A stretch of DNA of 64,000 nucleotides from an uncultured Bacteroidota bacterium. Lineage in GTDB: Bacteria; Bacteroidota; Bacteroidia; Flavobacteriales; Flavobacteriaceae. Shown here piece by piece: positions 1 through 64,000 of the stretch (its first letter is position 1; the number at the start of each line of letters is the position of its first letter). The notes beneath the pieces were generated by a model. That model was not told where the DNA came from, searched no databases, and saw only the letters and a program-made list of their open reading frames with translations. The stretch is taken from positions 1 through 64,000 of the forward strand of contig CAIWKX010000200.1 of assembly GCA_903913315.1 (NCBI GenBank), read 5' to 3'. The position numbers were made by a program, and so were the translations under genes.

Positions 1-378
1 CAAGTTTCATCAACTCAAACGTATCTTTTAAAATTTGATTACACTTTTAAAGCGGTTTCAGATGACAATATAGCCACATATACCTCTAACGGGCATACAT
101 ATAGTGATATTAAGAAAACAAAGTTAATTTTAAATTTAACAGTTACTTATCCAACAGTAGTAAGTGGAGTTCCAACAACTATTACTGTTTTACCTGCTCA
201 AGATGTGATTACTATGACTGAATATTATGCTAAAAATATTGGAGTTGTTTATAATAATAATGCTATCCAATATGCGTTAAGTCAGTCAGCTGTTCAACTT
301 TTGAGCCTGCCGGCAAATATTCCAACCTCGGCAACTATTAATCAAGATGAGTTTTTAAACAGTTATCATTTAAACTAA
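1..378 (+). CDS. C-terminal part of a hypothetical protein (5' end outside window)
   Basis: Frame 1 is open from base 1 to TAA at 376-378 (...DEFLNSYHLN*). Confidence 0.6.
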   Translation, partial: QVSSTQTYLLKFDYTFKAVSDDNIATYTSNGHTYSDIKKTKLILNLTVTYPTVVSGVPTTITVLPAQDVITMTEYYAKNIGVVYNNNAIQYALSQSAVQLLSLPANIPTSATINQDEFLNSYHLN

Positions 379-446
379 TTGTAAAAAAAGATACTATTGG
401 TTTAATTATTGCGTTCTTTGTATAATAACTTAAATTTAATATATCT

Positions 447-941
447 ATGAAAAAAGTATTTTTATTTGGTTTTATGCTAATTGGATTAGTATTTAACACT
501 CAGGCGCAAGACATTTCTAAAAACGCCTTAGGTTTACGTTTAGGAAATAACGATGGATTTGGTGGTGAAGTATCTTATCAAAGAGAATTAGCTAAAAGCA
601 ATCGACTTGAAGTAGATTTAGGATGGCGTAATAGCAATAATGTCGACGCATTGAAATTGGCAGGATTGTATCAATGGGTATGGAGCATTGACGAAGGCTT
701 TAATTGGTATGCGGGTGTAGGTGGCGGATTAGGAAGTTGGAATTACAACTATAATGGTGCCAAAAATAATGGAACATTTCTTTTTGGAGCTGGAGATATC
801 GGTGTTGAATATAATTTCAAAGAGGTTCCCATTCAATTATCATTAGATTTAAGACCTGAATTGTACTTTAGCGATAGTGGTTATAGAGATAATAACTTTG
901 GCCCTGATTTAGCCCTAGGAATAAGATACAAATTTGATTAA
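447..941 (+). CDS. Outer-membrane beta-barrel family protein
   Basis: Signal peptide (MKKVFLFGFMLIGLVFNTQAQ) and alternating Gly/aromatic barrel-like pattern ending in ...GIRYKFD. Confidence 0.75.
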   Translation: MKKVFLFGFMLIGLVFNTQAQDISKNALGLRLGNNDGFGGEVSYQRELAKSNRLEVDLGWRNSNNVDALKLAGLYQWVWSIDEGFNWYAGVGGGLGSWNYNYNGAKNNGTFLFGAGDIGVEYNFKEVPIQLSLDLRPELYFSDSGYRDNNFGPDLALGIRYKFD

Positions 942-949
942 AAAAAAGC

Positions 950-985
950 AAAAAGTCCTGAAGTAAACTAACTTAAGGACTTTTT
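950..985. terminator. Hairpin terminator between convergent genes
   Basis: AAAAAGTCCT ... AGGACTTTTT inverted repeat flanked by A and T runs. Confidence 0.75.
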
Positions 986-1003
986 TTATGATTTTGTATT
1001 TAT

Positions 1004-1774
1004 TTACAAAACTTCTTTCAAAAATTCCAACAGTGCTTTCCAAGAACGTTCATCTGCTTTTTCATTATAAGCAGCTCCTTTACTAGTATCCGTTCCTGCA
1101 TTTTTGTCGGTAAAAGAATGCACTGCATTAGCATAATAAACCATTTCCCAATCCGCTTTGGCCGTTCTCATTTCGTTTTGAAAGGCTTTTATTTCAGCTT
1201 CACTTTCATAGGGATCGTCAGCACCATGTAATACTAAAACTCTCGCCGATATTGGATTTATTGTTCTAGTATCATCCCTTGATAAACCTCCATGGAAAGA
1301 AACAATACCTTTTACTTTCATAGCAGCTCTTGCTGCTTCAATTGCTCCAGTACCCCCAAAACAATACCCCATTACTACAATCTCCTCTGGATTGGCTCCT
1401 TGTTTTATTAATTGTTCAAGTGCTAGTGTAATTCTCTTTTGATATTCAGTGATATTCTTTTTAAAATACCCTGCCTTTTGACCTGCATCACTATAATTAG
1501 TAGGTCTATTTCCCACTCCATAGATATCAGCTACAAAAGTATAATACCCCAAATTAGCTAATTCGGAAGCGCTTTCTTTAGCATGGTCATCAATACCCAT
1601 CCAAGCTGGAAGTAGTAATACTCCTGGCTTATTTTTAAGTTCTTTAGAGGGCTTAGCAACATAACCACTTAATTTCTGTTGCTCATCATTGTAATCAATT
1701 GATTTCAATTGTGCCATAGCCTTGTTTTGAATAGCTAAAGCTAGTACTAGCAAAAGTGTAAATTTAGATTTCAT
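1004..1774 (-). CDS. Dienelactone hydrolase family protein
   Basis: alpha/beta hydrolase with GYCFGG nucleophile motif, signal peptide; start moved to internal Met (MKSKFTLLL). Confidence 0.85.
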   Translation of the reverse strand: MKSKFTLLLVLALAIQNKAMAQLKSIDYNDEQQKLSGYVAKPSKELKNKPGVLLLPAWMGIDDHAKESASELANLGYYTFVADIYGVGNRPTNYSDAGQKAGYFKKNITEYQKRITLALEQLIKQGANPEEIVVMGYCFGGTGAIEAARAAMKVKGIVSFHGGLSRDDTRTINPISARVLVLHGADDPYESEAEIKAFQNEMRTAKADWEMVYYANAVHSFTDKNAGTDTSKGAAYNEKADERSWKALLEFLKEVL

Positions 1775-1821
1775 TTTTATTGTAAAATTAATAATTAACG
1801 TAAGAAACAATTGTTAAAAAA

Positions 1822-1859
1822 CACAAAAAAAGCGTTCAAATATTGAACGCTTTTTTGTG
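1822..1859. terminator. Hairpin terminator
   Basis: CACAAAAAAAGCGTTCAA-ATA-TTGAACGCTTTTTTGTG. Confidence 0.8.
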
Positions 1860-1871
1860 AATATATTTTTA

Positions 1872-3149
1872 TTATATGAATATCTTTAAAATATAGTAAG
1901 TAATTCCTGCAATTAATGCTGAAACAGGAATAGTTAACACCCATGCCCATAAAAGGTTTACAGTTACTCCCCAACGCACAGCAGAAACTCTTTTAGTTAC
2001 TCCCACTCCAATAATAGAACCAGTTATTGTATGCGTGGTTGAAACTGGTATTTTAAAATGTTCCGTCATAAATAAGGTTAAAGCTCCAGCAGATTCTGCC
2101 ACTACACCTTCAAAAGCATTTACTTTCGTAATTTTAGAACCCATTGTTTTCACAATTTTCCATCCACCACTTAAAGTTCCTAATGCAATAACTGTATAAC
2201 AAGTAATTGGAATCCATCCTGGCATTTCAGCTTTTATTCCTTTGTCTTCATTAGGTAAAACTACATGTAACCAATGTGGCATTGCATCTACTGAAACCCC
2301 ATTTGAATGAATGTAAACGGCAACTGCAGCTGCGATAATACCCATTACTTTTTGGGAATCGTTACCCCCATGTCCTAAACTGAACGATGCAGAAGATAAT
2401 AATTGCATTTTTCGCAATGATTTTTCGGCTCTTGCGGTAGATAAGCTACTAAATCTTAAGTTAAAAAGCGCCAAGCTAAAGAAAATAAACCCTACCAACA
2501 ACCATTTAATATTGGATGGTTCTGTCAGTACAGCTAAGAAATGATTTTCAAATCTAGGTTTTTCAATATCAAATTTCATTACACTAGATAAAAACCAAAC
2601 TACCAATCCCATTAAAATGACAGTAATAATTTTTGGAGTAATCGTTTTTTTAGAAGCATGCATCATCCAAATGGAAATAAAATAGGAAATAATCATCCCT
2701 AATAATGGAGCCAAAACAATAAAAGCAATCACTACAGCAACCCCCGATGGTAGTACTCCGCCTTCACCTGGCTTGTACCAATTCACCACATGAAAACCTG
2801 CATGAGCAATCGCTGCGCCGGCAAATCCTCCAATAAGCGTGTGTGATGATGATGATGGGATTCCTTTCCACCATGTAATTAAATTCCATATAATAGCAGC
2901 AATAACTCCTGCTAAAATAACTGTTAAGTCAATATTTTCTGATTTAGCTGTTTTGGCCACGGTATCAGCTACGCCAAAACCAAAAACCCAATAGGCTAAA
3001 AAGTTGAAAAATGCTGCCCAAACTACGGCTTGAAATGGTGTTAATACCTTTGTTGCTACGATAGTAGCAATAGAATTTGCGGCATCATGGAAACCATTAA
3101 TATAATCAAATATCAAGGCTAGAACTATAATAACTATAAGTAAAGTCAT
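1872..3149 (-). CDS. Inorganic phosphate transporter, PiT family
   Basis: DYINGFHDAANSIAT and SLGHGGNDSQKVMG signature repeats. Confidence 0.93.
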   Translation of the reverse strand: MTLLIVIIVLALIFDYINGFHDAANSIATIVATKVLTPFQAVVWAAFFNFLAYWVFGFGVADTVAKTAKSENIDLTVILAGVIAAIIWNLITWWKGIPSSSSHTLIGGFAGAAIAHAGFHVVNWYKPGEGGVLPSGVAVVIAFIVLAPLLGMIISYFISIWMMHASKKTITPKIITVILMGLVVWFLSSVMKFDIEKPRFENHFLAVLTEPSNIKWLLVGFIFFSLALFNLRFSSLSTARAEKSLRKMQLLSSASFSLGHGGNDSQKVMGIIAAAVAVYIHSNGVSVDAMPHWLHVVLPNEDKGIKAEMPGWIPITCYTVIALGTLSGGWKIVKTMGSKITKVNAFEGVVAESAGALTLFMTEHFKIPVSTTHTITGSIIGVGVTKRVSAVRWGVTVNLLWAWVLTIPVSALIAGITYYILKIFI

Positions 3150-3176
3150 GTTTGTATGTCTAAATTATACTTATTA

Positions 3177-3821
3177 TTACGAATGTTTAACTGAAATTTG
3201 TTCCATTACATTAGAAACACTTTTACATTTATCCGATGCTGATTCTAATGCAGAAAGTACTTCTTTGTATTTAATAATGTTTTTAGCATCAATTTCATTT
3301 TCAAAAATATCAGCCACCGCTTTATCAAAAACAGCATCAGCTTTACTTTCCAATTTATTAATTTTTTTGCACGTATCTTTAATTGCTTTGTGATCTTTCA
3401 TGTCTTTCAATTCTTTGATACCTACACCAATTAATTGACAAGCTTCCAAATTAATTTCAGTTAATTTTCTAATTGATTTCGTAATTTTTTCTACTTGATA
3501 CAATCTCATTTTACTTGCTGCACCATGCATAAAATCGGCAACATTGTCAATCGCTTTAATTAATGAGTGAATGTCTTCTCTATCAAATGGAGTTATGAAA
3601 TTTCTACTTAATTCTAAATGCGTTTTATGAGTGATTTCTTCAATTATTGCTTCCAATTCTTCTATTTTTTTGAAATAATCTTCACGTTGTTCTTTTGGTG
3701 CATTGACTGCTTCGTGTAATGTTTCTGCCAAAATAATTAAATTAGCAGATGCTTGTTCAAATAAAGGAAAGAACTTATTATCTTTCGGAACAAAAAATTG
3801 AAAAATATTGTTTAATGACAT
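3177..3821 (-). CDS. DUF47 / PhoU-like protein, partner of PiT
   Basis: All-helical PhoU-like protein directly upstream of PiT in the same orientation. Confidence 0.88.
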   Translation of the reverse strand: MSLNNIFQFFVPKDNKFFPLFEQASANLIILAETLHEAVNAPKEQREDYFKKIEELEAIIEEITHKTHLELSRNFITPFDREDIHSLIKAIDNVADFMHGAASKMRLYQVEKITKSIRKLTEINLEACQLIGVGIKELKDMKDHKAIKDTCKKINKLESKADAVFDKAVADIFENEIDAKNIIKYKEVLSALESASDKCKSVSNVMEQISVKHS

Positions 3822-4005
3822 TGTTTTTACTGTTAAATTTTCTGCAAAATTAAATACTCAATGTTAAGTTAAGGTTAATTCAATGTTAACAACGAATTAT
3901 TTTTTAACATTAAATTAACCTGATGCCGTGCTGATTTTTTGTTTGTTAATCAAATATTTCAATCGTTTTCGTATTTTAGCCCAACAAAACTAAGCTAACA
4001 CTTCT

Positions 4006-5634
4006 ATGGACTTAAACTTCAACAAAAACGAAGATCATAACAAACTTTTATTATCTGATTTAAAGCAAAAATTTGCAAAAGTAAAACTTGGCGGTGGTGA
4101 AAAACGCATCGAAAAATTACATTCTGAAGGTAAAATGACCGCTCGTGAACGTATTGATTATCTGTTAGATGCCAAAACAAAATGCATAGAAATTGGAGCA
4201 TTTGTTGGTGATGGTATGTATGCTGAACATGGTGGTTGTCCATCTGGTGGTGTGGTGGTTAAAATAGGATATATCAAAGGCAAACAATGTATTGTTGTGG
4301 CTAATGATGCTACTGTAAAAGCGGGTGCTTGGTTTCCTATTACGGGTAAAAAGAACCTTCGTGCGCAAGAAATTGCCATGGAAAATCGTTTACCCATCAT
4401 TTATCTTGTCGATTCTGCTGGTGTTTATTTGCCAATGCAGGATGAAATCTTTCCAGACAAAGAACATTTCGGTCGAATTTTTAGAAATAATGCCATCATG
4501 AGTAGCATGGGGATTACCCAAATTGCTGCCGTAATGGGGAGTTGTGTAGCTGGTGGTGCTTACTTACCGATTATGAGTGACGAAGCCATGATTGTAGATA
4601 AGACAGGAAGTATTTTTTTGGCAGGAAGTTATTTAGTAAAAGCGGCTATTGGAGAAAATATTGATAATGAAACCCTTGGTGGAGCTACTACACATTGTGA
4701 AATATCGGGTGTTACCGATTATAAAGCGAAAGATGATAAAGATGCTTTGGATAGGATTAAAAGTATTGTTGGAAAAATTGGTGATTATGACAAAGCAGGA
4801 TTCAATAGAGAAAAGCCTCAAAAACCCGCTTTAGAAGAACATGATATTTATGGAATTATCCCTAAATCCCGCACTGATCAATATGATATGATGGAAGTGA
4901 TTAAAAGATTGGTTGATAATTCTGAAATGGATATGTACAAACCTGACTATGGACAATCTATCATTACTTGTTATGCACGAATCGATGGTTGGGCTGTAGG
5001 GATTGTTGCCAACCAACGCATTGTTTCTAAAACTAAAAAAGGCGAAATCCAATTTGGAGGCGTGATTTATTCTGATTCTGCCGATAAAGCAACTCGTTTT
5101 ATTGCCAATTGCAATCAAAAGAAAATCCCATTAGTATTTGTTCAAGACGTTACCGGATTCATGGTAGGCAGCAAATCAGAGCACGGTGGTATCATTAAAG
5201 ATGGTGCTAAAATGGTTAATGCGGTTTCCAATTCAGTGGTTCCTAAATTTACTGTTGTGGTCGGTAATTCTTATGGTGCAGGAAATTATGCGATGTGTGG
5301 AAAAGCCTACGACCCGAGATTAATTTTTGCTTGGCCAAGTGCTGAATTAGCGGTTATGGGTGGCACACAAGCAGCTAAAGTATTAGCCCAAATTGAAGCT
5401 TCCTCTTTAAAAGCTAAAGGTGAAGTGATTGATGAAGTCAAAGAAAAAGAGTTATTTGATAAAATCAAAGCACGATATGATGCACAAGTTTCTCCTTATT
5501 ATGCCGCGTCACGATTATGGACAGATGCCATCATTGATCCCTTAGAAACTAGGACTTGGATTTCAATGGGAATTGAAGCGGCCAATCACTCCCCTATTGA
5601 AAAGAAATTTAATTTGGGTGTGATTCAAGTGTAG
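4006..5634 (+). CDS. Acyl-CoA carboxylase carboxyltransferase (beta) subunit
   Basis: GGARERIDYLLD-like N-term, GVYLPMQDEIFPDKEHFGRIF, GNSYGAGNYAMCGKAYDPRLIFAWP motifs. Confidence 0.92.
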   Translation: MDLNFNKNEDHNKLLLSDLKQKFAKVKLGGGEKRIEKLHSEGKMTARERIDYLLDAKTKCIEIGAFVGDGMYAEHGGCPSGGVVVKIGYIKGKQCIVVANDATVKAGAWFPITGKKNLRAQEIAMENRLPIIYLVDSAGVYLPMQDEIFPDKEHFGRIFRNNAIMSSMGITQIAAVMGSCVAGGAYLPIMSDEAMIVDKTGSIFLAGSYLVKAAIGENIDNETLGGATTHCEISGVTDYKAKDDKDALDRIKSIVGKIGDYDKAGFNREKPQKPALEEHDIYGIIPKSRTDQYDMMEVIKRLVDNSEMDMYKPDYGQSIITCYARIDGWAVGIVANQRIVSKTKKGEIQFGGVIYSDSADKATRFIANCNQKKIPLVFVQDVTGFMVGSKSEHGGIIKDGAKMVNAVSNSVVPKFTVVVGNSYGAGNYAMCGKAYDPRLIFAWPSAELAVMGGTQAAKVLAQIEASSLKAKGEVIDEVKEKELFDKIKARYDAQVSPYYAASRLWTDAIIDPLETRTWISMGIEAANHSPIEKKFNLGVIQV

Positions 5635-5635
5635 T

Positions 5636-6148
5636 ATGCAAAACGATATTCTATTTTATGAAAAACAACGCTTTACACAGTGGTGGTTGTGGTTAATTCT
5701 ATTCGCTGTTAACAGTATTTTCGTTTACGGTTGCTATCAACAAATCATTTTAGGTCAAGAATTTGGTGATAAACCTATGAGTAATGTTGGCATTCTAGTC
5801 GCTTTATCTGTAGTTGCATTGATTACTTTTTTATTTTATTCATTAAAACTAGAAACCATCATAAAAGCAGATGGAATTTATGTTCGTTTTTTTCCTTTTC
5901 ATGTTGTTTATAAAAAATATACTTGGGACACTATTGAAAAAGTATATGTTAGACAATACAAACCAATAACTGAATACGGTGGATGGGGATTGCGTTATGG
6001 TGTTTTTGGCAATGGTAATGCTTTAAACGTATCAGGAAATCAAGGATTACAAATCATTTTCAACAATACTACTACCATGTTATTAATTGGCACTAAAAAA
6101 CCAGAAGAATTGCAAGCTGCAATAACTAAAATAAAGACTGTAGATTAG
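5636..6148 (+). CDS. Hypothetical membrane protein
   Basis: Two N-terminal TM segments followed by a PH-like domain; starts 2 bp after upstream CDS. Confidence 0.6.
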   Translation: MQNDILFYEKQRFTQWWLWLILFAVNSIFVYGCYQQIILGQEFGDKPMSNVGILVALSVVALITFLFYSLKLETIIKADGIYVRFFPFHVVYKKYTWDTIEKVYVRQYKPITEYGGWGLRYGVFGNGNALNVSGNQGLQIIFNNTTTMLLIGTKKPEELQAAITKIKTVD

Positions 6149-6414
6149 TAATTACGAACTCAACAAACTCTTAAAAAGAAGTAACATCCAATAAAAAATT
6201 TACAAAACCGTCAAATTTGGAAGAACTATCTTTAGAATCGGGTACCAATCGTCAAATTTGACATTATTAAGTATTATCAAAATAAAAACTGTGCAACTAA
6301 GGATCTATTAACGTCAACAGCTAAGCAATTGGTCTCAAATAAACCAACTATCCACCTATGAAAACATTTGTATAAATGTTAATAAAATTCTTTTTGAAAT
6401 CTATTTCTTTAAGA

Positions 6415-6422
6415 TATATTTG
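6415..6422 (+). promoter_or_regulatory. Putative Bacteroidota -7 box (TATATTTG) of dnaN
   Basis: TAnnTTTG match 17 bp before ATG. Confidence 0.5.
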
Positions 6423-6438
6423 TAAAAAATAATATAAG

Positions 6439-7557
6439 ATGAAGTTTATTGTATCAAGCTCGTATTTATTAAAACAATTACAAGTTTTAGGTAGCGTTAT
6501 CAATAGTAGCAATACCTTACCCATTCTAGATAACTTTCTATTTGAATTAGATAAAAAAGCGTTAACGGTTTCTTCTTCTGATTTAGAAACTACCATGTCT
6601 GCAACATTAGAAATCGAATCAACTGACAAAGGTAGCGTTGCAGTTCCTGCAAAATTGTTATTAGATATCCTAAAAACATTTCCTGAACAACCCTTAACTT
6701 TTACAGTTGAAGAAAATAGTACTATAGAAATCAGTTCTAACTCTGGAAAATATGCTATTGCTTATGCTCCAGGAGAAGAATTTCCAAAATCAGTACAATT
6801 AGACAACCCCTCTTCTACATTAGTACCGGCTGAGGTTTTAGCCACAGCTATTAGCAAAACAATTTTTGCAGCTGGAAATGATGATTTACGCCCAGTAATG
6901 AGTGGTGTTTTCTTCCAATTTTCTCCAGAAGGGTTAATCTTTGTGGCCACCGATGCTCATAAATTAGTGAAATATGCTCGTACTGATGTAAAGGCATCTC
7001 AAGTAGCTGATTTTATCATGCCAAAAAAACCTTTAAATATCTTGAAAAGTATTTTAGGTGCTTCAGATGCCGAAGTCAAAATTGATTACAATGATGCTAA
7101 TGCAACATTCTCATTTGAAAACTATATTTTAACTTGTCGATTAATTGACGGAAAATATCCAAATTATGAAGCGGTTATTCCAAAAGAAAATCCAAACAAA
7201 TTATTAATTGATAGAACTCAATTCTTTAATTCAGTTCGTCGTGTGGCCATTTTCTCAAATAAAACGACGCACCAAATTCGTTTAAAAATTGCTGGTGCTG
7301 AATTAAACATTTCTGCAGAAGATATTGATTACTCAAATAAAGCTGAAGAGCGTTTGACTTGCGACTATCAAGGAGATGATATGCAGATTGGTTTTAACTC
7401 TCGTTTCTTATTAGAAATGTTAAGTAACTTACAATCAGACGAAATACAATTGGAAATGTCTATGCCAAACCGTGCTGGAATCCTAACTCCAGTTGATGGA
7501 TTGGAAGATGGCGAAACAGTTACTATGCTTGTAATGCCTGTGATGCTAAATAACTAA
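6439..7557 (+). CDS. dnaN: DNA polymerase III beta subunit (sliding clamp)
   Basis: 372 aa, MKFIVSSSYLLKQLQVLGSVI..., ends ...LVMPVMLNN. Confidence 0.95.
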   Translation: MKFIVSSSYLLKQLQVLGSVINSSNTLPILDNFLFELDKKALTVSSSDLETTMSATLEIESTDKGSVAVPAKLLLDILKTFPEQPLTFTVEENSTIEISSNSGKYAIAYAPGEEFPKSVQLDNPSSTLVPAEVLATAISKTIFAAGNDDLRPVMSGVFFQFSPEGLIFVATDAHKLVKYARTDVKASQVADFIMPKKPLNILKSILGASDAEVKIDYNDANATFSFENYILTCRLIDGKYPNYEAVIPKENPNKLLIDRTQFFNSVRRVAIFSNKTTHQIRLKIAGAELNISAEDIDYSNKAEERLTCDYQGDDMQIGFNSRFLLEMLSNLQSDEIQLEMSMPNRAGILTPVDGLEDGETVTMLVMPVMLNN

Positions 7558-7650
7558 AAATAAATTAACCAACCAACGAAAATATCGTCTTGTTTATTTA
7601 AACTTGACGATTTTTTAAATTATAAAAAAAAGGTTTTCAATATTTAGATA

Positions 7651-9413
7651 TTATAATAACAAATCAAATGTCTTTCTTAGTTCTTCTAAATTTGGATTGA
7701 TTTCGTTCAATCTATTGAATTTATCTTGCTGCGTAAAGGCTATTTTACTTTTTACTCTTTCATTCACAATGACTTCAATACTTATATCGTGGTTGTGCAA
7801 ATGACCTCTTAAATAACCCAAAAGGTCTGGTTTTTCTTTTTCAAAATCAATCTTCGAACCTTCATTTGGCAATTCATAAATAATAGTAGTTTCTTCTAAT
7901 TTTGGATCACTAATACGCAATAGCGATTCCATAATCATATGCCCTTTATCATTCAATCGCTGGGCATATTTGAACCAGAATTCCAACATTTTAGTCTCCG
8001 TAAATTCTTCTGTAGGAAGTTGTTCTTGATGTTTTACAATTCCTTTTTGAGCTTCAATCAGCTCTCTCTTAGCTCGAATACTAGACAACGACAAAGCGGA
8101 AACCTTGGGTTGCGGAGCGGTACTAGAGGATGAGTGTACAGAGGACGGTGATTCAACCTCCAATGATTGTGGCGTTTCTTTAACGCCAACTATTGGAGTT
8201 GGTTTTTCATCACTTTTCTGTACCTCCATCTTTGAAGTTTGTACTTCGCTTGTTATGGGTAGTTCAGCATTGGGTATTGGTTTTACTTCCGTAATGGAAT
8301 ACGAAGTATTTCTAAAATAAGTGGGGGGAATTATAAAGTCAACTTTTTTTTTTCTCCATCAAAGTTGATAGAGCACAATTGCATCAGTGTCAGTTCCACT
8401 AGCAACCTTTGATTTTGTGAGGATTTAAACTTTAAATCACAATCATTAGCAATCTCAATGCCTCGCAATAGAAAATCGGAATGACATTTATGGGCTTGCT
8501 CACCATACATCGCTTGAGCTTGCTCACCAGCTTCCAACAAAACCAATGTGGCAGGATTTTTACAAACTAATAAATCTCTAAAATGAGAGGCCAAACCAGC
8601 AATAAAATGATGCCCATCAAATCCTTTAGCCAAAATATCATTGTAAGCCACCAAAATTTGAGGAATATTGTTTTCCAAAATCAATTCGGTTATTTTGATA
8701 TAGGTTTCGTAATCTAATACGTTAAGATTTTCAGTAACCGCTTGACGAGTCAAATTGTTGCCACAATAAGAAACCACACGATCAAAAATAGACAAAGCAT
8801 CACGCATCGCTCCATCGGCCTTCTGAGCAATAATATGTAACGCATCATCTTCAAATACTACACCTTGGCTTTGCGCTACTTCAGCTAAATGCTCTTTAGC
8901 ATCTTTCACCGTAATTCTCTTGAAGTCAAAAATCTGACATCGCGATAATATGGTGGGAATTATTTTGTGCTTCTCAGTAGTAGCAAGTATAAAAATAGCA
9001 TGCTTCGGTGGTTCTTCTAATGTTTTCAAAAAAGCATTAAAAGCTGCAGAGGATAACATGTGTACCTCATCAATGATATACACTTTGTATTGTCCCGTTT
9101 GAGGTGGAATACGAACTTGATCAATCAAACTACGAATGTCATCAACAGAATTGTTCGAAGCCGCATCCAATTCAAAGACATTAAAAGCAAAGTCTTCATT
9201 AGGATCATCATAACCAGGTTGGTTAATCTTACGAGCCAAAATACGGGCACAAGTCGTTTTCCCAACACCTCTTGGACCTGTAAACAATAAGGCGGATGCC
9301 AAGTGATTCGTCTCAATAGCATTCAACAAAGTATTAGTAATAGCCTGCTGACCCACAACATCTTTAAACGTTTGTGGACGATATTTACGAGCTGATACTA
9401 CAAATTGTTCCAT
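7651..9413 (-). CDS. dnaX: DNA polymerase III gamma/tau; short form 8331..9413 in 0 frame, long form continues in the -1 frame to 7651
   Basis: Clamp-loader AAA+ motifs (GPRGVGKTT, DEVHMLS, SRCQ). The -1 frame is open without a stop from the A10 run (8344-8353) through ORF 7651..8229, which looks like a flavobacterial tau C-terminus. Confidence 0.85.
8344..8353 (-). other. dnaX: A10 slippery run in dnaX containing A_AAA_AAG in 0-frame phase
   Basis: Minus strand GAT GGA GAA AAA AAA AAG TTG ACT TTA TAA; -1 shift reads AAA GTT GAC TTT ATA ATT CCC... Confidence 0.7.
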
Positions 9414-9510
9414 GAAATTGTATTGGATTACAAATATAGGTTTGAAATATCAAATATCAAATTTTAAATTTTAAATATATCAAAAATCTAAAATTTAATA
9501 TCTAATATTC

Positions 9511-9518
9511 TACCTTTG
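9511..9518 (+). promoter_or_regulatory. Putative -7 box TACCTTTG for rnpB
   Basis: TAnnTTTG match just upstream of the RNase P RNA 5' end. Confidence 0.5.
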
Positions 9519-9520
9519 CA

Positions 9521-9830
9521 CCGCAGACCGCCTTATCGCTGTTCAGTAATGAAGAGAGGAAAGTCCGGACACCACAGAGTAGCATAGCGGATAACATCCG
9601 TCGTCCCGATGCATCGGGATAGGACAAGTGCAACAGAAAGCAGGTACAGGTAATGCTGTAGTGAAACCAGGTAAACTCTATGCGGTGAAATTTCAAGTAT
9701 ATCGACAGGTAAGGATCACTCGTCCGTTGTCGAAGGGTAGAAAGATGGATCCCGATAGTAATGTCGGGACTAGATAAATGATAAGGCTCCAATGTATTGG
9801 GGACAGAATCCGGCTTATAGGTCTGCTTTT
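9521..9830 (+). ncRNA. rnpB: RNase P RNA (class A)
   Basis: Conserved GAGGAAAGTCCGGACAC and ACAGAATCCGGCTTATAG; P1 helix GCAGACC (9523-9529) / GGTCTGC (9820-9826); 3' T-run. Confidence 0.93.
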
Positions 9831-9839
9831 TTTTAATCG

Positions 9840-10421
9840 TTAAGATGCGTCGTCTCCTTCTTCGTCACCCGCATCATCATCCACTTCGAATTCGTAAAAC
9901 GAAAACACAGAACCTCCATAATTCTTCTGAAACGAAAAGTGCATCATGTGGTCAAGTGTAGTATGTTTGGAGTGCTCCATAATCATCATCCCTTCTTGGT
10001 CAAGTAATTCGTTTTCAAAAACCAACTCAATTAGTTTTTCAAATTCTTTTTGTGCAATACCATAAGGCGGATCAGCAAAAATAATGTCATAAGAACCTTT
10101 ATGCTTTTCTAGAAATTTGAACACATCACTTTTAATAGCCGTAATATTCAAATCAAATTCCTTAGCTGTTTTTTTGATGAAATTCACACAACCCATATCG
10201 CCATCAATAGAGGTAATGTTCTCACAACCTCGTGAACCAAACTCATAACTGATGTTGCCAGTTCCCGAGAATAAATCCAATACTTTTAATCCAGAAAAAT
10301 TAAAATGATTGTTCAAAACATTAAATAATGCTTCTTTACTCATGTCAGTTGTAGGTCGTACCGGTAAGTTTTTAGGAGCTGTAATTCGTCTGCCTTTGTA
10401 TTTTCCAGAAATGATTCTCAC
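9840..10421 (-). CDS. rsmD: 16S rRNA (guanine(966)-N(2))-methyltransferase
   Basis: MRIISGKYKGRRI, DLFSGTGNISYEFGSRG, IIFADPPYG motifs. Confidence 0.93.
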   Translation of the reverse strand: MRIISGKYKGRRITAPKNLPVRPTTDMSKEALFNVLNNHFNFSGLKVLDLFSGTGNISYEFGSRGCENITSIDGDMGCVNFIKKTAKEFDLNITAIKSDVFKFLEKHKGSYDIIFADPPYGIAQKEFEKLIELVFENELLDQEGMMIMEHSKHTTLDHMMHFSFQKNYGGSVFSFYEFEVDDDAGDEEGDDAS

Positions 10422-11224
10422 GAGTGAAGTAGTATAAAGTGTTCGCGGTTTTCTTTTTCCGTGAAGCTGTTTTTAAATTCAGAAACATCAAATAACGAAA
10501 CGTTTCGGATGTATTGGTAGGCAATTTGATAAAAAGCATCGGATGCAACAATAGCTCCAAGAAATTCTAGTTTAAAATGCTCAGGATTCAATTGCAATTG
10601 TTCGGCTGTGAAAAGAATGTAATAAATAAAATCCTCCGTTGTTTTATATTCAAAGGAATTAAATAAATGCAACTTCTGATTTTGTAAAACAACTATCTCA
10701 AAATGACTTTCACTGACATGAACAAACATCTTACGCTCTTCGTTGTTTTTTGAGACATCTAATAACTTCTCAACTAAAATACTAGTAGCATGTTTGTAAT
10801 CAAACGAACCGTATTGATCGATGAAGAAATTATTCATATTCACATAGGGAATATAAACATTATTCATTTCATATTTATCCAATTCGTCAAAAGTAAAGAA
10901 ATCAGTTTCAAAAACTTTGGTGTTGTATTGCAAATAACTTCCTAGAAACTCTTCGTCAAACAAAGCTGTTGGTACAAAAGTGGAAAGGCTATTACTATGA
11001 ATGACAACAATTTCATCATACCGATGCTTCAATTCAGGATTTTCCCTGAACACAGAAGCAAACAAATCTTCAATCTTAGCACTCCGCTGAAAACTATCAA
11101 AAGGAATGTGCTGTAATATAATTGGTTTACCACTTAAAGTATCAAATACACAAAAAGACAACCCATTCAAAGAAACTTGAATCGCTAGTTTTGTATAGGT
11201 TTTGTCCGTAATACTCGTGGTCAT
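10418..11224 (-). CDS. DUF3822 family protein
   Basis: Overlaps rsmD start by 4 bp; family position and sequence (LSFCVFDTLSGKPIIL...) typical of flavobacteria. Confidence 0.75.
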   Translation of the reverse strand: MTTSITDKTYTKLAIQVSLNGLSFCVFDTLSGKPIILQHIPFDSFQRSAKIEDLFASVFRENPELKHRYDEIVVIHSNSLSTFVPTALFDEEFLGSYLQYNTKVFETDFFTFDELDKYEMNNVYIPYVNMNNFFIDQYGSFDYKHATSILVEKLLDVSKNNEERKMFVHVSESHFEIVVLQNQKLHLFNSFEYKTTEDFIYYILFTAEQLQLNPEHFKLEFLGAIVASDAFYQIAYQYIRNVSLFDVSEFKNSFTEKENREHFILLHS

Positions 11225-11420
11225 AAATCGCTAATAGAATGTTGCAAACTTACAAAGAAAAAGCGCAATGACAATATCAAAAATCAACTTCAAAAATCAA
11301 TATAAAAGCAAAATGAAAGTAGATAGTAAATTTTAGAATTGATTTTTTTTTTTGATAAAATATAATAGAAACATTTACCTTTACATCTAATTATTTGATA
11401 TTTGAAATTGCTATTGATTT

Positions 11421-12845
11421 TTGCCATTGAAAAACTTCTATTCCATACTGTCTCATAGCTTTCCGTTTAATCCCACGATTAAGCAAGATGCTTTCTTTCA
11501 GAAAATTGCTGCTTTTATTACAAATACGGATAACGATGCTATTTTTGTATTGAAAGGATATGCTGGAACAGGAAAAACTACTGTTATTTCTACCATTGTA
11601 AACAATCTTATCGAGATTAATAAGAAGTATGTTTTGCTAGCTCCTACAGGTCGCGCGGCTAAAGTAATTGCCAATTATGCCAACAAACCAGCATATACCA
11701 TCCACAAGAAAATTTATTTTCCAAAGAAATCAAGCGGTGGAGGTGTGTCGTTTACAATGCAACAGAACAAACACAAGAATACCATTTTTATTGTCGATGA
11801 AGCGTCAATGATTTCAGATGTGGCTGCTGAAAGCAAACTATATGTAAACGGAAGCCTGTTGGATGATTTAATTTCATATATCTATAGTGGAACACATTGC
11901 AAGATGATTCTTCTTGGTGATACAGCCCAATTACCACCTATCAATTTAGATATTTCTCCAGCGCTGAATACCGATACTTTAGAATTAAATTATAACAAAA
12001 AAGTAGACTGGATTGAACTAGACGAAGTAATGCGTCAGGAATTAAATTCTGGAATTTTATACAATGCGACCGAATTGCGCGAACTTTTGAAAGATAGTTT
12101 TATTACCGAATTTAAGTTCAAGTTAAAAGGCTTTAAAGACATTGTTAGACTAACCGACGGCTACGACATTCAAGATGCTATTAATCAGGCCTATAGTAAT
12201 TATTCTATTGAAGATACGGCTTTTATTGTACGTTCTAATAAAAGAGCAAATCAATACAACGAGCAAATTAGAACTAAGATTCTTGATAAAGAAAGTGATT
12301 TGTCTACTGGTGATTTCTTGATGGTAGTGAAGAACAATTACTTTTGGTTGAAAGAAAAAGATGAAGCGGGTTTTATTGCCAATGGCGATATTATTGAAGT
12401 ATTAGAAATTTATAGCTTTAAAGAATTATACGGTTTTCGATTTGCTAAAGTTAAAATACGAATGGTCGATTATCCCAACCAAATTCCGTTTGAAACAGTG
12501 TTGATTTTAGATACTATTAAAAGTGAATCACCATCTTTAACCTACGAGCAATCTAATCAATTGTATGAAGAAGTGATGAAAGACTACGAACATTTAACCA
12601 CCAAATACGCCAAGTTTCAAAAGGTAAAGGAAAACGAATACTTTAACGGATTACAAGTGAAGTTTTCTTATGCGATAACCTGCCACAAAAGCCAAGGTGG
12701 GCAATGGAATACAGTTTTTATAGAGCAACCTTATTTACCTGATGGTATTGATAGAGATTACATTCGCTGGTTGTATACGGCAATTACTAGAGCTAAAGAC
12801 AAGTTGTACTTGATTGGGTTTAAAGACGATTGTTTTTTGGAATAG
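11421..12845 (+). CDS. RecD-like ATP-dependent helicase / exonuclease
   Basis: GYAGTGKTTVIST Walker A, FIVDEASMISD, C-terminal TCHKSQGGQWNTV and YTAITRAKDKLYLIG; TTG start. Confidence 0.9.
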   Translation: MPLKNFYSILSHSFPFNPTIKQDAFFQKIAAFITNTDNDAIFVLKGYAGTGKTTVISTIVNNLIEINKKYVLLAPTGRAAKVIANYANKPAYTIHKKIYFPKKSSGGGVSFTMQQNKHKNTIFIVDEASMISDVAAESKLYVNGSLLDDLISYIYSGTHCKMILLGDTAQLPPINLDISPALNTDTLELNYNKKVDWIELDEVMRQELNSGILYNATELRELLKDSFITEFKFKLKGFKDIVRLTDGYDIQDAINQAYSNYSIEDTAFIVRSNKRANQYNEQIRTKILDKESDLSTGDFLMVVKNNYFWLKEKDEAGFIANGDIIEVLEIYSFKELYGFRFAKVKIRMVDYPNQIPFETVLILDTIKSESPSLTYEQSNQLYEEVMKDYEHLTTKYAKFQKVKENEYFNGLQVKFSYAITCHKSQGGQWNTVFIEQPYLPDGIDRDYIRWLYTAITRAKDKLYLIGFKDDCFLE

Positions 12846-12852
12846 AATACTA

Positions 12853-13383
12853 TTACTTTTTAAATATCTTTATTGCCATTTTCTCTTTAATACTAGCAAG
12901 ATCACTTTCTGTAACACCCGTAATCGCAGAAGCGATATCTTCATCAGCATAAAAAACAGGTTCGATTAGTTTATTTTTTTCAATATCTGGTTGTACTGTA
13001 CCCATATAAATAGCCGCTAAATCACTATTCGAAGCGCTTTCAGTGACATAGTTGCTATTATTTGGAATTGAAATAACATAAGGTGACTGGTTTTCTCTTT
13101 CAAAATATAATTGCAGTGTTGTGGCTCCAACTAACATTGATTTTTTAAAAAGAATTACAGCATAGGGTGTAGCTGCAGGATAAGCTTCCTTCGAATTTTT
13201 ATCTGTAAGGTTAAACAAACAATACTTTCCTTCAAAAAATTTTGATTGCTCCCCATTTAGGACTTCCATTTTCAATGAGCCTTTGGCTAATAGCTCTGTT
13301 TCACTTAACTTTTGTTGTGCTATGCTAGTAGTGGTTACAGAGAAAAATAATACTATTGCTAATAAATAATGAAGTGCTTTCAT
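12853..13383 (-). CDS. Hypothetical secreted protein
   Basis: Signal peptide after internal Met (MKALHYLLAIVLFFSVTTTSIAQ). Confidence 0.6.
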   Translation of the reverse strand: MKALHYLLAIVLFFSVTTTSIAQQKLSETELLAKGSLKMEVLNGEQSKFFEGKYCLFNLTDKNSKEAYPAATPYAVILFKKSMLVGATTLQLYFERENQSPYVISIPNNSNYVTESASNSDLAAIYMGTVQPDIEKNKLIEPVFYADEDIASAITGVTESDLASIKEKMAIKIFKK

Positions 13384-13453
13384 ACTATTTGTTTTTGTTA
13401 TTGAATTATAAATATAACTCCTTATTAAAGTTTTTATTGCTTTCAAACCTCCC

Positions 13454-14791
13454 CTATTCTAAAACATCTTTGAGTTGGATGTTGAATTTCATAATCTTTC
13501 CATTTCTATCAATTTCAAATTCAACTATTTTCCCCTCTTCCGATTTTAACAACTCATTAATTTGCTGCAATGAAAAATTGTACCCATTTTTCCCATCAAT
13601 CTTTACAATAACATCTTCTTTTTGAAGACCAGCATAATCCCCAGGTGATTTTTTTCGGATGCTGGTAATAACATAAATAGGTTTTAATTCAAATTTATAT
13701 TTAAAATTATTTGCCATTTTATCGCCATTAGAATTATAAAAATTATTGTTTATAGAAGGATTTTCTTCATACCCCTCACTTATCCATTGTAACCCTTTAT
13801 GTTGAATTTCTATGCCCGACATGTTAATGTTAAAGGGATCGTCAAATCGACTATTCTTTTTAAGATATACCCTATTCGATTTATAATCCAAAACTAGGGT
13901 AAACCTTCTAATGATATCAGAACCAATAGACCCTCCTCTGCCAATATTCTTATCAACATTAGTCGTAGAAATAGTATCTGGAAAAGACGCCAACGGATTT
14001 ATAAACTTAAAATTATTTATTTGTAATGTCTTTATTTTTCCTCTTTTTCCAAAGACGTCACCACTAAAACCTCTTCCCAAATAATCATCAATATTTTGCT
14101 TAGGAATTAGTATTTTATCATCACTTTGCTTGAAAAACCATAACGCATCAGAGTTACCTGTATCAAGTAATAATTTAGTCGCAATAGGCTTGTGAACGTC
14201 TTCAAAATAAGCCTGACAAGTAATATAAGGCTTATTTTGGATAAGTACTATAGGCTGTTCTACGAAGTTTTTTTTGATTCTTTTTAATTCATTTGAAGCA
14301 GTATTATAAACCGTAATCTTTTTATTGACATAATTGATTTTGACCAAATTATTTTCAAAAAAATGATACCCAATGATACCATTCACAGGAAAACCAACTT
14401 GTGCCGAAATATTTATATTTTGATCTAATACCAAATAAATAGCATGATTAAAATCGGTATACTTATTAATCGACAATTTATTATGATTGGATTTGAAACC
14501 CTCAAAAGAATTAGTACTCCCTAACCCTTTGATTTTAACTTTCTCCACTTGAGAAAAACGCACCTCATCCGTTTCATCAAGACTAAACAAAATGGAATCT
14601 TCAACTCCAGTATCTAATAAAAAACTCATTGAAACACCATTAACCTCAATGGGAATAATGATTAAATTATTAATAAACTGAAAGGGAATAGTTATCTTAT
14701 TTTTATCCGTTTCAAAATGAAAGCCCTCTTGTGCACAAACAATTTGTACACAAAACATAAAGAGTACAAGAAATAGGCTTCTTTTTATCAA
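13454..14791 (-). CDS. Retropepsin-like aspartyl protease with C-terminal PDZ domain
   Basis: FLLDTGVEDS and LLLDTGNSDALW motifs; PDZ-like KKSPGDYAGLQKEDVIVKIDGKNGYNFSL. Confidence 0.88.
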   Translation of the reverse strand: MIKRSLFLVLFMFCVQIVCAQEGFHFETDKNKITIPFQFINNLIIIPIEVNGVSMSFLLDTGVEDSILFSLDETDEVRFSQVEKVKIKGLGSTNSFEGFKSNHNKLSINKYTDFNHAIYLVLDQNINISAQVGFPVNGIIGYHFFENNLVKINYVNKKITVYNTASNELKRIKKNFVEQPIVLIQNKPYITCQAYFEDVHKPIATKLLLDTGNSDALWFFKQSDDKILIPKQNIDDYLGRGFSGDVFGKRGKIKTLQINNFKFINPLASFPDTISTTNVDKNIGRGGSIGSDIIRRFTLVLDYKSNRVYLKKNSRFDDPFNINMSGIEIQHKGLQWISEGYEENPSINNNFYNSNGDKMANNFKYKFELKPIYVITSIRKKSPGDYAGLQKEDVIVKIDGKNGYNFSLQQINELLKSEEGKIVEFEIDRNGKIMKFNIQLKDVLE

Positions 14792-14894
14792 AATTAATTT
14801 TTCATAAATTTAATGAAATATTTAACTCGAAATTACACTTTTGATAATTTATGTAATAAAAAAATCGCAAATTTGCACCACTAAACTTTCAAAC

Positions 14895-16091
14895 ATGCCT
14901 AAAATTTCAAACAAAGGAAAACAAATGCCCGAATCGCCTATTAGAAAATTGGTGCCTTATGCAGATATTGCTAAGAAAAAAGGGAATAAAGTATATCACT
15001 TAAATATTGGTCAACCCGACATTAAAACTCCAGAAGTAGCACTAAATGCAATTAAAAATACTGATATAAAAGTACTAGAATATAGTCATTCTGCTGGGTT
15101 TGAAAGTTACAGAACCAAACTATCTCAATATTACAAATCACACGGATTACCTATTGAAATAGCTGATATTATCATTACAACTGGTGGTTCTGAAGCATTA
15201 TTGTTTGCTATGGGAAGTACCATGGATGTAGACGATGAAATCATTATTCCTGAACCATTCTATGCTAATTATAACGGATTTTCAACAGCCTCTGGGGTAA
15301 AAGTAGTTCCTGTAATTTCAACTATCGATGACGGTTTTGCCTTACCTCCTATTGCGGCTTTTGAGAAATTAATAACTCCTAAAACGAAAGCAATTCTAAT
15401 TTGCAATCCTGGAAATCCAACAGGGTACTTATATTCTCAAGAAGAAATCCTTCAATTGGCAGCCATCGTTAAAAAACACGATTTATTTTTGATTGCAGAC
15501 GAAGTATATCGTGAGTTTATTTATGATGAAAATGATAAACATTATTCGGTAATGAATGTGGCCGGAATAGAAGAAAATGCCATTATGATTGATTCTGTTT
15601 CAAAAAGATACAGCATGTGTGGCGCACGAATTGGATGTATTGTTTCTAAAAACAAAGAAGTAATGGCAACGGCTATGAAATTTGCGCAAGCTCGTTTGAG
15701 TCCTCCTACTTTTGCACAAATTGCTAGCGAGGCGGCTCTAGAAACCCCTCAAAGTTATTTTACAGAGGTCATTGAAGAATATAAAGAACGTAGGGATATT
15801 TTAATTGCCGAATTGCAAAAAATTGAGGGCGTAAAAGTAGGAACTCCTAAAGGTGCTTTCTATTGCATTGCTCAATTGCCAGTTGATAATGCTGATAATT
15901 TTGCACAATGGCTTTTAGAATCTTACGATTTAAATGGCGAAACCGTTATGGTGGCTCCTGCAGCGGGCTTCTACTCTACTCCTAACGTAGGGTTAAACGA
16001 AGTTCGTATTGCTTATGTATTGAAAAAAGAAGATTTAGTACGTTCCGTAGCCATTCTAAAAGAGGCTTTAAAAGTGTATAATTCTAAATAA
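14895..16091 (+). CDS. Class I/II pyridoxal-phosphate-dependent aminotransferase
   Basis: NIGQPDIKTPE, CNPGNPTGYLYS, SVSKRYSMCGARIGCI (PLP-lysine region); internal Met start preferred. Confidence 0.9.
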   Translation: MPKISNKGKQMPESPIRKLVPYADIAKKKGNKVYHLNIGQPDIKTPEVALNAIKNTDIKVLEYSHSAGFESYRTKLSQYYKSHGLPIEIADIIITTGGSEALLFAMGSTMDVDDEIIIPEPFYANYNGFSTASGVKVVPVISTIDDGFALPPIAAFEKLITPKTKAILICNPGNPTGYLYSQEEILQLAAIVKKHDLFLIADEVYREFIYDENDKHYSVMNVAGIEENAIMIDSVSKRYSMCGARIGCIVSKNKEVMATAMKFAQARLSPPTFAQIASEAALETPQSYFTEVIEEYKERRDILIAELQKIEGVKVGTPKGAFYCIAQLPVDNADNFAQWLLESYDLNGETVMVAPAAGFYSTPNVGLNEVRIAYVLKKEDLVRSVAILKEALKVYNSK

Positions 16092-16104
16092 ACTTAGATA
16101 AAAA

Positions 16105-16152
16105 AAACATTCCACGAATAGTGTTTAAAAATACTATTTGCGGAATGTTCCA
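16105..16152. terminator. Hairpin terminator between convergent genes
   Basis: AACATTCC..AATAGT...ACTATT..GGAATGTT. Confidence 0.65.
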
Positions 16153-16175
16153 TTTATAACAATCATGAAAAAACT

Positions 16176-17006
16176 TTATTCATGTAAAGCCAATACAGGA
16201 ATGGGACAGTGGTATGACATTTTCTCTGTAAAGCTTGTAGTAAACATCCATTGAAAGAAGGTTCTTTTATAAGTTAACATCGCCAGAATATCAATGTTTT
16301 GATGGGTAATAAAATCTTCAATGGTTTGGTTCACATTATCGCTAGGGATAATAAAAAATTGTACAGGCTCGTCTTGAAATAAGGCTTCCCATTCTTCATA
16401 AATGGTTTTAGTATTGTCTGATTCTTTAGTTTGAACATACAAACATTTAACTACTGAATGAGTTGATTTAGCAATTTGAATCACTCTTCTTAAAGCGTCT
16501 TTATCTTTTTCTCTAAATCGAGTAGTAAATCCTATGATTTCTATTTTAGAATACTTAGCTCTTTCTGGAACACTTAAAATAGGAATACTCAAGTTAGCAA
16601 TCGCTTCTCCAGTATTGGTTCCTAAAAACATTTCTTTCCAACCAGTAGCGCCCGAAGTACCCATCACCAAATAATCGATAGTATCATTTTTAATGAGTTC
16701 TTTAACATTATACATCAAATCGCCATCCATCAAAATATGACTGAATTTTACGTGTTCACAATTATTTTCAATAGCTATTTGACGTAATTTTGGAATTTCA
16801 CCTTTAAATCTATCAAAATTAGCCAACTCCAAGGAATCAAAAACTTCTTTATAATTCTGTGGCGCAAATTGATTATCAATAATTGGCAATTCATACGTGT
16901 GGAGTAAAATCAACTCACCATGAACCAACTTAGCAAATCCTAAGGCATGGGCAAAAGCATTATTTGCAACATTAGAAAAATCGGTAGGGAATAAAATCTT
17001 TTTCAT
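16176..17006 (-). CDS. Universal stress protein (tandem Usp)
   Basis: MKKILFPTDFSNVANNAFAHAL; LVMGTSGATGWKEMFLGTNTGEAI. Confidence 0.9.
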   Translation of the reverse strand: MKKILFPTDFSNVANNAFAHALGFAKLVHGELILLHTYELPIIDNQFAPQNYKEVFDSLELANFDRFKGEIPKLRQIAIENNCEHVKFSHILMDGDLMYNVKELIKNDTIDYLVMGTSGATGWKEMFLGTNTGEAIANLSIPILSVPERAKYSKIEIIGFTTRFREKDKDALRRVIQIAKSTHSVVKCLYVQTKESDNTKTIYEEWEALFQDEPVQFFIIPSDNVNQTIEDFITHQNIDILAMLTYKRTFFQWMFTTSFTEKMSYHCPIPVLALHE

Positions 17007-17197
17007 TTGGATAAAGGATATTGGTTTTACTTAGTAAAGGTAGTAAATTTCTATCTTTATAGAATATGATAACCATCATATTACGCTATTTTTTCACAAT
17101 GATTAATAAGTAGATAATTAACTAAATAGTTCCTCAATTACTGTTTCCAAAAGAATTTTAAATTGGTATCTTTGCCAATCTTAAAAATAAACCGATT

Positions 17198-18598
17198 ATG
17201 ACTTACAACGATACAATTGTTGCTTTGGCAACGCCATCGGGTGCTGGTGCTGTGGCTATTATTCGTATGTCTGGAAAGGATGCGATTACCATTGCTTCAA
17301 ATGTATTTCAATCGGTTTCAGGAAAGGATATCACCCAACAGAAAACCCATACAATTCATTTGGGAACAATAGTAGAGGATGCAAAAATTTACGATCAGGT
17401 GCTTATTTCTATATTCAAAAACCCTAATTCTTATACAGGTGAAGACGTAATTGAAATATCATGCCACGGCTCGACCTTTATTCAGCAGCAAATTATTCAG
17501 TTACTACTTCGCCAAGGATGTCGAATGGCACAAGCAGGTGAATTTACATTAAGAGCCTTCTTAAATGCTAAACTTGATTTATCGCAAGCGGAAGCTGTTG
17601 CTGATTTAATTTCATCCGATAATGAAGCTTCTCATCAAATTGCTATGCAACAAATGCGTGGCGGTTTTAGCAGTGAAATTGCAAAACTTCGTGAAGAATT
17701 AGTAAACTTCGCCTCATTAATTGAATTAGAATTAGACTTCGCTGAAGAAGATGTAGAATTTGCCGATAGAATGCAATTCCATGATTTATTAAATCGAATT
17801 GAATTTGTTTTAAAAAGATTAATTGACTCCTTTGCGGTTGGTAACGTAATCAAAAACGGAATTCCTGTAGCTATTGTTGGTGAACCTAATGTTGGGAAAT
17901 CAACACTACTGAATGCATTACTAAATGAAGAACGCGCTATCGTATCCGAAATTGCAGGAACTACAAGAGATACTATAGAAGACGAATTGATTATTGGAGG
18001 TATTGGTTTCCGATTTATTGATACAGCCGGAATTCGTGAAACAAAAGATGTAGTAGAAAGCATTGGTATCAAAAAGACTTTTGAGAAGATGGAACAGGCT
18101 CAAGTAGTAATCCTTTTACTAGACGCAAAAGAAGTACAAGTTTCAGGTATAAAGTTTCAGGTTGAAATTGAGAAAATAAAAAACAAATTTCCTCAAAAAC
18201 CACTCGTAGTCGTAATTAACAAAGTTGATTTGTTATCAAAAGACGATGTTGAAACGATACGACAACAACTTGAAACTTTAAACATCAAACTTCAAACCAT
18301 TTCTGCCAAAAACAAAATAGGTATTGATGATTTAAAAAATCACTTACTTTCATTCGTCAACACTGGTGCGCTTCGCAATAACGAAACCATTGTGACCAAT
18401 ACAAGACATTATGACTCTCTGTTGAAGGCATTAGAAGAAATCCAGAAAGTGAAATTCGGATTGACTAGTAATCTCTCTTCCGACCTTATGGCAATTGACA
18501 TTCGACAAGCATTGTACTATTTTGGAGAGATTACTGGCGAAGTGACCAACGACGAATTATTAGGCAATATCTTCGCGAACTTCTGTATCGGCAAATAA
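17198..18598 (+). CDS. mnmE: tRNA uridine-5-carboxymethylaminomethyl(34) synthesis GTPase
   Basis: GEPNVGKSTLLN, DTAGIRET, C-terminal FCIGK*. Confidence 0.96.
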   Translation: MTYNDTIVALATPSGAGAVAIIRMSGKDAITIASNVFQSVSGKDITQQKTHTIHLGTIVEDAKIYDQVLISIFKNPNSYTGEDVIEISCHGSTFIQQQIIQLLLRQGCRMAQAGEFTLRAFLNAKLDLSQAEAVADLISSDNEASHQIAMQQMRGGFSSEIAKLREELVNFASLIELELDFAEEDVEFADRMQFHDLLNRIEFVLKRLIDSFAVGNVIKNGIPVAIVGEPNVGKSTLLNALLNEERAIVSEIAGTTRDTIEDELIIGGIGFRFIDTAGIRETKDVVESIGIKKTFEKMEQAQVVILLLDAKEVQVSGIKFQVEIEKIKNKFPQKPLVVVINKVDLLSKDDVETIRQQLETLNIKLQTISAKNKIGIDDLKNHLLSFVNTGALRNNETIVTNTRHYDSLLKALEEIQKVKFGLTSNLSSDLMAIDIRQALYYFGEITGEVTNDELLGNIFANFCIGK

Positions 18599-18748
18599 TA
18601 TTTTAATGCTTTTGAAGTCTACTAATTTGCTTATCAACAAAGAGCATTCCTACAATATTCATTAAAATTAAACTAAAACATATTTCAAAAATGTCGTATT
18701 TAATTTTATTTTAAATACTTTTGCCAAAATTTTAAACACATACTTATA

Positions 18749-19903
18749 ATGAAAAAAATAGTTTTTTTAGCACTTCTTGCTCTAACGATTTTTAGCTGTA
18801 GCAAAGTGAAAAAAGGAGAATATCTTATTTCTGGTAAAGCAAAAGGAATTGCCGATGGTAAAATGGTAGTTCTTAAAAAACAAAATGATTTTGGAATAGT
18901 TATGAAACTTGACTCAGCCAAAGTAAAAGACGGGAAATTTGAACTTAAAGGAAAAGTTAAAGAACCTAATATAATTGCCTTATTCATACAAGGAATGCAA
19001 CAACCAATTCCTTTTATTCTTGAAACTGGAGAAATTGATATTAAAGTAGATAAAGATAGTATTTGGAAATCAGAAATTGGTGGAACTTCAAATAATGAGT
19101 ACTTTCAAAAATTCAATATTAAATTGAATTCTATCCAAAAGAAAATGATGGCTTTCCAAAAAAAGAACATGAAAAAATTCATGGACGCTCAACAGAAAAA
19201 AGACATGGCTACTGTTGAAAAATTGAAAAAAGAAAATAGTGCCTTTGAAAAAGAACGAGAAGATTTTATGAACAAATATCCCGAACAAAATAAAGATTCA
19301 TATATCTCTTTATTATTAGTTCAAAATATGTTTAATTCTCCTACATTCGAAATCAATAAAGCAAAAAAAACATACAACAATTTAGATGCTGCTCTTAAAG
19401 CAACTAAAATTGGTAAAGACATCGAAACTAAAATAAAAACTATTGAAAACAATCATAAAATTCAAACTGCTCCTATAGTATTCGCCGAAGTGGGAAAACC
19501 TGCTCCTGAATTCTCAGCTAAAAATCCGCAAGGTGCAGGAGTGTCTTTAAAACAATCATTAGGAAAAGTAACTATTATTGACTTTTGGGCTTCATGGTGT
19601 GGACCGTGTAGAAAAGAAATGCCTAATGTAGTAGCATTATACAATGAATTACATAGTAAAGGATTAAACATTATTGGAGTATCTTTAGACAAAGATTTAA
19701 CCAAATGGAATGATGCAATTGCCAAAGATAAAATTACTTGGACTCAAGTTTCTAATCTAAAAGAATGGGAAGAACCAATTGCAAAACAATATGGTGTACA
19801 ACAAATTCCAACTACCTTTATTTTAGATGCATCAGGTAAAATTGTTGCAAAAGACTTACGAGGAGAAGAATTAAAAGCAAAAGTGCTAGAACTTTTAAAA
19901 TAA
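18749..19903 (+). CDS. TlpA-type thioredoxin lipoprotein with N-terminal DUF4369-like domain
   Basis: Lipobox FSCS; DFWASWCGPCRKEMP thioredoxin motif. Confidence 0.9.
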   Translation: MKKIVFLALLALTIFSCSKVKKGEYLISGKAKGIADGKMVVLKKQNDFGIVMKLDSAKVKDGKFELKGKVKEPNIIALFIQGMQQPIPFILETGEIDIKVDKDSIWKSEIGGTSNNEYFQKFNIKLNSIQKKMMAFQKKNMKKFMDAQQKKDMATVEKLKKENSAFEKEREDFMNKYPEQNKDSYISLLLVQNMFNSPTFEINKAKKTYNNLDAALKATKIGKDIETKIKTIENNHKIQTAPIVFAEVGKPAPEFSAKNPQGAGVSLKQSLGKVTIIDFWASWCGPCRKEMPNVVALYNELHSKGLNIIGVSLDKDLTKWNDAIAKDKITWTQVSNLKEWEEPIAKQYGVQQIPTTFILDASGKIVAKDLRGEELKAKVLELLK

Positions 19904-19931
19904 ATAATAATACAATTGATTTCATAACATT

Positions 19932-19960
19932 TAAAAAATCTCCCAATGGGAGATTTTTAT
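19932..19960 (+). terminator. Rho-independent terminator
   Basis: AAAAATCTCCC-AAT-GGGAGATTTTT. Confidence 0.8.
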
Positions 19961-20362
19961 TTTTACTTGGTAATGCAATTTAATTTTAATATTTGAAAAT
20001 ATATTTAACATTGTAGCTATAATTATTTAGCTCTACTTGAAATACCAGGTTCAAAGACTAATTTTTCTTGCAAAATAATTGATGATGTGATTTTAATTAT
20101 TAGTAAATAAAACAGAAGGAAAAAAGTGAACAAAATAAAGCGATATAAAAACCTTTAATGCTATCATTTATATTTAATCTTACAATTAATTTCTCTTTTT
20201 AAAAATAACTAAAAACCTATTAAGCTATTAGTAATCTTAACTTTCGCCTAAAATTATAAACATTTTTAAAAACATTTTTGCATCTACAATCTTTTAATAT
20301 ATTTTTACCCAAACTCTGAGATTAACAACACATTATGTAAACTTAAATAGTCAAGAGTAATA

Positions 20363-21508
20363 TTGAAAATGGAAGATGAAAATAACATCAACTCGGTAGC
20401 ACTATTAGTTTCAGACCATGTCGCAGCCATGTTAGCCTATTGGGATAGCAATTTGGTTTGCCGATACGCTAATGCAGCTTATAGAGAATGGTTTGGGAAA
20501 ACTAGAGAAGAAATGGTTGGCAAAATGACCCTTCAACAATTATTAGGTTCAATTTTTGAAAAAAATCTACCATATATTACTGGCGTATTAAAAGGAGAAA
20601 AACAATTTTTTGAGCGTGCTATAACCTTACCCTCTGGTGAACTAAGATTTACTTCAGCAAATTATTATCCTGATATTGTAAAAGGTGAAGTTCGAGGCTT
20701 TTTTGTCTATGTGTCAGACATCACTCCTATCAAACTCCTAAAGCATGATTTAATCAAATCGAACGAGATGATTAGTGAGCAAAATAAACGTTTATTGAAT
20801 TTTGCCAATGTTATCTCTCACAATCTTAAAAACTATTCTAATGGTTTTACTGGGATGTTAGAATTGCTGGGAGAAACCAAGCATTCTGAAGATCAAATTG
20901 AAATCATTAATCACTTAAAAAAAATTTCAAATAACTTTAATGAGACTATAAAAAATTTAAACGAAATAGTCCATGAAAAAAATATCAACAATATTGAACT
21001 AACGGCAATAAATTTATATGACTACATCATTACAGCAATGTCTGCATTAAGTTTAGAAATCGATGTTAGCAATGCAATTATAAAAAATAATGTTGACGAA
21101 CATACAATTATTATGGGTAATTCAGCCTATGTAGAAAGTATTTTAGTTAACTTTCTAAGCAATGCTATTAAATACAAACATCCCGATAGAGACCCAATTA
21201 TAGAATTCAGTTGTGTTGCCAATAATAAAGAAGTCATTTTAACTATTGCTGACAACGGGAAAGGAATTAATTTAAACGAACACGGTAAAGAAATTTTTGA
21301 AATGTATAAAACGTTTCATGGGAATAACGACGCACAGGGAATTGGTTTATATATCACTAAATATCATATAGAAGTAATGGGTGGATATGTGCAAGTCGAA
21401 AGTGAAGAAAATATTGGTAGTAAATTTATCGTACACTTGAGTGCTACAGATAGTAATTCTCATAACATTGGTGTTGTAACCAATAAACTTGACCCTTGGC
21501 ATAATTAA
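20363..21508 (+). CDS. PAS-domain sensor histidine kinase
   Basis: PAS N-term, VISHNLKNYSNG H-box, NFLSNAIKYKHPDR N-box, ADNGKGINL, GIGLYITK. Confidence 0.88.
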   Translation: MKMEDENNINSVALLVSDHVAAMLAYWDSNLVCRYANAAYREWFGKTREEMVGKMTLQQLLGSIFEKNLPYITGVLKGEKQFFERAITLPSGELRFTSANYYPDIVKGEVRGFFVYVSDITPIKLLKHDLIKSNEMISEQNKRLLNFANVISHNLKNYSNGFTGMLELLGETKHSEDQIEIINHLKKISNNFNETIKNLNEIVHEKNINNIELTAINLYDYIITAMSALSLEIDVSNAIIKNNVDEHTIIMGNSAYVESILVNFLSNAIKYKHPDRDPIIEFSCVANNKEVILTIADNGKGINLNEHGKEIFEMYKTFHGNNDAQGIGLYITKYHIEVMGGYVQVESEENIGSKFIVHLSATDSNSHNIGVVTNKLDPWHN

Positions 21509-21708
21509 TTTTCCGCAGTTTGCTTGTCTTTTTATAAATAGTGACTTACTAATCCGACAAAAAAGAGTTCAAATCAGTTTCTATACTATCACCTTTGATG
21601 ATAACTCCAAATTAGACAAAAGAAATTAGATAAACATTTTTTTTAGACACTCTAGATTGAACTTTTTTCATTTGAATAACAGGTTATATTTTTTACATTG
21701 TCTTTTTA

Positions 21709-21885
21709 ATGTTTGTTCCATCAGCAATAATAGGATGGATTATTACTCCAATAGTAACAATCTTTACATTTTGGGTTTTGATAAAAAAATATCATCAATT
21801 TCCCTTCTATACTAACTTATCTTTAGAGTTATTTGGATACATCTTGCCATTATTCTTAATTAATTCTTATCGTAAAAGTTTTTAA
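21709..21885 (+). pseudogene. Possible remnant of a membrane-protein gene
   Basis: 58-codon TM-rich ORF (MFVPSAIIGWIITPIVTIFTFWVLI...) with coding-like sequence continuing in another frame (FNPENGYYKPDVYHYYSLTFILPIY*). Confidence 0.3.
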
Positions 21886-22063
21886 TCCAGAAAATGGTTA
21901 CTATAAACCAGATGTTTATCATTATTATTCCTTAACCTTTATACTACCTATTTATTAGAAAGTCTAAACAAAAGGTCAATGAAGAAAAAATAGTTTAGTA
22001 CAAAACCATAAAAACAAGAATAGCAGGTATTTGTGGCTCTTTTATTCAATTAATGACCAAAGT

Positions 22064-22738
22064 CTATTCTTCTATATTTTTATTTTTCTGATCAATATCA
22101 TATATAAAATGAGTTAATTCCTTGGTGAATTCATCCAATTCGATAACACTAGTTTTATAAAAATTAACAATCTCAACTAGTTCTTCCTGCGATATGTCAT
22201 ACTCATCTTCAACTATACTCATTAACCCAACTAAATTGGTAACTGGTTTTCTGACTTTATGAGAAATGATATGCAACATTTCTTCAATAGATGCAGTATG
22301 TCTCTTTGCTATTTCTTCTTTCCGTTTCTTTTCAGTAATATCAGATCGCAACGAAAAATATTGAATCGTTTTTCCATCATTATCTTTAATGGGCAAAACG
22401 GTAGTATCAACCCAATAAAAAGTTCCATCTTTTGCCGTATTTTTTACTTCACCATGCCAAGCAAATCCAGACCCAATGGTTCTCCACATTTCTGCAAAAA
22501 AATCTTTAGAATGGTATCCTGAATTAATTAAGCTATGATTCTGACCAATTAACTCACTTTCAGTATACTTCGAAATTTCACAAAATATTTGATTAACATA
22601 AATTATTTTCCCTTTTGTATCAGTAATAGAACAAATAATATTATAATCGACCGCTTGCTGATAGGCAGCAAGCAGTCGTTGCATTTCTATTTTAGTTTGG
22701 GTATTTATGTTAAAAGGCTCTTGCATTTTAATTCTCAT
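22064..22738 (-). CDS. PAS-domain protein with HisKA-like helix but no ATPase domain
   Basis: PAS (GKIIYVNQIFCEISKYTESELIGQNHSLINSGYH), then IISHKVRKPVTNL; ends before any N/G box. Confidence 0.8.
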   Translation of the reverse strand: MRIKMQEPFNINTQTKIEMQRLLAAYQQAVDYNIICSITDTKGKIIYVNQIFCEISKYTESELIGQNHSLINSGYHSKDFFAEMWRTIGSGFAWHGEVKNTAKDGTFYWVDTTVLPIKDNDGKTIQYFSLRSDITEKKRKEEIAKRHTASIEEMLHIISHKVRKPVTNLVGLMSIVEDEYDISQEELVEIVNFYKTSVIELDEFTKELTHFIYDIDQKNKNIEE

Positions 22739-23144
22739 TAAACAAGATAATAATTTTATAAAGAGATTTATTTTTGCAAACGTACTACTATTTCATCCAT
22801 TTTCATAAAAATGCACTTAAACAATTCTTAATTATAAATTAAAAATTCCATAACAAAAACAGCAAAAAAATGAGTAAATTTAGAAAAAAAGAACATAATA
22901 TTATTTTTACATTACTTTAAATCAGATTTTTGTTTAACTAAATATAGTAATACTGCTTATTATTTAGCTAGCAATTTTTATAAAAAATAGTAAGTTCAAT
23001 CAATCACCTTCAAGAAATGTAAATCCAAATTTCAACTAAACAACTTCTTAATCATTAATAATCATCCGATTAATTAAAGCATATTGATTAATGATAAGTT
23101 TTATTTAACTATCTACTAAACCAAAACATAAAATTAAAAAATAC

Positions 23145-23156
23145 TATGCATGCATA
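23145..23156. promoter_or_regulatory. Palindrome TATGCATGCATA, copy 1
   Basis: Perfect palindrome upstream of marR-like gene. Confidence 0.55.
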
Positions 23157-23173
23157 AAATTTAACATAATTAG

Positions 23174-23185
23174 TATGCATGCATA
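23174..23185. promoter_or_regulatory. Palindrome TATGCATGCATA, copy 2
   Basis: Second copy 29 bp downstream of the first, just upstream of the TATCTTTG -7 box (23198-23205). Confidence 0.6.
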
Positions 23186-23225
23186 ATAAAAATTATATAT
23201 CTTTGAAATCGTTATAGTAAAAAAC

Positions 23226-23657
23226 ATGAAGGACAAAACCATAGATTATATACTTCGCGCAACTTGGCAAGCGGTGTCAAGAATGTACAATGAAGAAGCC
23301 TCAAAATTTGAAGGTTCAATGGCTATTGGGTTTGCACTATTAAGTATTGACAAAGAAGATGGCACTCCATCAACCTACATTAGCAACCGTATGGGAATGG
23401 AACCAACTTCATTAACAAGAACACTAAAAACCTTAGAAGAAAAAGGATTAATAACACGAAAGAAAAATCCTGAAGACGGCAGAGGTGTACTTATATCATT
23501 AACAGATTTAGGTAAAGAAATGAGAGGTAAATCTAAAGAAACAGTACTAAAATTCAACGAAACTATAAAGAATAACATCTCAGAAGAAAAACTAAACCAC
23601 TTTATGGAAGTTGCTGAAGTGATTAATGACTTAATAACAGAGAAAAAAATATTTTAA
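23226..23657 (+). CDS. MarR family transcriptional regulator
   Basis: wHTH: TSLTRTLKTLEEKGLITRKKNPEDGRGVLISLTDLGKE. Confidence 0.92.
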   Translation: MKDKTIDYILRATWQAVSRMYNEEASKFEGSMAIGFALLSIDKEDGTPSTYISNRMGMEPTSLTRTLKTLEEKGLITRKKNPEDGRGVLISLTDLGKEMRGKSKETVLKFNETIKNNISEEKLNHFMEVAEVINDLITEKKIF

Positions 23658-23659
23658 TT

Positions 23660-23760
23660 TAAGAATACAGAACAATGAATATAGAATAAAGACTATAGAG
23701 GCTGAACAAGACTGAGAAAAGTCTATTTTCTATTCTCTATTTTCTATTCTCTTTAAAAAG
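23660..23760. repeat. Long imperfect intergenic hairpin
   Basis: AGAATACAGAACAATGAATATAGAATAAAGACT...AGTCTATTTTCTATTCTCTATTTTCTATTCT, arms about 33 nt. Confidence 0.55.
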
Positions 23761-23766
23761 AAAAAC

Positions 23767-26157
23767 ATGAAAAGAATAATCAAAAAAGTGGCAGTCGTAG
23801 GCTCAGGAATCATGGGGTCAGGAATCGCATGCCATTTTGCTAACATTGGTGTGGAAGTATTGCTTTTGGATATCATGCCAAACTTACTTACAGAAACAGA
23901 AGAAAAAAAAGGATTGACTTTAGAAAGCAAAGTCGTTCGCAATCGTTTAGTGAATGACCATTTGGCAAATGCCCTAAAATCAAACCCCTCTCCTATTTAT
24001 AGCCAAAAGTTTGCTAGTAGAATCACAACAGGCAACACCAAGGATGATATGGCTAAAATTGCCACTTGTGATTGGATCATTGAGGTAGTTGTTGAGCGTT
24101 TAGACATCAAGAAATTGATATTCGAACAAATCGATAAATTCCGTAAACCAGGTACTTTAGTAACTTCAAATACTTCAGGTATTCCTATTAAGTTTATGAG
24201 TGAAGGAAGAAGTGACGATTTTCAATCACATTTTTGTGGCACACATTTCTTCAACCCTGCACGCTATTTGAAATTATTCGAAATCATTCCAGGACCAAAA
24301 ACAACTTCTGATGTACTAGAGTTCTTGACCAACTATGGGGCACAATATTTAGGTAAAACTTCTGTTGTTGCTAAAGATACACCAGCATTCATTGGAAACC
24401 GCATTGGAATTTTCGGAATTCAAAGTTTATTCCATTTGGTCAAAGAAATGGGATTAACCATTGAAGAAGTAGATAAACTAACAGGACCAGTGATTGGTCG
24501 CCCAAAATCAGCTACTTTCAGAACAGTCGATGTAGTTGGATTAGATACTTTGGTTCATGTAGCCAACGGTTTGTATGAAGGTTGCCCAAATGATGAAGCA
24601 CACGATTTATTCAAACTACCTGATTTCATCAACAAAATGATGGAAAACAAATGGCTAGGAAGCAAAACTGGTCAAGGATTTTACAAAAAAGAAGGCAAAG
24701 AAATTCTATCTTTAGACTTAGATACATTAGAATACAGAGCGGCTAAAAAAGCCTCATTTGCAACTTTAGAATTGACTAAAACCATCGATAAACCCATTGA
24801 TAGATTCAAAGTTTTAGTAAAAGGAAAAGACAAAGCTGGTGAATTCTACAGAAAGAACTTCGCAGCCATGTTTGCTTATTGTTCCAATAGAGTTCCAGAA
24901 ATAACAGACGAGTTCTACAAAATTGACGATGCTATGAAAGCAGGTTTTGGTTGGGAAAACGGACCGTTTGAAATCTGGGATGCTATTGGAGTAGAAAAAG
25001 CTATTGAGTTAATGAAAACTGAAGGCTACGAACCAGCAGCTTGGGTTAACGAAATGCTAGCTTCAGGAAACACATCTTTCTATACCGTTAAAAATGGTGC
25101 AACACACTTCTATAACATCGGAACAAAATCTCAAGAAAAAATACCTGGACAAGATGCGTATATCCTATTAGATAACATCCGTGAAAGTCATAAAGTTTGG
25201 GGGAACTCAGATGCTACAGTTTTCGACTTAGGAGATGGTATCATAAATTTAGAATTCCATTCGAAAATGAATACCATTGGTGGTGGCGTATTAACCGCTA
25301 TCAACAAAGCCATCGATTTAGCAGAAAAAGAATACCGCGGATTGGTTATCGGAAACCAAGGAACTAATTTCTCTGTAGGTGCCAACATCGGAATGATTTT
25401 CATGATGGCAGTAGAACAAGAATACGACGAATTGAACATGGCTATCAAAATGTTCCAAGACACTATGATGCGTGTACGTTATTCTGCAATTCCTGTCATA
25501 GTAGCCCCTCACGGAATGACCTTAGGTGGTGGTTGCGAAATGAGTATGCACGCCGACCGCGTAGTAGCTGCTGCTGAGACCTATATTGGTTTGGTAGAAT
25601 TTGGAGTAGGTGTAATTCCAGGGGGTGGTGGTTCTAAAGAAATGGCTTTGAGAGCTTCTGACCTATACCGTAAAAATGATGTCGAGTTGAATGTATTACA
25701 AGAAAACTTTCTTACTATAGGTATGGCAAAAGTAGCCACATCAGCTTACGAAGCTTTCGATTTGGGCATCTTGCAAAAAGGAAAAGATATTGTGGTAGTA
25801 AACAAAGACCGTCAAATTGCAGTAGCTAAACAAGTAGCATTACAGATGGCAGATCAAGGATACACACAACCTGTGAAAAGAACCGATATCAAAGTATTAG
25901 GCAAACAAGCATTAGGCATGTTCTTAGTAGGAACCAACCAAATGGTAGCCGGAAAATACATCTCAGAACATGACTTAAAAATTGCCAATAAACTTGCCTA
26001 TGTAATGGCAGGAGGCGATTTATCCGAACCAACATTAGTAAGTGAACAATACTTATTAGATATTGAACGTGAAGCTTTCTTGAGTTTATGTACTGAGAGA
26101 AAAACGTTGGAGAGAATTCAATTTATGTTGACTAAAGGAAAACCATTACGTAATTAA
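23767..26157 (+). CDS. 3-hydroxyacyl-CoA dehydrogenase / enoyl-CoA hydratase fusion
   Basis: VAVVGSGIMGSGIACHFANIG Rossmann, crotonase-like GGGCEMSMHADRVVAAAETYIGLVEFGVGVIPGGGGSKEM. Confidence 0.93.
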   Translation: MKRIIKKVAVVGSGIMGSGIACHFANIGVEVLLLDIMPNLLTETEEKKGLTLESKVVRNRLVNDHLANALKSNPSPIYSQKFASRITTGNTKDDMAKIATCDWIIEVVVERLDIKKLIFEQIDKFRKPGTLVTSNTSGIPIKFMSEGRSDDFQSHFCGTHFFNPARYLKLFEIIPGPKTTSDVLEFLTNYGAQYLGKTSVVAKDTPAFIGNRIGIFGIQSLFHLVKEMGLTIEEVDKLTGPVIGRPKSATFRTVDVVGLDTLVHVANGLYEGCPNDEAHDLFKLPDFINKMMENKWLGSKTGQGFYKKEGKEILSLDLDTLEYRAAKKASFATLELTKTIDKPIDRFKVLVKGKDKAGEFYRKNFAAMFAYCSNRVPEITDEFYKIDDAMKAGFGWENGPFEIWDAIGVEKAIELMKTEGYEPAAWVNEMLASGNTSFYTVKNGATHFYNIGTKSQEKIPGQDAYILLDNIRESHKVWGNSDATVFDLGDGIINLEFHSKMNTIGGGVLTAINKAIDLAEKEYRGLVIGNQGTNFSVGANIGMIFMMAVEQEYDELNMAIKMFQDTMMRVRYSAIPVIVAPHGMTLGGGCEMSMHADRVVAAAETYIGLVEFGVGVIPGGGGSKEMALRASDLYRKNDVELNVLQENFLTIGMAKVATSAYEAFDLGILQKGKDIVVVNKDRQIAVAKQVALQMADQGYTQPVKRTDIKVLGKQALGMFLVGTNQMVAGKYISEHDLKIANKLAYVMAGGDLSEPTLVSEQYLLDIEREAFLSLCTERKTLERIQFMLTKGKPLRN

Positions 26158-26169
26158 AATATAGTAAGC

Positions 26170-26230
26170 AACACAGATTTAAGAAATCTAAAAAATTATA
26201 ATAATTTCTCTAATTTCTTACATCTGTGTT
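26170..26230. repeat. Intergenic hairpin repeat, copy 1
   Basis: AACACAGATTTAAGAAAT ... ATTTCTTACATCTGTGTT. Confidence 0.7.
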
Positions 26231-26247
26231 CCAAAAAACAAACAAAG

Positions 26248-27429
26248 ATGAAAACAGCCTATATAGTATCCGGATTTCGTACAGCAGTTGGAAAAGCACC
26301 AAAAGGAGTTTTTCGCTTCAAGCGTCCTGACGAATTAGCCGCAGAAACCATCGAACACATGATGTCACAGTTTCCTGATTTTGACAAAACAAGAATCGAC
26401 GATGTCATGGTTGGAAACGCCATGCCAGAAGCAGAACAAGGTTTAAATGTTGGACGTTTAATTTCTTTAATGGGATTAAAAGTAACCGATGTTCCTGGTG
26501 TAACAGTAAATAGATATTGCGCCTCAGGATTAGAAACTATCGGTATGGCAACCGCTAAAATCCAAAGTGGTATGGCAGATTGCATCATTGCTGGTGGAGC
26601 TGAAAGCATGTCATTCATACCAATGGGTGGTTACAAACCAACACCTGATTATGCTCTAGCAAAAGAAGGACACGAAGACTACTATTGGGGAATGGGATTA
26701 ACAGCGGAGGCAGTGGCAAAACAATTTAATATTTCTCGTGAAGATCAAGATGAGTTTTCTTTTAACTCGCACCAAAAAGCGTTAAAAGCCCAAGCAGAAG
26801 GCAAATTTGATAAACAAATCGTACCTATTATTGTTGAGCAAACATTCATAAATGAATTGGGTAAAAAAGAAACCAAATCCTATACCGTAACTAAAGACGA
26901 AGGCCCAAGAGCAGATACTAACGTAGCCGCTTTAGGAAAACTTAAACCAGTATTTGCAGCTGACGGAAGTGTTACTGCCGGAAACTCATCACAAATGAGT
27001 GATGGTGCCGCATTTGTATTAATTATGAGTGAAGAAATGGTCAAAGAATTAGGTGTCACTCCTTTCGCACGATTAGTAAATTTTGCCTCAGCTGGAGTAG
27101 AACCAAGAATCATGGGAATTGGTCCCGTAAAAGCCATACCGAAAGCATTGAAACAAGCAGGTTTAACTTTAAAAGATATTGATTTAATCGAATTGAATGA
27201 AGCTTTTGCATCGCAATCATTGGCAGTTGTTAGAGAATTAGGATTGAATCCTGATATCGTAAACGTAAATGGTGGTGCTATTGCATTAGGGCATCCACTT
27301 GGTTGTACTGGTGCAAAATTATCGGTTCAATTATTTGATGAAATGCGAGTAAGAAAATCAAAGTACGGAATTGTAAGTATGTGTGTGGGAACAGGACAAG
27401 GTTCTGCAGGAATTTACGAACTTTTATAA
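26248..27429 (+). CDS. Acetyl-CoA C-acyltransferase (thiolase)
   Basis: VNRYCASGLETIGMA, NVNGGAIALGHPLGCTGAK, CVGTGQGSAGIYE. Confidence 0.95.
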   Translation: MKTAYIVSGFRTAVGKAPKGVFRFKRPDELAAETIEHMMSQFPDFDKTRIDDVMVGNAMPEAEQGLNVGRLISLMGLKVTDVPGVTVNRYCASGLETIGMATAKIQSGMADCIIAGGAESMSFIPMGGYKPTPDYALAKEGHEDYYWGMGLTAEAVAKQFNISREDQDEFSFNSHQKALKAQAEGKFDKQIVPIIVEQTFINELGKKETKSYTVTKDEGPRADTNVAALGKLKPVFAADGSVTAGNSSQMSDGAAFVLIMSEEMVKELGVTPFARLVNFASAGVEPRIMGIGPVKAIPKALKQAGLTLKDIDLIELNEAFASQSLAVVRELGLNPDIVNVNGGAIALGHPLGCTGAKLSVQLFDEMRVRKSKYGIVSMCVGTGQGSAGIYELL

Positions 27430-27440
27430 AAAAGAAAAGA

Positions 27441-27502
27441 AACACAGAGGTAAGAAATCTAAAAAAAATATTAAACTCTCACTAATTTCTTACATCTGTG
27501 TT
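27441..27502. repeat. Intergenic hairpin repeat, copy 2
   Basis: AACACAGAGGTAAGAAAT ... ATTTCTTACATCTGTGTT; homologous to 26170-26230. Confidence 0.7.
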
Positions 27503-27541
27503 CCAAAAAAAGCATAACTATTAAACTTAAAAACATATAAA

Positions 27542-29332
27542 ATGAATGACATAACCAGAGGAGGACAATTCCTTGTTAAAGAAACCAAATGTGAAAACGT
27601 TTTCACGCCAGAAGATTTCTCAGAAGAGCAAATCATGATGCGTGATTCTGTTAAAGAATTCGTTGATAAAGAAATATGGCCAAACAAAAATCGTTTTGAA
27701 AGTAAAGATTATGCTTTCACAGAAGCGGTAATGAAAAAAGCAGGAGAAATGGGCTTTTTGAGTGTGGCTGTTCCTGAAAATTATGGCGGAATGGGAATGG
27801 GATTTGTAGATACGTGTTTGGTATGTGATTACATATCGGGAGCTACAGGTTCATTCTCAACAGCATTTGGAGCACACACTGGAATTGGAACCATGCCCAT
27901 CACATTATATGGAACAGAAGCACAAAAACAAAAATACGTTCCAAAATTGGCTTCAGGCGAATGGTTTGGAGCTTATTGCTTGACCGAACCAGGAGCAGGT
28001 TCTGATGCTAATTCAGGAAAAACCAAAGCTGTACTTTCTCAAGACGGAACACACTACAAAATCACTGGAGGTAAAATGTGGATTTCTAATGCTGGATTTT
28101 GTTCCTTACTTATTGTTTTTGCACGTATAGAAGAGGATAAAAACATCACTGGTTTCATTGTAGAAAATGATCCAAGTAACGGAATCACAATGGGGGAAGA
28201 AGAACACAAATTAGGAATTCGTGCCTCTTCTACCCGTCAAGTTTTCTTTAATGAAACTAAAGTACCTGTAGAAAATATGTTAGCTGGTCGTGGTGAAGGA
28301 TTTAAGATCGCAATGAATGCTTTGAATGTAGGACGTATCAAATTAGCAGCAGCTTGTTTAGATGCGCAACGTCGTGTAACTACCAATGCTGTGCATTATG
28401 CTAACGAACGTATTCAGTTCAACACACCAATTTCAAGTTTTGGCGCTATCAGATATAAATTAGCTGAAATGGCAACTTCTGCTTATGCAGGTGAAAGCGC
28501 AACTTATCGCGCAGCAAAATCTATAGAAGACAGAATCAATGCCCGTGTTGCAGAAGGAACTTCACATCAAGAAGCCGAATTAAAAGGAGTTGAAGAATTT
28601 GCTATTGAATGTTCTATCTTAAAAGTGGCCGTTTCTGAAGATATTCAAAACTGTGCTGATGAGGGCATTCAAATATATGGTGGGATGGGTTTTTCAGAAG
28701 ATACGCCTATGGAAAGTGCTTGGCGCGATGCTCGTATTGCCCGAATATATGAAGGCACCAATGAAATTAACCGAATGCTTTCAGTGGGAATGCTAATTAA
28801 AAAAGCGATGAAAGGCCATGTTGACTTATTGGGACCAGCGATGAAAGTTCAAGAAGAATTAATGGGAATACCTTCGTTCGACACTCCAGATTATTCGGAA
28901 TTATTTTCTGAAGAAAAAGAAATGATTGGAAAATTGAAAAAAGCTTTCTTAATGGTAGCTGGTGCTGCTGTTCAAAAATATGGTATGGATTTAGATGCAC
29001 ACCAACAATTATTGACGGCGGCGGCGGATATGCTGATTGAAATTTATTTAGCAGAAAGTACCATCTTGCGCACTGAAAAGAAAGCAAAAAAAGAAGGAGA
29101 ACATAACACTCAAGAACAAATTGCAATGGCAAAATTGTATTTATACAAAGCCGTTGATATTGTAGCGTTAAGAGGAAAAGAAAGCATCATCTCATTTGTT
29201 GAAGGGGACGAACAACGAATGATGTTAATGGGTTTACGACGTTTTACAAAATACACCAACATGCCAAATATTGTAGGATTAAGAGAAACCATAACAGCAA
29301 AATTAATTGCTGAAAATAGTTATTGCTTTTAA
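27542..29332 (+). CDS. Acyl-CoA dehydrogenase
   Basis: YCLTEPGAGSDANSGKTKA, YGGMGFSEDTPMESAWRDARIARIYEGTNEI. Confidence 0.95.
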   Translation: MNDITRGGQFLVKETKCENVFTPEDFSEEQIMMRDSVKEFVDKEIWPNKNRFESKDYAFTEAVMKKAGEMGFLSVAVPENYGGMGMGFVDTCLVCDYISGATGSFSTAFGAHTGIGTMPITLYGTEAQKQKYVPKLASGEWFGAYCLTEPGAGSDANSGKTKAVLSQDGTHYKITGGKMWISNAGFCSLLIVFARIEEDKNITGFIVENDPSNGITMGEEEHKLGIRASSTRQVFFNETKVPVENMLAGRGEGFKIAMNALNVGRIKLAAACLDAQRRVTTNAVHYANERIQFNTPISSFGAIRYKLAEMATSAYAGESATYRAAKSIEDRINARVAEGTSHQEAELKGVEEFAIECSILKVAVSEDIQNCADEGIQIYGGMGFSEDTPMESAWRDARIARIYEGTNEINRMLSVGMLIKKAMKGHVDLLGPAMKVQEELMGIPSFDTPDYSELFSEEKEMIGKLKKAFLMVAGAAVQKYGMDLDAHQQLLTAAADMLIEIYLAESTILRTEKKAKKEGEHNTQEQIAMAKLYLYKAVDIVALRGKESIISFVEGDEQRMMLMGLRRFTKYTNMPNIVGLRETITAKLIAENSYCF

Positions 29333-29354
29333 TACTTAGTCGCAATATTAATAG

Positions 29355-29385
29355 AAAGCCACACTTTAAAACGCGTGGCTTTTTA
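29355..29385 (+). terminator. Rho-independent terminator of the beta-oxidation cluster
   Basis: AAAGCCAC...GTGGCTTTTT. Confidence 0.75.
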
Positions 29386-29522
29386 TTTACAAAAAACATC
29401 CGAATTTGTCTTATATCTATTATTTTAGTTAAAAATATACATTTAATGCTTTTTAAAAAGCATTTTACTAACTTTGAATTTCACTACTTCTCAAATAACG
29501 ATATAACCCAAAACAAAGATAT

Positions 29523-31028
29523 ATGGCCTCAAAAGAGTTAGAAGAAAATGAGCTTCTGAAAAAAATAAAAGAAATTTCAGATTACAAATATGCCCTTGAT
29601 GAAGCATCAATTATTGCAATTACCAATCAAAAAGGAATTATTACTCATGTCAATGATAATTTTTGTAAAATATCAAAATACAGTCGTGAAGAATTATTAG
29701 GTCAAGACCATCGGATTATAAATTCTGGCCATCATTCTAAAGATTTTATTAAAGAACTATGGGTCACTATAGCAAAAGGGAACGTTTGGAAGGGTGAATT
29801 AAGAAACAAAGCCAAAGACGGAACATCCTATTGGGTGGACACTACCATTGTACCTTTTTTAAATCAAGAAGGAAAACCTTATCAGTATGTCGCAATTAGA
29901 TCGGACATCACTGAAAGAAAAAAAGGAGACGAAGAATTATTAAAGAAAATCAAAGAAATATCGGACTACAAGTATGCCTTAGATGAAGCTTCAATTATTG
30001 CTATTACTAATCAAAAAGGAATTATAACCCATGTTAACGACAATTTTTGTGCCATATCAAAATATAGTCGTGAAGAACTTATTGGAGAAGATCATCGCAT
30101 CATTAACTCAGGTTTTCATCCTAAGGAATTCATAAAAGAGCTTTGGTCTACTATAGCAAAAGGCAAAGTTTGGAAAGGAGAATTGAGAAACAAAGCCAAA
30201 GATGGCACTTGGTATTGGGTAGACACTACCATTGTTCCTTTTTTAAATCAGGAAGGAAAACCTTATCAGTATGTTGCAATTAGATCGGACATCACTGAAA
30301 GAAAAAAAGGAGAAGAACTTATTAAGCATATGCTTACTACCACGGAGTATCAAAACAAACAATTGGTAGATTTTTGCAATATTGTTTCTCACAACTTAAG
30401 AGCTCCATTAGTAAATATATCTATGTTATTGAATTTTTTAGAAGAAAGTCAAGATGAAGACGATCGGTTAGAACTGCTAAACAGAATAAAACCAGTAGTT
30501 ACCCATTTAAACGAAATATTTAATGAATTAGTGGAGTCACTTCAAGTCAGACAAGATTCTGAAATTCAATCCATAAATATTGATTTAAAAGAGTGCATGG
30601 AGAAGATACTTATTAGTTATGATGCTCAAATACGTGCTTTTAATGCTACAATCGTAATGGATTTTAATGATGTACCCGTACTCTATTATCCTCCAAAATA
30701 TATTGACAGTATACTTACTAATTTGATAAGTAATGCACTTAAATATAAATCCCCCGATAGAAATTTAATAGTTGAAATTAAAACAATAAAAATAGACAAA
30801 CATATTATCTTATCTGTTAAAGACAACGGATTAGGTATAGATTTAGAACGTCATAAAGACAGTATATTCAAAATTCGAAAAGTTTTTCATGTGCATCCCG
30901 ATGCTAAAGGGTTTGGTCTATTTATGACAAAAACACAAGTTGATGCCATGGGAGGCGAAATATGGGTGGAAAGCACACCTGAAGTTGGAAGCACTTTTTT
31001 TATTAAATTTGAGAATAATAAATTATGA
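29523..31028 (+). CDS. Tandem-PAS sensor histidine kinase
   Basis: Two almost identical PAS/PAC units, then IVSHNLRAPLVN H-box, NLISNALKYKSPDR, GLGIDL, GFGLFMTK. Confidence 0.92.
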   Translation: MASKELEENELLKKIKEISDYKYALDEASIIAITNQKGIITHVNDNFCKISKYSREELLGQDHRIINSGHHSKDFIKELWVTIAKGNVWKGELRNKAKDGTSYWVDTTIVPFLNQEGKPYQYVAIRSDITERKKGDEELLKKIKEISDYKYALDEASIIAITNQKGIITHVNDNFCAISKYSREELIGEDHRIINSGFHPKEFIKELWSTIAKGKVWKGELRNKAKDGTWYWVDTTIVPFLNQEGKPYQYVAIRSDITERKKGEELIKHMLTTTEYQNKQLVDFCNIVSHNLRAPLVNISMLLNFLEESQDEDDRLELLNRIKPVVTHLNEIFNELVESLQVRQDSEIQSINIDLKECMEKILISYDAQIRAFNATIVMDFNDVPVLYYPPKYIDSILTNLISNALKYKSPDRNLIVEIKTIKIDKHIILSVKDNGLGIDLERHKDSIFKIRKVFHVHPDAKGFGLFMTKTQVDAMGGEIWVESTPEVGSTFFIKFENNKL

Positions 31029-31423
31029 AATTAATAGAAATAGTTGCTTTGATAGATGACGACAATACTTATATTTATCTTTCAAAAAGAATGCTCAATC
31101 AAATAGATCATATAAAAAAAATAGAAGTATTTGGTAATGGCTTGGATGGTTTAAACTATCTAAAATCAAATAGTAACAACCCAAAACTACTTCCAGAAAT
31201 CATTTTTTTAGACCTATCTATGCCTATCATGGATGGTTGGCAATTTCTAGAAGAATTCATTAAACTCGATTCAGATAACTTAAAAAAAATTACAATTTAT
31301 ATCTGCTCATCATCTATTTCGCCACACGACATTAACAGAGCAATGAGTATAAGTGCCGTTTCAGATTATATTATCAAACCGCTAAGTAAGGAAGATTTTA
31401 TCAAATTATTAGAACAATATTAA
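31025..31423 (+). CDS. CheY-like response regulator
   Basis: IDDD...EIIFLDLSMPIMDGWQFL...; ATGA overlap with the kinase. Confidence 0.92.
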   Translation: MKLIEIVALIDDDNTYIYLSKRMLNQIDHIKKIEVFGNGLDGLNYLKSNSNNPKLLPEIIFLDLSMPIMDGWQFLEEFIKLDSDNLKKITIYICSSSISPHDINRAMSISAVSDYIIKPLSKEDFIKLLEQY

Positions 31424-31538
31424 TCCCTTTTATAAAACAATACCAATCAATAATTGCATTATTCTTTAACTAAAAATTAATTAAAAAATTTCAATTAATT
31501 GTTAACTTTGAATAATCTTCAAATAATTTAAAATAAAA

Positions 31539-32090
31539 ATGAAAATGAAAAATAATAAATTAAAATACAAAAATTTCCTACTCCTTTTAGTTATGGCTTT
31601 TGGAATTATTGTGGCTTGTAAATCAGGTAGCAGTAGTAAATCTAATGTATTGACTATTAACTTAGAACCTAAAAGTGGTAGTACAGTTACTGGAACAGCT
31701 ACTTTTTCGGAAAAAAATGGTGTCGTTTCATTTGAAGCTAAATTATCGGGGTTAAAACCAGGGATCCATGGGATCCACATTCACGAAAAAGCAGATTGTT
31801 CTGCCACAGATGCGGCTTCGGCTGGTGGACATTGGAATCCAACTCATGTTAAACACGGTAAATGGACCGATGCAGAACATCACAAGGGAGATATCGGTAA
31901 CTTTACAGCGGATGAAAACGGAAATGCGACAATAACTTTAAAAACCAACGAATGGTGCATTGGTTGTGGCGATGTTAACAAAGATATTCTTGGAAAAGGA
32001 TTAATTGTACATGACAAAGCTGATGATTTTGTTACCCAACCTACTGGAAATGCAGGAGCAAGAGTAGCTTGTTCGGCAATTATAAAATAA
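31539..32090 (+). CDS. Cu/Zn superoxide dismutase-family lipoprotein
   Basis: GIHGIHIHEKADCSATDAASAGGHWNPTHVKHG, C-terminal GNAGARVACSAI; lipobox IVAC. Confidence 0.92.
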   Translation: MKMKNNKLKYKNFLLLLVMAFGIIVACKSGSSSKSNVLTINLEPKSGSTVTGTATFSEKNGVVSFEAKLSGLKPGIHGIHIHEKADCSATDAASAGGHWNPTHVKHGKWTDAEHHKGDIGNFTADENGNATITLKTNEWCIGCGDVNKDILGKGLIVHDKADDFVTQPTGNAGARVACSAIIK

Positions 32091-32108
32091 AAATTACATT
32101 AATAACAT

Positions 32109-32149
32109 AAGACACAAAAATTTGCAAATCACGCTTTTTTTGTGTCTTT
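32109..32149 (+). terminator. Hairpin terminator
   Basis: GACACAAAAA...TTTTTGTGTC. Confidence 0.6.
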
Positions 32150-32160
32150 TGCTTTTAATT

Positions 32161-32730
32161 ATGGAAGACAAACTACACTTATATTTCAAGAACTCTCAAG
32201 AATGGCGCGATTGGTTGCATGAAAATCATCATTCGTCCAAAGGGGTTTATTTGATATTTTATCGTGTAAATAGTGAATTTGAAAGCATGCGTTGGGAAGA
32301 AGCCGTTCAAGTAGCATTGTGCTATGGTTGGATTGATTCAACAGTTAAAAAAGTTGATGAAGAAAGAAGAAAACAAGCCTTTGGTCCTCGAAAAGACAAA
32401 AGTGTTTGGAGCAAAGTCAACAAAACATTTGTTGAAAAACTTATTGCCGAAAATTTAATGCACCAAAGTGGCTTGAACAAAATTGAAATTGCCAAACAAA
32501 ATGGTTCTTGGGAATCACTAGATGCCGTTGAAAATCTTGAAATCCCAAATGATTTAAAACTAGCATTTGATAGTAATGCAACAGCTCATGATAATTATCA
32601 AAAGTTTAGTTTTCATTACAGAAAAAGCTATTTGTATTGGCTAAATCAAGCCAAACGAGAAGAAACCAGAATCATTCGTATAGCAGAAATTATAAGACTT
32701 TGCGAACAAAACAATAAAACACGCCATTAA
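32161..32730 (+). CDS. YdeI/OmpD-associated family protein
   Basis: SKGVYLIFYRVNSEFESMRWEEAVQVALCYGWIDSTVKKVDEERRKQAFGPRKDKSVWSKVNK. Confidence 0.85.
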   Translation: MEDKLHLYFKNSQEWRDWLHENHHSSKGVYLIFYRVNSEFESMRWEEAVQVALCYGWIDSTVKKVDEERRKQAFGPRKDKSVWSKVNKTFVEKLIAENLMHQSGLNKIEIAKQNGSWESLDAVENLEIPNDLKLAFDSNATAHDNYQKFSFHYRKSYLYWLNQAKREETRIIRIAEIIRLCEQNNKTRH

Positions 32731-32793
32731 AATTTAGCATTAATTATCAAAGCCTTACTAAAAAAACATAGCTTTGTACTTCAAACTAAGGTT

Positions 32794-33987
32794 ATGATAA
32801 ACCCATCAGCAAACGGCTGGATAGACAAATATTTTGTTGAACAAAATCCTTTGTTCGATTGTATGACTATTGATAGTTTATCATTTTATAAAAACATTCG
32901 CAAAACTGGACTTATCTATGGACATATAATTTCTATAAACAGTAATCCCGAATTGTATATTGAGAATTGGAATACTGAAGAAATTTCAAAAGTTGCCTTG
33001 CTCAATACCTTATTTAATACGTATCATTTTACAACAAAAAGATCAAATTCGGAAGATTTTATTTCAAAAACAGTAGCGTTTTATAAAGAAATGACTCCCA
33101 AAGGTTTTGGATTTTTAAACAATATAATAGCATCAAATCCAAGTTCAAAATTAGAAAATCTAATAGAAGAACGTGTTCAAACCAACAAAGATGTTTTCAG
33201 TAAAAACTTTTCACACATTGTTACGAATGCTTTATTATTTATAGATATTTTAGCCTTTCGCCAATATTTAAAACAAGGAAAAATTCCAGATAAATATTTA
33301 AAACGAACAGAAGAAACCATTATGAGCGTTGTTTCATTGGCACTTCAAGTAAAAACAGTAAAATCGCAACACGATGATTTATTAATTAAATTATTTGAAG
33401 CATCGGTTAGATACACCAAGTTTTCAAAAGTAAATATTCAAAATCTAGAGCAATTACCATTAGATTATTTTAATGATGATTTAGAAAAATGCTATCTGTT
33501 AGATTTAGCAGGACTAACATTATGGGATGATGGAAAAATTGAAAATGAAGAAATTTATTTTCTACACAAACTAGCTGAAACCTTAATTATTTCTGATGAT
33601 TTTGTATCGGAAAGTATCGATGAAACTAATACTTTTATAACCAATCACAAGTCGGAAATTCAGTATTTTAATTACTCCAATCCAGTTAAACATTTTTATG
33701 ACCAAACCACACAAGCGGTCACTTTTCTAATAAAACGAAATAAAAAACGGTTAATCAAAGAAATATCGGAAAGCAAAGAATTAATGCAACTTTTAGCTCA
33801 ATCTAGCAAACGAGATTTGGATATTGAAGAAAAAAAGAAAGTAAAAAAACAGTTACTCGACATTTGCAAAAGCATTCCGTCGTTAACTATTTTTTTACTT
33901 CCTTGTGGTGCATTATTATTGCCTATTTTAGTAAGATTTATACCACAATTATTACCTTCTGCTTTTAATGAAAATTTAGAAGATTAA
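32794..33987 (+). CDS. LETM1-like domain protein (hypothetical)
   Basis: C-terminal LTIFLLPCGALLLPILVRFIPQLLPSAFNENLE resembles the LETM1 core motif. Confidence 0.6.
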   Translation: MINPSANGWIDKYFVEQNPLFDCMTIDSLSFYKNIRKTGLIYGHIISINSNPELYIENWNTEEISKVALLNTLFNTYHFTTKRSNSEDFISKTVAFYKEMTPKGFGFLNNIIASNPSSKLENLIEERVQTNKDVFSKNFSHIVTNALLFIDILAFRQYLKQGKIPDKYLKRTEETIMSVVSLALQVKTVKSQHDDLLIKLFEASVRYTKFSKVNIQNLEQLPLDYFNDDLEKCYLLDLAGLTLWDDGKIENEEIYFLHKLAETLIISDDFVSESIDETNTFITNHKSEIQYFNYSNPVKHFYDQTTQAVTFLIKRNKKRLIKEISESKELMQLLAQSSKRDLDIEEKKKVKKQLLDICKSIPSLTIFLLPCGALLLPILVRFIPQLLPSAFNENLED

Positions 33988-34628
33988 AATTCTAACTGAT
34001 AAACATTATCTAAATCTTTATTGGAACTAATGTTTACATTCAAATCGGTTACATAACCCGAATTTAATCCATATGCCCAACCGTGCAAGGTTAACTCTTG
34101 CCCTTTCTTCCAAGCTGATTGAACAATAGATGTTTTGGCTAAATCAAAAACTTGTTCTTTTACATTAATTTCAACAAATTTATTAAACCGATCGTCTTCA
34201 TTTGCAACGGCATCAAGTTCTTCTTTATGCAAACGATAGACATCTTTTATGTGGCGAATCCAATTGTCTATAATTCCTATAGAATCATTTCCCATGGCAG
34301 CTTTTATACCTCCACAACCATAATGTCCACACACAATTACGTGTTTTACTTTCAATACATTTACAGCATAATCCAATACACTCAGCATATTCATATCGCT
34401 ATGAACCACCATATTAGCAATGTTTCTGTGCACAAATACTTCTCCTGGTTTAGCACCAATAATTTCATTTGCAGGAACACGACTGTCGGAACACCCAATC
34501 CATAATAAAGGTGGATTTTGCCCTTTAGATAAATCTTTAAAATACTCCGGATCAATAGCTGTTTGACTTTCAACCCATTGTTTATTATTGTCCAATATTT
34601 TTTTGTAAAAATCGCTCATTTGATACAT
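33984..34628 (-). CDS. Beta-class carbonic anhydrase
   Basis: WIGCSDSRVPANEI, VCGHYGCGGIKAAM. Confidence 0.95.
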   Translation of the reverse strand: MYQMSDFYKKILDNNKQWVESQTAIDPEYFKDLSKGQNPPLLWIGCSDSRVPANEIIGAKPGEVFVHRNIANMVVHSDMNMLSVLDYAVNVLKVKHVIVCGHYGCGGIKAAMGNDSIGIIDNWIRHIKDVYRLHKEELDAVANEDDRFNKFVEINVKEQVFDLAKTSIVQSAWKKGQELTLHGWAYGLNSGYVTDLNVNISSNKDLDNVYQLEF

Positions 34629-34684
34629 TTATTTATTCCTATACTTTAGGGCGTTAAATTTAGTTTTTTTTAATTAAAAAAATA

Positions 34685-35608
34685 TTAATAAGAAGAAATC
34701 CATGAAAAATTAGATGAAATTATTTTATTCTTATTTTTAGCCAAAAAGTTTAGATACGCTAACGAAACTGGAGAAAGCGATTTATCTTTTAGCCAAATCA
34801 ATCTCCAATCAGATTTAATTGGAAATCCAGTTACAGGAACTATGTGCAGTTGTTCGTTCATAAGTTCGTTTTTACAACCAATCAATGGCATTATCGAATA
34901 GCCCAATCCTGCTAATAAAGCTTGCTTTACTGCTTCGTTGGTTGCCAATTGCATCGTCATTTTGGTTTCAATTTTATTTTTTTCAAAAAACTTTTCCATT
35001 ACGTGGCGCGTTCCCGAACCTTCTTCTCGATAAATCATCGGAATTTGATTGAAAATACTTTTTTGTGAGAAACTATTGTCTTCTTTTAATGTTGTATTTC
35101 CCATCAAAAACAATTTGTTCTCTAATAAGATTTCAGAATCAATGTTTATATGAGTTGGTAATACTGAAATTAACGCAAAATCTACTTCATTTAGTTCCAG
35201 ACTTTTTAACACTTTCTGCTTGTTCGTAACATCCATAGACAATTCTACATTGTTATACTTTTTAAGAAAATCGGTTAAGAAAAAAGGCATTACATATTTG
35301 CCTGTAGAAACTACTGATATCTTTAATTTTCCTGCCAAAATATCTTTAAAAGCCAATGTTTTGTATTGAATTTCATCTACTTCTTCTAATATTTTTTTAG
35401 CCAATAGGGATATTTCTTTACCAAATTCGGTTACAAAAAGCTGTCTTCCAACAACTTCCGTTAACGGAATATCAAATTGATTTTGAAAATTTCGCAACTG
35501 AATTGAAACAGCAGGTTGTGTTAGGAACAACTCTTCCGAAGTCCTTGTAATACTTTTTGTTTCTGCAATTTTCACAAAAAGGCGTAATTGATGTAAAGTG
35601 TAGTTCAT
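34685..35608 (-). CDS. LysR family transcriptional regulator
   Basis: N-terminal HTH LRLFVKIAETKSITRTSEELFLTQPAVSIQLRNFQ. Confidence 0.92.
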   Translation of the reverse strand: MNYTLHQLRLFVKIAETKSITRTSEELFLTQPAVSIQLRNFQNQFDIPLTEVVGRQLFVTEFGKEISLLAKKILEEVDEIQYKTLAFKDILAGKLKISVVSTGKYVMPFFLTDFLKKYNNVELSMDVTNKQKVLKSLELNEVDFALISVLPTHINIDSEILLENKLFLMGNTTLKEDNSFSQKSIFNQIPMIYREEGSGTRHVMEKFFEKNKIETKMTMQLATNEAVKQALLAGLGYSIMPLIGCKNELMNEQLHIVPVTGFPIKSDWRLIWLKDKSLSPVSLAYLNFLAKNKNKIISSNFSWISSY

Positions 35609-35624
35609 AAAAATATTTTATATA

Positions 35625-35641
35625 TTACATAACAAATGTAA
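35625..35641. promoter_or_regulatory. Inverted repeat TTACAT-N5-ATGTAA in the divergent lysR/icd region
   Basis: Perfect 6-bp arms. Confidence 0.45.
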
Positions 35642-35700
35642 ATAAAAATTTATAGATTATTGCTTATAGATTTGCATCGAACAATTAAAACCATTAAATA

Positions 35701-37137
35701 ATGCAAAGAATAACCATAGCAAAAGGTGACGGAATTGGTCCAGAAATCATGGATGCAACATTAGAAATTATTAAAGCTGCAGGTGCTCAAATCGAAATTG
35801 ACGAGATTGAAGTAGGTGAAAAAGTATATTTATCTGGAAATACCTCTGGAATTGCAAAAGAGAGTTGGGATACTATCATTAATAACAAAGTGTTTTTAAA
35901 AGCACCAATTACAACCCCTCAAGGTGGTGGTTATAAAAGTTTAAATGTGACCACAAGAAAATTTTTAGGATTATACTCTAATGTGCGTCCATGTGTGAGC
36001 TTACATCCCTTTGTAAAAACTAAACATCCAGAAATGGACATCGTTATTATTCGTGAAAATGAAGAAGACTTATATGCTGGTATCGAACACCAACAAACCG
36101 ACGAAGTGGTACAATGCTTAAAAATAATAAGTCGTCCTGGTTGTGAGAAAATTGTTCGTTATGCTTTTGAATATGCTAAAGCATATGGAAGAAAGAAAGT
36201 GACTTGTTTCACAAAAGACAATATCATGAAGCAATCCGATGGTTTGTTTCATAAAGTGTTTGATGAAATCGGAGCAGAATATCCAGAAATCGAAAAAGAA
36301 CATTGGATTATTGATATCGGTGCCGCAAAAATGTCGGACACACCAGAAGTATTTGATGTAATTGTGACCTTAAATTTATATGGTGATGTACTTTCTGACA
36401 TCGCAGCTCAAATTGCGGGTTCTGTTGGATTAGCAGGTTCTGCTAATATCGGAGAAGAGTGTGCAATGTTTGAAGCCATTCATGGTTCGGCGCCAAGAAG
36501 AGCGGGACAAAACATGGCAAACCCATCGGGATTATTACAAGGAGCCGTTATGATGCTAAACCATTTAGGACAGAATAATGTCGCTACTTTAGTCCAAAAT
36601 GCTTGGTTGAAAACATTAGAAGATGGAATTCATACATATGATATTTTTACGGAAGGAAAAAGCTCCAAAAGAGTGGGTACAAAAGAATTTGCAGAAGCTA
36701 TAATTGAAAATTTAGGACAAAAACCTACTCAATTAAAAACGGTTAATTACCAACAAAGTGAAGGTTTGGTTTTACCTAAATACACTAAAAAACCACAAGC
36801 CAAAAAAGAATTAGTAGGACATGATGTTTTTGTTCACTGGAATGGTACAGATGCTAATGAATTGGCAGCACTTTTACAAAAAATAAAATCTCCAAATGCC
36901 ACTTTAAACATGATTACCAATAGAGGAATTAAAGTTTGGCCAGAAGGTTTCAAACAAACATTTTGTACTGATCATTGGCGTTGTCGCTATAAAGCAAACG
37001 ATGGAAAAACACTAGACAAAAATGAAATCATCAGCTTATTGACACAATTTCAAGAAAATGGATTGGATACTATCAAAACCGAAAATCTATACTATTTTGA
37101 TGGTGTTGCTGGGTTCTCATTAGGGCAAGGACAATAA
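35701..37137 (+). CDS. icd: NADP-dependent isocitrate dehydrogenase
   Basis: ITIAKGDGIGPEIMDATLEI, NENEEDLYAGIEH, ANIGEECAMFEAIHGSAPRRAGQNMANPSGLL. Confidence 0.93.
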   Translation: MQRITIAKGDGIGPEIMDATLEIIKAAGAQIEIDEIEVGEKVYLSGNTSGIAKESWDTIINNKVFLKAPITTPQGGGYKSLNVTTRKFLGLYSNVRPCVSLHPFVKTKHPEMDIVIIRENEEDLYAGIEHQQTDEVVQCLKIISRPGCEKIVRYAFEYAKAYGRKKVTCFTKDNIMKQSDGLFHKVFDEIGAEYPEIEKEHWIIDIGAAKMSDTPEVFDVIVTLNLYGDVLSDIAAQIAGSVGLAGSANIGEECAMFEAIHGSAPRRAGQNMANPSGLLQGAVMMLNHLGQNNVATLVQNAWLKTLEDGIHTYDIFTEGKSSKRVGTKEFAEAIIENLGQKPTQLKTVNYQQSEGLVLPKYTKKPQAKKELVGHDVFVHWNGTDANELAALLQKIKSPNATLNMITNRGIKVWPEGFKQTFCTDHWRCRYKANDGKTLDKNEIISLLTQFQENGLDTIKTENLYYFDGVAGFSLGQGQ

Positions 37138-37152
37138 TTTAAAACAAAAAAT

Positions 37153-37395
37153 ATGAAAATGCAACTCATTAACGGCGAATTTACAGCACTTGAAACTTTG
37201 GAATTAATTACTCAAATGGTTCAAGTAAAAATTAAGTTTTTGGAAAATAAAATTCATAATTCTCACAACGAAGAAGACATTAAAACTAAAGAAAGTAAAA
37301 TCATCGCTTTACAAAATAAAGTGACTGAATTGCGAAATCATATTGCCTCTAAATCCATAAACAGTAGGATATTTAGTGAAATTGAAATTAGTTAA
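37153..37395 (+). CDS. Small hypothetical protein, paralog of the next gene
   Basis: LINGEFTALETLELITQMVQVKIKF. Confidence 0.7.
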   Translation: MKMQLINGEFTALETLELITQMVQVKIKFLENKIHNSHNEEDIKTKESKIIALQNKVTELRNHIASKSINSRIFSEIEIS

Positions 37396-37398
37396 CTC

Positions 37399-37680
37399 AT
37401 GAAAAGTGAACATGAATTTAAATTGATTGAAGGTATTTTTCAACCTGAGGAAGCCCAAAAACTGCTGATGGAAATGATTAATACCAAAATTAATTTTCAC
37501 AATCTGGACGCTTTTAGTAATCACATCCGATTTAATACTTCTATTTCAAATTCAATAAATAGGGTAAATGAATTGAATGAAACAGCAGAAAAATTAAAAA
37601 TTTTAATGGAATATGCACGTGAGAATACTATTGAATTAGAAATTAAAAGTAACATAAGCATTACTTTAAAAAATGTTTGA
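37399..37680 (+). CDS. Small hypothetical protein, paralog of the preceding gene
   Basis: LIEGIFQPEEAQKLLMEMINTKINF; overlaps downstream CDS by 8 bp. Confidence 0.75.
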   Translation: MKSEHEFKLIEGIFQPEEAQKLLMEMINTKINFHNLDAFSNHIRFNTSISNSINRVNELNETAEKLKILMEYARENTIELEIKSNISITLKNV

Positions 37681-38503
37681 AAACAGAACCCTCGCAATAG
37701 CTACAAAACACCATAAGGAAAAAGTTATTGCTCCTTTATTTGAAACCGAATTAGGAGTAAAATGCTTTGTTCCCGAGGATTTCGATACGGATACATTGGG
37801 TACTTTTACGGGCGAAATAGAACGAAAAGATTCGTCTTATGAAACCGTTAAAAAGAAGTGCCTATTGGCAATGGAACAATCCAATTGTGATTTAGGAATT
37901 GCCAGTGAAGGTTCTTTCGGAAATCATCCTGTAATTTTTATGGCAAGTGCCGACGAGGAACTTTTAATTTTTATTGATAAAAAAAATGATTTAGAGATTG
38001 TGGTTCGAGAGTTGAGTCTAGATACTAATTTTAATTCTTCAACTATTAATTCTACGGAGGAATTAAATGATTTTGCTAAACTATCTAATTTTCCTTCACA
38101 TGGATTAATTTTAAAGGATTTGAATAATCAAAACCTATTTAAAGGGATTCAGTCATGGGCAGAGTTAGAAGAAAAAGCATCTCTTCTGTTTAAAGATAAT
38201 TCTAGCTTTATTGCAGAAACCGACATGCGAGCATTACACAATCCTACACGAATGAAAGTGATTGAAAAAGCGGCTATTCAATTGATTTCGAAAATAAAAT
38301 CGCTTTGTCCAGAATGTCAAACACCGGGGTTTGGTGTGGTGAAAGCCATCCCGGGACTACCTTGCGAATGGTGCAAATCGAAGACCAAATCTATTTATTC
38401 TCATTTGTATCAATGTCAAAAATGCCAGTATGAACTAGAAAAAAAATTCCCTAATAGAAAAGTAACTGAAGATCCAATGTATTGTGATTTTTGCAATCCT
38501 TAA
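37673..38503 (+). CDS. DUF6671-like protein with C-terminal zinc-ribbon cysteines
   Basis: CPECQTPGFGVVKAIPGLPCEWCKSKT...CQKCQYE...YCDFCNP. Confidence 0.7.
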   Translation: MFENRTLAIATKHHKEKVIAPLFETELGVKCFVPEDFDTDTLGTFTGEIERKDSSYETVKKKCLLAMEQSNCDLGIASEGSFGNHPVIFMASADEELLIFIDKKNDLEIVVRELSLDTNFNSSTINSTEELNDFAKLSNFPSHGLILKDLNNQNLFKGIQSWAELEEKASLLFKDNSSFIAETDMRALHNPTRMKVIEKAAIQLISKIKSLCPECQTPGFGVVKAIPGLPCEWCKSKTKSIYSHLYQCQKCQYELEKKFPNRKVTEDPMYCDFCNP

Positions 38504-39463
38504 ATGATGAATAATTTACTCAAAAAAGCTAAAGAAATATTAAACAATGGAGATGTTGTAGCCATTCCAACGGAAACTGTTTATGGATTAGCCGCTAATG
38601 CTTTTGATAAAAAAGCCATTCAAAAAATATTTGATATTAAAAATAGACCATTATACAATCCCCTAATCGTTCATATCAAATCTATTGATACTTTAGAAGC
38701 AGTGGCTAAAGATATTCCTCCTATGGCAATTAAATTAGCAGAAACTTTTTGGCCTGGTCCCTTAACTTTAGTTCTCCCTAAAAAAGAAATTATACCTGAA
38801 ATTGTTACCTCTGGAAAAAATACCGTTGGTGTTCGAGTTCCCGCTCATCCACTAACACAAGAATTACTACATAAACTCGATTTCCCATTGGCAGCACCCA
38901 GTGCAAATCCGTTTGGATATATAAGTCCAACAACTGCTGAACATGTTAAGAAACAACTCGGAGATAAAATTCAACTAATTCTCGATGGTGGTAATTGTGA
39001 AAAAGGGATTGAATCAACTATAATCGGATTTGAAAATAACAAACCGATACTATATAGGGTGGGTGCAATTTCAAAAGAGACAATTGAAAATTGTATTGGA
39101 GCCATTGAGGTAAAAAATAAAGCGGCGGCTAGTCCAGATGCACCGGGAATGTTAAGCAAACATTACTCACCAAAAACAAAATTTGAAATTAGCAATAACA
39201 TAGAGGAAAGTATTCGAATCAATTCAAATAAAAATGTCGGTTGTATCTTGTTCAAAAAACCGAAGTTTGAATTATCAAATCAACATTGTATACTCCTAAC
39301 TAAAAATCAAAATTTAGAAGAAGCGGCAAGTCATCTATATGCTGCTATGCATCAAATGGATAATAAAAAATTGGACTTAATTATTGCCGAAAAATTCCCT
39401 GAAATTGGAATCGGAGTTAGTTTGAATGACCGATTACAAAGAGCACAAGAAACAACATTTTAA
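38504..39463 (+). CDS. L-threonylcarbamoyladenylate synthase (Sua5/YwlC family)
   Basis: GDVVAIPTETVYGLAANAFD, IKNRPLYNPLIVHI, PSANPFGYISPTTAEHV, DAPGMLSKHYSPKT. Confidence 0.94.
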   Translation: MMNNLLKKAKEILNNGDVVAIPTETVYGLAANAFDKKAIQKIFDIKNRPLYNPLIVHIKSIDTLEAVAKDIPPMAIKLAETFWPGPLTLVLPKKEIIPEIVTSGKNTVGVRVPAHPLTQELLHKLDFPLAAPSANPFGYISPTTAEHVKKQLGDKIQLILDGGNCEKGIESTIIGFENNKPILYRVGAISKETIENCIGAIEVKNKAAASPDAPGMLSKHYSPKTKFEISNNIEESIRINSNKNVGCILFKKPKFELSNQHCILLTKNQNLEEAASHLYAAMHQMDNKKLDLIIAEKFPEIGIGVSLNDRLQRAQETTF

Positions 39464-39476
39464 AAATTTAAAAAAG

Positions 39477-40433
39477 ATGAATTACCAAGTATTATTAGAC
39501 AATTTAACCAGTCCAGCCTTATTGTTTTTCCTATTAGGAATCATTGCTGTTCAATTGAAAAGTGATTTAGAAATCCCATCCAATTCATCTAAATTTATTT
39601 CCTTGTACTTATTGTTTTCGATAGGTTTCAAGGGAGGGCAAGAACTGTCTCACAGCCACTTGAACCTTTCGGTAATTTGGTCCATTCTTTTTGGAATAGC
39701 ACTATCAATAGCGATTCCTCTCTATACTTTTTTCATATTAAAAAAGAAATTAGGCATCGAAAATGCAGGAGCCATTGCAGCGGCGTATGGATCGGTAAGC
39801 GCGGTGACTTTTGTAACAGCTGTTTCGTTTTTAGAATTTCAAAAAGTGACGTTTAATGGTCACATGGTAGCTATTATGGCGCTTATGGAAGCACCCGCCA
39901 TCATTGTGGGCGTAATGCTGATTTCATGGTTTAAAAAAGGTAGTAGTCTAAAAATTTCGAACATTATCAAACACTCGTTAACAAATGGAAGTGTGCTACT
40001 TATTTTGGGAAGCTTACTCATTGGATTTCTTGCCAATCAAGATCAAGCACAAGGAATAAAGCCCTTTACCACCGATTTATTCAAAGGATTTTTAGTTTTA
40101 TTCCTATTAGATATGGGAATAACTAGTGGACGAAAATTAAACGAATTCATCAAAAATGGTTGGTTTACCACTCTTTTTGCTATAGTAATTCCCTTAATTA
40201 ATGGATGTGTAGTAGCCTATTTCAGCAGCTACATCACTCCAGAAGTTGGAGATCGATTTATATTTTCAGTATTAGCAGCTAGTGCTTCTTATATTGCTGT
40301 TCCCGCTGCTATGAAAATTGCAGTTCCTAATGCAAATCCGGGATTATATTTACCAATGGCATTAGCAGTAACATTTCCATTCAATATTACTTTCGGATTG
40401 CCATTGTATTATGTTGTAATAAAGTTCTTTTAA
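39477..40433 (+). CDS. Sodium-dependent bicarbonate transport family permease (SbtA/DUF897)
   Basis: SPALLFFLLGIIAVQLKSDLEIPSNSSKFISLYLLFSIGFKGGQEL; 10 TM-like profile. Confidence 0.9.
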   Translation: MNYQVLLDNLTSPALLFFLLGIIAVQLKSDLEIPSNSSKFISLYLLFSIGFKGGQELSHSHLNLSVIWSILFGIALSIAIPLYTFFILKKKLGIENAGAIAAAYGSVSAVTFVTAVSFLEFQKVTFNGHMVAIMALMEAPAIIVGVMLISWFKKGSSLKISNIIKHSLTNGSVLLILGSLLIGFLANQDQAQGIKPFTTDLFKGFLVLFLLDMGITSGRKLNEFIKNGWFTTLFAIVIPLINGCVVAYFSSYITPEVGDRFIFSVLAASASYIAVPAAMKIAVPNANPGLYLPMALAVTFPFNITFGLPLYYVVIKFF

Positions 40434-40554
40434 TATGAATACACAATTTAGTTTCATAATTAAAATTTAGAAGACAAAATTGGAAATTAAAATACAAATT
40501 ACTCTATAAATTAAATTGATAGTTTTTATATTTGCATCAAATTTTATTATATCA

Positions 40555-41496
40555 ATGACAATCACACAACTTAAATATGTTTTGGCAGTAGCCGAATATA
40601 AAAATTTCACCCTTGCTGCAGAAAAATGTTTTGTAACACAACCTACATTAAGTATGCAAATTCAAAAAGTAGAAGAAGAACTTGGAATTCAAATATTTGA
40701 TCGAACTAAAAAACCAATTCAATTAACAGAAATTGGACAGAAAATTGTCAATCAGTCTAAAAATATTGTAAACGAAGCAGATAGAATCCAAGATATTGTT
40801 GACCAACAAAAAGGTTTTATTGGTGGAGAATTTCGTTTGGGTATTATTCCAACAGTAATGCCAACATTACTTCCCATGTTTCTAAATAACTTTATAAAAA
40901 AATACCCCAAAGTAAAGTTAATCATTGAAGAATTAAATACCCAAGATATTATATTTAAATTAAATAATGGTCACCTGGATGCTGCTATTGCAGCTACACC
41001 TTTAGAAGAAGAAAAAATCAAAGAAGTAGTATTGTTTTACGAACCATTTGTAGCGTATATACCAGAAAATCATAATAATTTTAGCAAAAAAGAAATTGAA
41101 ATTTCTGACTTGAATTTAGATGAAATTTTATTATTGCAAGATGGTCATTGCTTTAGAGATAGTATAGTAAACCTTTGCAAAAATAACAATAATTTAGAAC
41201 ACAATCATTTTCAACTAGAAAGCGGCAGTTTTGAAACATTAATAAAATTAGCAGATGAAGGTTTAGGAACCACACTTTTACCCTATTTACATACCTTAGA
41301 TTTAAAGGAAAAAGACCAAATTAAATTACGTCATTTTGTAGAACCAAAACCTGCTAGAGAAGTCAGTTTAATTTACCCTAAAAATGAATTGAAAATTCAC
41401 ATCATCGATGCCTTAAGAAACACAATTTCAGGAGTTATTAAAGGTGCTATTGTTTTTAATAACGTAAAAATAATTAGCCCAAAAGCAGCTAAATAA
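40555..41496 (+). CDS. oxyR: OxyR-type LysR hydrogen peroxide-responsive regulator
   Basis: MTITQLKYVLAVAEYKNFTLAAEKCFVTQPTLSMQIQKVEEELG; DGHCFRDSIVNLC redox region. Confidence 0.88.
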   Translation: MTITQLKYVLAVAEYKNFTLAAEKCFVTQPTLSMQIQKVEEELGIQIFDRTKKPIQLTEIGQKIVNQSKNIVNEADRIQDIVDQQKGFIGGEFRLGIIPTVMPTLLPMFLNNFIKKYPKVKLIIEELNTQDIIFKLNNGHLDAAIAATPLEEEKIKEVVLFYEPFVAYIPENHNNFSKKEIEISDLNLDEILLLQDGHCFRDSIVNLCKNNNNLEHNHFQLESGSFETLIKLADEGLGTTLLPYLHTLDLKEKDQIKLRHFVEPKPAREVSLIYPKNELKIHIIDALRNTISGVIKGAIVFNNVKIISPKAAK

Positions 41497-41576
41497 ATTT
41501 TTAAAAAAAAATACTTCGGAAAACTTAAATCAAGAATATATTAATTTTATAGGTTTTTAAAAGAAAACATACTAAA

Positions 41577-41602
41577 AAAGGAGCTCAATTAAGCTCCTTT
41601 TC
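41577..41602. terminator. Hairpin terminator overlapping the 3' end of the small minus-strand gene
   Basis: AAAAGGAGCTCAATTAAGCTCCTTTT. Confidence 0.7.
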
Positions 41603-41807
41603 TTTGGTTAATAAATTCTAAATCCATGAGACAATTTTCAAGCTCCGGCTTGTTATTTGTAAAATACAATAACCAGTTTTTTAACTGATCAATTTCGTAA
41701 GGCAACAAATTATGGGTTGCTTTTTTTAGCTTTCTTTTAAAAAGATTAGGGTCGATACTTACACTTTCCAATTCTGACTTAGTGTAATCATAAATCATTC
41801 TAGGCAT
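41589..41807 (-). CDS. Small paralogous protein, copy A
   Basis: MPRMIYDYTKSELESVSIDPNLFKRKLKKATHNLLPYEIDQLKNWLLYFTNNKPELENCL. Confidence 0.75.
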   Translation of the reverse strand: MPRMIYDYTKSELESVSIDPNLFKRKLKKATHNLLPYEIDQLKNWLLYFTNNKPELENCLMDLEFINQRKGA

Positions 41808-42013
41808 AGGTTAAAGTTTTAGGTTAATTAATCATTTAATTAGGTAAATTTGGGATAAACCGTTAGTAAATTTAAAATAAATTTACAATCTCACCAAATA
41901 AAATGATTTTTTTTATAGATAAAACGCACTTTATGCCGATTATTTACATTTTATTGTTTTTTTTGAAATATTTTGCTTACAAAAAACTATTGTTGCGAAA
42001 AATATGATTATAA

Positions 42014-42045
42014 AAAAAAGGAACAAATAAAGTTCCTTTTTTTTT
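42014..42045. terminator. Hairpin terminator after copy B
   Basis: AAAAAAAAGGAAC-AAATAAA-GTTCCTTTTTTTT. Confidence 0.7.
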
Positions 42046-42046
42046 A

Positions 42047-42241
42047 TTAATTTTCATTCAGTAAACATTTCCTTAATTCCGGTTTTTCTATGGTGAAATT
42101 GAGTAACCATTCGGTTAGCTGTTCAATCTCATAAGGCAATAACATTTTTAAAGCTTTTTCTAATTCTTTACAAAATAACTTAGCATCGAAACTAACTCTT
42201 TCAAGAACTGTTTTTGTGTAATTATAAATCATTCTAGACAT
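42047..42241 (-). CDS. Small paralogous protein, copy B
   Basis: MSRMIYNYTKTVLERVSFDAKLFCKELEKALKMLLPYEIEQLTEWLLNFTIEKPELRKCLLNEN; start set by paralog alignment. Confidence 0.75.
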   Translation of the reverse strand: MSRMIYNYTKTVLERVSFDAKLFCKELEKALKMLLPYEIEQLTEWLLNFTIEKPELRKCLLNEN

Positions 42242-42445
42242 AAGTAAAAGTATTAAGATTCTCATCTAAACAAGAACATATTGATAAATTTGGTTCAATA
42301 AAACTACAATTAAATATCTTAGTACACAAAAAAAACAAGTGAAATATACGTTTAAAATTAACAAAGACCGACAAAATACATAGTTAATCAATAAAATTAG
42401 TGTTTTTTCTTACTTAATAAAAGAATACTATGATGACATTATTAT

Positions 42446-42640
42446 TCAAGTAATACTTTGTAAACATAATCTTAAATCGGGTCTTTCTTTTGTAAAACTA
42501 AATAACCATTCTTTTAATTGCTCAATTTCGTAGGGTAAAAGTGATTGTATTGCTTTTTCAAGTTCTTTTCTAAAAAGTTTAGCATCAAAACTTACTCTTT
42601 CTAAAACGGATTTAGTGTAATCATAAATTAATCTAGACAT
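42446..42640 (-). CDS. Small paralogous protein, copy C
   Basis: MSRLIYDYTKSVLERVSFDAKLFRKELEKAIQSLLPYEIEQLKEWLFSFTKERPDLRLCLQSIT. Confidence 0.75.
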   Translation of the reverse strand: MSRLIYDYTKSVLERVSFDAKLFRKELEKAIQSLLPYEIEQLKEWLFSFTKERPDLRLCLQSIT

Positions 42641-42730
42641 AATACATTTTACATTAATAAATTAAAAAGTAACCTTTTACCACTCAATAGAGTAAACGCA
42701 ATAATATTAAAAATAGTATTCTTCAATTAA

Positions 42731-43420
42731 CTATTTTTTTATTCCCCTCAACATTTCTCTTTTTCCTGGAGCCCCTGGTAATTTCTCCACCACAAAACCA
42801 CAATCCAACATGGCTCTCTTAATGGAGCTTCGACAAGCATAGGTTACTAAAACCCCTCCAGGTTTTAAAGAAAGAAACATTTTTTTAAAAATTTCATGCG
42901 ACCATAGTTCGGGTTGAACTCTAAACCCAAATGCATCGAAGTAAATCAAATCAAATTCATTAACATCCGAAATATCTTGAAAAAATTGTTTTCTTTTAGT
43001 TAAAGTAAAATTATTTGAGAGGATCAATTTTTCACCCCATTCTGCTTGGTGCATAGCATTAAAAACATCTATTTTATCCAAAACATTTAACGCTGAAACA
43101 TAATTCATTTGCAAAACTTCATCAAGAAGTATGGGATAAGCCTCTACGCCTGTGTACGCTATATTTTGATTTAACTGGTCAGCTTCTAAATAGGTTATAA
43201 AAGCATTCAATCCAGTTCCAAAACCAATCTCTAAAATAGAAACGGACTTTCCTTCTCTCGCGCTTTTGCGAGCAGGAGCAGCAAACAAAGAAAGTCCGTT
43301 TTTTATAAATACATGATAGGCTTCTTGAATTGCTCCATGTTTAGAATGATAACTTTCGTTCCAATCAGGCAAATGAATCGTTGTGGAACCATCTTGTGTG
43401 GTTAGAATCTCTCTTTTCAA
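42731..43420 (-). CDS. mnmD: tRNA 5-methylaminomethyl-2-thiouridine methyltransferase (MnmD-like)
   Basis: DGSTTIHLPDWNESYHSKHGAIQEAYHVFI, SILEIGFGTGLNAFIT, FDAFGFRVQPELWS. Confidence 0.92.
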   Translation of the reverse strand: MKREILTTQDGSTTIHLPDWNESYHSKHGAIQEAYHVFIKNGLSLFAAPARKSAREGKSVSILEIGFGTGLNAFITYLEADQLNQNIAYTGVEAYPILLDEVLQMNYVSALNVLDKIDVFNAMHQAEWGEKLILSNNFTLTKRKQFFQDISDVNEFDLIYFDAFGFRVQPELWSHEIFKKMFLSLKPGGVLVTYACRSSIKRAMLDCGFVVEKLPGAPGKREMLRGIKK

Positions 43421-43423
43421 AAT

Positions 43424-43873
43424 TTAGTGAATATACAATTTTTTAATTCTAGGAATGGGTCCACCACATTTACCTTGATGGCAAGTTATGCAGGCATCTA
43501 AGCCTTTATTGAAATTCTCTTTTATTGTGGTAGCACTACTACTATAAATCAATTTTTGAGCAGCAATATACTTCTTGGCATTTTCTTTAAAAAAAGCATC
43601 ATTATCACTGGGTGTAGTAAATTTAGCTACATAAATTTTATTGAAAAACTCAGGAAACTTTCCAATAGTATCTCCTTTTACAATTCTATCTCTAATTTGT
43701 TTATTGTAAGCATACATTTGCTCCATCAGAGACGCCATTTCTGACATTTGATACATATCGAATTGCTTCTCTTTGTGACACGAATTTATCTCTTCTTTTA
43801 CCCTAACTTTCTTTTCTTTTTTTTGACATGAAAAAAAAGTTAACACCAATAAAAGAATTGCTATTTTATTCAT
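43424..43873 (-). CDS. Putative lipoprotein with one heme-binding CxxCH motif
   Basis: Lipobox FFSC; CITCHQGKCGGPIPRIKKLYIH near the C-terminus. Confidence 0.7.
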   Translation of the reverse strand: MNKIAILLLVLTFFSCQKKEKKVRVKEEINSCHKEKQFDMYQMSEMASLMEQMYAYNKQIRDRIVKGDTIGKFPEFFNKIYVAKFTTPSDNDAFFKENAKKYIAAQKLIYSSSATTIKENFNKGLDACITCHQGKCGGPIPRIKKLYIH

Positions 43874-43883
43874 CTTATAAATT

Positions 43884-44375
43884 CTATTTTTTAATTAAAA
43901 CACCATCCGCCAAAAACGAATAGTTAGTTTCTGGAGCAACTATACTATCAATTGCAGCTTTAGATTTTCCTGCATCTTTAGCATATTCCTTTAAATCTTC
44001 AATAGAGGTAACCTCTATAAATGCTTTACCACTAACAATAGCCTCACTTTCAGCCGCATTTTTAGGCACAAAAAAACCATAATCTTTAAATTTTACAAAT
44101 GCAGACTTCCCTTCTCCTAAATCTAAATTCATCCAACATCCTTTCTTTTGACAAACTTCTGTGATTTTTGCAGTCACTTTAACAGGTAATGTATCTGTCG
44201 GCTTCATTGCTTTGTACTTGGCAAGCAAATCTTCTTTAGTCATGGCTCCATCAGCAGTAATAGGGTCTCCAAACTTTGCATAGGCGATAGCCTTTTCCTC
44301 TACTTTGACAGCTTCATTTTTTTTGCAACTTGTTAAGGATAAAACAGTCAATAGGGTGTATAATATTTTTCTCAT
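43884..44375 (-). CDS. DUF4920 family lipoprotein
   Basis: Lipobox LTSC; VTAKITEVCQKKGCWMNLDLGEGKSAFVKFKDYGFFVP. Confidence 0.82.
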   Translation of the reverse strand: MRKILYTLLTVLSLTSCKKNEAVKVEEKAIAYAKFGDPITADGAMTKEDLLAKYKAMKPTDTLPVKVTAKITEVCQKKGCWMNLDLGEGKSAFVKFKDYGFFVPKNAAESEAIVSGKAFIEVTSIEDLKEYAKDAGKSKAAIDSIVAPETNYSFLADGVLIKK

Positions 44376-44654
44376 CTGTAATTAATTTATAAGAGACAAA
44401 AATAAACAGATATTGAAAACTATCGTGAAAAAACCTATCTTTTTTTTACATTCATTGAGAATTATCTATTTTTTTTGTAATAGATTAAAAAAAAATAGAA
44501 AAATAGTAATTTATTTAGAATAGTTAAAAAAACATTCATTTTTTTATTAGTTTAGCGAAATATTAAATCACTATAATTATAAATTTTAAAATATTTCATA
44601 ATAATCTTATTTTCAGTATATTATAAATTATTTTTACTTAACTAACTACAAAAA

Positions 44655-45722
44655 ATGAGTCTAAAAAATACTCTCGAAATCGATATAGTAAAAGTTTCTT
44701 CTTCTAAAATTGATAGTGTAGATTTTGAAAACATTGCTTTTGGAAATATTTTCACTGATCACATGTTAATTTGCGATTTCAAAGAGGGTGCTTGGCAAAA
44801 ACCTGTTATCAAACCCTACGAACCTTTTATGATTGATCCTTCAGCAAAGGTTTTTCATTATGGACAAGCCATTTTTGAAGGAATGAAAGCTTACAAAGAT
44901 GAAAATGATGACGTTTGGCTATTTAGACCGGATGAAAATTTTCATCGCTTTAATAAATCAGCGGTGAGAATGGCTATGCCCGAAGTTCCTGAAACCATAT
45001 TTATTGATGGTCTGAAAACTATTATTGACTTAGATCGCAATTGGGTTAAAAAAGGCTTAGGAAATACCCTATACATCAGACCATTTATGATTGCAATTGG
45101 TTCTGGAGTGATTGCTCAACCTTCAACGCAATATCGTTTCATGATTATTCTTTCCCCAGCCAAATCCTATTATTCAGGTGATGTTAAAGTGATTGTTGCC
45201 GATCATTATAGTCGTGCTGCAAATGGTGGTATTGGTGCCGCAAAAGCTGCCGGAAATTACTCAGCTCAATTCTATCCTACAAAATTAGCGAATGAAAAAG
45301 GGTACCAACAAATTATTTGGACAGATGATGCAACGCATACCAAACTTGAAGAAGCGGGAACAATGAATGTTTTCTTTAGAATTAATGATACTTTATATAC
45401 GGCACCAACTAGCGAAAGAATTTTAGATGGAGTAACTCGAAAAAGTTTAATTGATTTGGCACGACGCGAAGGTTTAAAAGTTGAAGTTCGCTCAGTTCTA
45501 GTAGACGAGTTAGTAAATGCAGCTCAAGAGGGAAGTCTAAAAGAAATTTTCGGAGCAGGAACAGCTGCAGTAGTAAGTCCAATAAGTGCTTTTGCTTATC
45601 AAGATATAGAATATACGTTACCTAAAATTGAAAATTCATTCGCACTTCAATTAAAAGACAAATTGACTAAAATTCAATATAAATTAGCCGAAGACACTTT
45701 TAATTGGACGGTTAAAATCTAA
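44655..45722 (+). CDS. ilvE: Branched-chain amino acid aminotransferase
   Basis: FHYGQAIFEGMKAYK, YIRPFMIAIGSGVI, EEAGTMNVFF, FGAGTAAVVSP. Confidence 0.95.
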   Translation: MSLKNTLEIDIVKVSSSKIDSVDFENIAFGNIFTDHMLICDFKEGAWQKPVIKPYEPFMIDPSAKVFHYGQAIFEGMKAYKDENDDVWLFRPDENFHRFNKSAVRMAMPEVPETIFIDGLKTIIDLDRNWVKKGLGNTLYIRPFMIAIGSGVIAQPSTQYRFMIILSPAKSYYSGDVKVIVADHYSRAANGGIGAAKAAGNYSAQFYPTKLANEKGYQQIIWTDDATHTKLEEAGTMNVFFRINDTLYTAPTSERILDGVTRKSLIDLARREGLKVEVRSVLVDELVNAAQEGSLKEIFGAGTAAVVSPISAFAYQDIEYTLPKIENSFALQLKDKLTKIQYKLAEDTFNWTVKI

Positions 45723-45745
45723 AATTTGAGTCCGAAAATTGCTAT

Positions 45746-45782
45746 AAAAAAAGCGCTTACTGCAAAGTAAAGCGCTTTTTTT
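45746..45782 (+). terminator. Hairpin terminator
   Basis: AAAAAAAGCGCTT...AAGCGCTTTTTTT. Confidence 0.8.
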
Positions 45783-45798
45783 ACAGCATCACTTTAAT

Positions 45799-47286
45799 TT
45801 AAATGGAAAACCATTTACTTACCATTTCTTTTTCAGAATCTATGGCGTTCTTGTGAATAAATTCATTTGTTTTCCCATTATAAACATACTCTTTTTCCCA
45901 AAGTAAATGGTTAGATGCTAATTCTTTAATACTATCACAAACAAATTTTATTTCTGCAGTTGTTGTCGTTGGATGAATTGACATTCTAATCCAACCTGGT
46001 TTTTTTATTAGATCCCCAGAAGTAATTAAACAGACTAAATCATGGGAAGTTTCTTGATCAACATGAAGTAAATAATGACCATAGGTTCCTGCACAACTAC
46101 AGCCACCTCGAGTTTGAATTCCAAATTTATCATTTAACATTTTTACACCTAAATTAAAATGTAAATCGTTGATATAAAATGAAATTACTCCTAACCTATC
46201 CTCATGTTCTTTCGCTAAAATATTGATATTTTCAGTAGTTCCTAAAGCATCAAAAATATATTCCACTATTTCATGCTCACGTTCTAGTATATTAGTAACA
46301 CCCATTTTTTCCTTCAATTGTATGGCTAAAGCCGTTTTAATCACTTGAAGAAAACCTGGTGTTCCACCATCTTCTCTATCTTCTATATTATCAATATATT
46401 TATGCTCTCCCCAAGGATTTGTCCAACTCACAGTTCCCCCACCTGGACAATCAGGGATACTATTTTTATACAAATTTTTATTAAAAACTAAAACTCCTGA
46501 AGTTCCTGGACCTCCTAGAAATTTGTGGGGGCTAAAGAAAATAGCATCCAAATAACTTTCAGTATCCTCTGGGTGCATATCAATAGTCACATAAGGACCA
46601 GAGCATGCAAAATCCACAAAACAAACGCCATTATTTTGATGCATTAATTTAGCAACTTCATGATAGGGTGTTTTAATCCCAGTTACATTAGAGCAAGAAG
46701 TAATTGAAGCAATTTTAAAACTCCTATCTTTATATTTCTCTAAAAGAATTTTCAAATTTTCAACAGCAAACAATCCATTCTCTCCAGCAGGAATAATTTC
46801 AACATCAGCCATAGTTTCTAGCCAAGATGTCTGATTTGAATGATGCTCCATATGGGAAATAAAAACTATCGGTTTTAATTCCTTTGGAATAGCAGTAAAT
46901 TCTTTTAAATTTTCTGGTATTTTTAATCCTAAAATACGTTGAAATTTATTTACCACACCTGTCATTCCTGTACCAGTATTGATTAAAACATCATTATCAG
47001 TGGCATTTACATGTTTTTTGATAATGTGCTTTGCTTCATGATACGCCATCGTCATTGCGGTTCCTGTAACTGAAGTTTCCGTATGCGTATTGGCCACAAA
47101 TGGACCAAATTCATTCATCAATTTTTCTTCAATGGGACGATACAAACGACCACTAGCCGTCCAATCGGTATAGATAATTTTCTTTTTGCCATAAGGCGAA
47201 TCAAACTCTTGATCAATACCTATAATATGCTTTCGGAATTGTTGAAAATAAAGTTCTAATTGTGTTGTAGATTCTATGGTAGTCAT
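45799..47286 (-). CDS. Class V aminotransferase / cysteine desulfurase-like protein
   Basis: SFSPHKFLGGPGTSGVLVF PLP-lysine region, TRGGCSCAGTYG; internal Met start preferred. Confidence 0.87.
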   Translation of the reverse strand: MTTIESTTQLELYFQQFRKHIIGIDQEFDSPYGKKKIIYTDWTASGRLYRPIEEKLMNEFGPFVANTHTETSVTGTAMTMAYHEAKHIIKKHVNATDNDVLINTGTGMTGVVNKFQRILGLKIPENLKEFTAIPKELKPIVFISHMEHHSNQTSWLETMADVEIIPAGENGLFAVENLKILLEKYKDRSFKIASITSCSNVTGIKTPYHEVAKLMHQNNGVCFVDFACSGPYVTIDMHPEDTESYLDAIFFSPHKFLGGPGTSGVLVFNKNLYKNSIPDCPGGGTVSWTNPWGEHKYIDNIEDREDGGTPGFLQVIKTALAIQLKEKMGVTNILEREHEIVEYIFDALGTTENINILAKEHEDRLGVISFYINDLHFNLGVKMLNDKFGIQTRGGCSCAGTYGHYLLHVDQETSHDLVCLITSGDLIKKPGWIRMSIHPTTTTAEIKFVCDSIKELASNHLLWEKEYVYNGKTNEFIHKNAIDSEKEMVSKWFSI

Positions 47287-47375
47287 TGTGTTTAGTTTGT
47301 GCGCCAAAGATACGGATTTTTAAGAATATTATAATGAGTAATGCAACATAACAAAATATGTTAAACAACTATTAA

Positions 47376-48977
47376 TTAGTTAGTTTTAGATTTAATATCA
47401 TATAAAATCCATTCCAATTCAGGGTCTTTATTATCAATTTTATCTTGTATAGTAGGTATGATTTCTTTATCAGGATAAATTCCATGACCAAAAACAGTGG
47501 TTTGATGAGTTGTTTTAACATCCATTAATCCCATTCGTAAGGGTAATTTTGAATTGGGGAGCGTCAAAATGGGCAACAATCCAGCTACAGTAGAGTTAAA
47601 TCCGCCTCCCGTTTCTTCTCCAACAAAAGTGATATCTTTATTGGCCTTTAAAGTGGAGGCTAATAAACATGAGGCTGAAAAACTACCCCCATTGATGATA
47701 ACATATATTTTACCCTTAAAATGATTAGGGTTACTCTTTCTTTCCTTGGAACCAACTAATGAATAAGTACAAGTGCCATCATTATTTTTTTTAGTTCTCA
47801 AATAAGAAAATAACATATAGAAAGGATAACCTGTAGCAACAAAAGGGTAACTTACTTTAGATATTTTACTAAAAATCCCCAATTTCCAAAGACTCGTTTT
47901 AGAAGTAACTTCTGCATTTTGAAGCATAACAAAACTTTTATCGGTCAAATAAGAATTCAGCGCTACAACTTCTGCTACCCTTCCTCCTGGATTATTTCTT
48001 ACATCAAGAATCAAGGTTTTAATATGTTTTTGCGCTAATTTGTTAAATAGCTCATGATACGCTTTATGGAAATTCCCTTTTGAAAAATCTCTAATTTTTA
48101 AAATCGCAGTAGTACTATCGGTCGGAATAAAACGTAAATTCTTACTCAACAACTTGCTTGTTTCATCGTAGCCATAAATTCTTTTTTCTTTCTTAGAAAT
48201 TGTATTTTTCTTGTCTGATGTTTTTACAATAACAGCTTCTTTAGTTTTTACTTCTGGCTGTAAACGTTTGACAATAAAACTTTTTAATGAATCATTTTGT
48301 TTTAAAACATAAGTCAAACTATCATGTATCCCTATTTCATTTGTAAAATAAGTTGGAAATCGTTTAGAAAACCCTCTAGTTATATAGGTAGTATTATATC
48401 CATCAGAGGTATATGTTTCTTTGTATTTATTATAAATATTTTGCGGTGAGATTTGATTGATGCTGATAACTTCTGCTCCCAATTGTATTGCTTTTTCTTT
48501 CGATTTATTTTTAACAACAAACAATTTATAATTTACCCATTCAAAATCAAATTGTGATAATGGTCCGGTACCCGATTTCGAAAATCGCTTCAAATCTTTT
48601 TTATTGCTTTTTTTAAATACTGGAGATACAATCATATGCCCTTGATGAACAGATGCGATTACTGGACTTATCAAAAAGAAAAATTCCTTGCTTGTCATAG
48701 GTCGATTGATAACTCGTCTAACACTATCAAATTTTCCATCTAACTTTTCTTTGGAAATGTATTTGTATAAACTCGGATGTAGTTTTTCTAATTTATGCTG
48801 GGCATAATCAACATCTTTTTGTAGCTTTTCTATGGCAATTGGTTGCTCTAATTTATAATTGTATTTTTCAACTGAGGTACAATTTACAAATAAAAAAAGC
48901 AAAAAAAGAAGACTATATTCTTCTTTGAAAGTCCCAATTTTATTAGCCATATCAAGCATTTTAATCATAGTTTTCAA
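47376..48977 (-). CDS. S41 family peptidase (lipoprotein-like)
   Basis: LILDVRNNPGGRVAEV, INGGSFSASCLLASTLKAN. Confidence 0.88.
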   Translation of the reverse strand: MKTMIKMLDMANKIGTFKEEYSLLFLLFLFVNCTSVEKYNYKLEQPIAIEKLQKDVDYAQHKLEKLHPSLYKYISKEKLDGKFDSVRRVINRPMTSKEFFFLISPVIASVHQGHMIVSPVFKKSNKKDLKRFSKSGTGPLSQFDFEWVNYKLFVVKNKSKEKAIQLGAEVISINQISPQNIYNKYKETYTSDGYNTTYITRGFSKRFPTYFTNEIGIHDSLTYVLKQNDSLKSFIVKRLQPEVKTKEAVIVKTSDKKNTISKKEKRIYGYDETSKLLSKNLRFIPTDSTTAILKIRDFSKGNFHKAYHELFNKLAQKHIKTLILDVRNNPGGRVAEVVALNSYLTDKSFVMLQNAEVTSKTSLWKLGIFSKISKVSYPFVATGYPFYMLFSYLRTKKNNDGTCTYSLVGSKERKSNPNHFKGKIYVIINGGSFSASCLLASTLKANKDITFVGEETGGGFNSTVAGLLPILTLPNSKLPLRMGLMDVKTTHQTTVFGHGIYPDKEIIPTIQDKIDNKDPELEWILYDIKSKTN

Positions 48978-49098
48978 ATATACAGTTATTTCTTTTTTGA
49001 TAAATAATTTTAACGTTCTCTTGAATATTTTTTAAATAAAGTGTAGTCGTATTTTGAAAATAAACATTAAATTTGGAAGTACGTTAGTCCTAACTAGT

Positions 49099-50664
49099 AT
49101 GCAATTAAAAATCAATAACATATTTTCTTCAAAATTACCTGCCGACAGTCTCGAAACCAATGAAACTCGACAGGTTGTAAATGCTTGTTTTTCATATGTT
49201 GTTCCTAAAATTCCATCAAATCCAAAACTAATTCATGTAGCAGAGGAAGTAGCTAGCGCAATTGGAATTACAAAAGAAGATACACTATCAGAAGAGTTTT
49301 TAGAAATAGTTTCAGGTAAAAAAGTGCTCCAAAATACTAAACCGTATGCTATGAATTATGCTGGACATCAGTTCGGCAATTGGGCAGGACAATTAGGGGA
49401 TGGTCGTGCTATAATTCTTACTGAAATAGAATGCAATAATCAGATATTGGCATTACAACTGAAAGGAGCTGGAAGCACTCCATATTCGCGTAGAGCTGAT
49501 GGTTTAGCTGTTTTACGCTCCTCTATTAGGGAGCATTTATGCAGTGAGGCCATGTTTCACTTAGGGATTCCAACCACCCGCTCATTATCCCTCGTTTTAA
49601 CAGGCGATGATGTTTTACGAGATGTAATGTATAATGGAAATCCAGCGTATGAAAAAGGTGCAGTCGTCTGTAGAGTAGCACCGTCATTCATTAGATTCGG
49701 AAATTTCGAATTATTCTCATCTCAAAATGATTTAAAAACCTTACAACAAGTAACCGACTATACCATCACCTATCTTTTTCCGGAAATAATCAAAGATGGC
49801 AAAGATAAATACATAGCTTTCTTTAAGCAGGTTGCTGACAAAACTCGTGAAATGATTGTGCATTGGCAACGTGTGGGTTTTGTGCATGGGGTAATGAATA
49901 CGGACAATATGTCTATCTTGGGCTTAACCATCGATTATGGCCCTTACGGATGGATAGAGGATTATACACTGGACTGGACTCCAAACACAACCGACAAAGA
50001 ACATAGAAGATATCGTTTTGGCAACCAACCTGAAATAGCACTTTGGAATCTATTGCAATTAGCAAATGCATTATATCCTTTAATACAGGAAGCTGCTCCC
50101 TTAGAAAATATATTAGAAGAATATCAAAAGCTATACTATGAAAATTATATTGATATGATGAGGGGCAAATTGGGACTTGAATTAAAACTTAAAGAAGATT
50201 ACAAATTAATTTCCGATTTAGAATCTACTTTGCAACTGTCTGAAACCGATATGACCATTTTTTTTAGAGAACTCAATTATATAAAAAAAATATTTTCTCC
50301 AGGTTGTTGTATTACCATAATTGAGGAAGCCTTTTATAAACCCGAAGAAATTAAAAAAGACATTCTTAAAGCTTGGGAACGATGGTTTAAAATGTATTTA
50401 CATCGATTGAATGAAGAAGATGAAGATGATGAAATCCGCAAAATTGAGATGAATAAAGTAAATCCTAAATATGTTTTGCGCAATTATATGGCACATTTGG
50501 CTATTGAAGCAGCAAACAAAGATGATTATTCAATAATTAATGAATTGCACGAAATACTAAAGAACCCTTATGATGATCAAATTCAACACGAAAAATGGTA
50601 TGTAAAAAGACCCGACTGGGCAAAAGATAAAATTGGAAGTTCCATGTTGTCTTGCAGTTCCTAA
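49099..50664 (+). CDS. selO: SelO/YdiU family protein (pseudokinase fold, AMPylase family)
   Basis: NYAGHQFGNWAGQLGDGRAI, LKGAGSTPYSRRADGLAVLRSSIRE, GVMNTDNMSILGLTIDYGPYG. Confidence 0.93.
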   Translation: MQLKINNIFSSKLPADSLETNETRQVVNACFSYVVPKIPSNPKLIHVAEEVASAIGITKEDTLSEEFLEIVSGKKVLQNTKPYAMNYAGHQFGNWAGQLGDGRAIILTEIECNNQILALQLKGAGSTPYSRRADGLAVLRSSIREHLCSEAMFHLGIPTTRSLSLVLTGDDVLRDVMYNGNPAYEKGAVVCRVAPSFIRFGNFELFSSQNDLKTLQQVTDYTITYLFPEIIKDGKDKYIAFFKQVADKTREMIVHWQRVGFVHGVMNTDNMSILGLTIDYGPYGWIEDYTLDWTPNTTDKEHRRYRFGNQPEIALWNLLQLANALYPLIQEAAPLENILEEYQKLYYENYIDMMRGKLGLELKLKEDYKLISDLESTLQLSETDMTIFFRELNYIKKIFSPGCCITIIEEAFYKPEEIKKDILKAWERWFKMYLHRLNEEDEDDEIRKIEMNKVNPKYVLRNYMAHLAIEAANKDDYSIINELHEILKNPYDDQIQHEKWYVKRPDWAKDKIGSSMLSCSS

Positions 50665-50671
50665 TAGTACT

Positions 50672-51508
50672 TTATTCCAACCTTAAAAAAGCCCTTCCTA
50701 AGTACCCAATAATGTCACTGGCAATAAAAGAGTGACTTCCTATTTCAGACAACGCAATATCAGCAGTCAATCCATGAAGATAAACCCCAAGAATAGCGGC
50801 ATGAATTGGATCATAATTTTGAGCAACTAAACTAGTAAGGATACCCGTTAATACATCACCACTTCCCGCAGTAGCTAAAGCAGCATTGCCTGTAGTGTTC
50901 TCATAACACATTTCCCCATTAACAATTATGGTTGGAGCTCCTTTTACCACAACAATAAGTTCATTTGCTAATGACAATTGAATCACTTTTTCAATCTTTT
51001 CTTCTTCTGTCTGCCAACTTCCTATTAATCTTTCCAATTCTTTTTTATGGGGCGTAATAATGGTCTTTCTAGGCAATAGTGATAGCCAATTTCTATTTTT
51101 AGACAAAAGATTCAACCCATCGGCATCCACTACCAAAGAACTTTTGTTGTTCAATAAAAAATGATAAAATGCTTTTTCTGTGGTTGCCTCCTGCCCCATT
51201 CCAATTCCGATACCAATAGCATTGGGCTCAAAATCATACTGTATAACAGACAGCATTTTTTCACTTTCATCCGTCAACACCATTGCTTCTGGAATAGTAA
51301 TTTGCAAAATATCATAACCACATTCGGGAACAAATGCCGTAACTAAACCGCAACCTGATCTTAATGCTGCTTTACTTGACAAACAGACAGAACCCATTTT
51401 GCCATAACTTCCTCCTATCAACAATACATGGCCTTGCAGTCCTTTGTGTGTAGTAGTAACTATAGGCTTATATAAATCTAAAACTAATTCTTTTGAAACT
51501 TTTATCAT
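50672..51508 (-). CDS. nnrD: ADP-dependent NAD(P)H-hydrate dehydratase
   Basis: [58 protein letters not shown]. Confidence 0.92.
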
Positions 51509-51680
51509 AATAAATCGAAACATGAATGGGTTCGCTTTCGACCATAAATTTACTCATTTTTTACGTAGTAAAAGTCTACTACTAGTATTTTTAACTAGAC
51601 TATAAAAATCAAATGATTTGTAGCAAAATTTCTCTAAAAAATGCTAATTTAGCGGGCTAAACAAACAAACACAATTACTA

Positions 51681-52763
51681 ATGAAAAATACAGCGTTAAC
51701 GCACATTCACGAAAGTTTAGGAGCCAAAATGGTGCCTTTTGCAGGATATAATATGCCTGTTTCTTATGAGGGAGTAAATATTGAACACGAAACAGTAAGA
51801 AACGCCGTTGGTGTTTTTGACGTTTCTCACATGGGGGAATTCTTTCTGAAAGGTGAAAATGCTTTGGCTTTAATCCAAAAAGTTACTTCAAATGATGCGT
51901 CCAAATTAGTGGACGGAAAAGCACAATACTCATGTCTGCCAAATAAGGAGGGTGGAATTGTAGACGATTTAATTGTTTATAAAATTGCCGACAACCACTA
52001 TATGCTTGTGGTAAATGCTTCAAATATTGATAAAGATTGGAATTGGATTTCTTCACTCAATGATTTAGGTGTCGAAATGACTAATGCATCGGATGCCTAT
52101 TCCCTTTTAGCTATCCAAGGTCCAAAAGCAGCGGAAGCTATGCAATCGTTAACCTCTATTGATTTAGCGAATATGCCGTATTATTCTTTTCAGATAGGAG
52201 AATTTGCAGGATTAAATAACATTATAGTGTCAGCAACAGGTTACACTGGATCGGGTGGATTCGAAATTTATTTTAAAAATGAAGAGGCTGAAACTATTTG
52301 GAATAAAATAGTTGAAGCAGGTGCTGCTTTTGGAATTAAACCAATTGGATTAGCAGCTCGCGATACTTTACGATTAGAAATGGGATTCTGCTTATATGGT
52401 AATGACATCAATGATACAACATCTCCACTAGAAGCTGGGCTGGGTTGGATAACTAAATTCGATAAAGAATTTACTAATTCAGCTAACTTAAAAGCGCAAA
52501 AAGAAGCAGGTGTTGCTAAAAAACTAATAGGTTTTGAAATGATAGAAAGAGGAATTCCTCGTCACGATTATGAAATTGTTGATGCAGAAGGCAATAAAAT
52601 CGGAATCGTAACCTCAGGAACACAAGCACCAAGTTTAGGCAAAGCCATAGGAATGGGCTATGTAAAAACCGAATTTGCAACGGTAGATTCTGAAATTTAT
52701 ATCGCCATTAGAGATAAAAAAATAGCAGCTAAAGTGGTGAAAATGCCATTCTACAAAAAATAA
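51681..52763 (+). CDS. gcvT: Glycine cleavage system T protein
   Basis: [54 protein letters not shown]. Confidence 0.96.
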
Positions 52764-52846
52764 AAATAATTGCAACGGCAATAGCACGCCTGTAAGTACA
52801 AATCCCTTACATTTGCTATTGCCTTTGCATTTAAACACTCAACTAT

Positions 52847-54865
52847 TTGAAAAAACTACTCTTATTAGTTGCCTTATTCCCGATAATCGGTTTTGCGCAA
52901 AGTGAAAAAAATCCGTGTGAAACATTATCAAAAATCAATGCTGTTATTCAAGAACAACATTACAAACCAAAACCTATTGATGATAGCTTATCGGTTTATG
53001 TTTTCAATACTTTTCTAAAACATTTAGACGAAAACAATAGCCTCTTCATAGAACCTGAAATAAGTATTTTAAAAAAACACTTACTCAAATTAGACGATTA
53101 TATCCTCTCCAAAAACTGTACTTTTTTAGACGATTTTTATACTACCTACAACCAGGCTATTGACAGATATGAAAATACTATAGCAACAATTAAAAAGGAA
53201 TCGTTCCCATACAGTAGCACTGAAGAAATTCGTTTCTCGAAGAAACCCTTTCCTTATGCTAAGGACGATAAAGAATTTACATTTTTATTCAAAAAAAGAA
53301 TTCTTTTTAATGTCTTAAAAGAAATTGCAGAAACAAGCGTAAATAAAGATTCTCTAAAGGCAAACTTTGATGCTATTGCTGCTAAAGCAAAAATCAAAAC
53401 TTTTGAAAATTTTGAATGTAAAACTTCAGGATACAGACTTTCAAAAAAAGAGTTCAACTCAAAATTCTTTATGGTGTTCTGTTCCTACTTTGACCCACAC
53501 ACAGAGTACTTTTCAGAAAGTGAAAAATCAAGCTTTCTGTCTTCTGTTAGTGCAGATAATCTAACTTTTGGATTATACCTGTCAGAAAATGATAAAGACG
53601 AAATAACGGTAGCCGAAATCGTTCCGGGAAGCTCCGCCTATTTTACCCAAAAAATAGAAGAAGGAGATATATTGATAAAGATAAAATCAAAAAATGAAGA
53701 ATTTAATATTTTATGTTCTTCAATGGATAAGGTTTTAGAAATTATCAATTCTACAGATTACAAAAATGCTGATTTTACTTTAAGAAAAAAAAGTGGAGAA
53801 ATCTATACCATCAATTTAGAGAAAAAAGTAATGAAAGATTATGATGTTAATGTCTACAGTTATATCATAGAAAAAGAGAATAAGAAAATTGGCTATGTAA
53901 GAATTCCAAGTTTTTATGCCACATTTGAAAATGGAAAAACCAATGTAAGTGATGATGTCGCTAGAGAAATTTACAAACTTCAAAAAGATAGTATAGAGGG
54001 TCTTATTATTGATTTAGAAAATAATGGAGGCGGAGCTTTAGAGGAAGCAGTCAAAATTACAGGACAATTTATTGATATTGGACCAGTAGCTATAATGAAT
54101 GATCGCAATGGTAATAAACAAATAATAAAAGATACTAATCGAGGTACCATATACGCCGGACCATTGTTAGTGCTTATCAATGGATTTTCAGCATCCGCGA
54201 GTGAGTTTTTTGCAAACGCCATGCAAGATTACAATCGCGCAATAATTGTTGGAAATCAATCCCATGGAAAGGCGTCTATTCAACGTATAATGCCACTATC
54301 CGATAATAAAAACCCTGACGAGTTCATTAAATTAACCATTGAAAAATTTTACAGAATCACAGGAAAAAGCAATCAAACCATAGGTATTACTCCAGACGTG
54401 ATAATTCCTAGTTTATTTGACAAACAAATGCCCCGTGAAAAAAACAATCCAACAGCGCTGAAAAACGACGAAATTAATGCAGTAAATAAATACAGCAAAT
54501 TAACTAATGATTATGCGCAAGCGATTGCATTGAGTAAAAAAAGAGTAGCCGAAAATTCAAACATTACTGCTATAGCAAATTTAGATGAGAAAATTAATGC
54601 CCTTTACGATACTGATTTTGCCCCCATCCCTCTACAGTTCGATAAAGTTTTTGACGAAATAAGACGCGTAAATTCGATCTGGAAAGATATAAAAACCAAC
54701 AGCACAACAGAATATCCTTTGAATGTGGAAAGAAATTCAACAGATATTGACTACCAACAGTTTGACGACTATTTAAAAACAAACAATAAAGAAAAAATCA
54801 AGGCCATCAAATGTAATATTCATATTGTTGAAGCTGTAAATATTATTAACGATTTAAAAAAATAA
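52847..54865 (+). CDS. C-terminal processing peptidase-like protein (S41, PDZ)
   Basis: TTG start, signal peptide; PDZ EIVPGSSAYFTQKIEEGDILIKI; LINGFSASASEFFANAMQDYNRAIIVGNQSHGKAS. Confidence 0.9.
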   Translation: MKKLLLLVALFPIIGFAQSEKNPCETLSKINAVIQEQHYKPKPIDDSLSVYVFNTFLKHLDENNSLFIEPEISILKKHLLKLDDYILSKNCTFLDDFYTTYNQAIDRYENTIATIKKESFPYSSTEEIRFSKKPFPYAKDDKEFTFLFKKRILFNVLKEIAETSVNKDSLKANFDAIAAKAKIKTFENFECKTSGYRLSKKEFNSKFFMVFCSYFDPHTEYFSESEKSSFLSSVSADNLTFGLYLSENDKDEITVAEIVPGSSAYFTQKIEEGDILIKIKSKNEEFNILCSSMDKVLEIINSTDYKNADFTLRKKSGEIYTINLEKKVMKDYDVNVYSYIIEKENKKIGYVRIPSFYATFENGKTNVSDDVAREIYKLQKDSIEGLIIDLENNGGGALEEAVKITGQFIDIGPVAIMNDRNGNKQIIKDTNRGTIYAGPLLVLINGFSASASEFFANAMQDYNRAIIVGNQSHGKASIQRIMPLSDNKNPDEFIKLTIEKFYRITGKSNQTIGITPDVIIPSLFDKQMPREKNNPTALKNDEINAVNKYSKLTNDYAQAIALSKKRVAENSNITAIANLDEKINALYDTDFAPIPLQFDKVFDEIRRVNSIWKDIKTNSTTEYPLNVERNSTDIDYQQFDDYLKTNNKEKIKAIKCNIHIVEAVNIINDLKK

Positions 54866-54868
54866 ACC

Positions 54869-55903
54869 ATGAAACTTACGACCTTTTTAGTAGTAGCGCT
54901 ATTAACTCAGTTTAGTGCCATGGCACAAGAATTTAAAAATCCAGTAGAATATCTAAGTTTCATCAACAAAGAACAAGATAACATCTCTAAAAGCACATGG
55001 AAATACACTCAGGCTGTAGCCCATTCTAAAAGTGCCCGTAAAGTGGATGCAACCCGAAAACAACTCATCAAGAGCATTGAAGTAGCAAATGCAAAAATTG
55101 GGGCATTGAAAGAGGGTTATAAAGGCGATGTGGAATATAAAAATCAAGTGTTGGAATATTTTGATGTTTGTAAAAAGAACTTAAATGAGGAGTACGATAA
55201 AATCATCAACATGCAAGAAGTAGCAGAACAATCCTATGATGCTATGGAAGCTTACCTAATGACAAGGGACTTAATCAATCAAAAATTAGTTTCTGAAAAT
55301 GAAAAAGCAAATAATGCATTCAAATCCTTTGCACTAAAATATAATATTACACTCAATGAAGGTGACTCTGATTTGGGGAAAAAAATCAAAATCTCTAATG
55401 AGGTTTTTGATTACCATACCGCATTGTATTTAATCTTCTTCAAAGCTAATTTTACGGACATTAATCTGTCTAAAGCAATAGAAAAAAAAGATCTAAGCGC
55501 CATTCAACAAAATTCAAATACGCTGATACAATATGCTGATGAAGGATTGGAAAAAATAAAAACAGTTGCTCCCTATGATAAAGATGCTTCGATACTCAAT
55601 GCTACTAAAAAAGCATTAGAATATTATAAAAAAGAAGTCCAACAATATGTCCCAACAGTAGTAAACTTTTTAATGTTTAATGACAAATTTGAAAATGCTA
55701 AAAAAACAATAGAATCCAAGTCTCAAAAGGATATAACTAAAGATGAAATTGACAATTATAATGGAATGATAAAACAAGTTATTAAAGATATTGACACTTT
55801 TAACAAAGTAAGTAATGCCAATGTGCAAGAAAAAAATACAATCATCAACTCATGGGATGCCACCGGCGAAAACTTTATTAATAATCATGTTCCAATGAAT
55901 TAA
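54869..55903 (+). CDS. Hypothetical secreted helical protein
   Basis: Signal peptide MKLTTFLVVALLTQFSAMAQ; helical low-cysteine sequence; 3 bp after S41 gene. Confidence 0.75.
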   Translation: MKLTTFLVVALLTQFSAMAQEFKNPVEYLSFINKEQDNISKSTWKYTQAVAHSKSARKVDATRKQLIKSIEVANAKIGALKEGYKGDVEYKNQVLEYFDVCKKNLNEEYDKIINMQEVAEQSYDAMEAYLMTRDLINQKLVSENEKANNAFKSFALKYNITLNEGDSDLGKKIKISNEVFDYHTALYLIFFKANFTDINLSKAIEKKDLSAIQQNSNTLIQYADEGLEKIKTVAPYDKDASILNATKKALEYYKKEVQQYVPTVVNFLMFNDKFENAKKTIESKSQKDITKDEIDNYNGMIKQVIKDIDTFNKVSNANVQEKNTIINSWDATGENFINNHVPMN

Positions 55904-56014
55904 ATTTCTAGAAATAAGATTTGTAAAAAAAGAATTATACATTATTTTTGCCAAACAAAAAAAAACGAAAAATAAACTAAAACCTAAAACTAGGTTTTTA
56001 TACTACATATAGAA

Positions 56015-56725
56015 ATGGGAAGAGCGTTCGAATTTAGAAAAGGAAGAAAAATGAAACGTTGGTCTGCAATGGCTAAAGCGTTTACTCGAATCGGAAAGGA
56101 TATTGTTATGGCGGTCAAAGAAGGTGGACCAAATCCAGACGCCAACTCTCGTTTACGTGCAGTCATACAAAATGCAAAGGCTGCCAACATGCCTAAAGAA
56201 AACGTAGAGCGTGCCATTAAAAAAGCAACAGATAAAGATACCGCCAACTACAAAGAAGTATTATTTGAAGGATATGCACCACATGGCATTGCGCTGTTGA
56301 TAGAAACAGCAACCGACAACAACAACAGAACCGTTGCTAATGTTAGAAGTTACTTTAACAAATGCAATGGAACGATGGGAACACAAGGTTCTGTGGAATT
56401 TATGTTTGACCATACCTGTAATTTCCGCATACCTAACAGTAATGTAGACATCGAAGAAATGGAATTAGAATTCATTGACTTTGGTGCAGAAGAAATATTT
56501 GCTGACGAAGATGGAATATTAATCTACGCCCCTTTCGGAAGTTTTGGTGCAATTCAAAAAGAATTAGAAAGCCGTGGGATTGAAATCTTATCTTCTGGAT
56601 TTGAAAGAATACCTCAAATCACCAAAAAACTAACCGAAGCTGAAATGGCAGATGTTGAAAAACTAATCGAAAAAATTGAAGAAGATGATGACGTCATGAA
56701 TGTCTATCATACAATGGAAGAATAA
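56015..56725 (+). CDS. YebC/PmpR family protein
   Basis: MGRAFEFRKGRKMKRWSAMAKAFTRIGKDI; PDANSRLRAVIQNAKAANMPKENVERAIKKA. Confidence 0.95.
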   Translation: MGRAFEFRKGRKMKRWSAMAKAFTRIGKDIVMAVKEGGPNPDANSRLRAVIQNAKAANMPKENVERAIKKATDKDTANYKEVLFEGYAPHGIALLIETATDNNNRTVANVRSYFNKCNGTMGTQGSVEFMFDHTCNFRIPNSNVDIEEMELEFIDFGAEEIFADEDGILIYAPFGSFGAIQKELESRGIEILSSGFERIPQITKKLTEAEMADVEKLIEKIEEDDDVMNVYHTMEE

Positions 56726-56736
56726 GTAATCCTATG

Positions 56737-56771
56737 ATAAAAAACCAGTGAACATTTCACTGGTTTTTTTA
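56737..56771 (+). terminator. Hairpin terminator of yebC
   Basis: AAAAAACCAGTGAA-CAT-TTCACTGGTTTTTTT. Confidence 0.8.
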
Positions 56772-56807
56772 TACCAAATTTTTGCTGTTACCAAAACAGA
56801 CAAACAA

Positions 56808-56838
56808 AAAAAGTCTTGAATAAATTCAAGACTTTTTA
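56808..56838 (-). terminator. Hairpin terminator downstream of tRNA-His
   Basis: AAAAAGTCTTGAATAAATTCAAGACTTTTT. Confidence 0.8.
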
Positions 56839-56844
56839 ATTAAG

Positions 56845-56919
56845 GGTGGCTGACCGGGTTCGAACCGGCGACCCTCGGCACCACAAACCAATACTCTAAC
56901 CAGCTGAGCTACAACCACC
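56845..56919 (-). tRNA. tRNA-His (GTG)
   Basis: G(-1)GTGGTTG...TTGGT-TTGTGGT-GCCGA...GGTTCGAACC...CAGCCAC-C(73); G-1:C73 pair diagnostic of His; CCA not encoded. Confidence 0.93.
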
Positions 56920-56980
56920 ATTTTTAACGAGTGCAAATGTATTGCAAAAGTTTTATTTTTACAAAGAAAAACTGAAAAAT

Positions 56981-57697
56981 TTATTTTAAATCACTTAAAC
57001 TATTGACTGCCAAATATCTTTCTACAGTAAATCCTTCGCCGTACTCACAGCCTATTATTCTGCCTAAATCTTGAGCGCGATATTTAACACTATCCAAGAA
57101 GGTTTTTGTTGTAATTGGAGATTCTGGCTCATTCGTATTAGGGTTAAAAAATTGCGAACTGTACTTTAAAATGGATTCCATCTTTATATCGATAAATCCT
57201 GAAATGTCAACAACAAAATCAGGAGTAAGATTGTTCCACTGAATATAATGATAAACTACCTTAGGACGCCATGCCTCCTGTTCCACACCAGATAATTCTG
57301 TTTGTATTTTTCGTAAACCAGATAAAAAACAAGCGTCCGAAACCAAGGAACTACCTTTTGAATGATCGATATGCCTATCATCTATAGCATTACAAATCAC
57401 AATTTCAGGCTGGTACTTACGAATCATTTGAATCACTTTTAGCTGATGTGCCTCATCATTGACAAAAAAACAATCTCGCATATCCAAGTTCTCTCTCACT
57501 GAAAGCCCCAATAATGTAGCAGCTCCATCAGACTCTTTATTGCGAATAGCAACCGAACCGCGAGTACCCAATTCTCCACGAGTCAAATCAATAATGCCAA
57601 CTTTCTTGCCCAAACTTATTTCTTTTGCTATAGTACCACTACAACCCAATTCAACATCATCAGGATGTGCTCCAAAAGCCAAAATATCTAATTTCAT
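56981..57697 (-). CDS. bshB1: Bacillithiol biosynthesis deacetylase BshB1
   Basis: MKLDILAFGAHPDDVELGCSGTIAKEISLGKKVGIIDLTRGELGTRGS. Confidence 0.94.
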   Translation of the reverse strand: MKLDILAFGAHPDDVELGCSGTIAKEISLGKKVGIIDLTRGELGTRGSVAIRNKESDGAATLLGLSVRENLDMRDCFFVNDEAHQLKVIQMIRKYQPEIVICNAIDDRHIDHSKGSSLVSDACFLSGLRKIQTELSGVEQEAWRPKVVYHYIQWNNLTPDFVVDISGFIDIKMESILKYSSQFFNPNTNEPESPITTKTFLDSVKYRAQDLGRIIGCEYGEGFTVERYLAVNSLSDLK

Positions 57698-57745
57698 ACG
57701 TTTATTTTAGTTTGCAAAGGTAAATAATTGTGTCTTAGTAATCAA

Positions 57746-58804
57746 TTACAATACTTTTTTCATCGTTTGTGACTTATTCACAGTCTCCATAAACTCTTTC
57801 TCCGGTTGACTACCTTGGTTAATCCCGCAACCTACATAGACTATTGCATGGCCATCTTTAATTTGCATACAACGCAAATTCACAAATAAATCAAAATGGC
57901 CTTCTTTAAAGCTCTTAAAATCTTTATTCCATTCGCCTAAAAAACCAGCATAAAACGCTCTATCATAACCTTCATTTTTCAAAATGAAATTTTTAGCAAC
58001 TTCTTTTGGAAAACCACAAACTGCCGGTGTAGGATGCAACAACTCAATGATGTTTTCTAAGTGAGATTCGTTTTCTAACACCGCTTCAATATCGGTTCGA
58101 ATATGAAGAATAGACCCCGCTTTATAAGTATAGGGCTCCGATTTTGAAACGGAAACAGCATGCTTCTCAAGGACAGCAACAATAAAATCAGCTACTATTT
58201 GTTGCTCCACTATTTCTTTATCTCCCCATAGAATGTCTTGTGAACTACTAGCTAACTGAGTGCCCGCTAAGGCTATAGTTTGAATTTTATTCGCTGTGAC
58301 TTTTAAAAACTGTTCCGGACTAGCACCCAACCAAAAACCTACTTTAGGATGATAAAAACTATAATTAAAGGCATTGGGATAAGAGGTTATCAATTGGTTA
58401 AAAACCAAAGTCAAATCAAAATCTTGAAGGGCTACCATTTCCCTTCTAGACAATACCACCTTCTCAAAAGTTCCCGCTTCAATTTCTTGAACAGCCTTCT
58501 CTACCAAAGCTTCAAAGGCGGTTTTAGCATCTTTGTCCGATTCAAGAACCCTATTTTTAGGATATGCATAATCGGATACAGACACTTTCTCATAGTAAAG
58601 ATCGGATTGGCCTTCCGGAATGATATACCTTTTTTCATTATCAAAAGAAACAAAAGCAAAGCCAACACTATCCTTAGTAAGCTCAAATAAATCATCGCTC
58701 TTTTGCAACAATGCAATGATGGTATCTGAATTGGGCTTACAATAACATACAAAAGGCAATTGACTTTTAAATTGCACTTTGATCTTTTCAAACAAATAAC
58801 TCAT
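57746..58804 (-). CDS. Isochorismate synthase family (chorismate-binding) protein
   Basis: FEKVVLSRREMVAL, WLGASPEQFLKV, HPTPAVCGFPKEVAKNFI, VGCGINQGSQPEKEFMET. Confidence 0.92.
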   Translation of the reverse strand: MSYLFEKIKVQFKSQLPFVCYCKPNSDTIIALLQKSDDLFELTKDSVGFAFVSFDNEKRYIIPEGQSDLYYEKVSVSDYAYPKNRVLESDKDAKTAFEALVEKAVQEIEAGTFEKVVLSRREMVALQDFDLTLVFNQLITSYPNAFNYSFYHPKVGFWLGASPEQFLKVTANKIQTIALAGTQLASSSQDILWGDKEIVEQQIVADFIVAVLEKHAVSVSKSEPYTYKAGSILHIRTDIEAVLENESHLENIIELLHPTPAVCGFPKEVAKNFILKNEGYDRAFYAGFLGEWNKDFKSFKEGHFDLFVNLRCMQIKDGHAIVYVGCGINQGSQPEKEFMETVNKSQTMKKVL

Positions 58805-59226
58805 ACTCGTTTAGGCAAAACCATATTAGTCAATTTACAAAGCGAAATCAATTTTTCCTGCTCATCCACAATTCTAATCTCCCACAAATGAATACTAGCG
58901 CCCTTGTGAATAATTCTTGCCGTAGCAGTAACCATCCCTTCTCTTTTACTTCGCAAATGGTTGGCCGAAATTTCAATTCCTCTAACTTCTTGCTTTTCTG
59001 GATTAACATACAACATCGAAGCAGCACTTCCCACACTTTCAGCTAATGCCACCGAGGCACCGCCATGCAATAATCCCATCGGTTGATGAACTCTTGGGTT
59101 TACAGGCATAGTAGCCACTAAGAAATCTTCTCCAGCATCAACATATTCTATTTCTAAGGTTTGCATCAACGTGTTGCTACACCAATCATTGCAAAGTTTT
59201 AGCATTTTTTCTTTATCAAAAGACAT
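58801..59226 (-). CDS. Hotdog-fold thioesterase (PaaI/MenI-like)
   Basis: VNPRVHQPMGLLHGGASVALAESVGSAAS; 4-bp overlap with isochorismate synthase. Confidence 0.88.
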   Translation of the reverse strand: MSFDKEKMLKLCNDWCSNTLMQTLEIEYVDAGEDFLVATMPVNPRVHQPMGLLHGGASVALAESVGSAASMLYVNPEKQEVRGIEISANHLRSKREGMVTATARIIHKGASIHLWEIRIVDEQEKLISLCKLTNMVLPKRV

Positions 59227-59400
59227 AGTAATTATTTTTGGCAAAATTAGTTATTTTTAAAGTCGTTCAAACTTTTTTATAATAATAGTGTGATTATTAC
59301 TCGACTATAGACGAATTCTACTATTTTTACGTTATGTAATTTTGTCTATTCATTTTTGACTTTTCAAATAAATATATACATTTACCAAAATTCCGTTCCT

Positions 59401-61011
59401 ATGCGTAAATTACTTTTTATATTTTCTATACTATTTGCCATCACCTTTAGCTCGTGCCGTAAAGATTTTACCTTCGAACAAAGCACGGGTGGATTAGAAT
59501 TCTCTAAAAGTACCGTCTATTTAGACACCGTTTTTACCAATATTTCATCTAGTACGTACCGTTTAAAAGTATACAATCGAGGGAGTAAGGACATTGTAAT
59601 TCCTAAAATCCAATTGGGAAAAGGAATCAATTCTAAATACCGAATTATGGTAGACGGAATGACAGGCGATGCGGGCGCAATAGGAAAAAGTTATACCAAC
59701 GTGGAATTATTAGCCAAAGACAGTTTATACATCTTTATTGAAGTAACGGCCGATGTTGCTAGTGCCAACCCAACCGATTTTTTATATACCGACCAAATAC
59801 AATTCTCTAATGTTTCAGGCGCACCACAAACCGTAGATTTAGTAACTTTAATTCAAGATGCTATTTTCATTTATCCTGATAAATACTCATCTACAAGTTT
59901 TGAAAGCATCAATTTAGGAGTGGATAACAACGGAGCTCCAGTAACCATAAAAGGTAGTAATTTACTAGCTAATGACCCTGTAAACGGCAACGAACTCCAT
60001 TGGACAAAAGGTAAACCTTATGTTGTCTATGGATATGCACTCGTTCCAGACAATCAAACTTTGGTCGTTGATGCAGGCGCTAAAGTGTATTTTCATGCTA
60101 ATTCTGGATTAATTGTAGCCAAAAATGCGACTATCCAGGTCAACGGGGACTATCCTTCCGACCATAAACCGGAAAACCTAAGCAATGAAGTGATTTTCCA
60201 AGGAGACCGTCTAGAACCTGCTTTTTCAGATGTCCCAGGGCAATGGTTCGGTATCTTTATGCTGTCTCAAAATACAAACACAATTAATCACTTAACACTT
60301 AAAAATGCTACTGTCGGTATATATTGTGTTCCCTTAGATGCTATTAATAATTTCTATTCAACTAAATTAAATATTACTAACAGCCAGATTTACAATAACT
60401 CAAACTATGGATTATTCTCTCTAGGAGCTCAAATTACAGGCGAAAATGTAGCAATAAATAATTGCGGTCAATATTGTTTAGGGTGTACCTATGGTGGTAC
60501 TTATAATTTTACAAATAGCTCGTTTAATAACAATTGGAGTAGCTCCAAACAATTAGCAGTACTACTAAGTGATTATTTTGCAGATACTGCTACTTCAGGT
60601 ACTACGACCTATTATGCGAACAATGCAACGAATAGCTACCATTTTAATAATTGTATCATGTACGGATCCAATCAAGTCGAATTCTATATAGATAGAATCG
60701 GAACTCAGACTTTCACCTATTCAATTCAAAACAGCTTGATAAAATTCAATAACAGCCAACTGAATGATGCTGGTTTTTATGATTTTAATAATCCAACCGG
60801 ACCGTATGCTAACAGTTGTTATATATCAAAAAACAACATCCACTATACGCCTTCTTTCAAAAACCCTGACAAAAATCAATTATGGCCTACTGTCGATTTA
60901 AGTATAGCTCCTTCTTCAATGTCAGCTTTGTCTCCAACAGTGACTCTTGATATTCTAGGAAAAGACAGAACTTCAGATACCACCATTGGGGCCTACCAAT
61001 TCATGCCATAA
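59401..61011 (+). CDS. Lipoprotein with right-handed beta-helix-like repeats
   Basis: Lipobox FSSC; asparagine-rich parallel beta-helix pattern (NNSNYGLFSLGAQITGENVAINNCGQYCLGC). Confidence 0.75.
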   Translation: MRKLLFIFSILFAITFSSCRKDFTFEQSTGGLEFSKSTVYLDTVFTNISSSTYRLKVYNRGSKDIVIPKIQLGKGINSKYRIMVDGMTGDAGAIGKSYTNVELLAKDSLYIFIEVTADVASANPTDFLYTDQIQFSNVSGAPQTVDLVTLIQDAIFIYPDKYSSTSFESINLGVDNNGAPVTIKGSNLLANDPVNGNELHWTKGKPYVVYGYALVPDNQTLVVDAGAKVYFHANSGLIVAKNATIQVNGDYPSDHKPENLSNEVIFQGDRLEPAFSDVPGQWFGIFMLSQNTNTINHLTLKNATVGIYCVPLDAINNFYSTKLNITNSQIYNNSNYGLFSLGAQITGENVAINNCGQYCLGCTYGGTYNFTNSSFNNNWSSSKQLAVLLSDYFADTATSGTTTYYANNATNSYHFNNCIMYGSNQVEFYIDRIGTQTFTYSIQNSLIKFNNSQLNDAGFYDFNNPTGPYANSCYISKNNIHYTPSFKNPDKNQLWPTVDLSIAPSSMSALSPTVTLDILGKDRTSDTTIGAYQFMP

Positions 61012-61046
61012 GTTTATATTCAAATATTTATAATAAAAACCTTCCA

Positions 61047-61625
61047 CTACTCTACCCAAATCCTAATTTTGATCGCCCCGGCATTTGGATTGTTTACTAC
61101 TAAATAAACTCCTGTTGGAGAAAGATTTTCTGCTATCCTCGACCTAGTTTCGCCAGCATTTAACAAAACCGTTTCTATTCCTTCTACGTCAGCAGTGCTT
61201 GACAAACTAAACGATACAGACTCATTGCCATTATTTTGTATCGTATAAAAAGTAGTAGCATTATAACTTTCAGAGGTGTAAACTGTTTTCAAACTAGCAG
61301 CCGCAACAAAGATTTAGGCAGTCGGTGCATAAACTGAACCATTAACATCTATGGCACGTGCCAAACGATATAAATCAAAAATTGAGGGCTTATTTACTTC
61401 AAAACTTCTCATCAAAACATCCAATTTATCTTTAAATAAAGTACGAATTGCATCTATAGTTTGAGATACTTTTATAGTATCATCCTTGCGTTGATCAATT
61501 GCTAATGTTGGATCTGAAATTACATCGGTGAATGCAACAATAAAACATCTAGTTTAGACACATCAGTACGGTCAATACCAAAGTCCTCCTTAGTTGCATA
61601 CAACAAATACAGCCCTATTTTAATT
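61047..61625 (-). pseudogene. Degraded hypothetical gene
   Basis: Contiguous coding-like sequence KIGLYLLYATKEDFGIDRTDVSKLDV / frameshift / VAFTDVISDPTLAIDQRKDDTIKVSQTIDAIRTLFKDKLDVLMRSFEVNKPSIFDLYRLARAIDVNGSVYAPTA / in-frame TAA (61314-61316) / IFVAAASLKTVYTSESYNATTFYTIQNNGNES... Confidence 0.75.
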
Positions 61626-61907
61626 CAATGACATAAACACGCTTCCTTTATTTTAAAATTCATTCCGTTGAGACCTAACCACTTTGTAAGAAATGTGGGA
61701 TTAAATAGGGAATAGTACCGCTCTGAAGTAGTTGCCAGATGGGGGAATAATTAAGATTTTATTAAAAAGTAACGAAGGCATGCCACTGATAAATAGCAAT
61801 GTAAACTATACAATTCATTTTTTAACACAGTGCGCCATCCCTATTTAACACAATCTAAAAAAAGGATTTCTTATTTTTGCCATCCCAATCTTAATTAATT
61901 ACCTACA

Positions 61908-62150
61908 ATGAATAAGCCAAATCTATTTGAGTTTACTCAAAATACCGATATTCCGTTAACCCTTGAATTTTACTACATGGGTAACAAAATCGAAGACCCC
62001 AAAAACTATTTCGAAGCGAATCCAACCATCTTTGATTTTTTCTTTCCGCAACGAGCAGAAATTTTAGGTAAAATCTGTAATAACTTACGATTTAAAGACA
62101 CCCATAAACTCGTTATTTCGGAGTATGGATTTCATCTCATTCCATTGTAG
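61908..62150 (+). CDS. Hypothetical small protein
   Basis: 80 aa ORF, MNKPNLFEFTQNTDIPLTLEFYYMGNKIEDP. Confidence 0.5.
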   Translation: MNKPNLFEFTQNTDIPLTLEFYYMGNKIEDPKNYFEANPTIFDFFFPQRAEILGKICNNLRFKDTHKLVISEYGFHLIPL

Positions 62151-62206
62151 CGCAACACCAGTGCCTTCAGCCCAATAGCTTTCGTAGTCAACTTATATCT
62201 GGGAGG

Positions 62207-62606
62207 GACAGCCAACTGACCACTGAAAACTGCCAACTGAAAACTGAAAACTGACAACTGACCACTGCCAACTGATCACTGACAACTGACCACTGACCAC
62301 TGCCAACTGAACACTGAAAACTGACCACTGACCACTATTCTCAAAGCCCTTTCCCTGAGGCTCTCGAAGGGACACCGCCAACTGACCACTGACAACTGAA
62401 AACTGAGAACTGACAACTGAAAACTGAGAACTGACAACTGAAAACTGAGAACTGAAAACTGACCACTGACCACTATTCGCAAAGCCCGTTCCCTCAGGTT
62501 CTCGAAGGGACACTGCCAACTGAACACTGCCAACTGATCACTGACCACTGAACACTGACAACTGAAAACTGAAAACTGACCACTGACCACTGACCACCGC
62601 CAACAG
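62207..62606. repeat. Composite array of degenerate 7-bp tandem repeats (ACTGNNN) with two 42-nt spacers
   Basis: Three blocks of about 17, 12 and 13 heptamers; spacers start at 62337 and 62475. Confidence 0.9.
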
Positions 62607-62624
62607 TATTTCTTCGCACAATAC

Positions 62625-62642
62625 TATATGCAATTACATATA
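62625..62642. promoter_or_regulatory. Operator-like TATATG-CAATTA-CATATA, copy 1
   Basis: Inverted repeat TATATG-N6-CATATA. Confidence 0.7.
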
Positions 62643-62664
62643 AAAGTACTATTTTACTCAAAAC

Positions 62665-62682
62665 TATATGCAATTACATATA
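62665..62682. promoter_or_regulatory. Operator-like TATATG-CAATTA-CATATA, copy 2
   Basis: Identical to copy 1, exactly 40 bp downstream. Confidence 0.75.
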
Positions 62683-62688
62683 ATTTTA

Positions 62689-62696
62689 TATATTTG
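62689..62696 (+). promoter_or_regulatory. Putative -7 box TATATTTG of the hip operon
   Basis: TAnnTTTG match lying between operators 2 and 3. Confidence 0.55.
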
Positions 62697-62704
62697 CATT
62701 AAAT

Positions 62705-62722
62705 TATATGCAAAAACATATA
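62705..62722. promoter_or_regulatory. Operator-like TATATG-CAAAAA-CATATA, copy 3
   Basis: Same arms, exactly 40 bp from copy 2. Confidence 0.72.
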
Positions 62723-62742
62723 AAATATTAGCAAAAAAAAAC

Positions 62743-62964
62743 ATGAAAACACTAGCAGCGTTTGTGAAGGAAAAAAGAAATGAAGTAAACCTCACACAGC
62801 AAGCATTTGCCGAACGTGCCGGAGTAGCACTTACCGTAATACGAAAAATTGAACAAGGCAAGGAAAACCTCAACCTTGAAAAAGCCAATCAGGTACTCAA
62901 AATGTTTGGTCACACTCTCGCACCGGTCAGCACAAAAGTGGTAGCTAAAAATGAAACCGAATGA
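62743..62964 (+). CDS. hipB: HipB-like HTH antitoxin/regulator
   Basis: Xre-type HTH: FVKEKRNEVNLTQQAFAERAGVALTVIRKIEQGKENLNLEKANQVLKMFGHTLAPV; internal Met start after the operators. Confidence 0.88.
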   Translation: MKTLAAFVKEKRNEVNLTQQAFAERAGVALTVIRKIEQGKENLNLEKANQVLKMFGHTLAPVSTKVVAKNETE

Positions 62965-63290
62965 GACAGGCCGCTATCTACTATAAAGACTTGCTAGCAG
63001 GAACACTAACAGAAACTGACGAAGGAGAATATACCTTCCTATACAACACAGAATACAGTGAAAAATACCCTAATCAGTTCTTAACCTTCTCCATGCCCGT
63101 CAGCGACAAACCCTATACAGACAAAAGACTATTCCCTTTTTTTGAAGGAGTAATACCCGAAGGTTGGCTGCTAGATATCGCATCTAAAAACTGGAAAATA
63201 AATCAAAATGACCGTATGGGTCTTCTTTTAGCATGTTGCCAAAATTGCATCGGTGCGGTAAGTGTTCAACCCATACCGCAAACAAAATAA
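62961..63290 (+). CDS. HipA N-terminal-subdomain protein (HipS-like)
   Basis: AAIYYKDLLAGTLTETDEGEYTFLYNTEYSEKYPNQFLTFSMPVSDKPYTDKRLFPFFEGVIPEGWLLDIASKNWKINQNDRMGLLLACCQNCIGAVSVQP; ATGA overlap with hipB. Confidence 0.85.
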   Translation: MRQAAIYYKDLLAGTLTETDEGEYTFLYNTEYSEKYPNQFLTFSMPVSDKPYTDKRLFPFFEGVIPEGWLLDIASKNWKINQNDRMGLLLACCQNCIGAVSVQPIPQTK

Positions 63291-63363
63291 ACGAGCCAAC
63301 AACCTAAAATAATTAATTTTTAGCGAGTCCCATATACCGCTTAAAAACAAATAGTAACTGCGT

Positions 63364-64000
63364 ATGAATAAATGTTTATATTGTTACAAACCCTTGAATG
63401 AAAATGAAAATGATTTTCACGAACACTGTAGCCTAGTATTTTTTGGTACCAAACAACCTCCTGTATTGGAACATACACTACATCAAATGGCAGATTTGGC
63501 AAAGAATATAGTCGAACGCAGCGTAGCCATTCCTGGTGTACAACCTAAATTATCACTTTCGCTAATAAAAGGTACCTTGAAAGACGGTCACAAGGGACGA
63601 TTAACAGTAGTCGGAACTTTAGGAGGAAACTACATCTTCAAACCTCCTTCCGAAATCTATCCAGAAATGCCCCAAAATGAGCACTTAACTATGCGAATGG
63701 CAGAAGCTTTCGGCTTACATACAGTCATGTCCAGTCTAATTCGCCTGCAATCGGGTGAACTGTCCTACATTACAAAACGCATCGACCGTACCGCAAAAAG
63801 AGAAAAAATCCACATGCTCGATATGTTTCAAATCACCGAAGCCATAGATAAATACAAAAGTTCCATGGAAAAAGTAGGTAAAGCACTAGAAGAACATTCA
63901 AGCAATACATTATTTGATAGCCTGTATTTCTTAGAACTAACTATTTTCTGTTTCCTGACCGGCAATAACGACATGCACCTCAAAAACTTTTCTATGATCA
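63364..64000 (+). CDS. HipA-type kinase core (HipT-like), 3'-truncated by the window edge
   Basis: VAIPGVQPKLSLSL loop, GNYIFKPP, ITKRIDR, FLTGNNDMHLKNFSMI catalytic motif; open to the last base. Confidence 0.88.
   Translation, partial: MNKCLYCYKPLNENENDFHEHCSLVFFGTKQPPVLEHTLHQMADLAKNIVERSVAIPGVQPKLSLSLIKGTLKDGHKGRLTVVGTLGGNYIFKPPSEIYPEMPQNEHLTMRMAEAFGLHTVMSSLIRLQSGELSYITKRIDRTAKREKIHMLDMFQITEAIDKYKSSMEKVGKALEEHSSNTLFDSLYFLELTIFCFLTGNNDMHLKNFSMI

What the first reader, a model, noticed from the sequence alone, without database searches (positions are those of the whole stretch)
62743..64000. Tripartite split HipA module (hipB-hipS-hipT) in a Bacteroidota background
An Xre/HipB-like gene overlaps (ATGA) a ~110-aa protein matching only the N-terminal subdomain of HipA. 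A separate ORF follows with the kinase core (GVQPK loop, NNDMHLKN catalytic motif). This is the order of the HipBST system described in enteropathogenic E. coli, where the split HipS acts as antitoxin for the HipT kinase that targets tryptophanyl-tRNA synthetase. Target and antitoxin roles here are unknown.
Basis: partly seen in the sequence, partly recalled or inferred. Interest (0 to 1): 0.65.

Follow-up and report, generated by a model that had tools for sequence, protein, structure and literature searches.

The report
Bacteroidota HipBST split-kinase toxin-antitoxin operon
Three neighbouring genes in a Flavobacterium-like bacterium encode a DNA-binding repressor, a small antitoxin and a protein kinase that probably stops the cell's own growth; the kind is known from E. 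coli and Legionella, but this branch has its own switch DNA, a likely zinc finger and no usual self-phosphorylation site.

Summary
hipB (62743-62964), hipS (62961-63290) and hipT (63364-64311, completed beyond the window) form a HipBST operon. HipS is a stand-alone HipA N-subdomain-1; HipT is a HipA_C kinase without it. The nearest solved structures are Legionella HipT (E 1e-44) and HipS; E. coli O127 HipT is much further away (1e-18). HipBST systems related to Legionella's were already reported from Bacteroidota in 2023.

New here: this locus belongs to a distinct Bacteroidota branch ("type 1"; 79 of 79 scorable loci are B-S-T). (i) It has an invariant HipT N-terminal CxxC...HxxC motif. (ii) The Gly-rich loop has Pro in 81/81 and Ala in 63/81 at the two autophosphorylation positions. 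(iii) HipS carries the E. coli-type Trp, unlike Legionella. (iv) TATATG-N6-CATATA sites recur upstream of hipB every 40 bp; two sibling types keep the palindrome geometry with other half-sites. In this genome an insertion separates hipS from hipT by 73 bp where relatives overlap. The operon sits in an accessory island that is empty in relatives. Toxicity, neutralisation and target were not tested.

The parts
62625..62642 (.). Operator-like palindrome O1, TATATGCAATTACATATA
   Evidence: 40-bp period conserved in relatives
62665..62682 (.). Operator-like palindrome O2, TATATGCAATTACATATA
62689..62696 (+). Candidate Bacteroidota -7 promoter element TATATTTG (TAnnTTTG), between O2 and O3
   Evidence: TAnnTTTG occurs at -16 or -15 from the last operator start 48 times in 79 loci
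62705..62722 (.). Operator-like palindrome O3, TATATGCAAAAACATATA, at the expected transcription start
62743..62964 (+). hipB: 73-aa HTH (Xre/HipB) protein, predicted autorepressor
62961..63290 (+). hipS: 109-aa stand-alone HipA N-subdomain-1 (Couple_hipA), predicted antitoxin, with invariant PEGW (W69)
63291..63363 (+). 73-bp hipS-hipT gap that arose by an insertion at the ancestral hipT start; relatives overlap by 8-14 nt
   Evidence: no strong second copy in the genome
63364..64000 (+). hipT, first 212 codons (full gene C200:63364-64311, 315 aa): HipA_C kinase toxin with N-terminal CxxC..HxxC, loop AIPGVQPK, catalytic NNDMHLKN
62213..62597 (.). Array of degenerate 7-bp repeats (ACTGAAA/ACTGACC type) upstream of the promoter; similar arrays downstream at C200:64338-64391 and 65155-65303; bordering feature, not known to be functional

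Best explanation
A HipBST-type type II toxin-antitoxin operon of a Bacteroidota-centred branch. [quoted passage not shown] HipS, the detached N-terminal lid of HipA, binds the N-lobe of HipT and blocks it by wedging Trp69 under the Gly-rich loop so that the loop cannot close on ATP (inferred from the E. coli structure; the residue is invariant here). HipB dimers bind three palindromes TATATG-N6-CATATA spaced 40 bp that bracket the -7 promoter element, alone or as a HipBST complex, and repress the operon according to the toxin:antitoxin ratio (operators shown by comparative sequence; binding inferred). In this branch the Gly-rich loop usually lacks both autophosphorylation serines, so control probably rests on HipS and HipB rather than on self-phosphorylation. 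The operon lies in an accessory island and probably serves island maintenance and/or defence (inferred).
For: Domain content and full gene lengths. Closest structures are HipT and HipS of HipBST systems (fold search ranks 1-11). B-S-T order in all scorable loci. Catalytic N202-D203-H205-K207-N208 and Mg-site D225 conserved in at least 97% of 81. HipS W69 and E67 conserved in at least 97% of 79, aligned with E. coli W65 (W65A abolishes neutralisation, PMC10627512). The Legionella HipT residues needed for HipS binding D133, R134, K157 and K201 (PMC9325769) align with D141, R142, K163 and K207 here. Operators: at least 2 sites in 79/79 loci, 150 pairs spaced 38-42 bp against 0 in shuffles, three phased sites in 63 loci; 3 of the 4 exact sites in the 3.36 Mb genome are here. 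Purifying selection. Three relatives lack the island at this site.
Against: No experiment on this branch. In E. coli HipT the Ala changes S57A and S59A abolish or nearly abolish toxicity (PMC10627512), and this HipT naturally has Ala and Pro at those positions, so toxicity is not assured; but Legionella S54A stays toxic (PMC10653801). In this particular genome hipT is uncoupled from hipS by an insertion, so the balance may be altered or hipT poorly translated. The structure model is only moderately confident, with weak loops (mean pLDDT 65.6).
Confidence: 0.88

Rival explanations
1. Same architecture, but the locus in this genome is decaying: the insertion that uncouples hipS and hipT makes hipT weakly expressed or silent, and hipBS persist as a repressor/antitoxin remnant.
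For: 73-bp gap here against an 8-14 nt overlap in nearly all other loci; insertion at the ancestral hipT start; the nearby prfH carries an in-frame TGA.
Against: All three frames are intact, hipT dN/dS 0.06-0.08 against near relatives, hipT keeps an ATG start; Tenacibaculum adriaticum has a similar 82-bp gap.
Confidence: 0.12
2. A HipA-like kinase module whose main role is signalling or regulation rather than growth arrest: without autophosphorylation serines HipT would act on a host substrate without being a classical toxin.
For: Pro in 81/81 and Ala in 63/81 at the autophosphorylation positions; E. coli AIS and SIA variants keep kinase activity but lose toxicity (PMC10627512).
Against: An antitoxin-type HipS with the Trp plug and phased autoregulatory operators is kept in the relatives; patchy distribution (51 of 200 genus genomes) and mobile-type context are typical of toxin-antitoxin modules; Legionella HipT S54A stays toxic (PMC10653801).
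Confidence: 0.1
3. The same toxin-antitoxin machinery used mainly for anti-phage defence rather than for island maintenance: HipT is released on infection and shuts down the cell.
For: The island also holds a Fic protein, an AbiEii toxin with its partner gene, RtcB and an HNH endonuclease gene.
Against: No trigger is known; only weak PADLOC matches; toxin-antitoxin genes cluster in islands for other reasons too.
Confidence: 0.2

Closest known systems
HipBST of Legionella pneumophila (lpg2368-70; PDB 8ezr, 7vkb)
   Same: Gene order, HipS and HipT sizes, best sequence and fold match, three evenly spaced upstream 18-nt palindromes with 6-nt arms and a 6-nt core.
   Different: Legionella HipT lacks the CxxC..HxxC motif and has loop SVQ with autophosphorylated Ser54; HipS has I65/M66 instead of Trp; operator TTACTG-N6-CAGTAA spaced 71-72 bp (read in L. 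adelaidensis). A separate Flavobacterium type (L113) is the true Legionella-like one: 330 bits against 156, with the same operator half-site.
HipBST of E. coli O127:H6 (PDB 7ab3-7ab5)
   Same: Gene order; HipS Trp that plugs the Gly-rich loop (W65, here W69).
   Different: HipT only 71 bits; S57-I-S59 loop against A-I-P here; TrpS target not transferable.
HipBA of E. coli K-12 / Shewanella oneidensis
   Same: HipA_C kinase fold and catalytic motifs; HTH partner.
   Different: HipA is one chain with N-subdomain-1 fused; HipB is the antitoxin; HipT-HipA match weak (E 1e-5 to 1e-3).
hipJS and hipIN modules (Gerdes 2021, PMC8262856)
   Same: Also pair a kinase core with a HipS-like putative antitoxin.
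   Different: Kinase gene first, no hipB; here hipB-hipS-hipT.

Membership tests
HipBST toxin-antitoxin family | Three genes in order hipB-hipS-hipT, co-directional | tested here: met
   same order in the scorable relatives
HipBST toxin-antitoxin family | HipS of about 100 aa equal to HipA N-subdomain-1 alone | tested here: met
   Couple_hipA 4.2e-24 over residues 5-102 of 109; HipS(Lp) 2.1e-14
HipBST toxin-antitoxin family | HipT kinase lacks N-subdomain-1 but keeps Gly-rich loop, catalytic Asp and Mg-site Asp | tested here: met
HipBST toxin-antitoxin family | HipS, not HipB, neutralises HipT; HipT is toxic | not testable with these tools
   needs expression assays
HipBST toxin-antitoxin family | HipB autoregulates from upstream operators | tested here: inconclusive
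   three phased palindromes conserved in relatives; binding not tested
HipBST, E. coli subclade | Ser at both autophosphorylation positions (SxS) or S/T variants | tested here: not met
   A55-I56-P57 here; 63/81 Ala, 81/81 Pro
HipBST, E. coli subclade | HipS Trp65 inserted at the Gly-rich loop | tested here: met
   residue present: W69, at least 97% of 79; its insertion into the site is inferred
HipBST, E. coli subclade | TrpS is the target | not testable with these tools
   needs TrpS co-expression or phosphoproteomics
HipBST, Legionella subclade | HipT loop S-V/I-Q and HipS I65/M66 | tested here: not met
   AIP loop and PEGW; Flavobacterium L109 and L111-L113 have instead SIQ and PEGI or PEGV
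HipBST, Legionella subclade | Operators TTACTG-N6-CAGTAA about 70 bp apart | tested here: not met
   TATATG-N6-CATATA at 40 bp
HipBA family | HipA single chain of about 440 aa with fused N-subdomain-1 | tested here: not met
   the genome has a separate full-length HipA-like gene at C24

The most novel reading that the evidence does not exclude
Bacteroidota hold a distinct HipBST branch in which HipT carries a zinc-binding N-terminal finger, has mostly given up Gly-loop autophosphorylation, and is controlled only by the HipS Trp plug and by HipB on a 40-bp-phased operator array, with a target different from TrpS.
Probability: 0.4. Interest if true: 0.5.

Novelty: new variant of a known kind. 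Interest (0 to 1): 0.36.

Why it matters
HipBST has been studied in two gammaproteobacterial groups that disagree on the role of the HipS Trp, on autophosphorylation and on the target. This branch combines the E. coli-type Trp with a kinase closer to Legionella's and usually has no phosphorylatable residue at either loop position, a natural experiment on whether autophosphorylation matters. The three operator types, which share a 6-6-6 palindrome geometry (40 bp spacing in two of them, about 70 in the third), give a directly testable HipB recognition code.

Tried and rejected
Phage origin of hipT: no match in the phage collection. A repeat-family origin of the 73-bp insert: no strong second copy in the genome, no strong hairpin. 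A fixed genomic neighbourhood: no flanking gene family is shared by more than about 10-12 of 81 loci. A first operator search used a 19-base pattern with the wrong core length and missed the sites; it was repeated with the right one. The L009 hipS frameshift (one base in a T run) was treated as a possible sequencing error in a MAG, not as biology. In one search three type-3 loci (L109, L110, L113) were printed under type 2 because of the sorting rule. The Legionella hipT gene itself was not fetched; the printed PDB alignments were enough.

Full report
What is there. The window is the first 64,000 bases of a 74,548-base contig. hipB starts most plausibly at ATG 62743 (73 aa), because the longer mechanical ORF start at 62668 lies inside an operator repeat. 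It overlaps hipS (62961-63290, 109 aa) by ATGA. hipT starts at 63364 and, followed beyond the window, ends at 64311 (315 aa). Pfam and NCBIfam give HTH_3 and couple_hipB (just under its cutoff) for hipB, only Couple_hipA for hipS, and HipA_C for hipT.

What it is related to. The best structural relatives are Legionella HipT (1e-44, 156 bits) and HipS (2e-14), then E. coli O127 HipT (1e-18, 71 bits), with full-length HipA at 1e-5 to 1e-3. The AlphaFold model (mean pLDDT 65.6, pTM 0.69) puts Legionella HipT first and E. coli HipT next in a PDB fold search. A scan of GTDB genomes returned 80 loci, nearly all from Bacteroidota with single Chlorobiota and Balneolota members, at 63-84% identity. All but one short contig (L043) have hipB and hipS directly upstream; L009 has a frameshifted hipS.

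Three types in Bacteroidota. Loci from the genus, the phylum and plasmids fall into three groups. Type 1 (this locus) has a CxxC..HxxC motif in HipT (C4, C7, H19, C22, each conserved in at least 97% of 81), loop [A/S/T]-[V/I]-P-GVQ and HipS PEGW. Type 2 (about 39-50% identity) keeps CxxC..HxxC and PEGW in the loci read, and has Thr before GVQ. Type 3 (37-43%) has C[P/L]ITY instead of the Cys motif, a loop ending in IQ (mostly SIQ) and HipS PEGI/PEGV. A type-3 HipT matches Legionella HipT with 330 bits, so type 3 is the true Legionella-like type. In a maximum-likelihood tree type 1 forms a group (97/80) that includes L096 as a long early branch. The E. coli and HipA rows are very long branches there, and their placement is not relied on.

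Autophosphorylation positions. At the position of E. coli Ser57, Legionella Ser54 and HipA Ser150, type 1 has Ala in 63, Ser in 14 and Thr in 4 of 81; at the position of E. coli Ser59 it has Pro in all 81. The window has A55-I56-P57. In E. coli the Ala changes S57A and S59A abolish or nearly abolish toxicity (PMC10627512); in Legionella S54A stays toxic (PMC10653801). The eLife survey of 48 HipT proteins already noted (S/T)xP and xxT loops; A-x-P as the majority state of a branch was not found in the papers read here. Ser53, two residues before, is conserved in 80 of 81; whether it is phosphorylated is unknown.

HipS. W69 of the PEGW motif aligns with E. coli W65, whose W65A change destroys neutralisation (PMC10627512). 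Legionella HipS lacks it. Of the Legionella HipT residues needed for HipS binding (PMC9325769), D133, R134, K157 and K201 align with D141, R142, K163 and K207 here; E144 and R154 do not (alignment counted by eye).

Operators. Upstream of hipB the window has TATATGCAATTACATATA at 62625 and 62665 and TATATGCAAAAACATATA at 62705. Scoring up to 260 bp upstream of hipB in 79 loci, every locus had at least two sites, 78 had two phased sites and 63 had three. 150 pairs lie 38-42 bp apart; shuffled sequences gave none. The Bacteroidota -7 element TAnnTTTG (consensus from general knowledge) lies 15-16 bp before the last operator in 48 cases, here at 62689-62696, so O3 would cover the transcription start and O2 the -33 region (inference). 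Type-2 loci have TATACC-N6-GGTATA at 40/41 bp and type-3 loci TTACTG-N6-CAGTAA at about 70 bp; such pairs were not found in every type-2 locus. The upstream region of Legionella adelaidensis shows the type-3 half-site at 71-72 bp, which fits the 18-nt, 53-bp-gap operators published for Legionella (PMC10653801). The 6-6-6 geometry is shared and the half-site changes with the HipB recognition helix (A[L/V]TVIRK, GLRFVR[D/E], GKTT[V/L]F). HipB binding to type 1 and type 2 sites is inferred.

This genome's peculiarities. Nearly all relatives overlap hipS and hipT by 8-14 nt; here an insertion at the ancestral hipT start leaves 73 bp between them. Coupled translation is therefore probably lost, although all frames are intact and under purifying selection (hipT dN/dS 0.06-0.08; hipS dS was saturated). 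The operon lies between a lipoprotein gene (59356-61011) and the contig end, in at least 13.5 kb of accessory DNA with Fic, an AbiEii toxin gene and its partner, RtcB, a broken prfH and an HNH gene. In three relatives the lipoprotein gene is followed directly, or after one small gene, by a ~1,220-aa gene that looks like purL, with no hipBST (purL named from memory of its sequence).

Frequency. HipT relatives occur in 51 of 200 sampled genomes of the genus and 48 of 297 of the phylum, including a conjugative plasmid. None was found in phage records.

Known or new. That Legionella-related HipBST is widespread in Bacteroidota was reported in 2023 (PMC10653801), so the module is a member of a known family. 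The type-1 features above (Cys/His motif, majority A-x-P loop, phased operator family and its covariation across types) were not found in the papers read. Searches of the held library found no paper with HipS, HipT and Bacteroides other than that one and no obvious HipT-zinc report. Toxicity, neutralisation, DNA binding, zinc binding and the target are all untested.

Noticed in passing
C200:70268-70969 (L002:10269-10970), beyond the window: prfH (release-factor homologue next to rtcB) carries an in-frame TGA directly before SSGAGGQ; nearly all of the other matching genus genomes have no stop inside, so it is a nonsense mutation or an assembly error here.
   Followed up: yes
window 62213-62597; C200:64338-64391 and 65155-65303: Arrays of degenerate 7-bp repeats (ACTGAAA/ACTGACC type) flank the hipBST operon on both sides; the exact motif searched for occurs otherwise only at C178 in this genome.
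   Followed up: partly
window 29562-30317: A 384-bp unit repeated twice in tandem (85% matches), apparently inside a coding region.
   Followed up: no
C200:66773-67871 (L002:6774-7872): Gene pair of a DUF6922 protein and an AbiEii nucleotidyltransferase toxin; the same pair stands directly upstream of hipBST in Flavobacterium sedimenticola (L008:2074-3172), on the other side than here.
   Followed up: partly
G000:C24:5125-6219: Second HipA-family gene in the genome, a full-length HipA-like kinase of about 417 aa, separate from this module.
   Followed up: partly
L096 (G158): HipB 76% and HipS 69% identical to the window's but HipT only 49%, with type-1 operators: a possible chimeric or early-branching module.
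   Followed up: no
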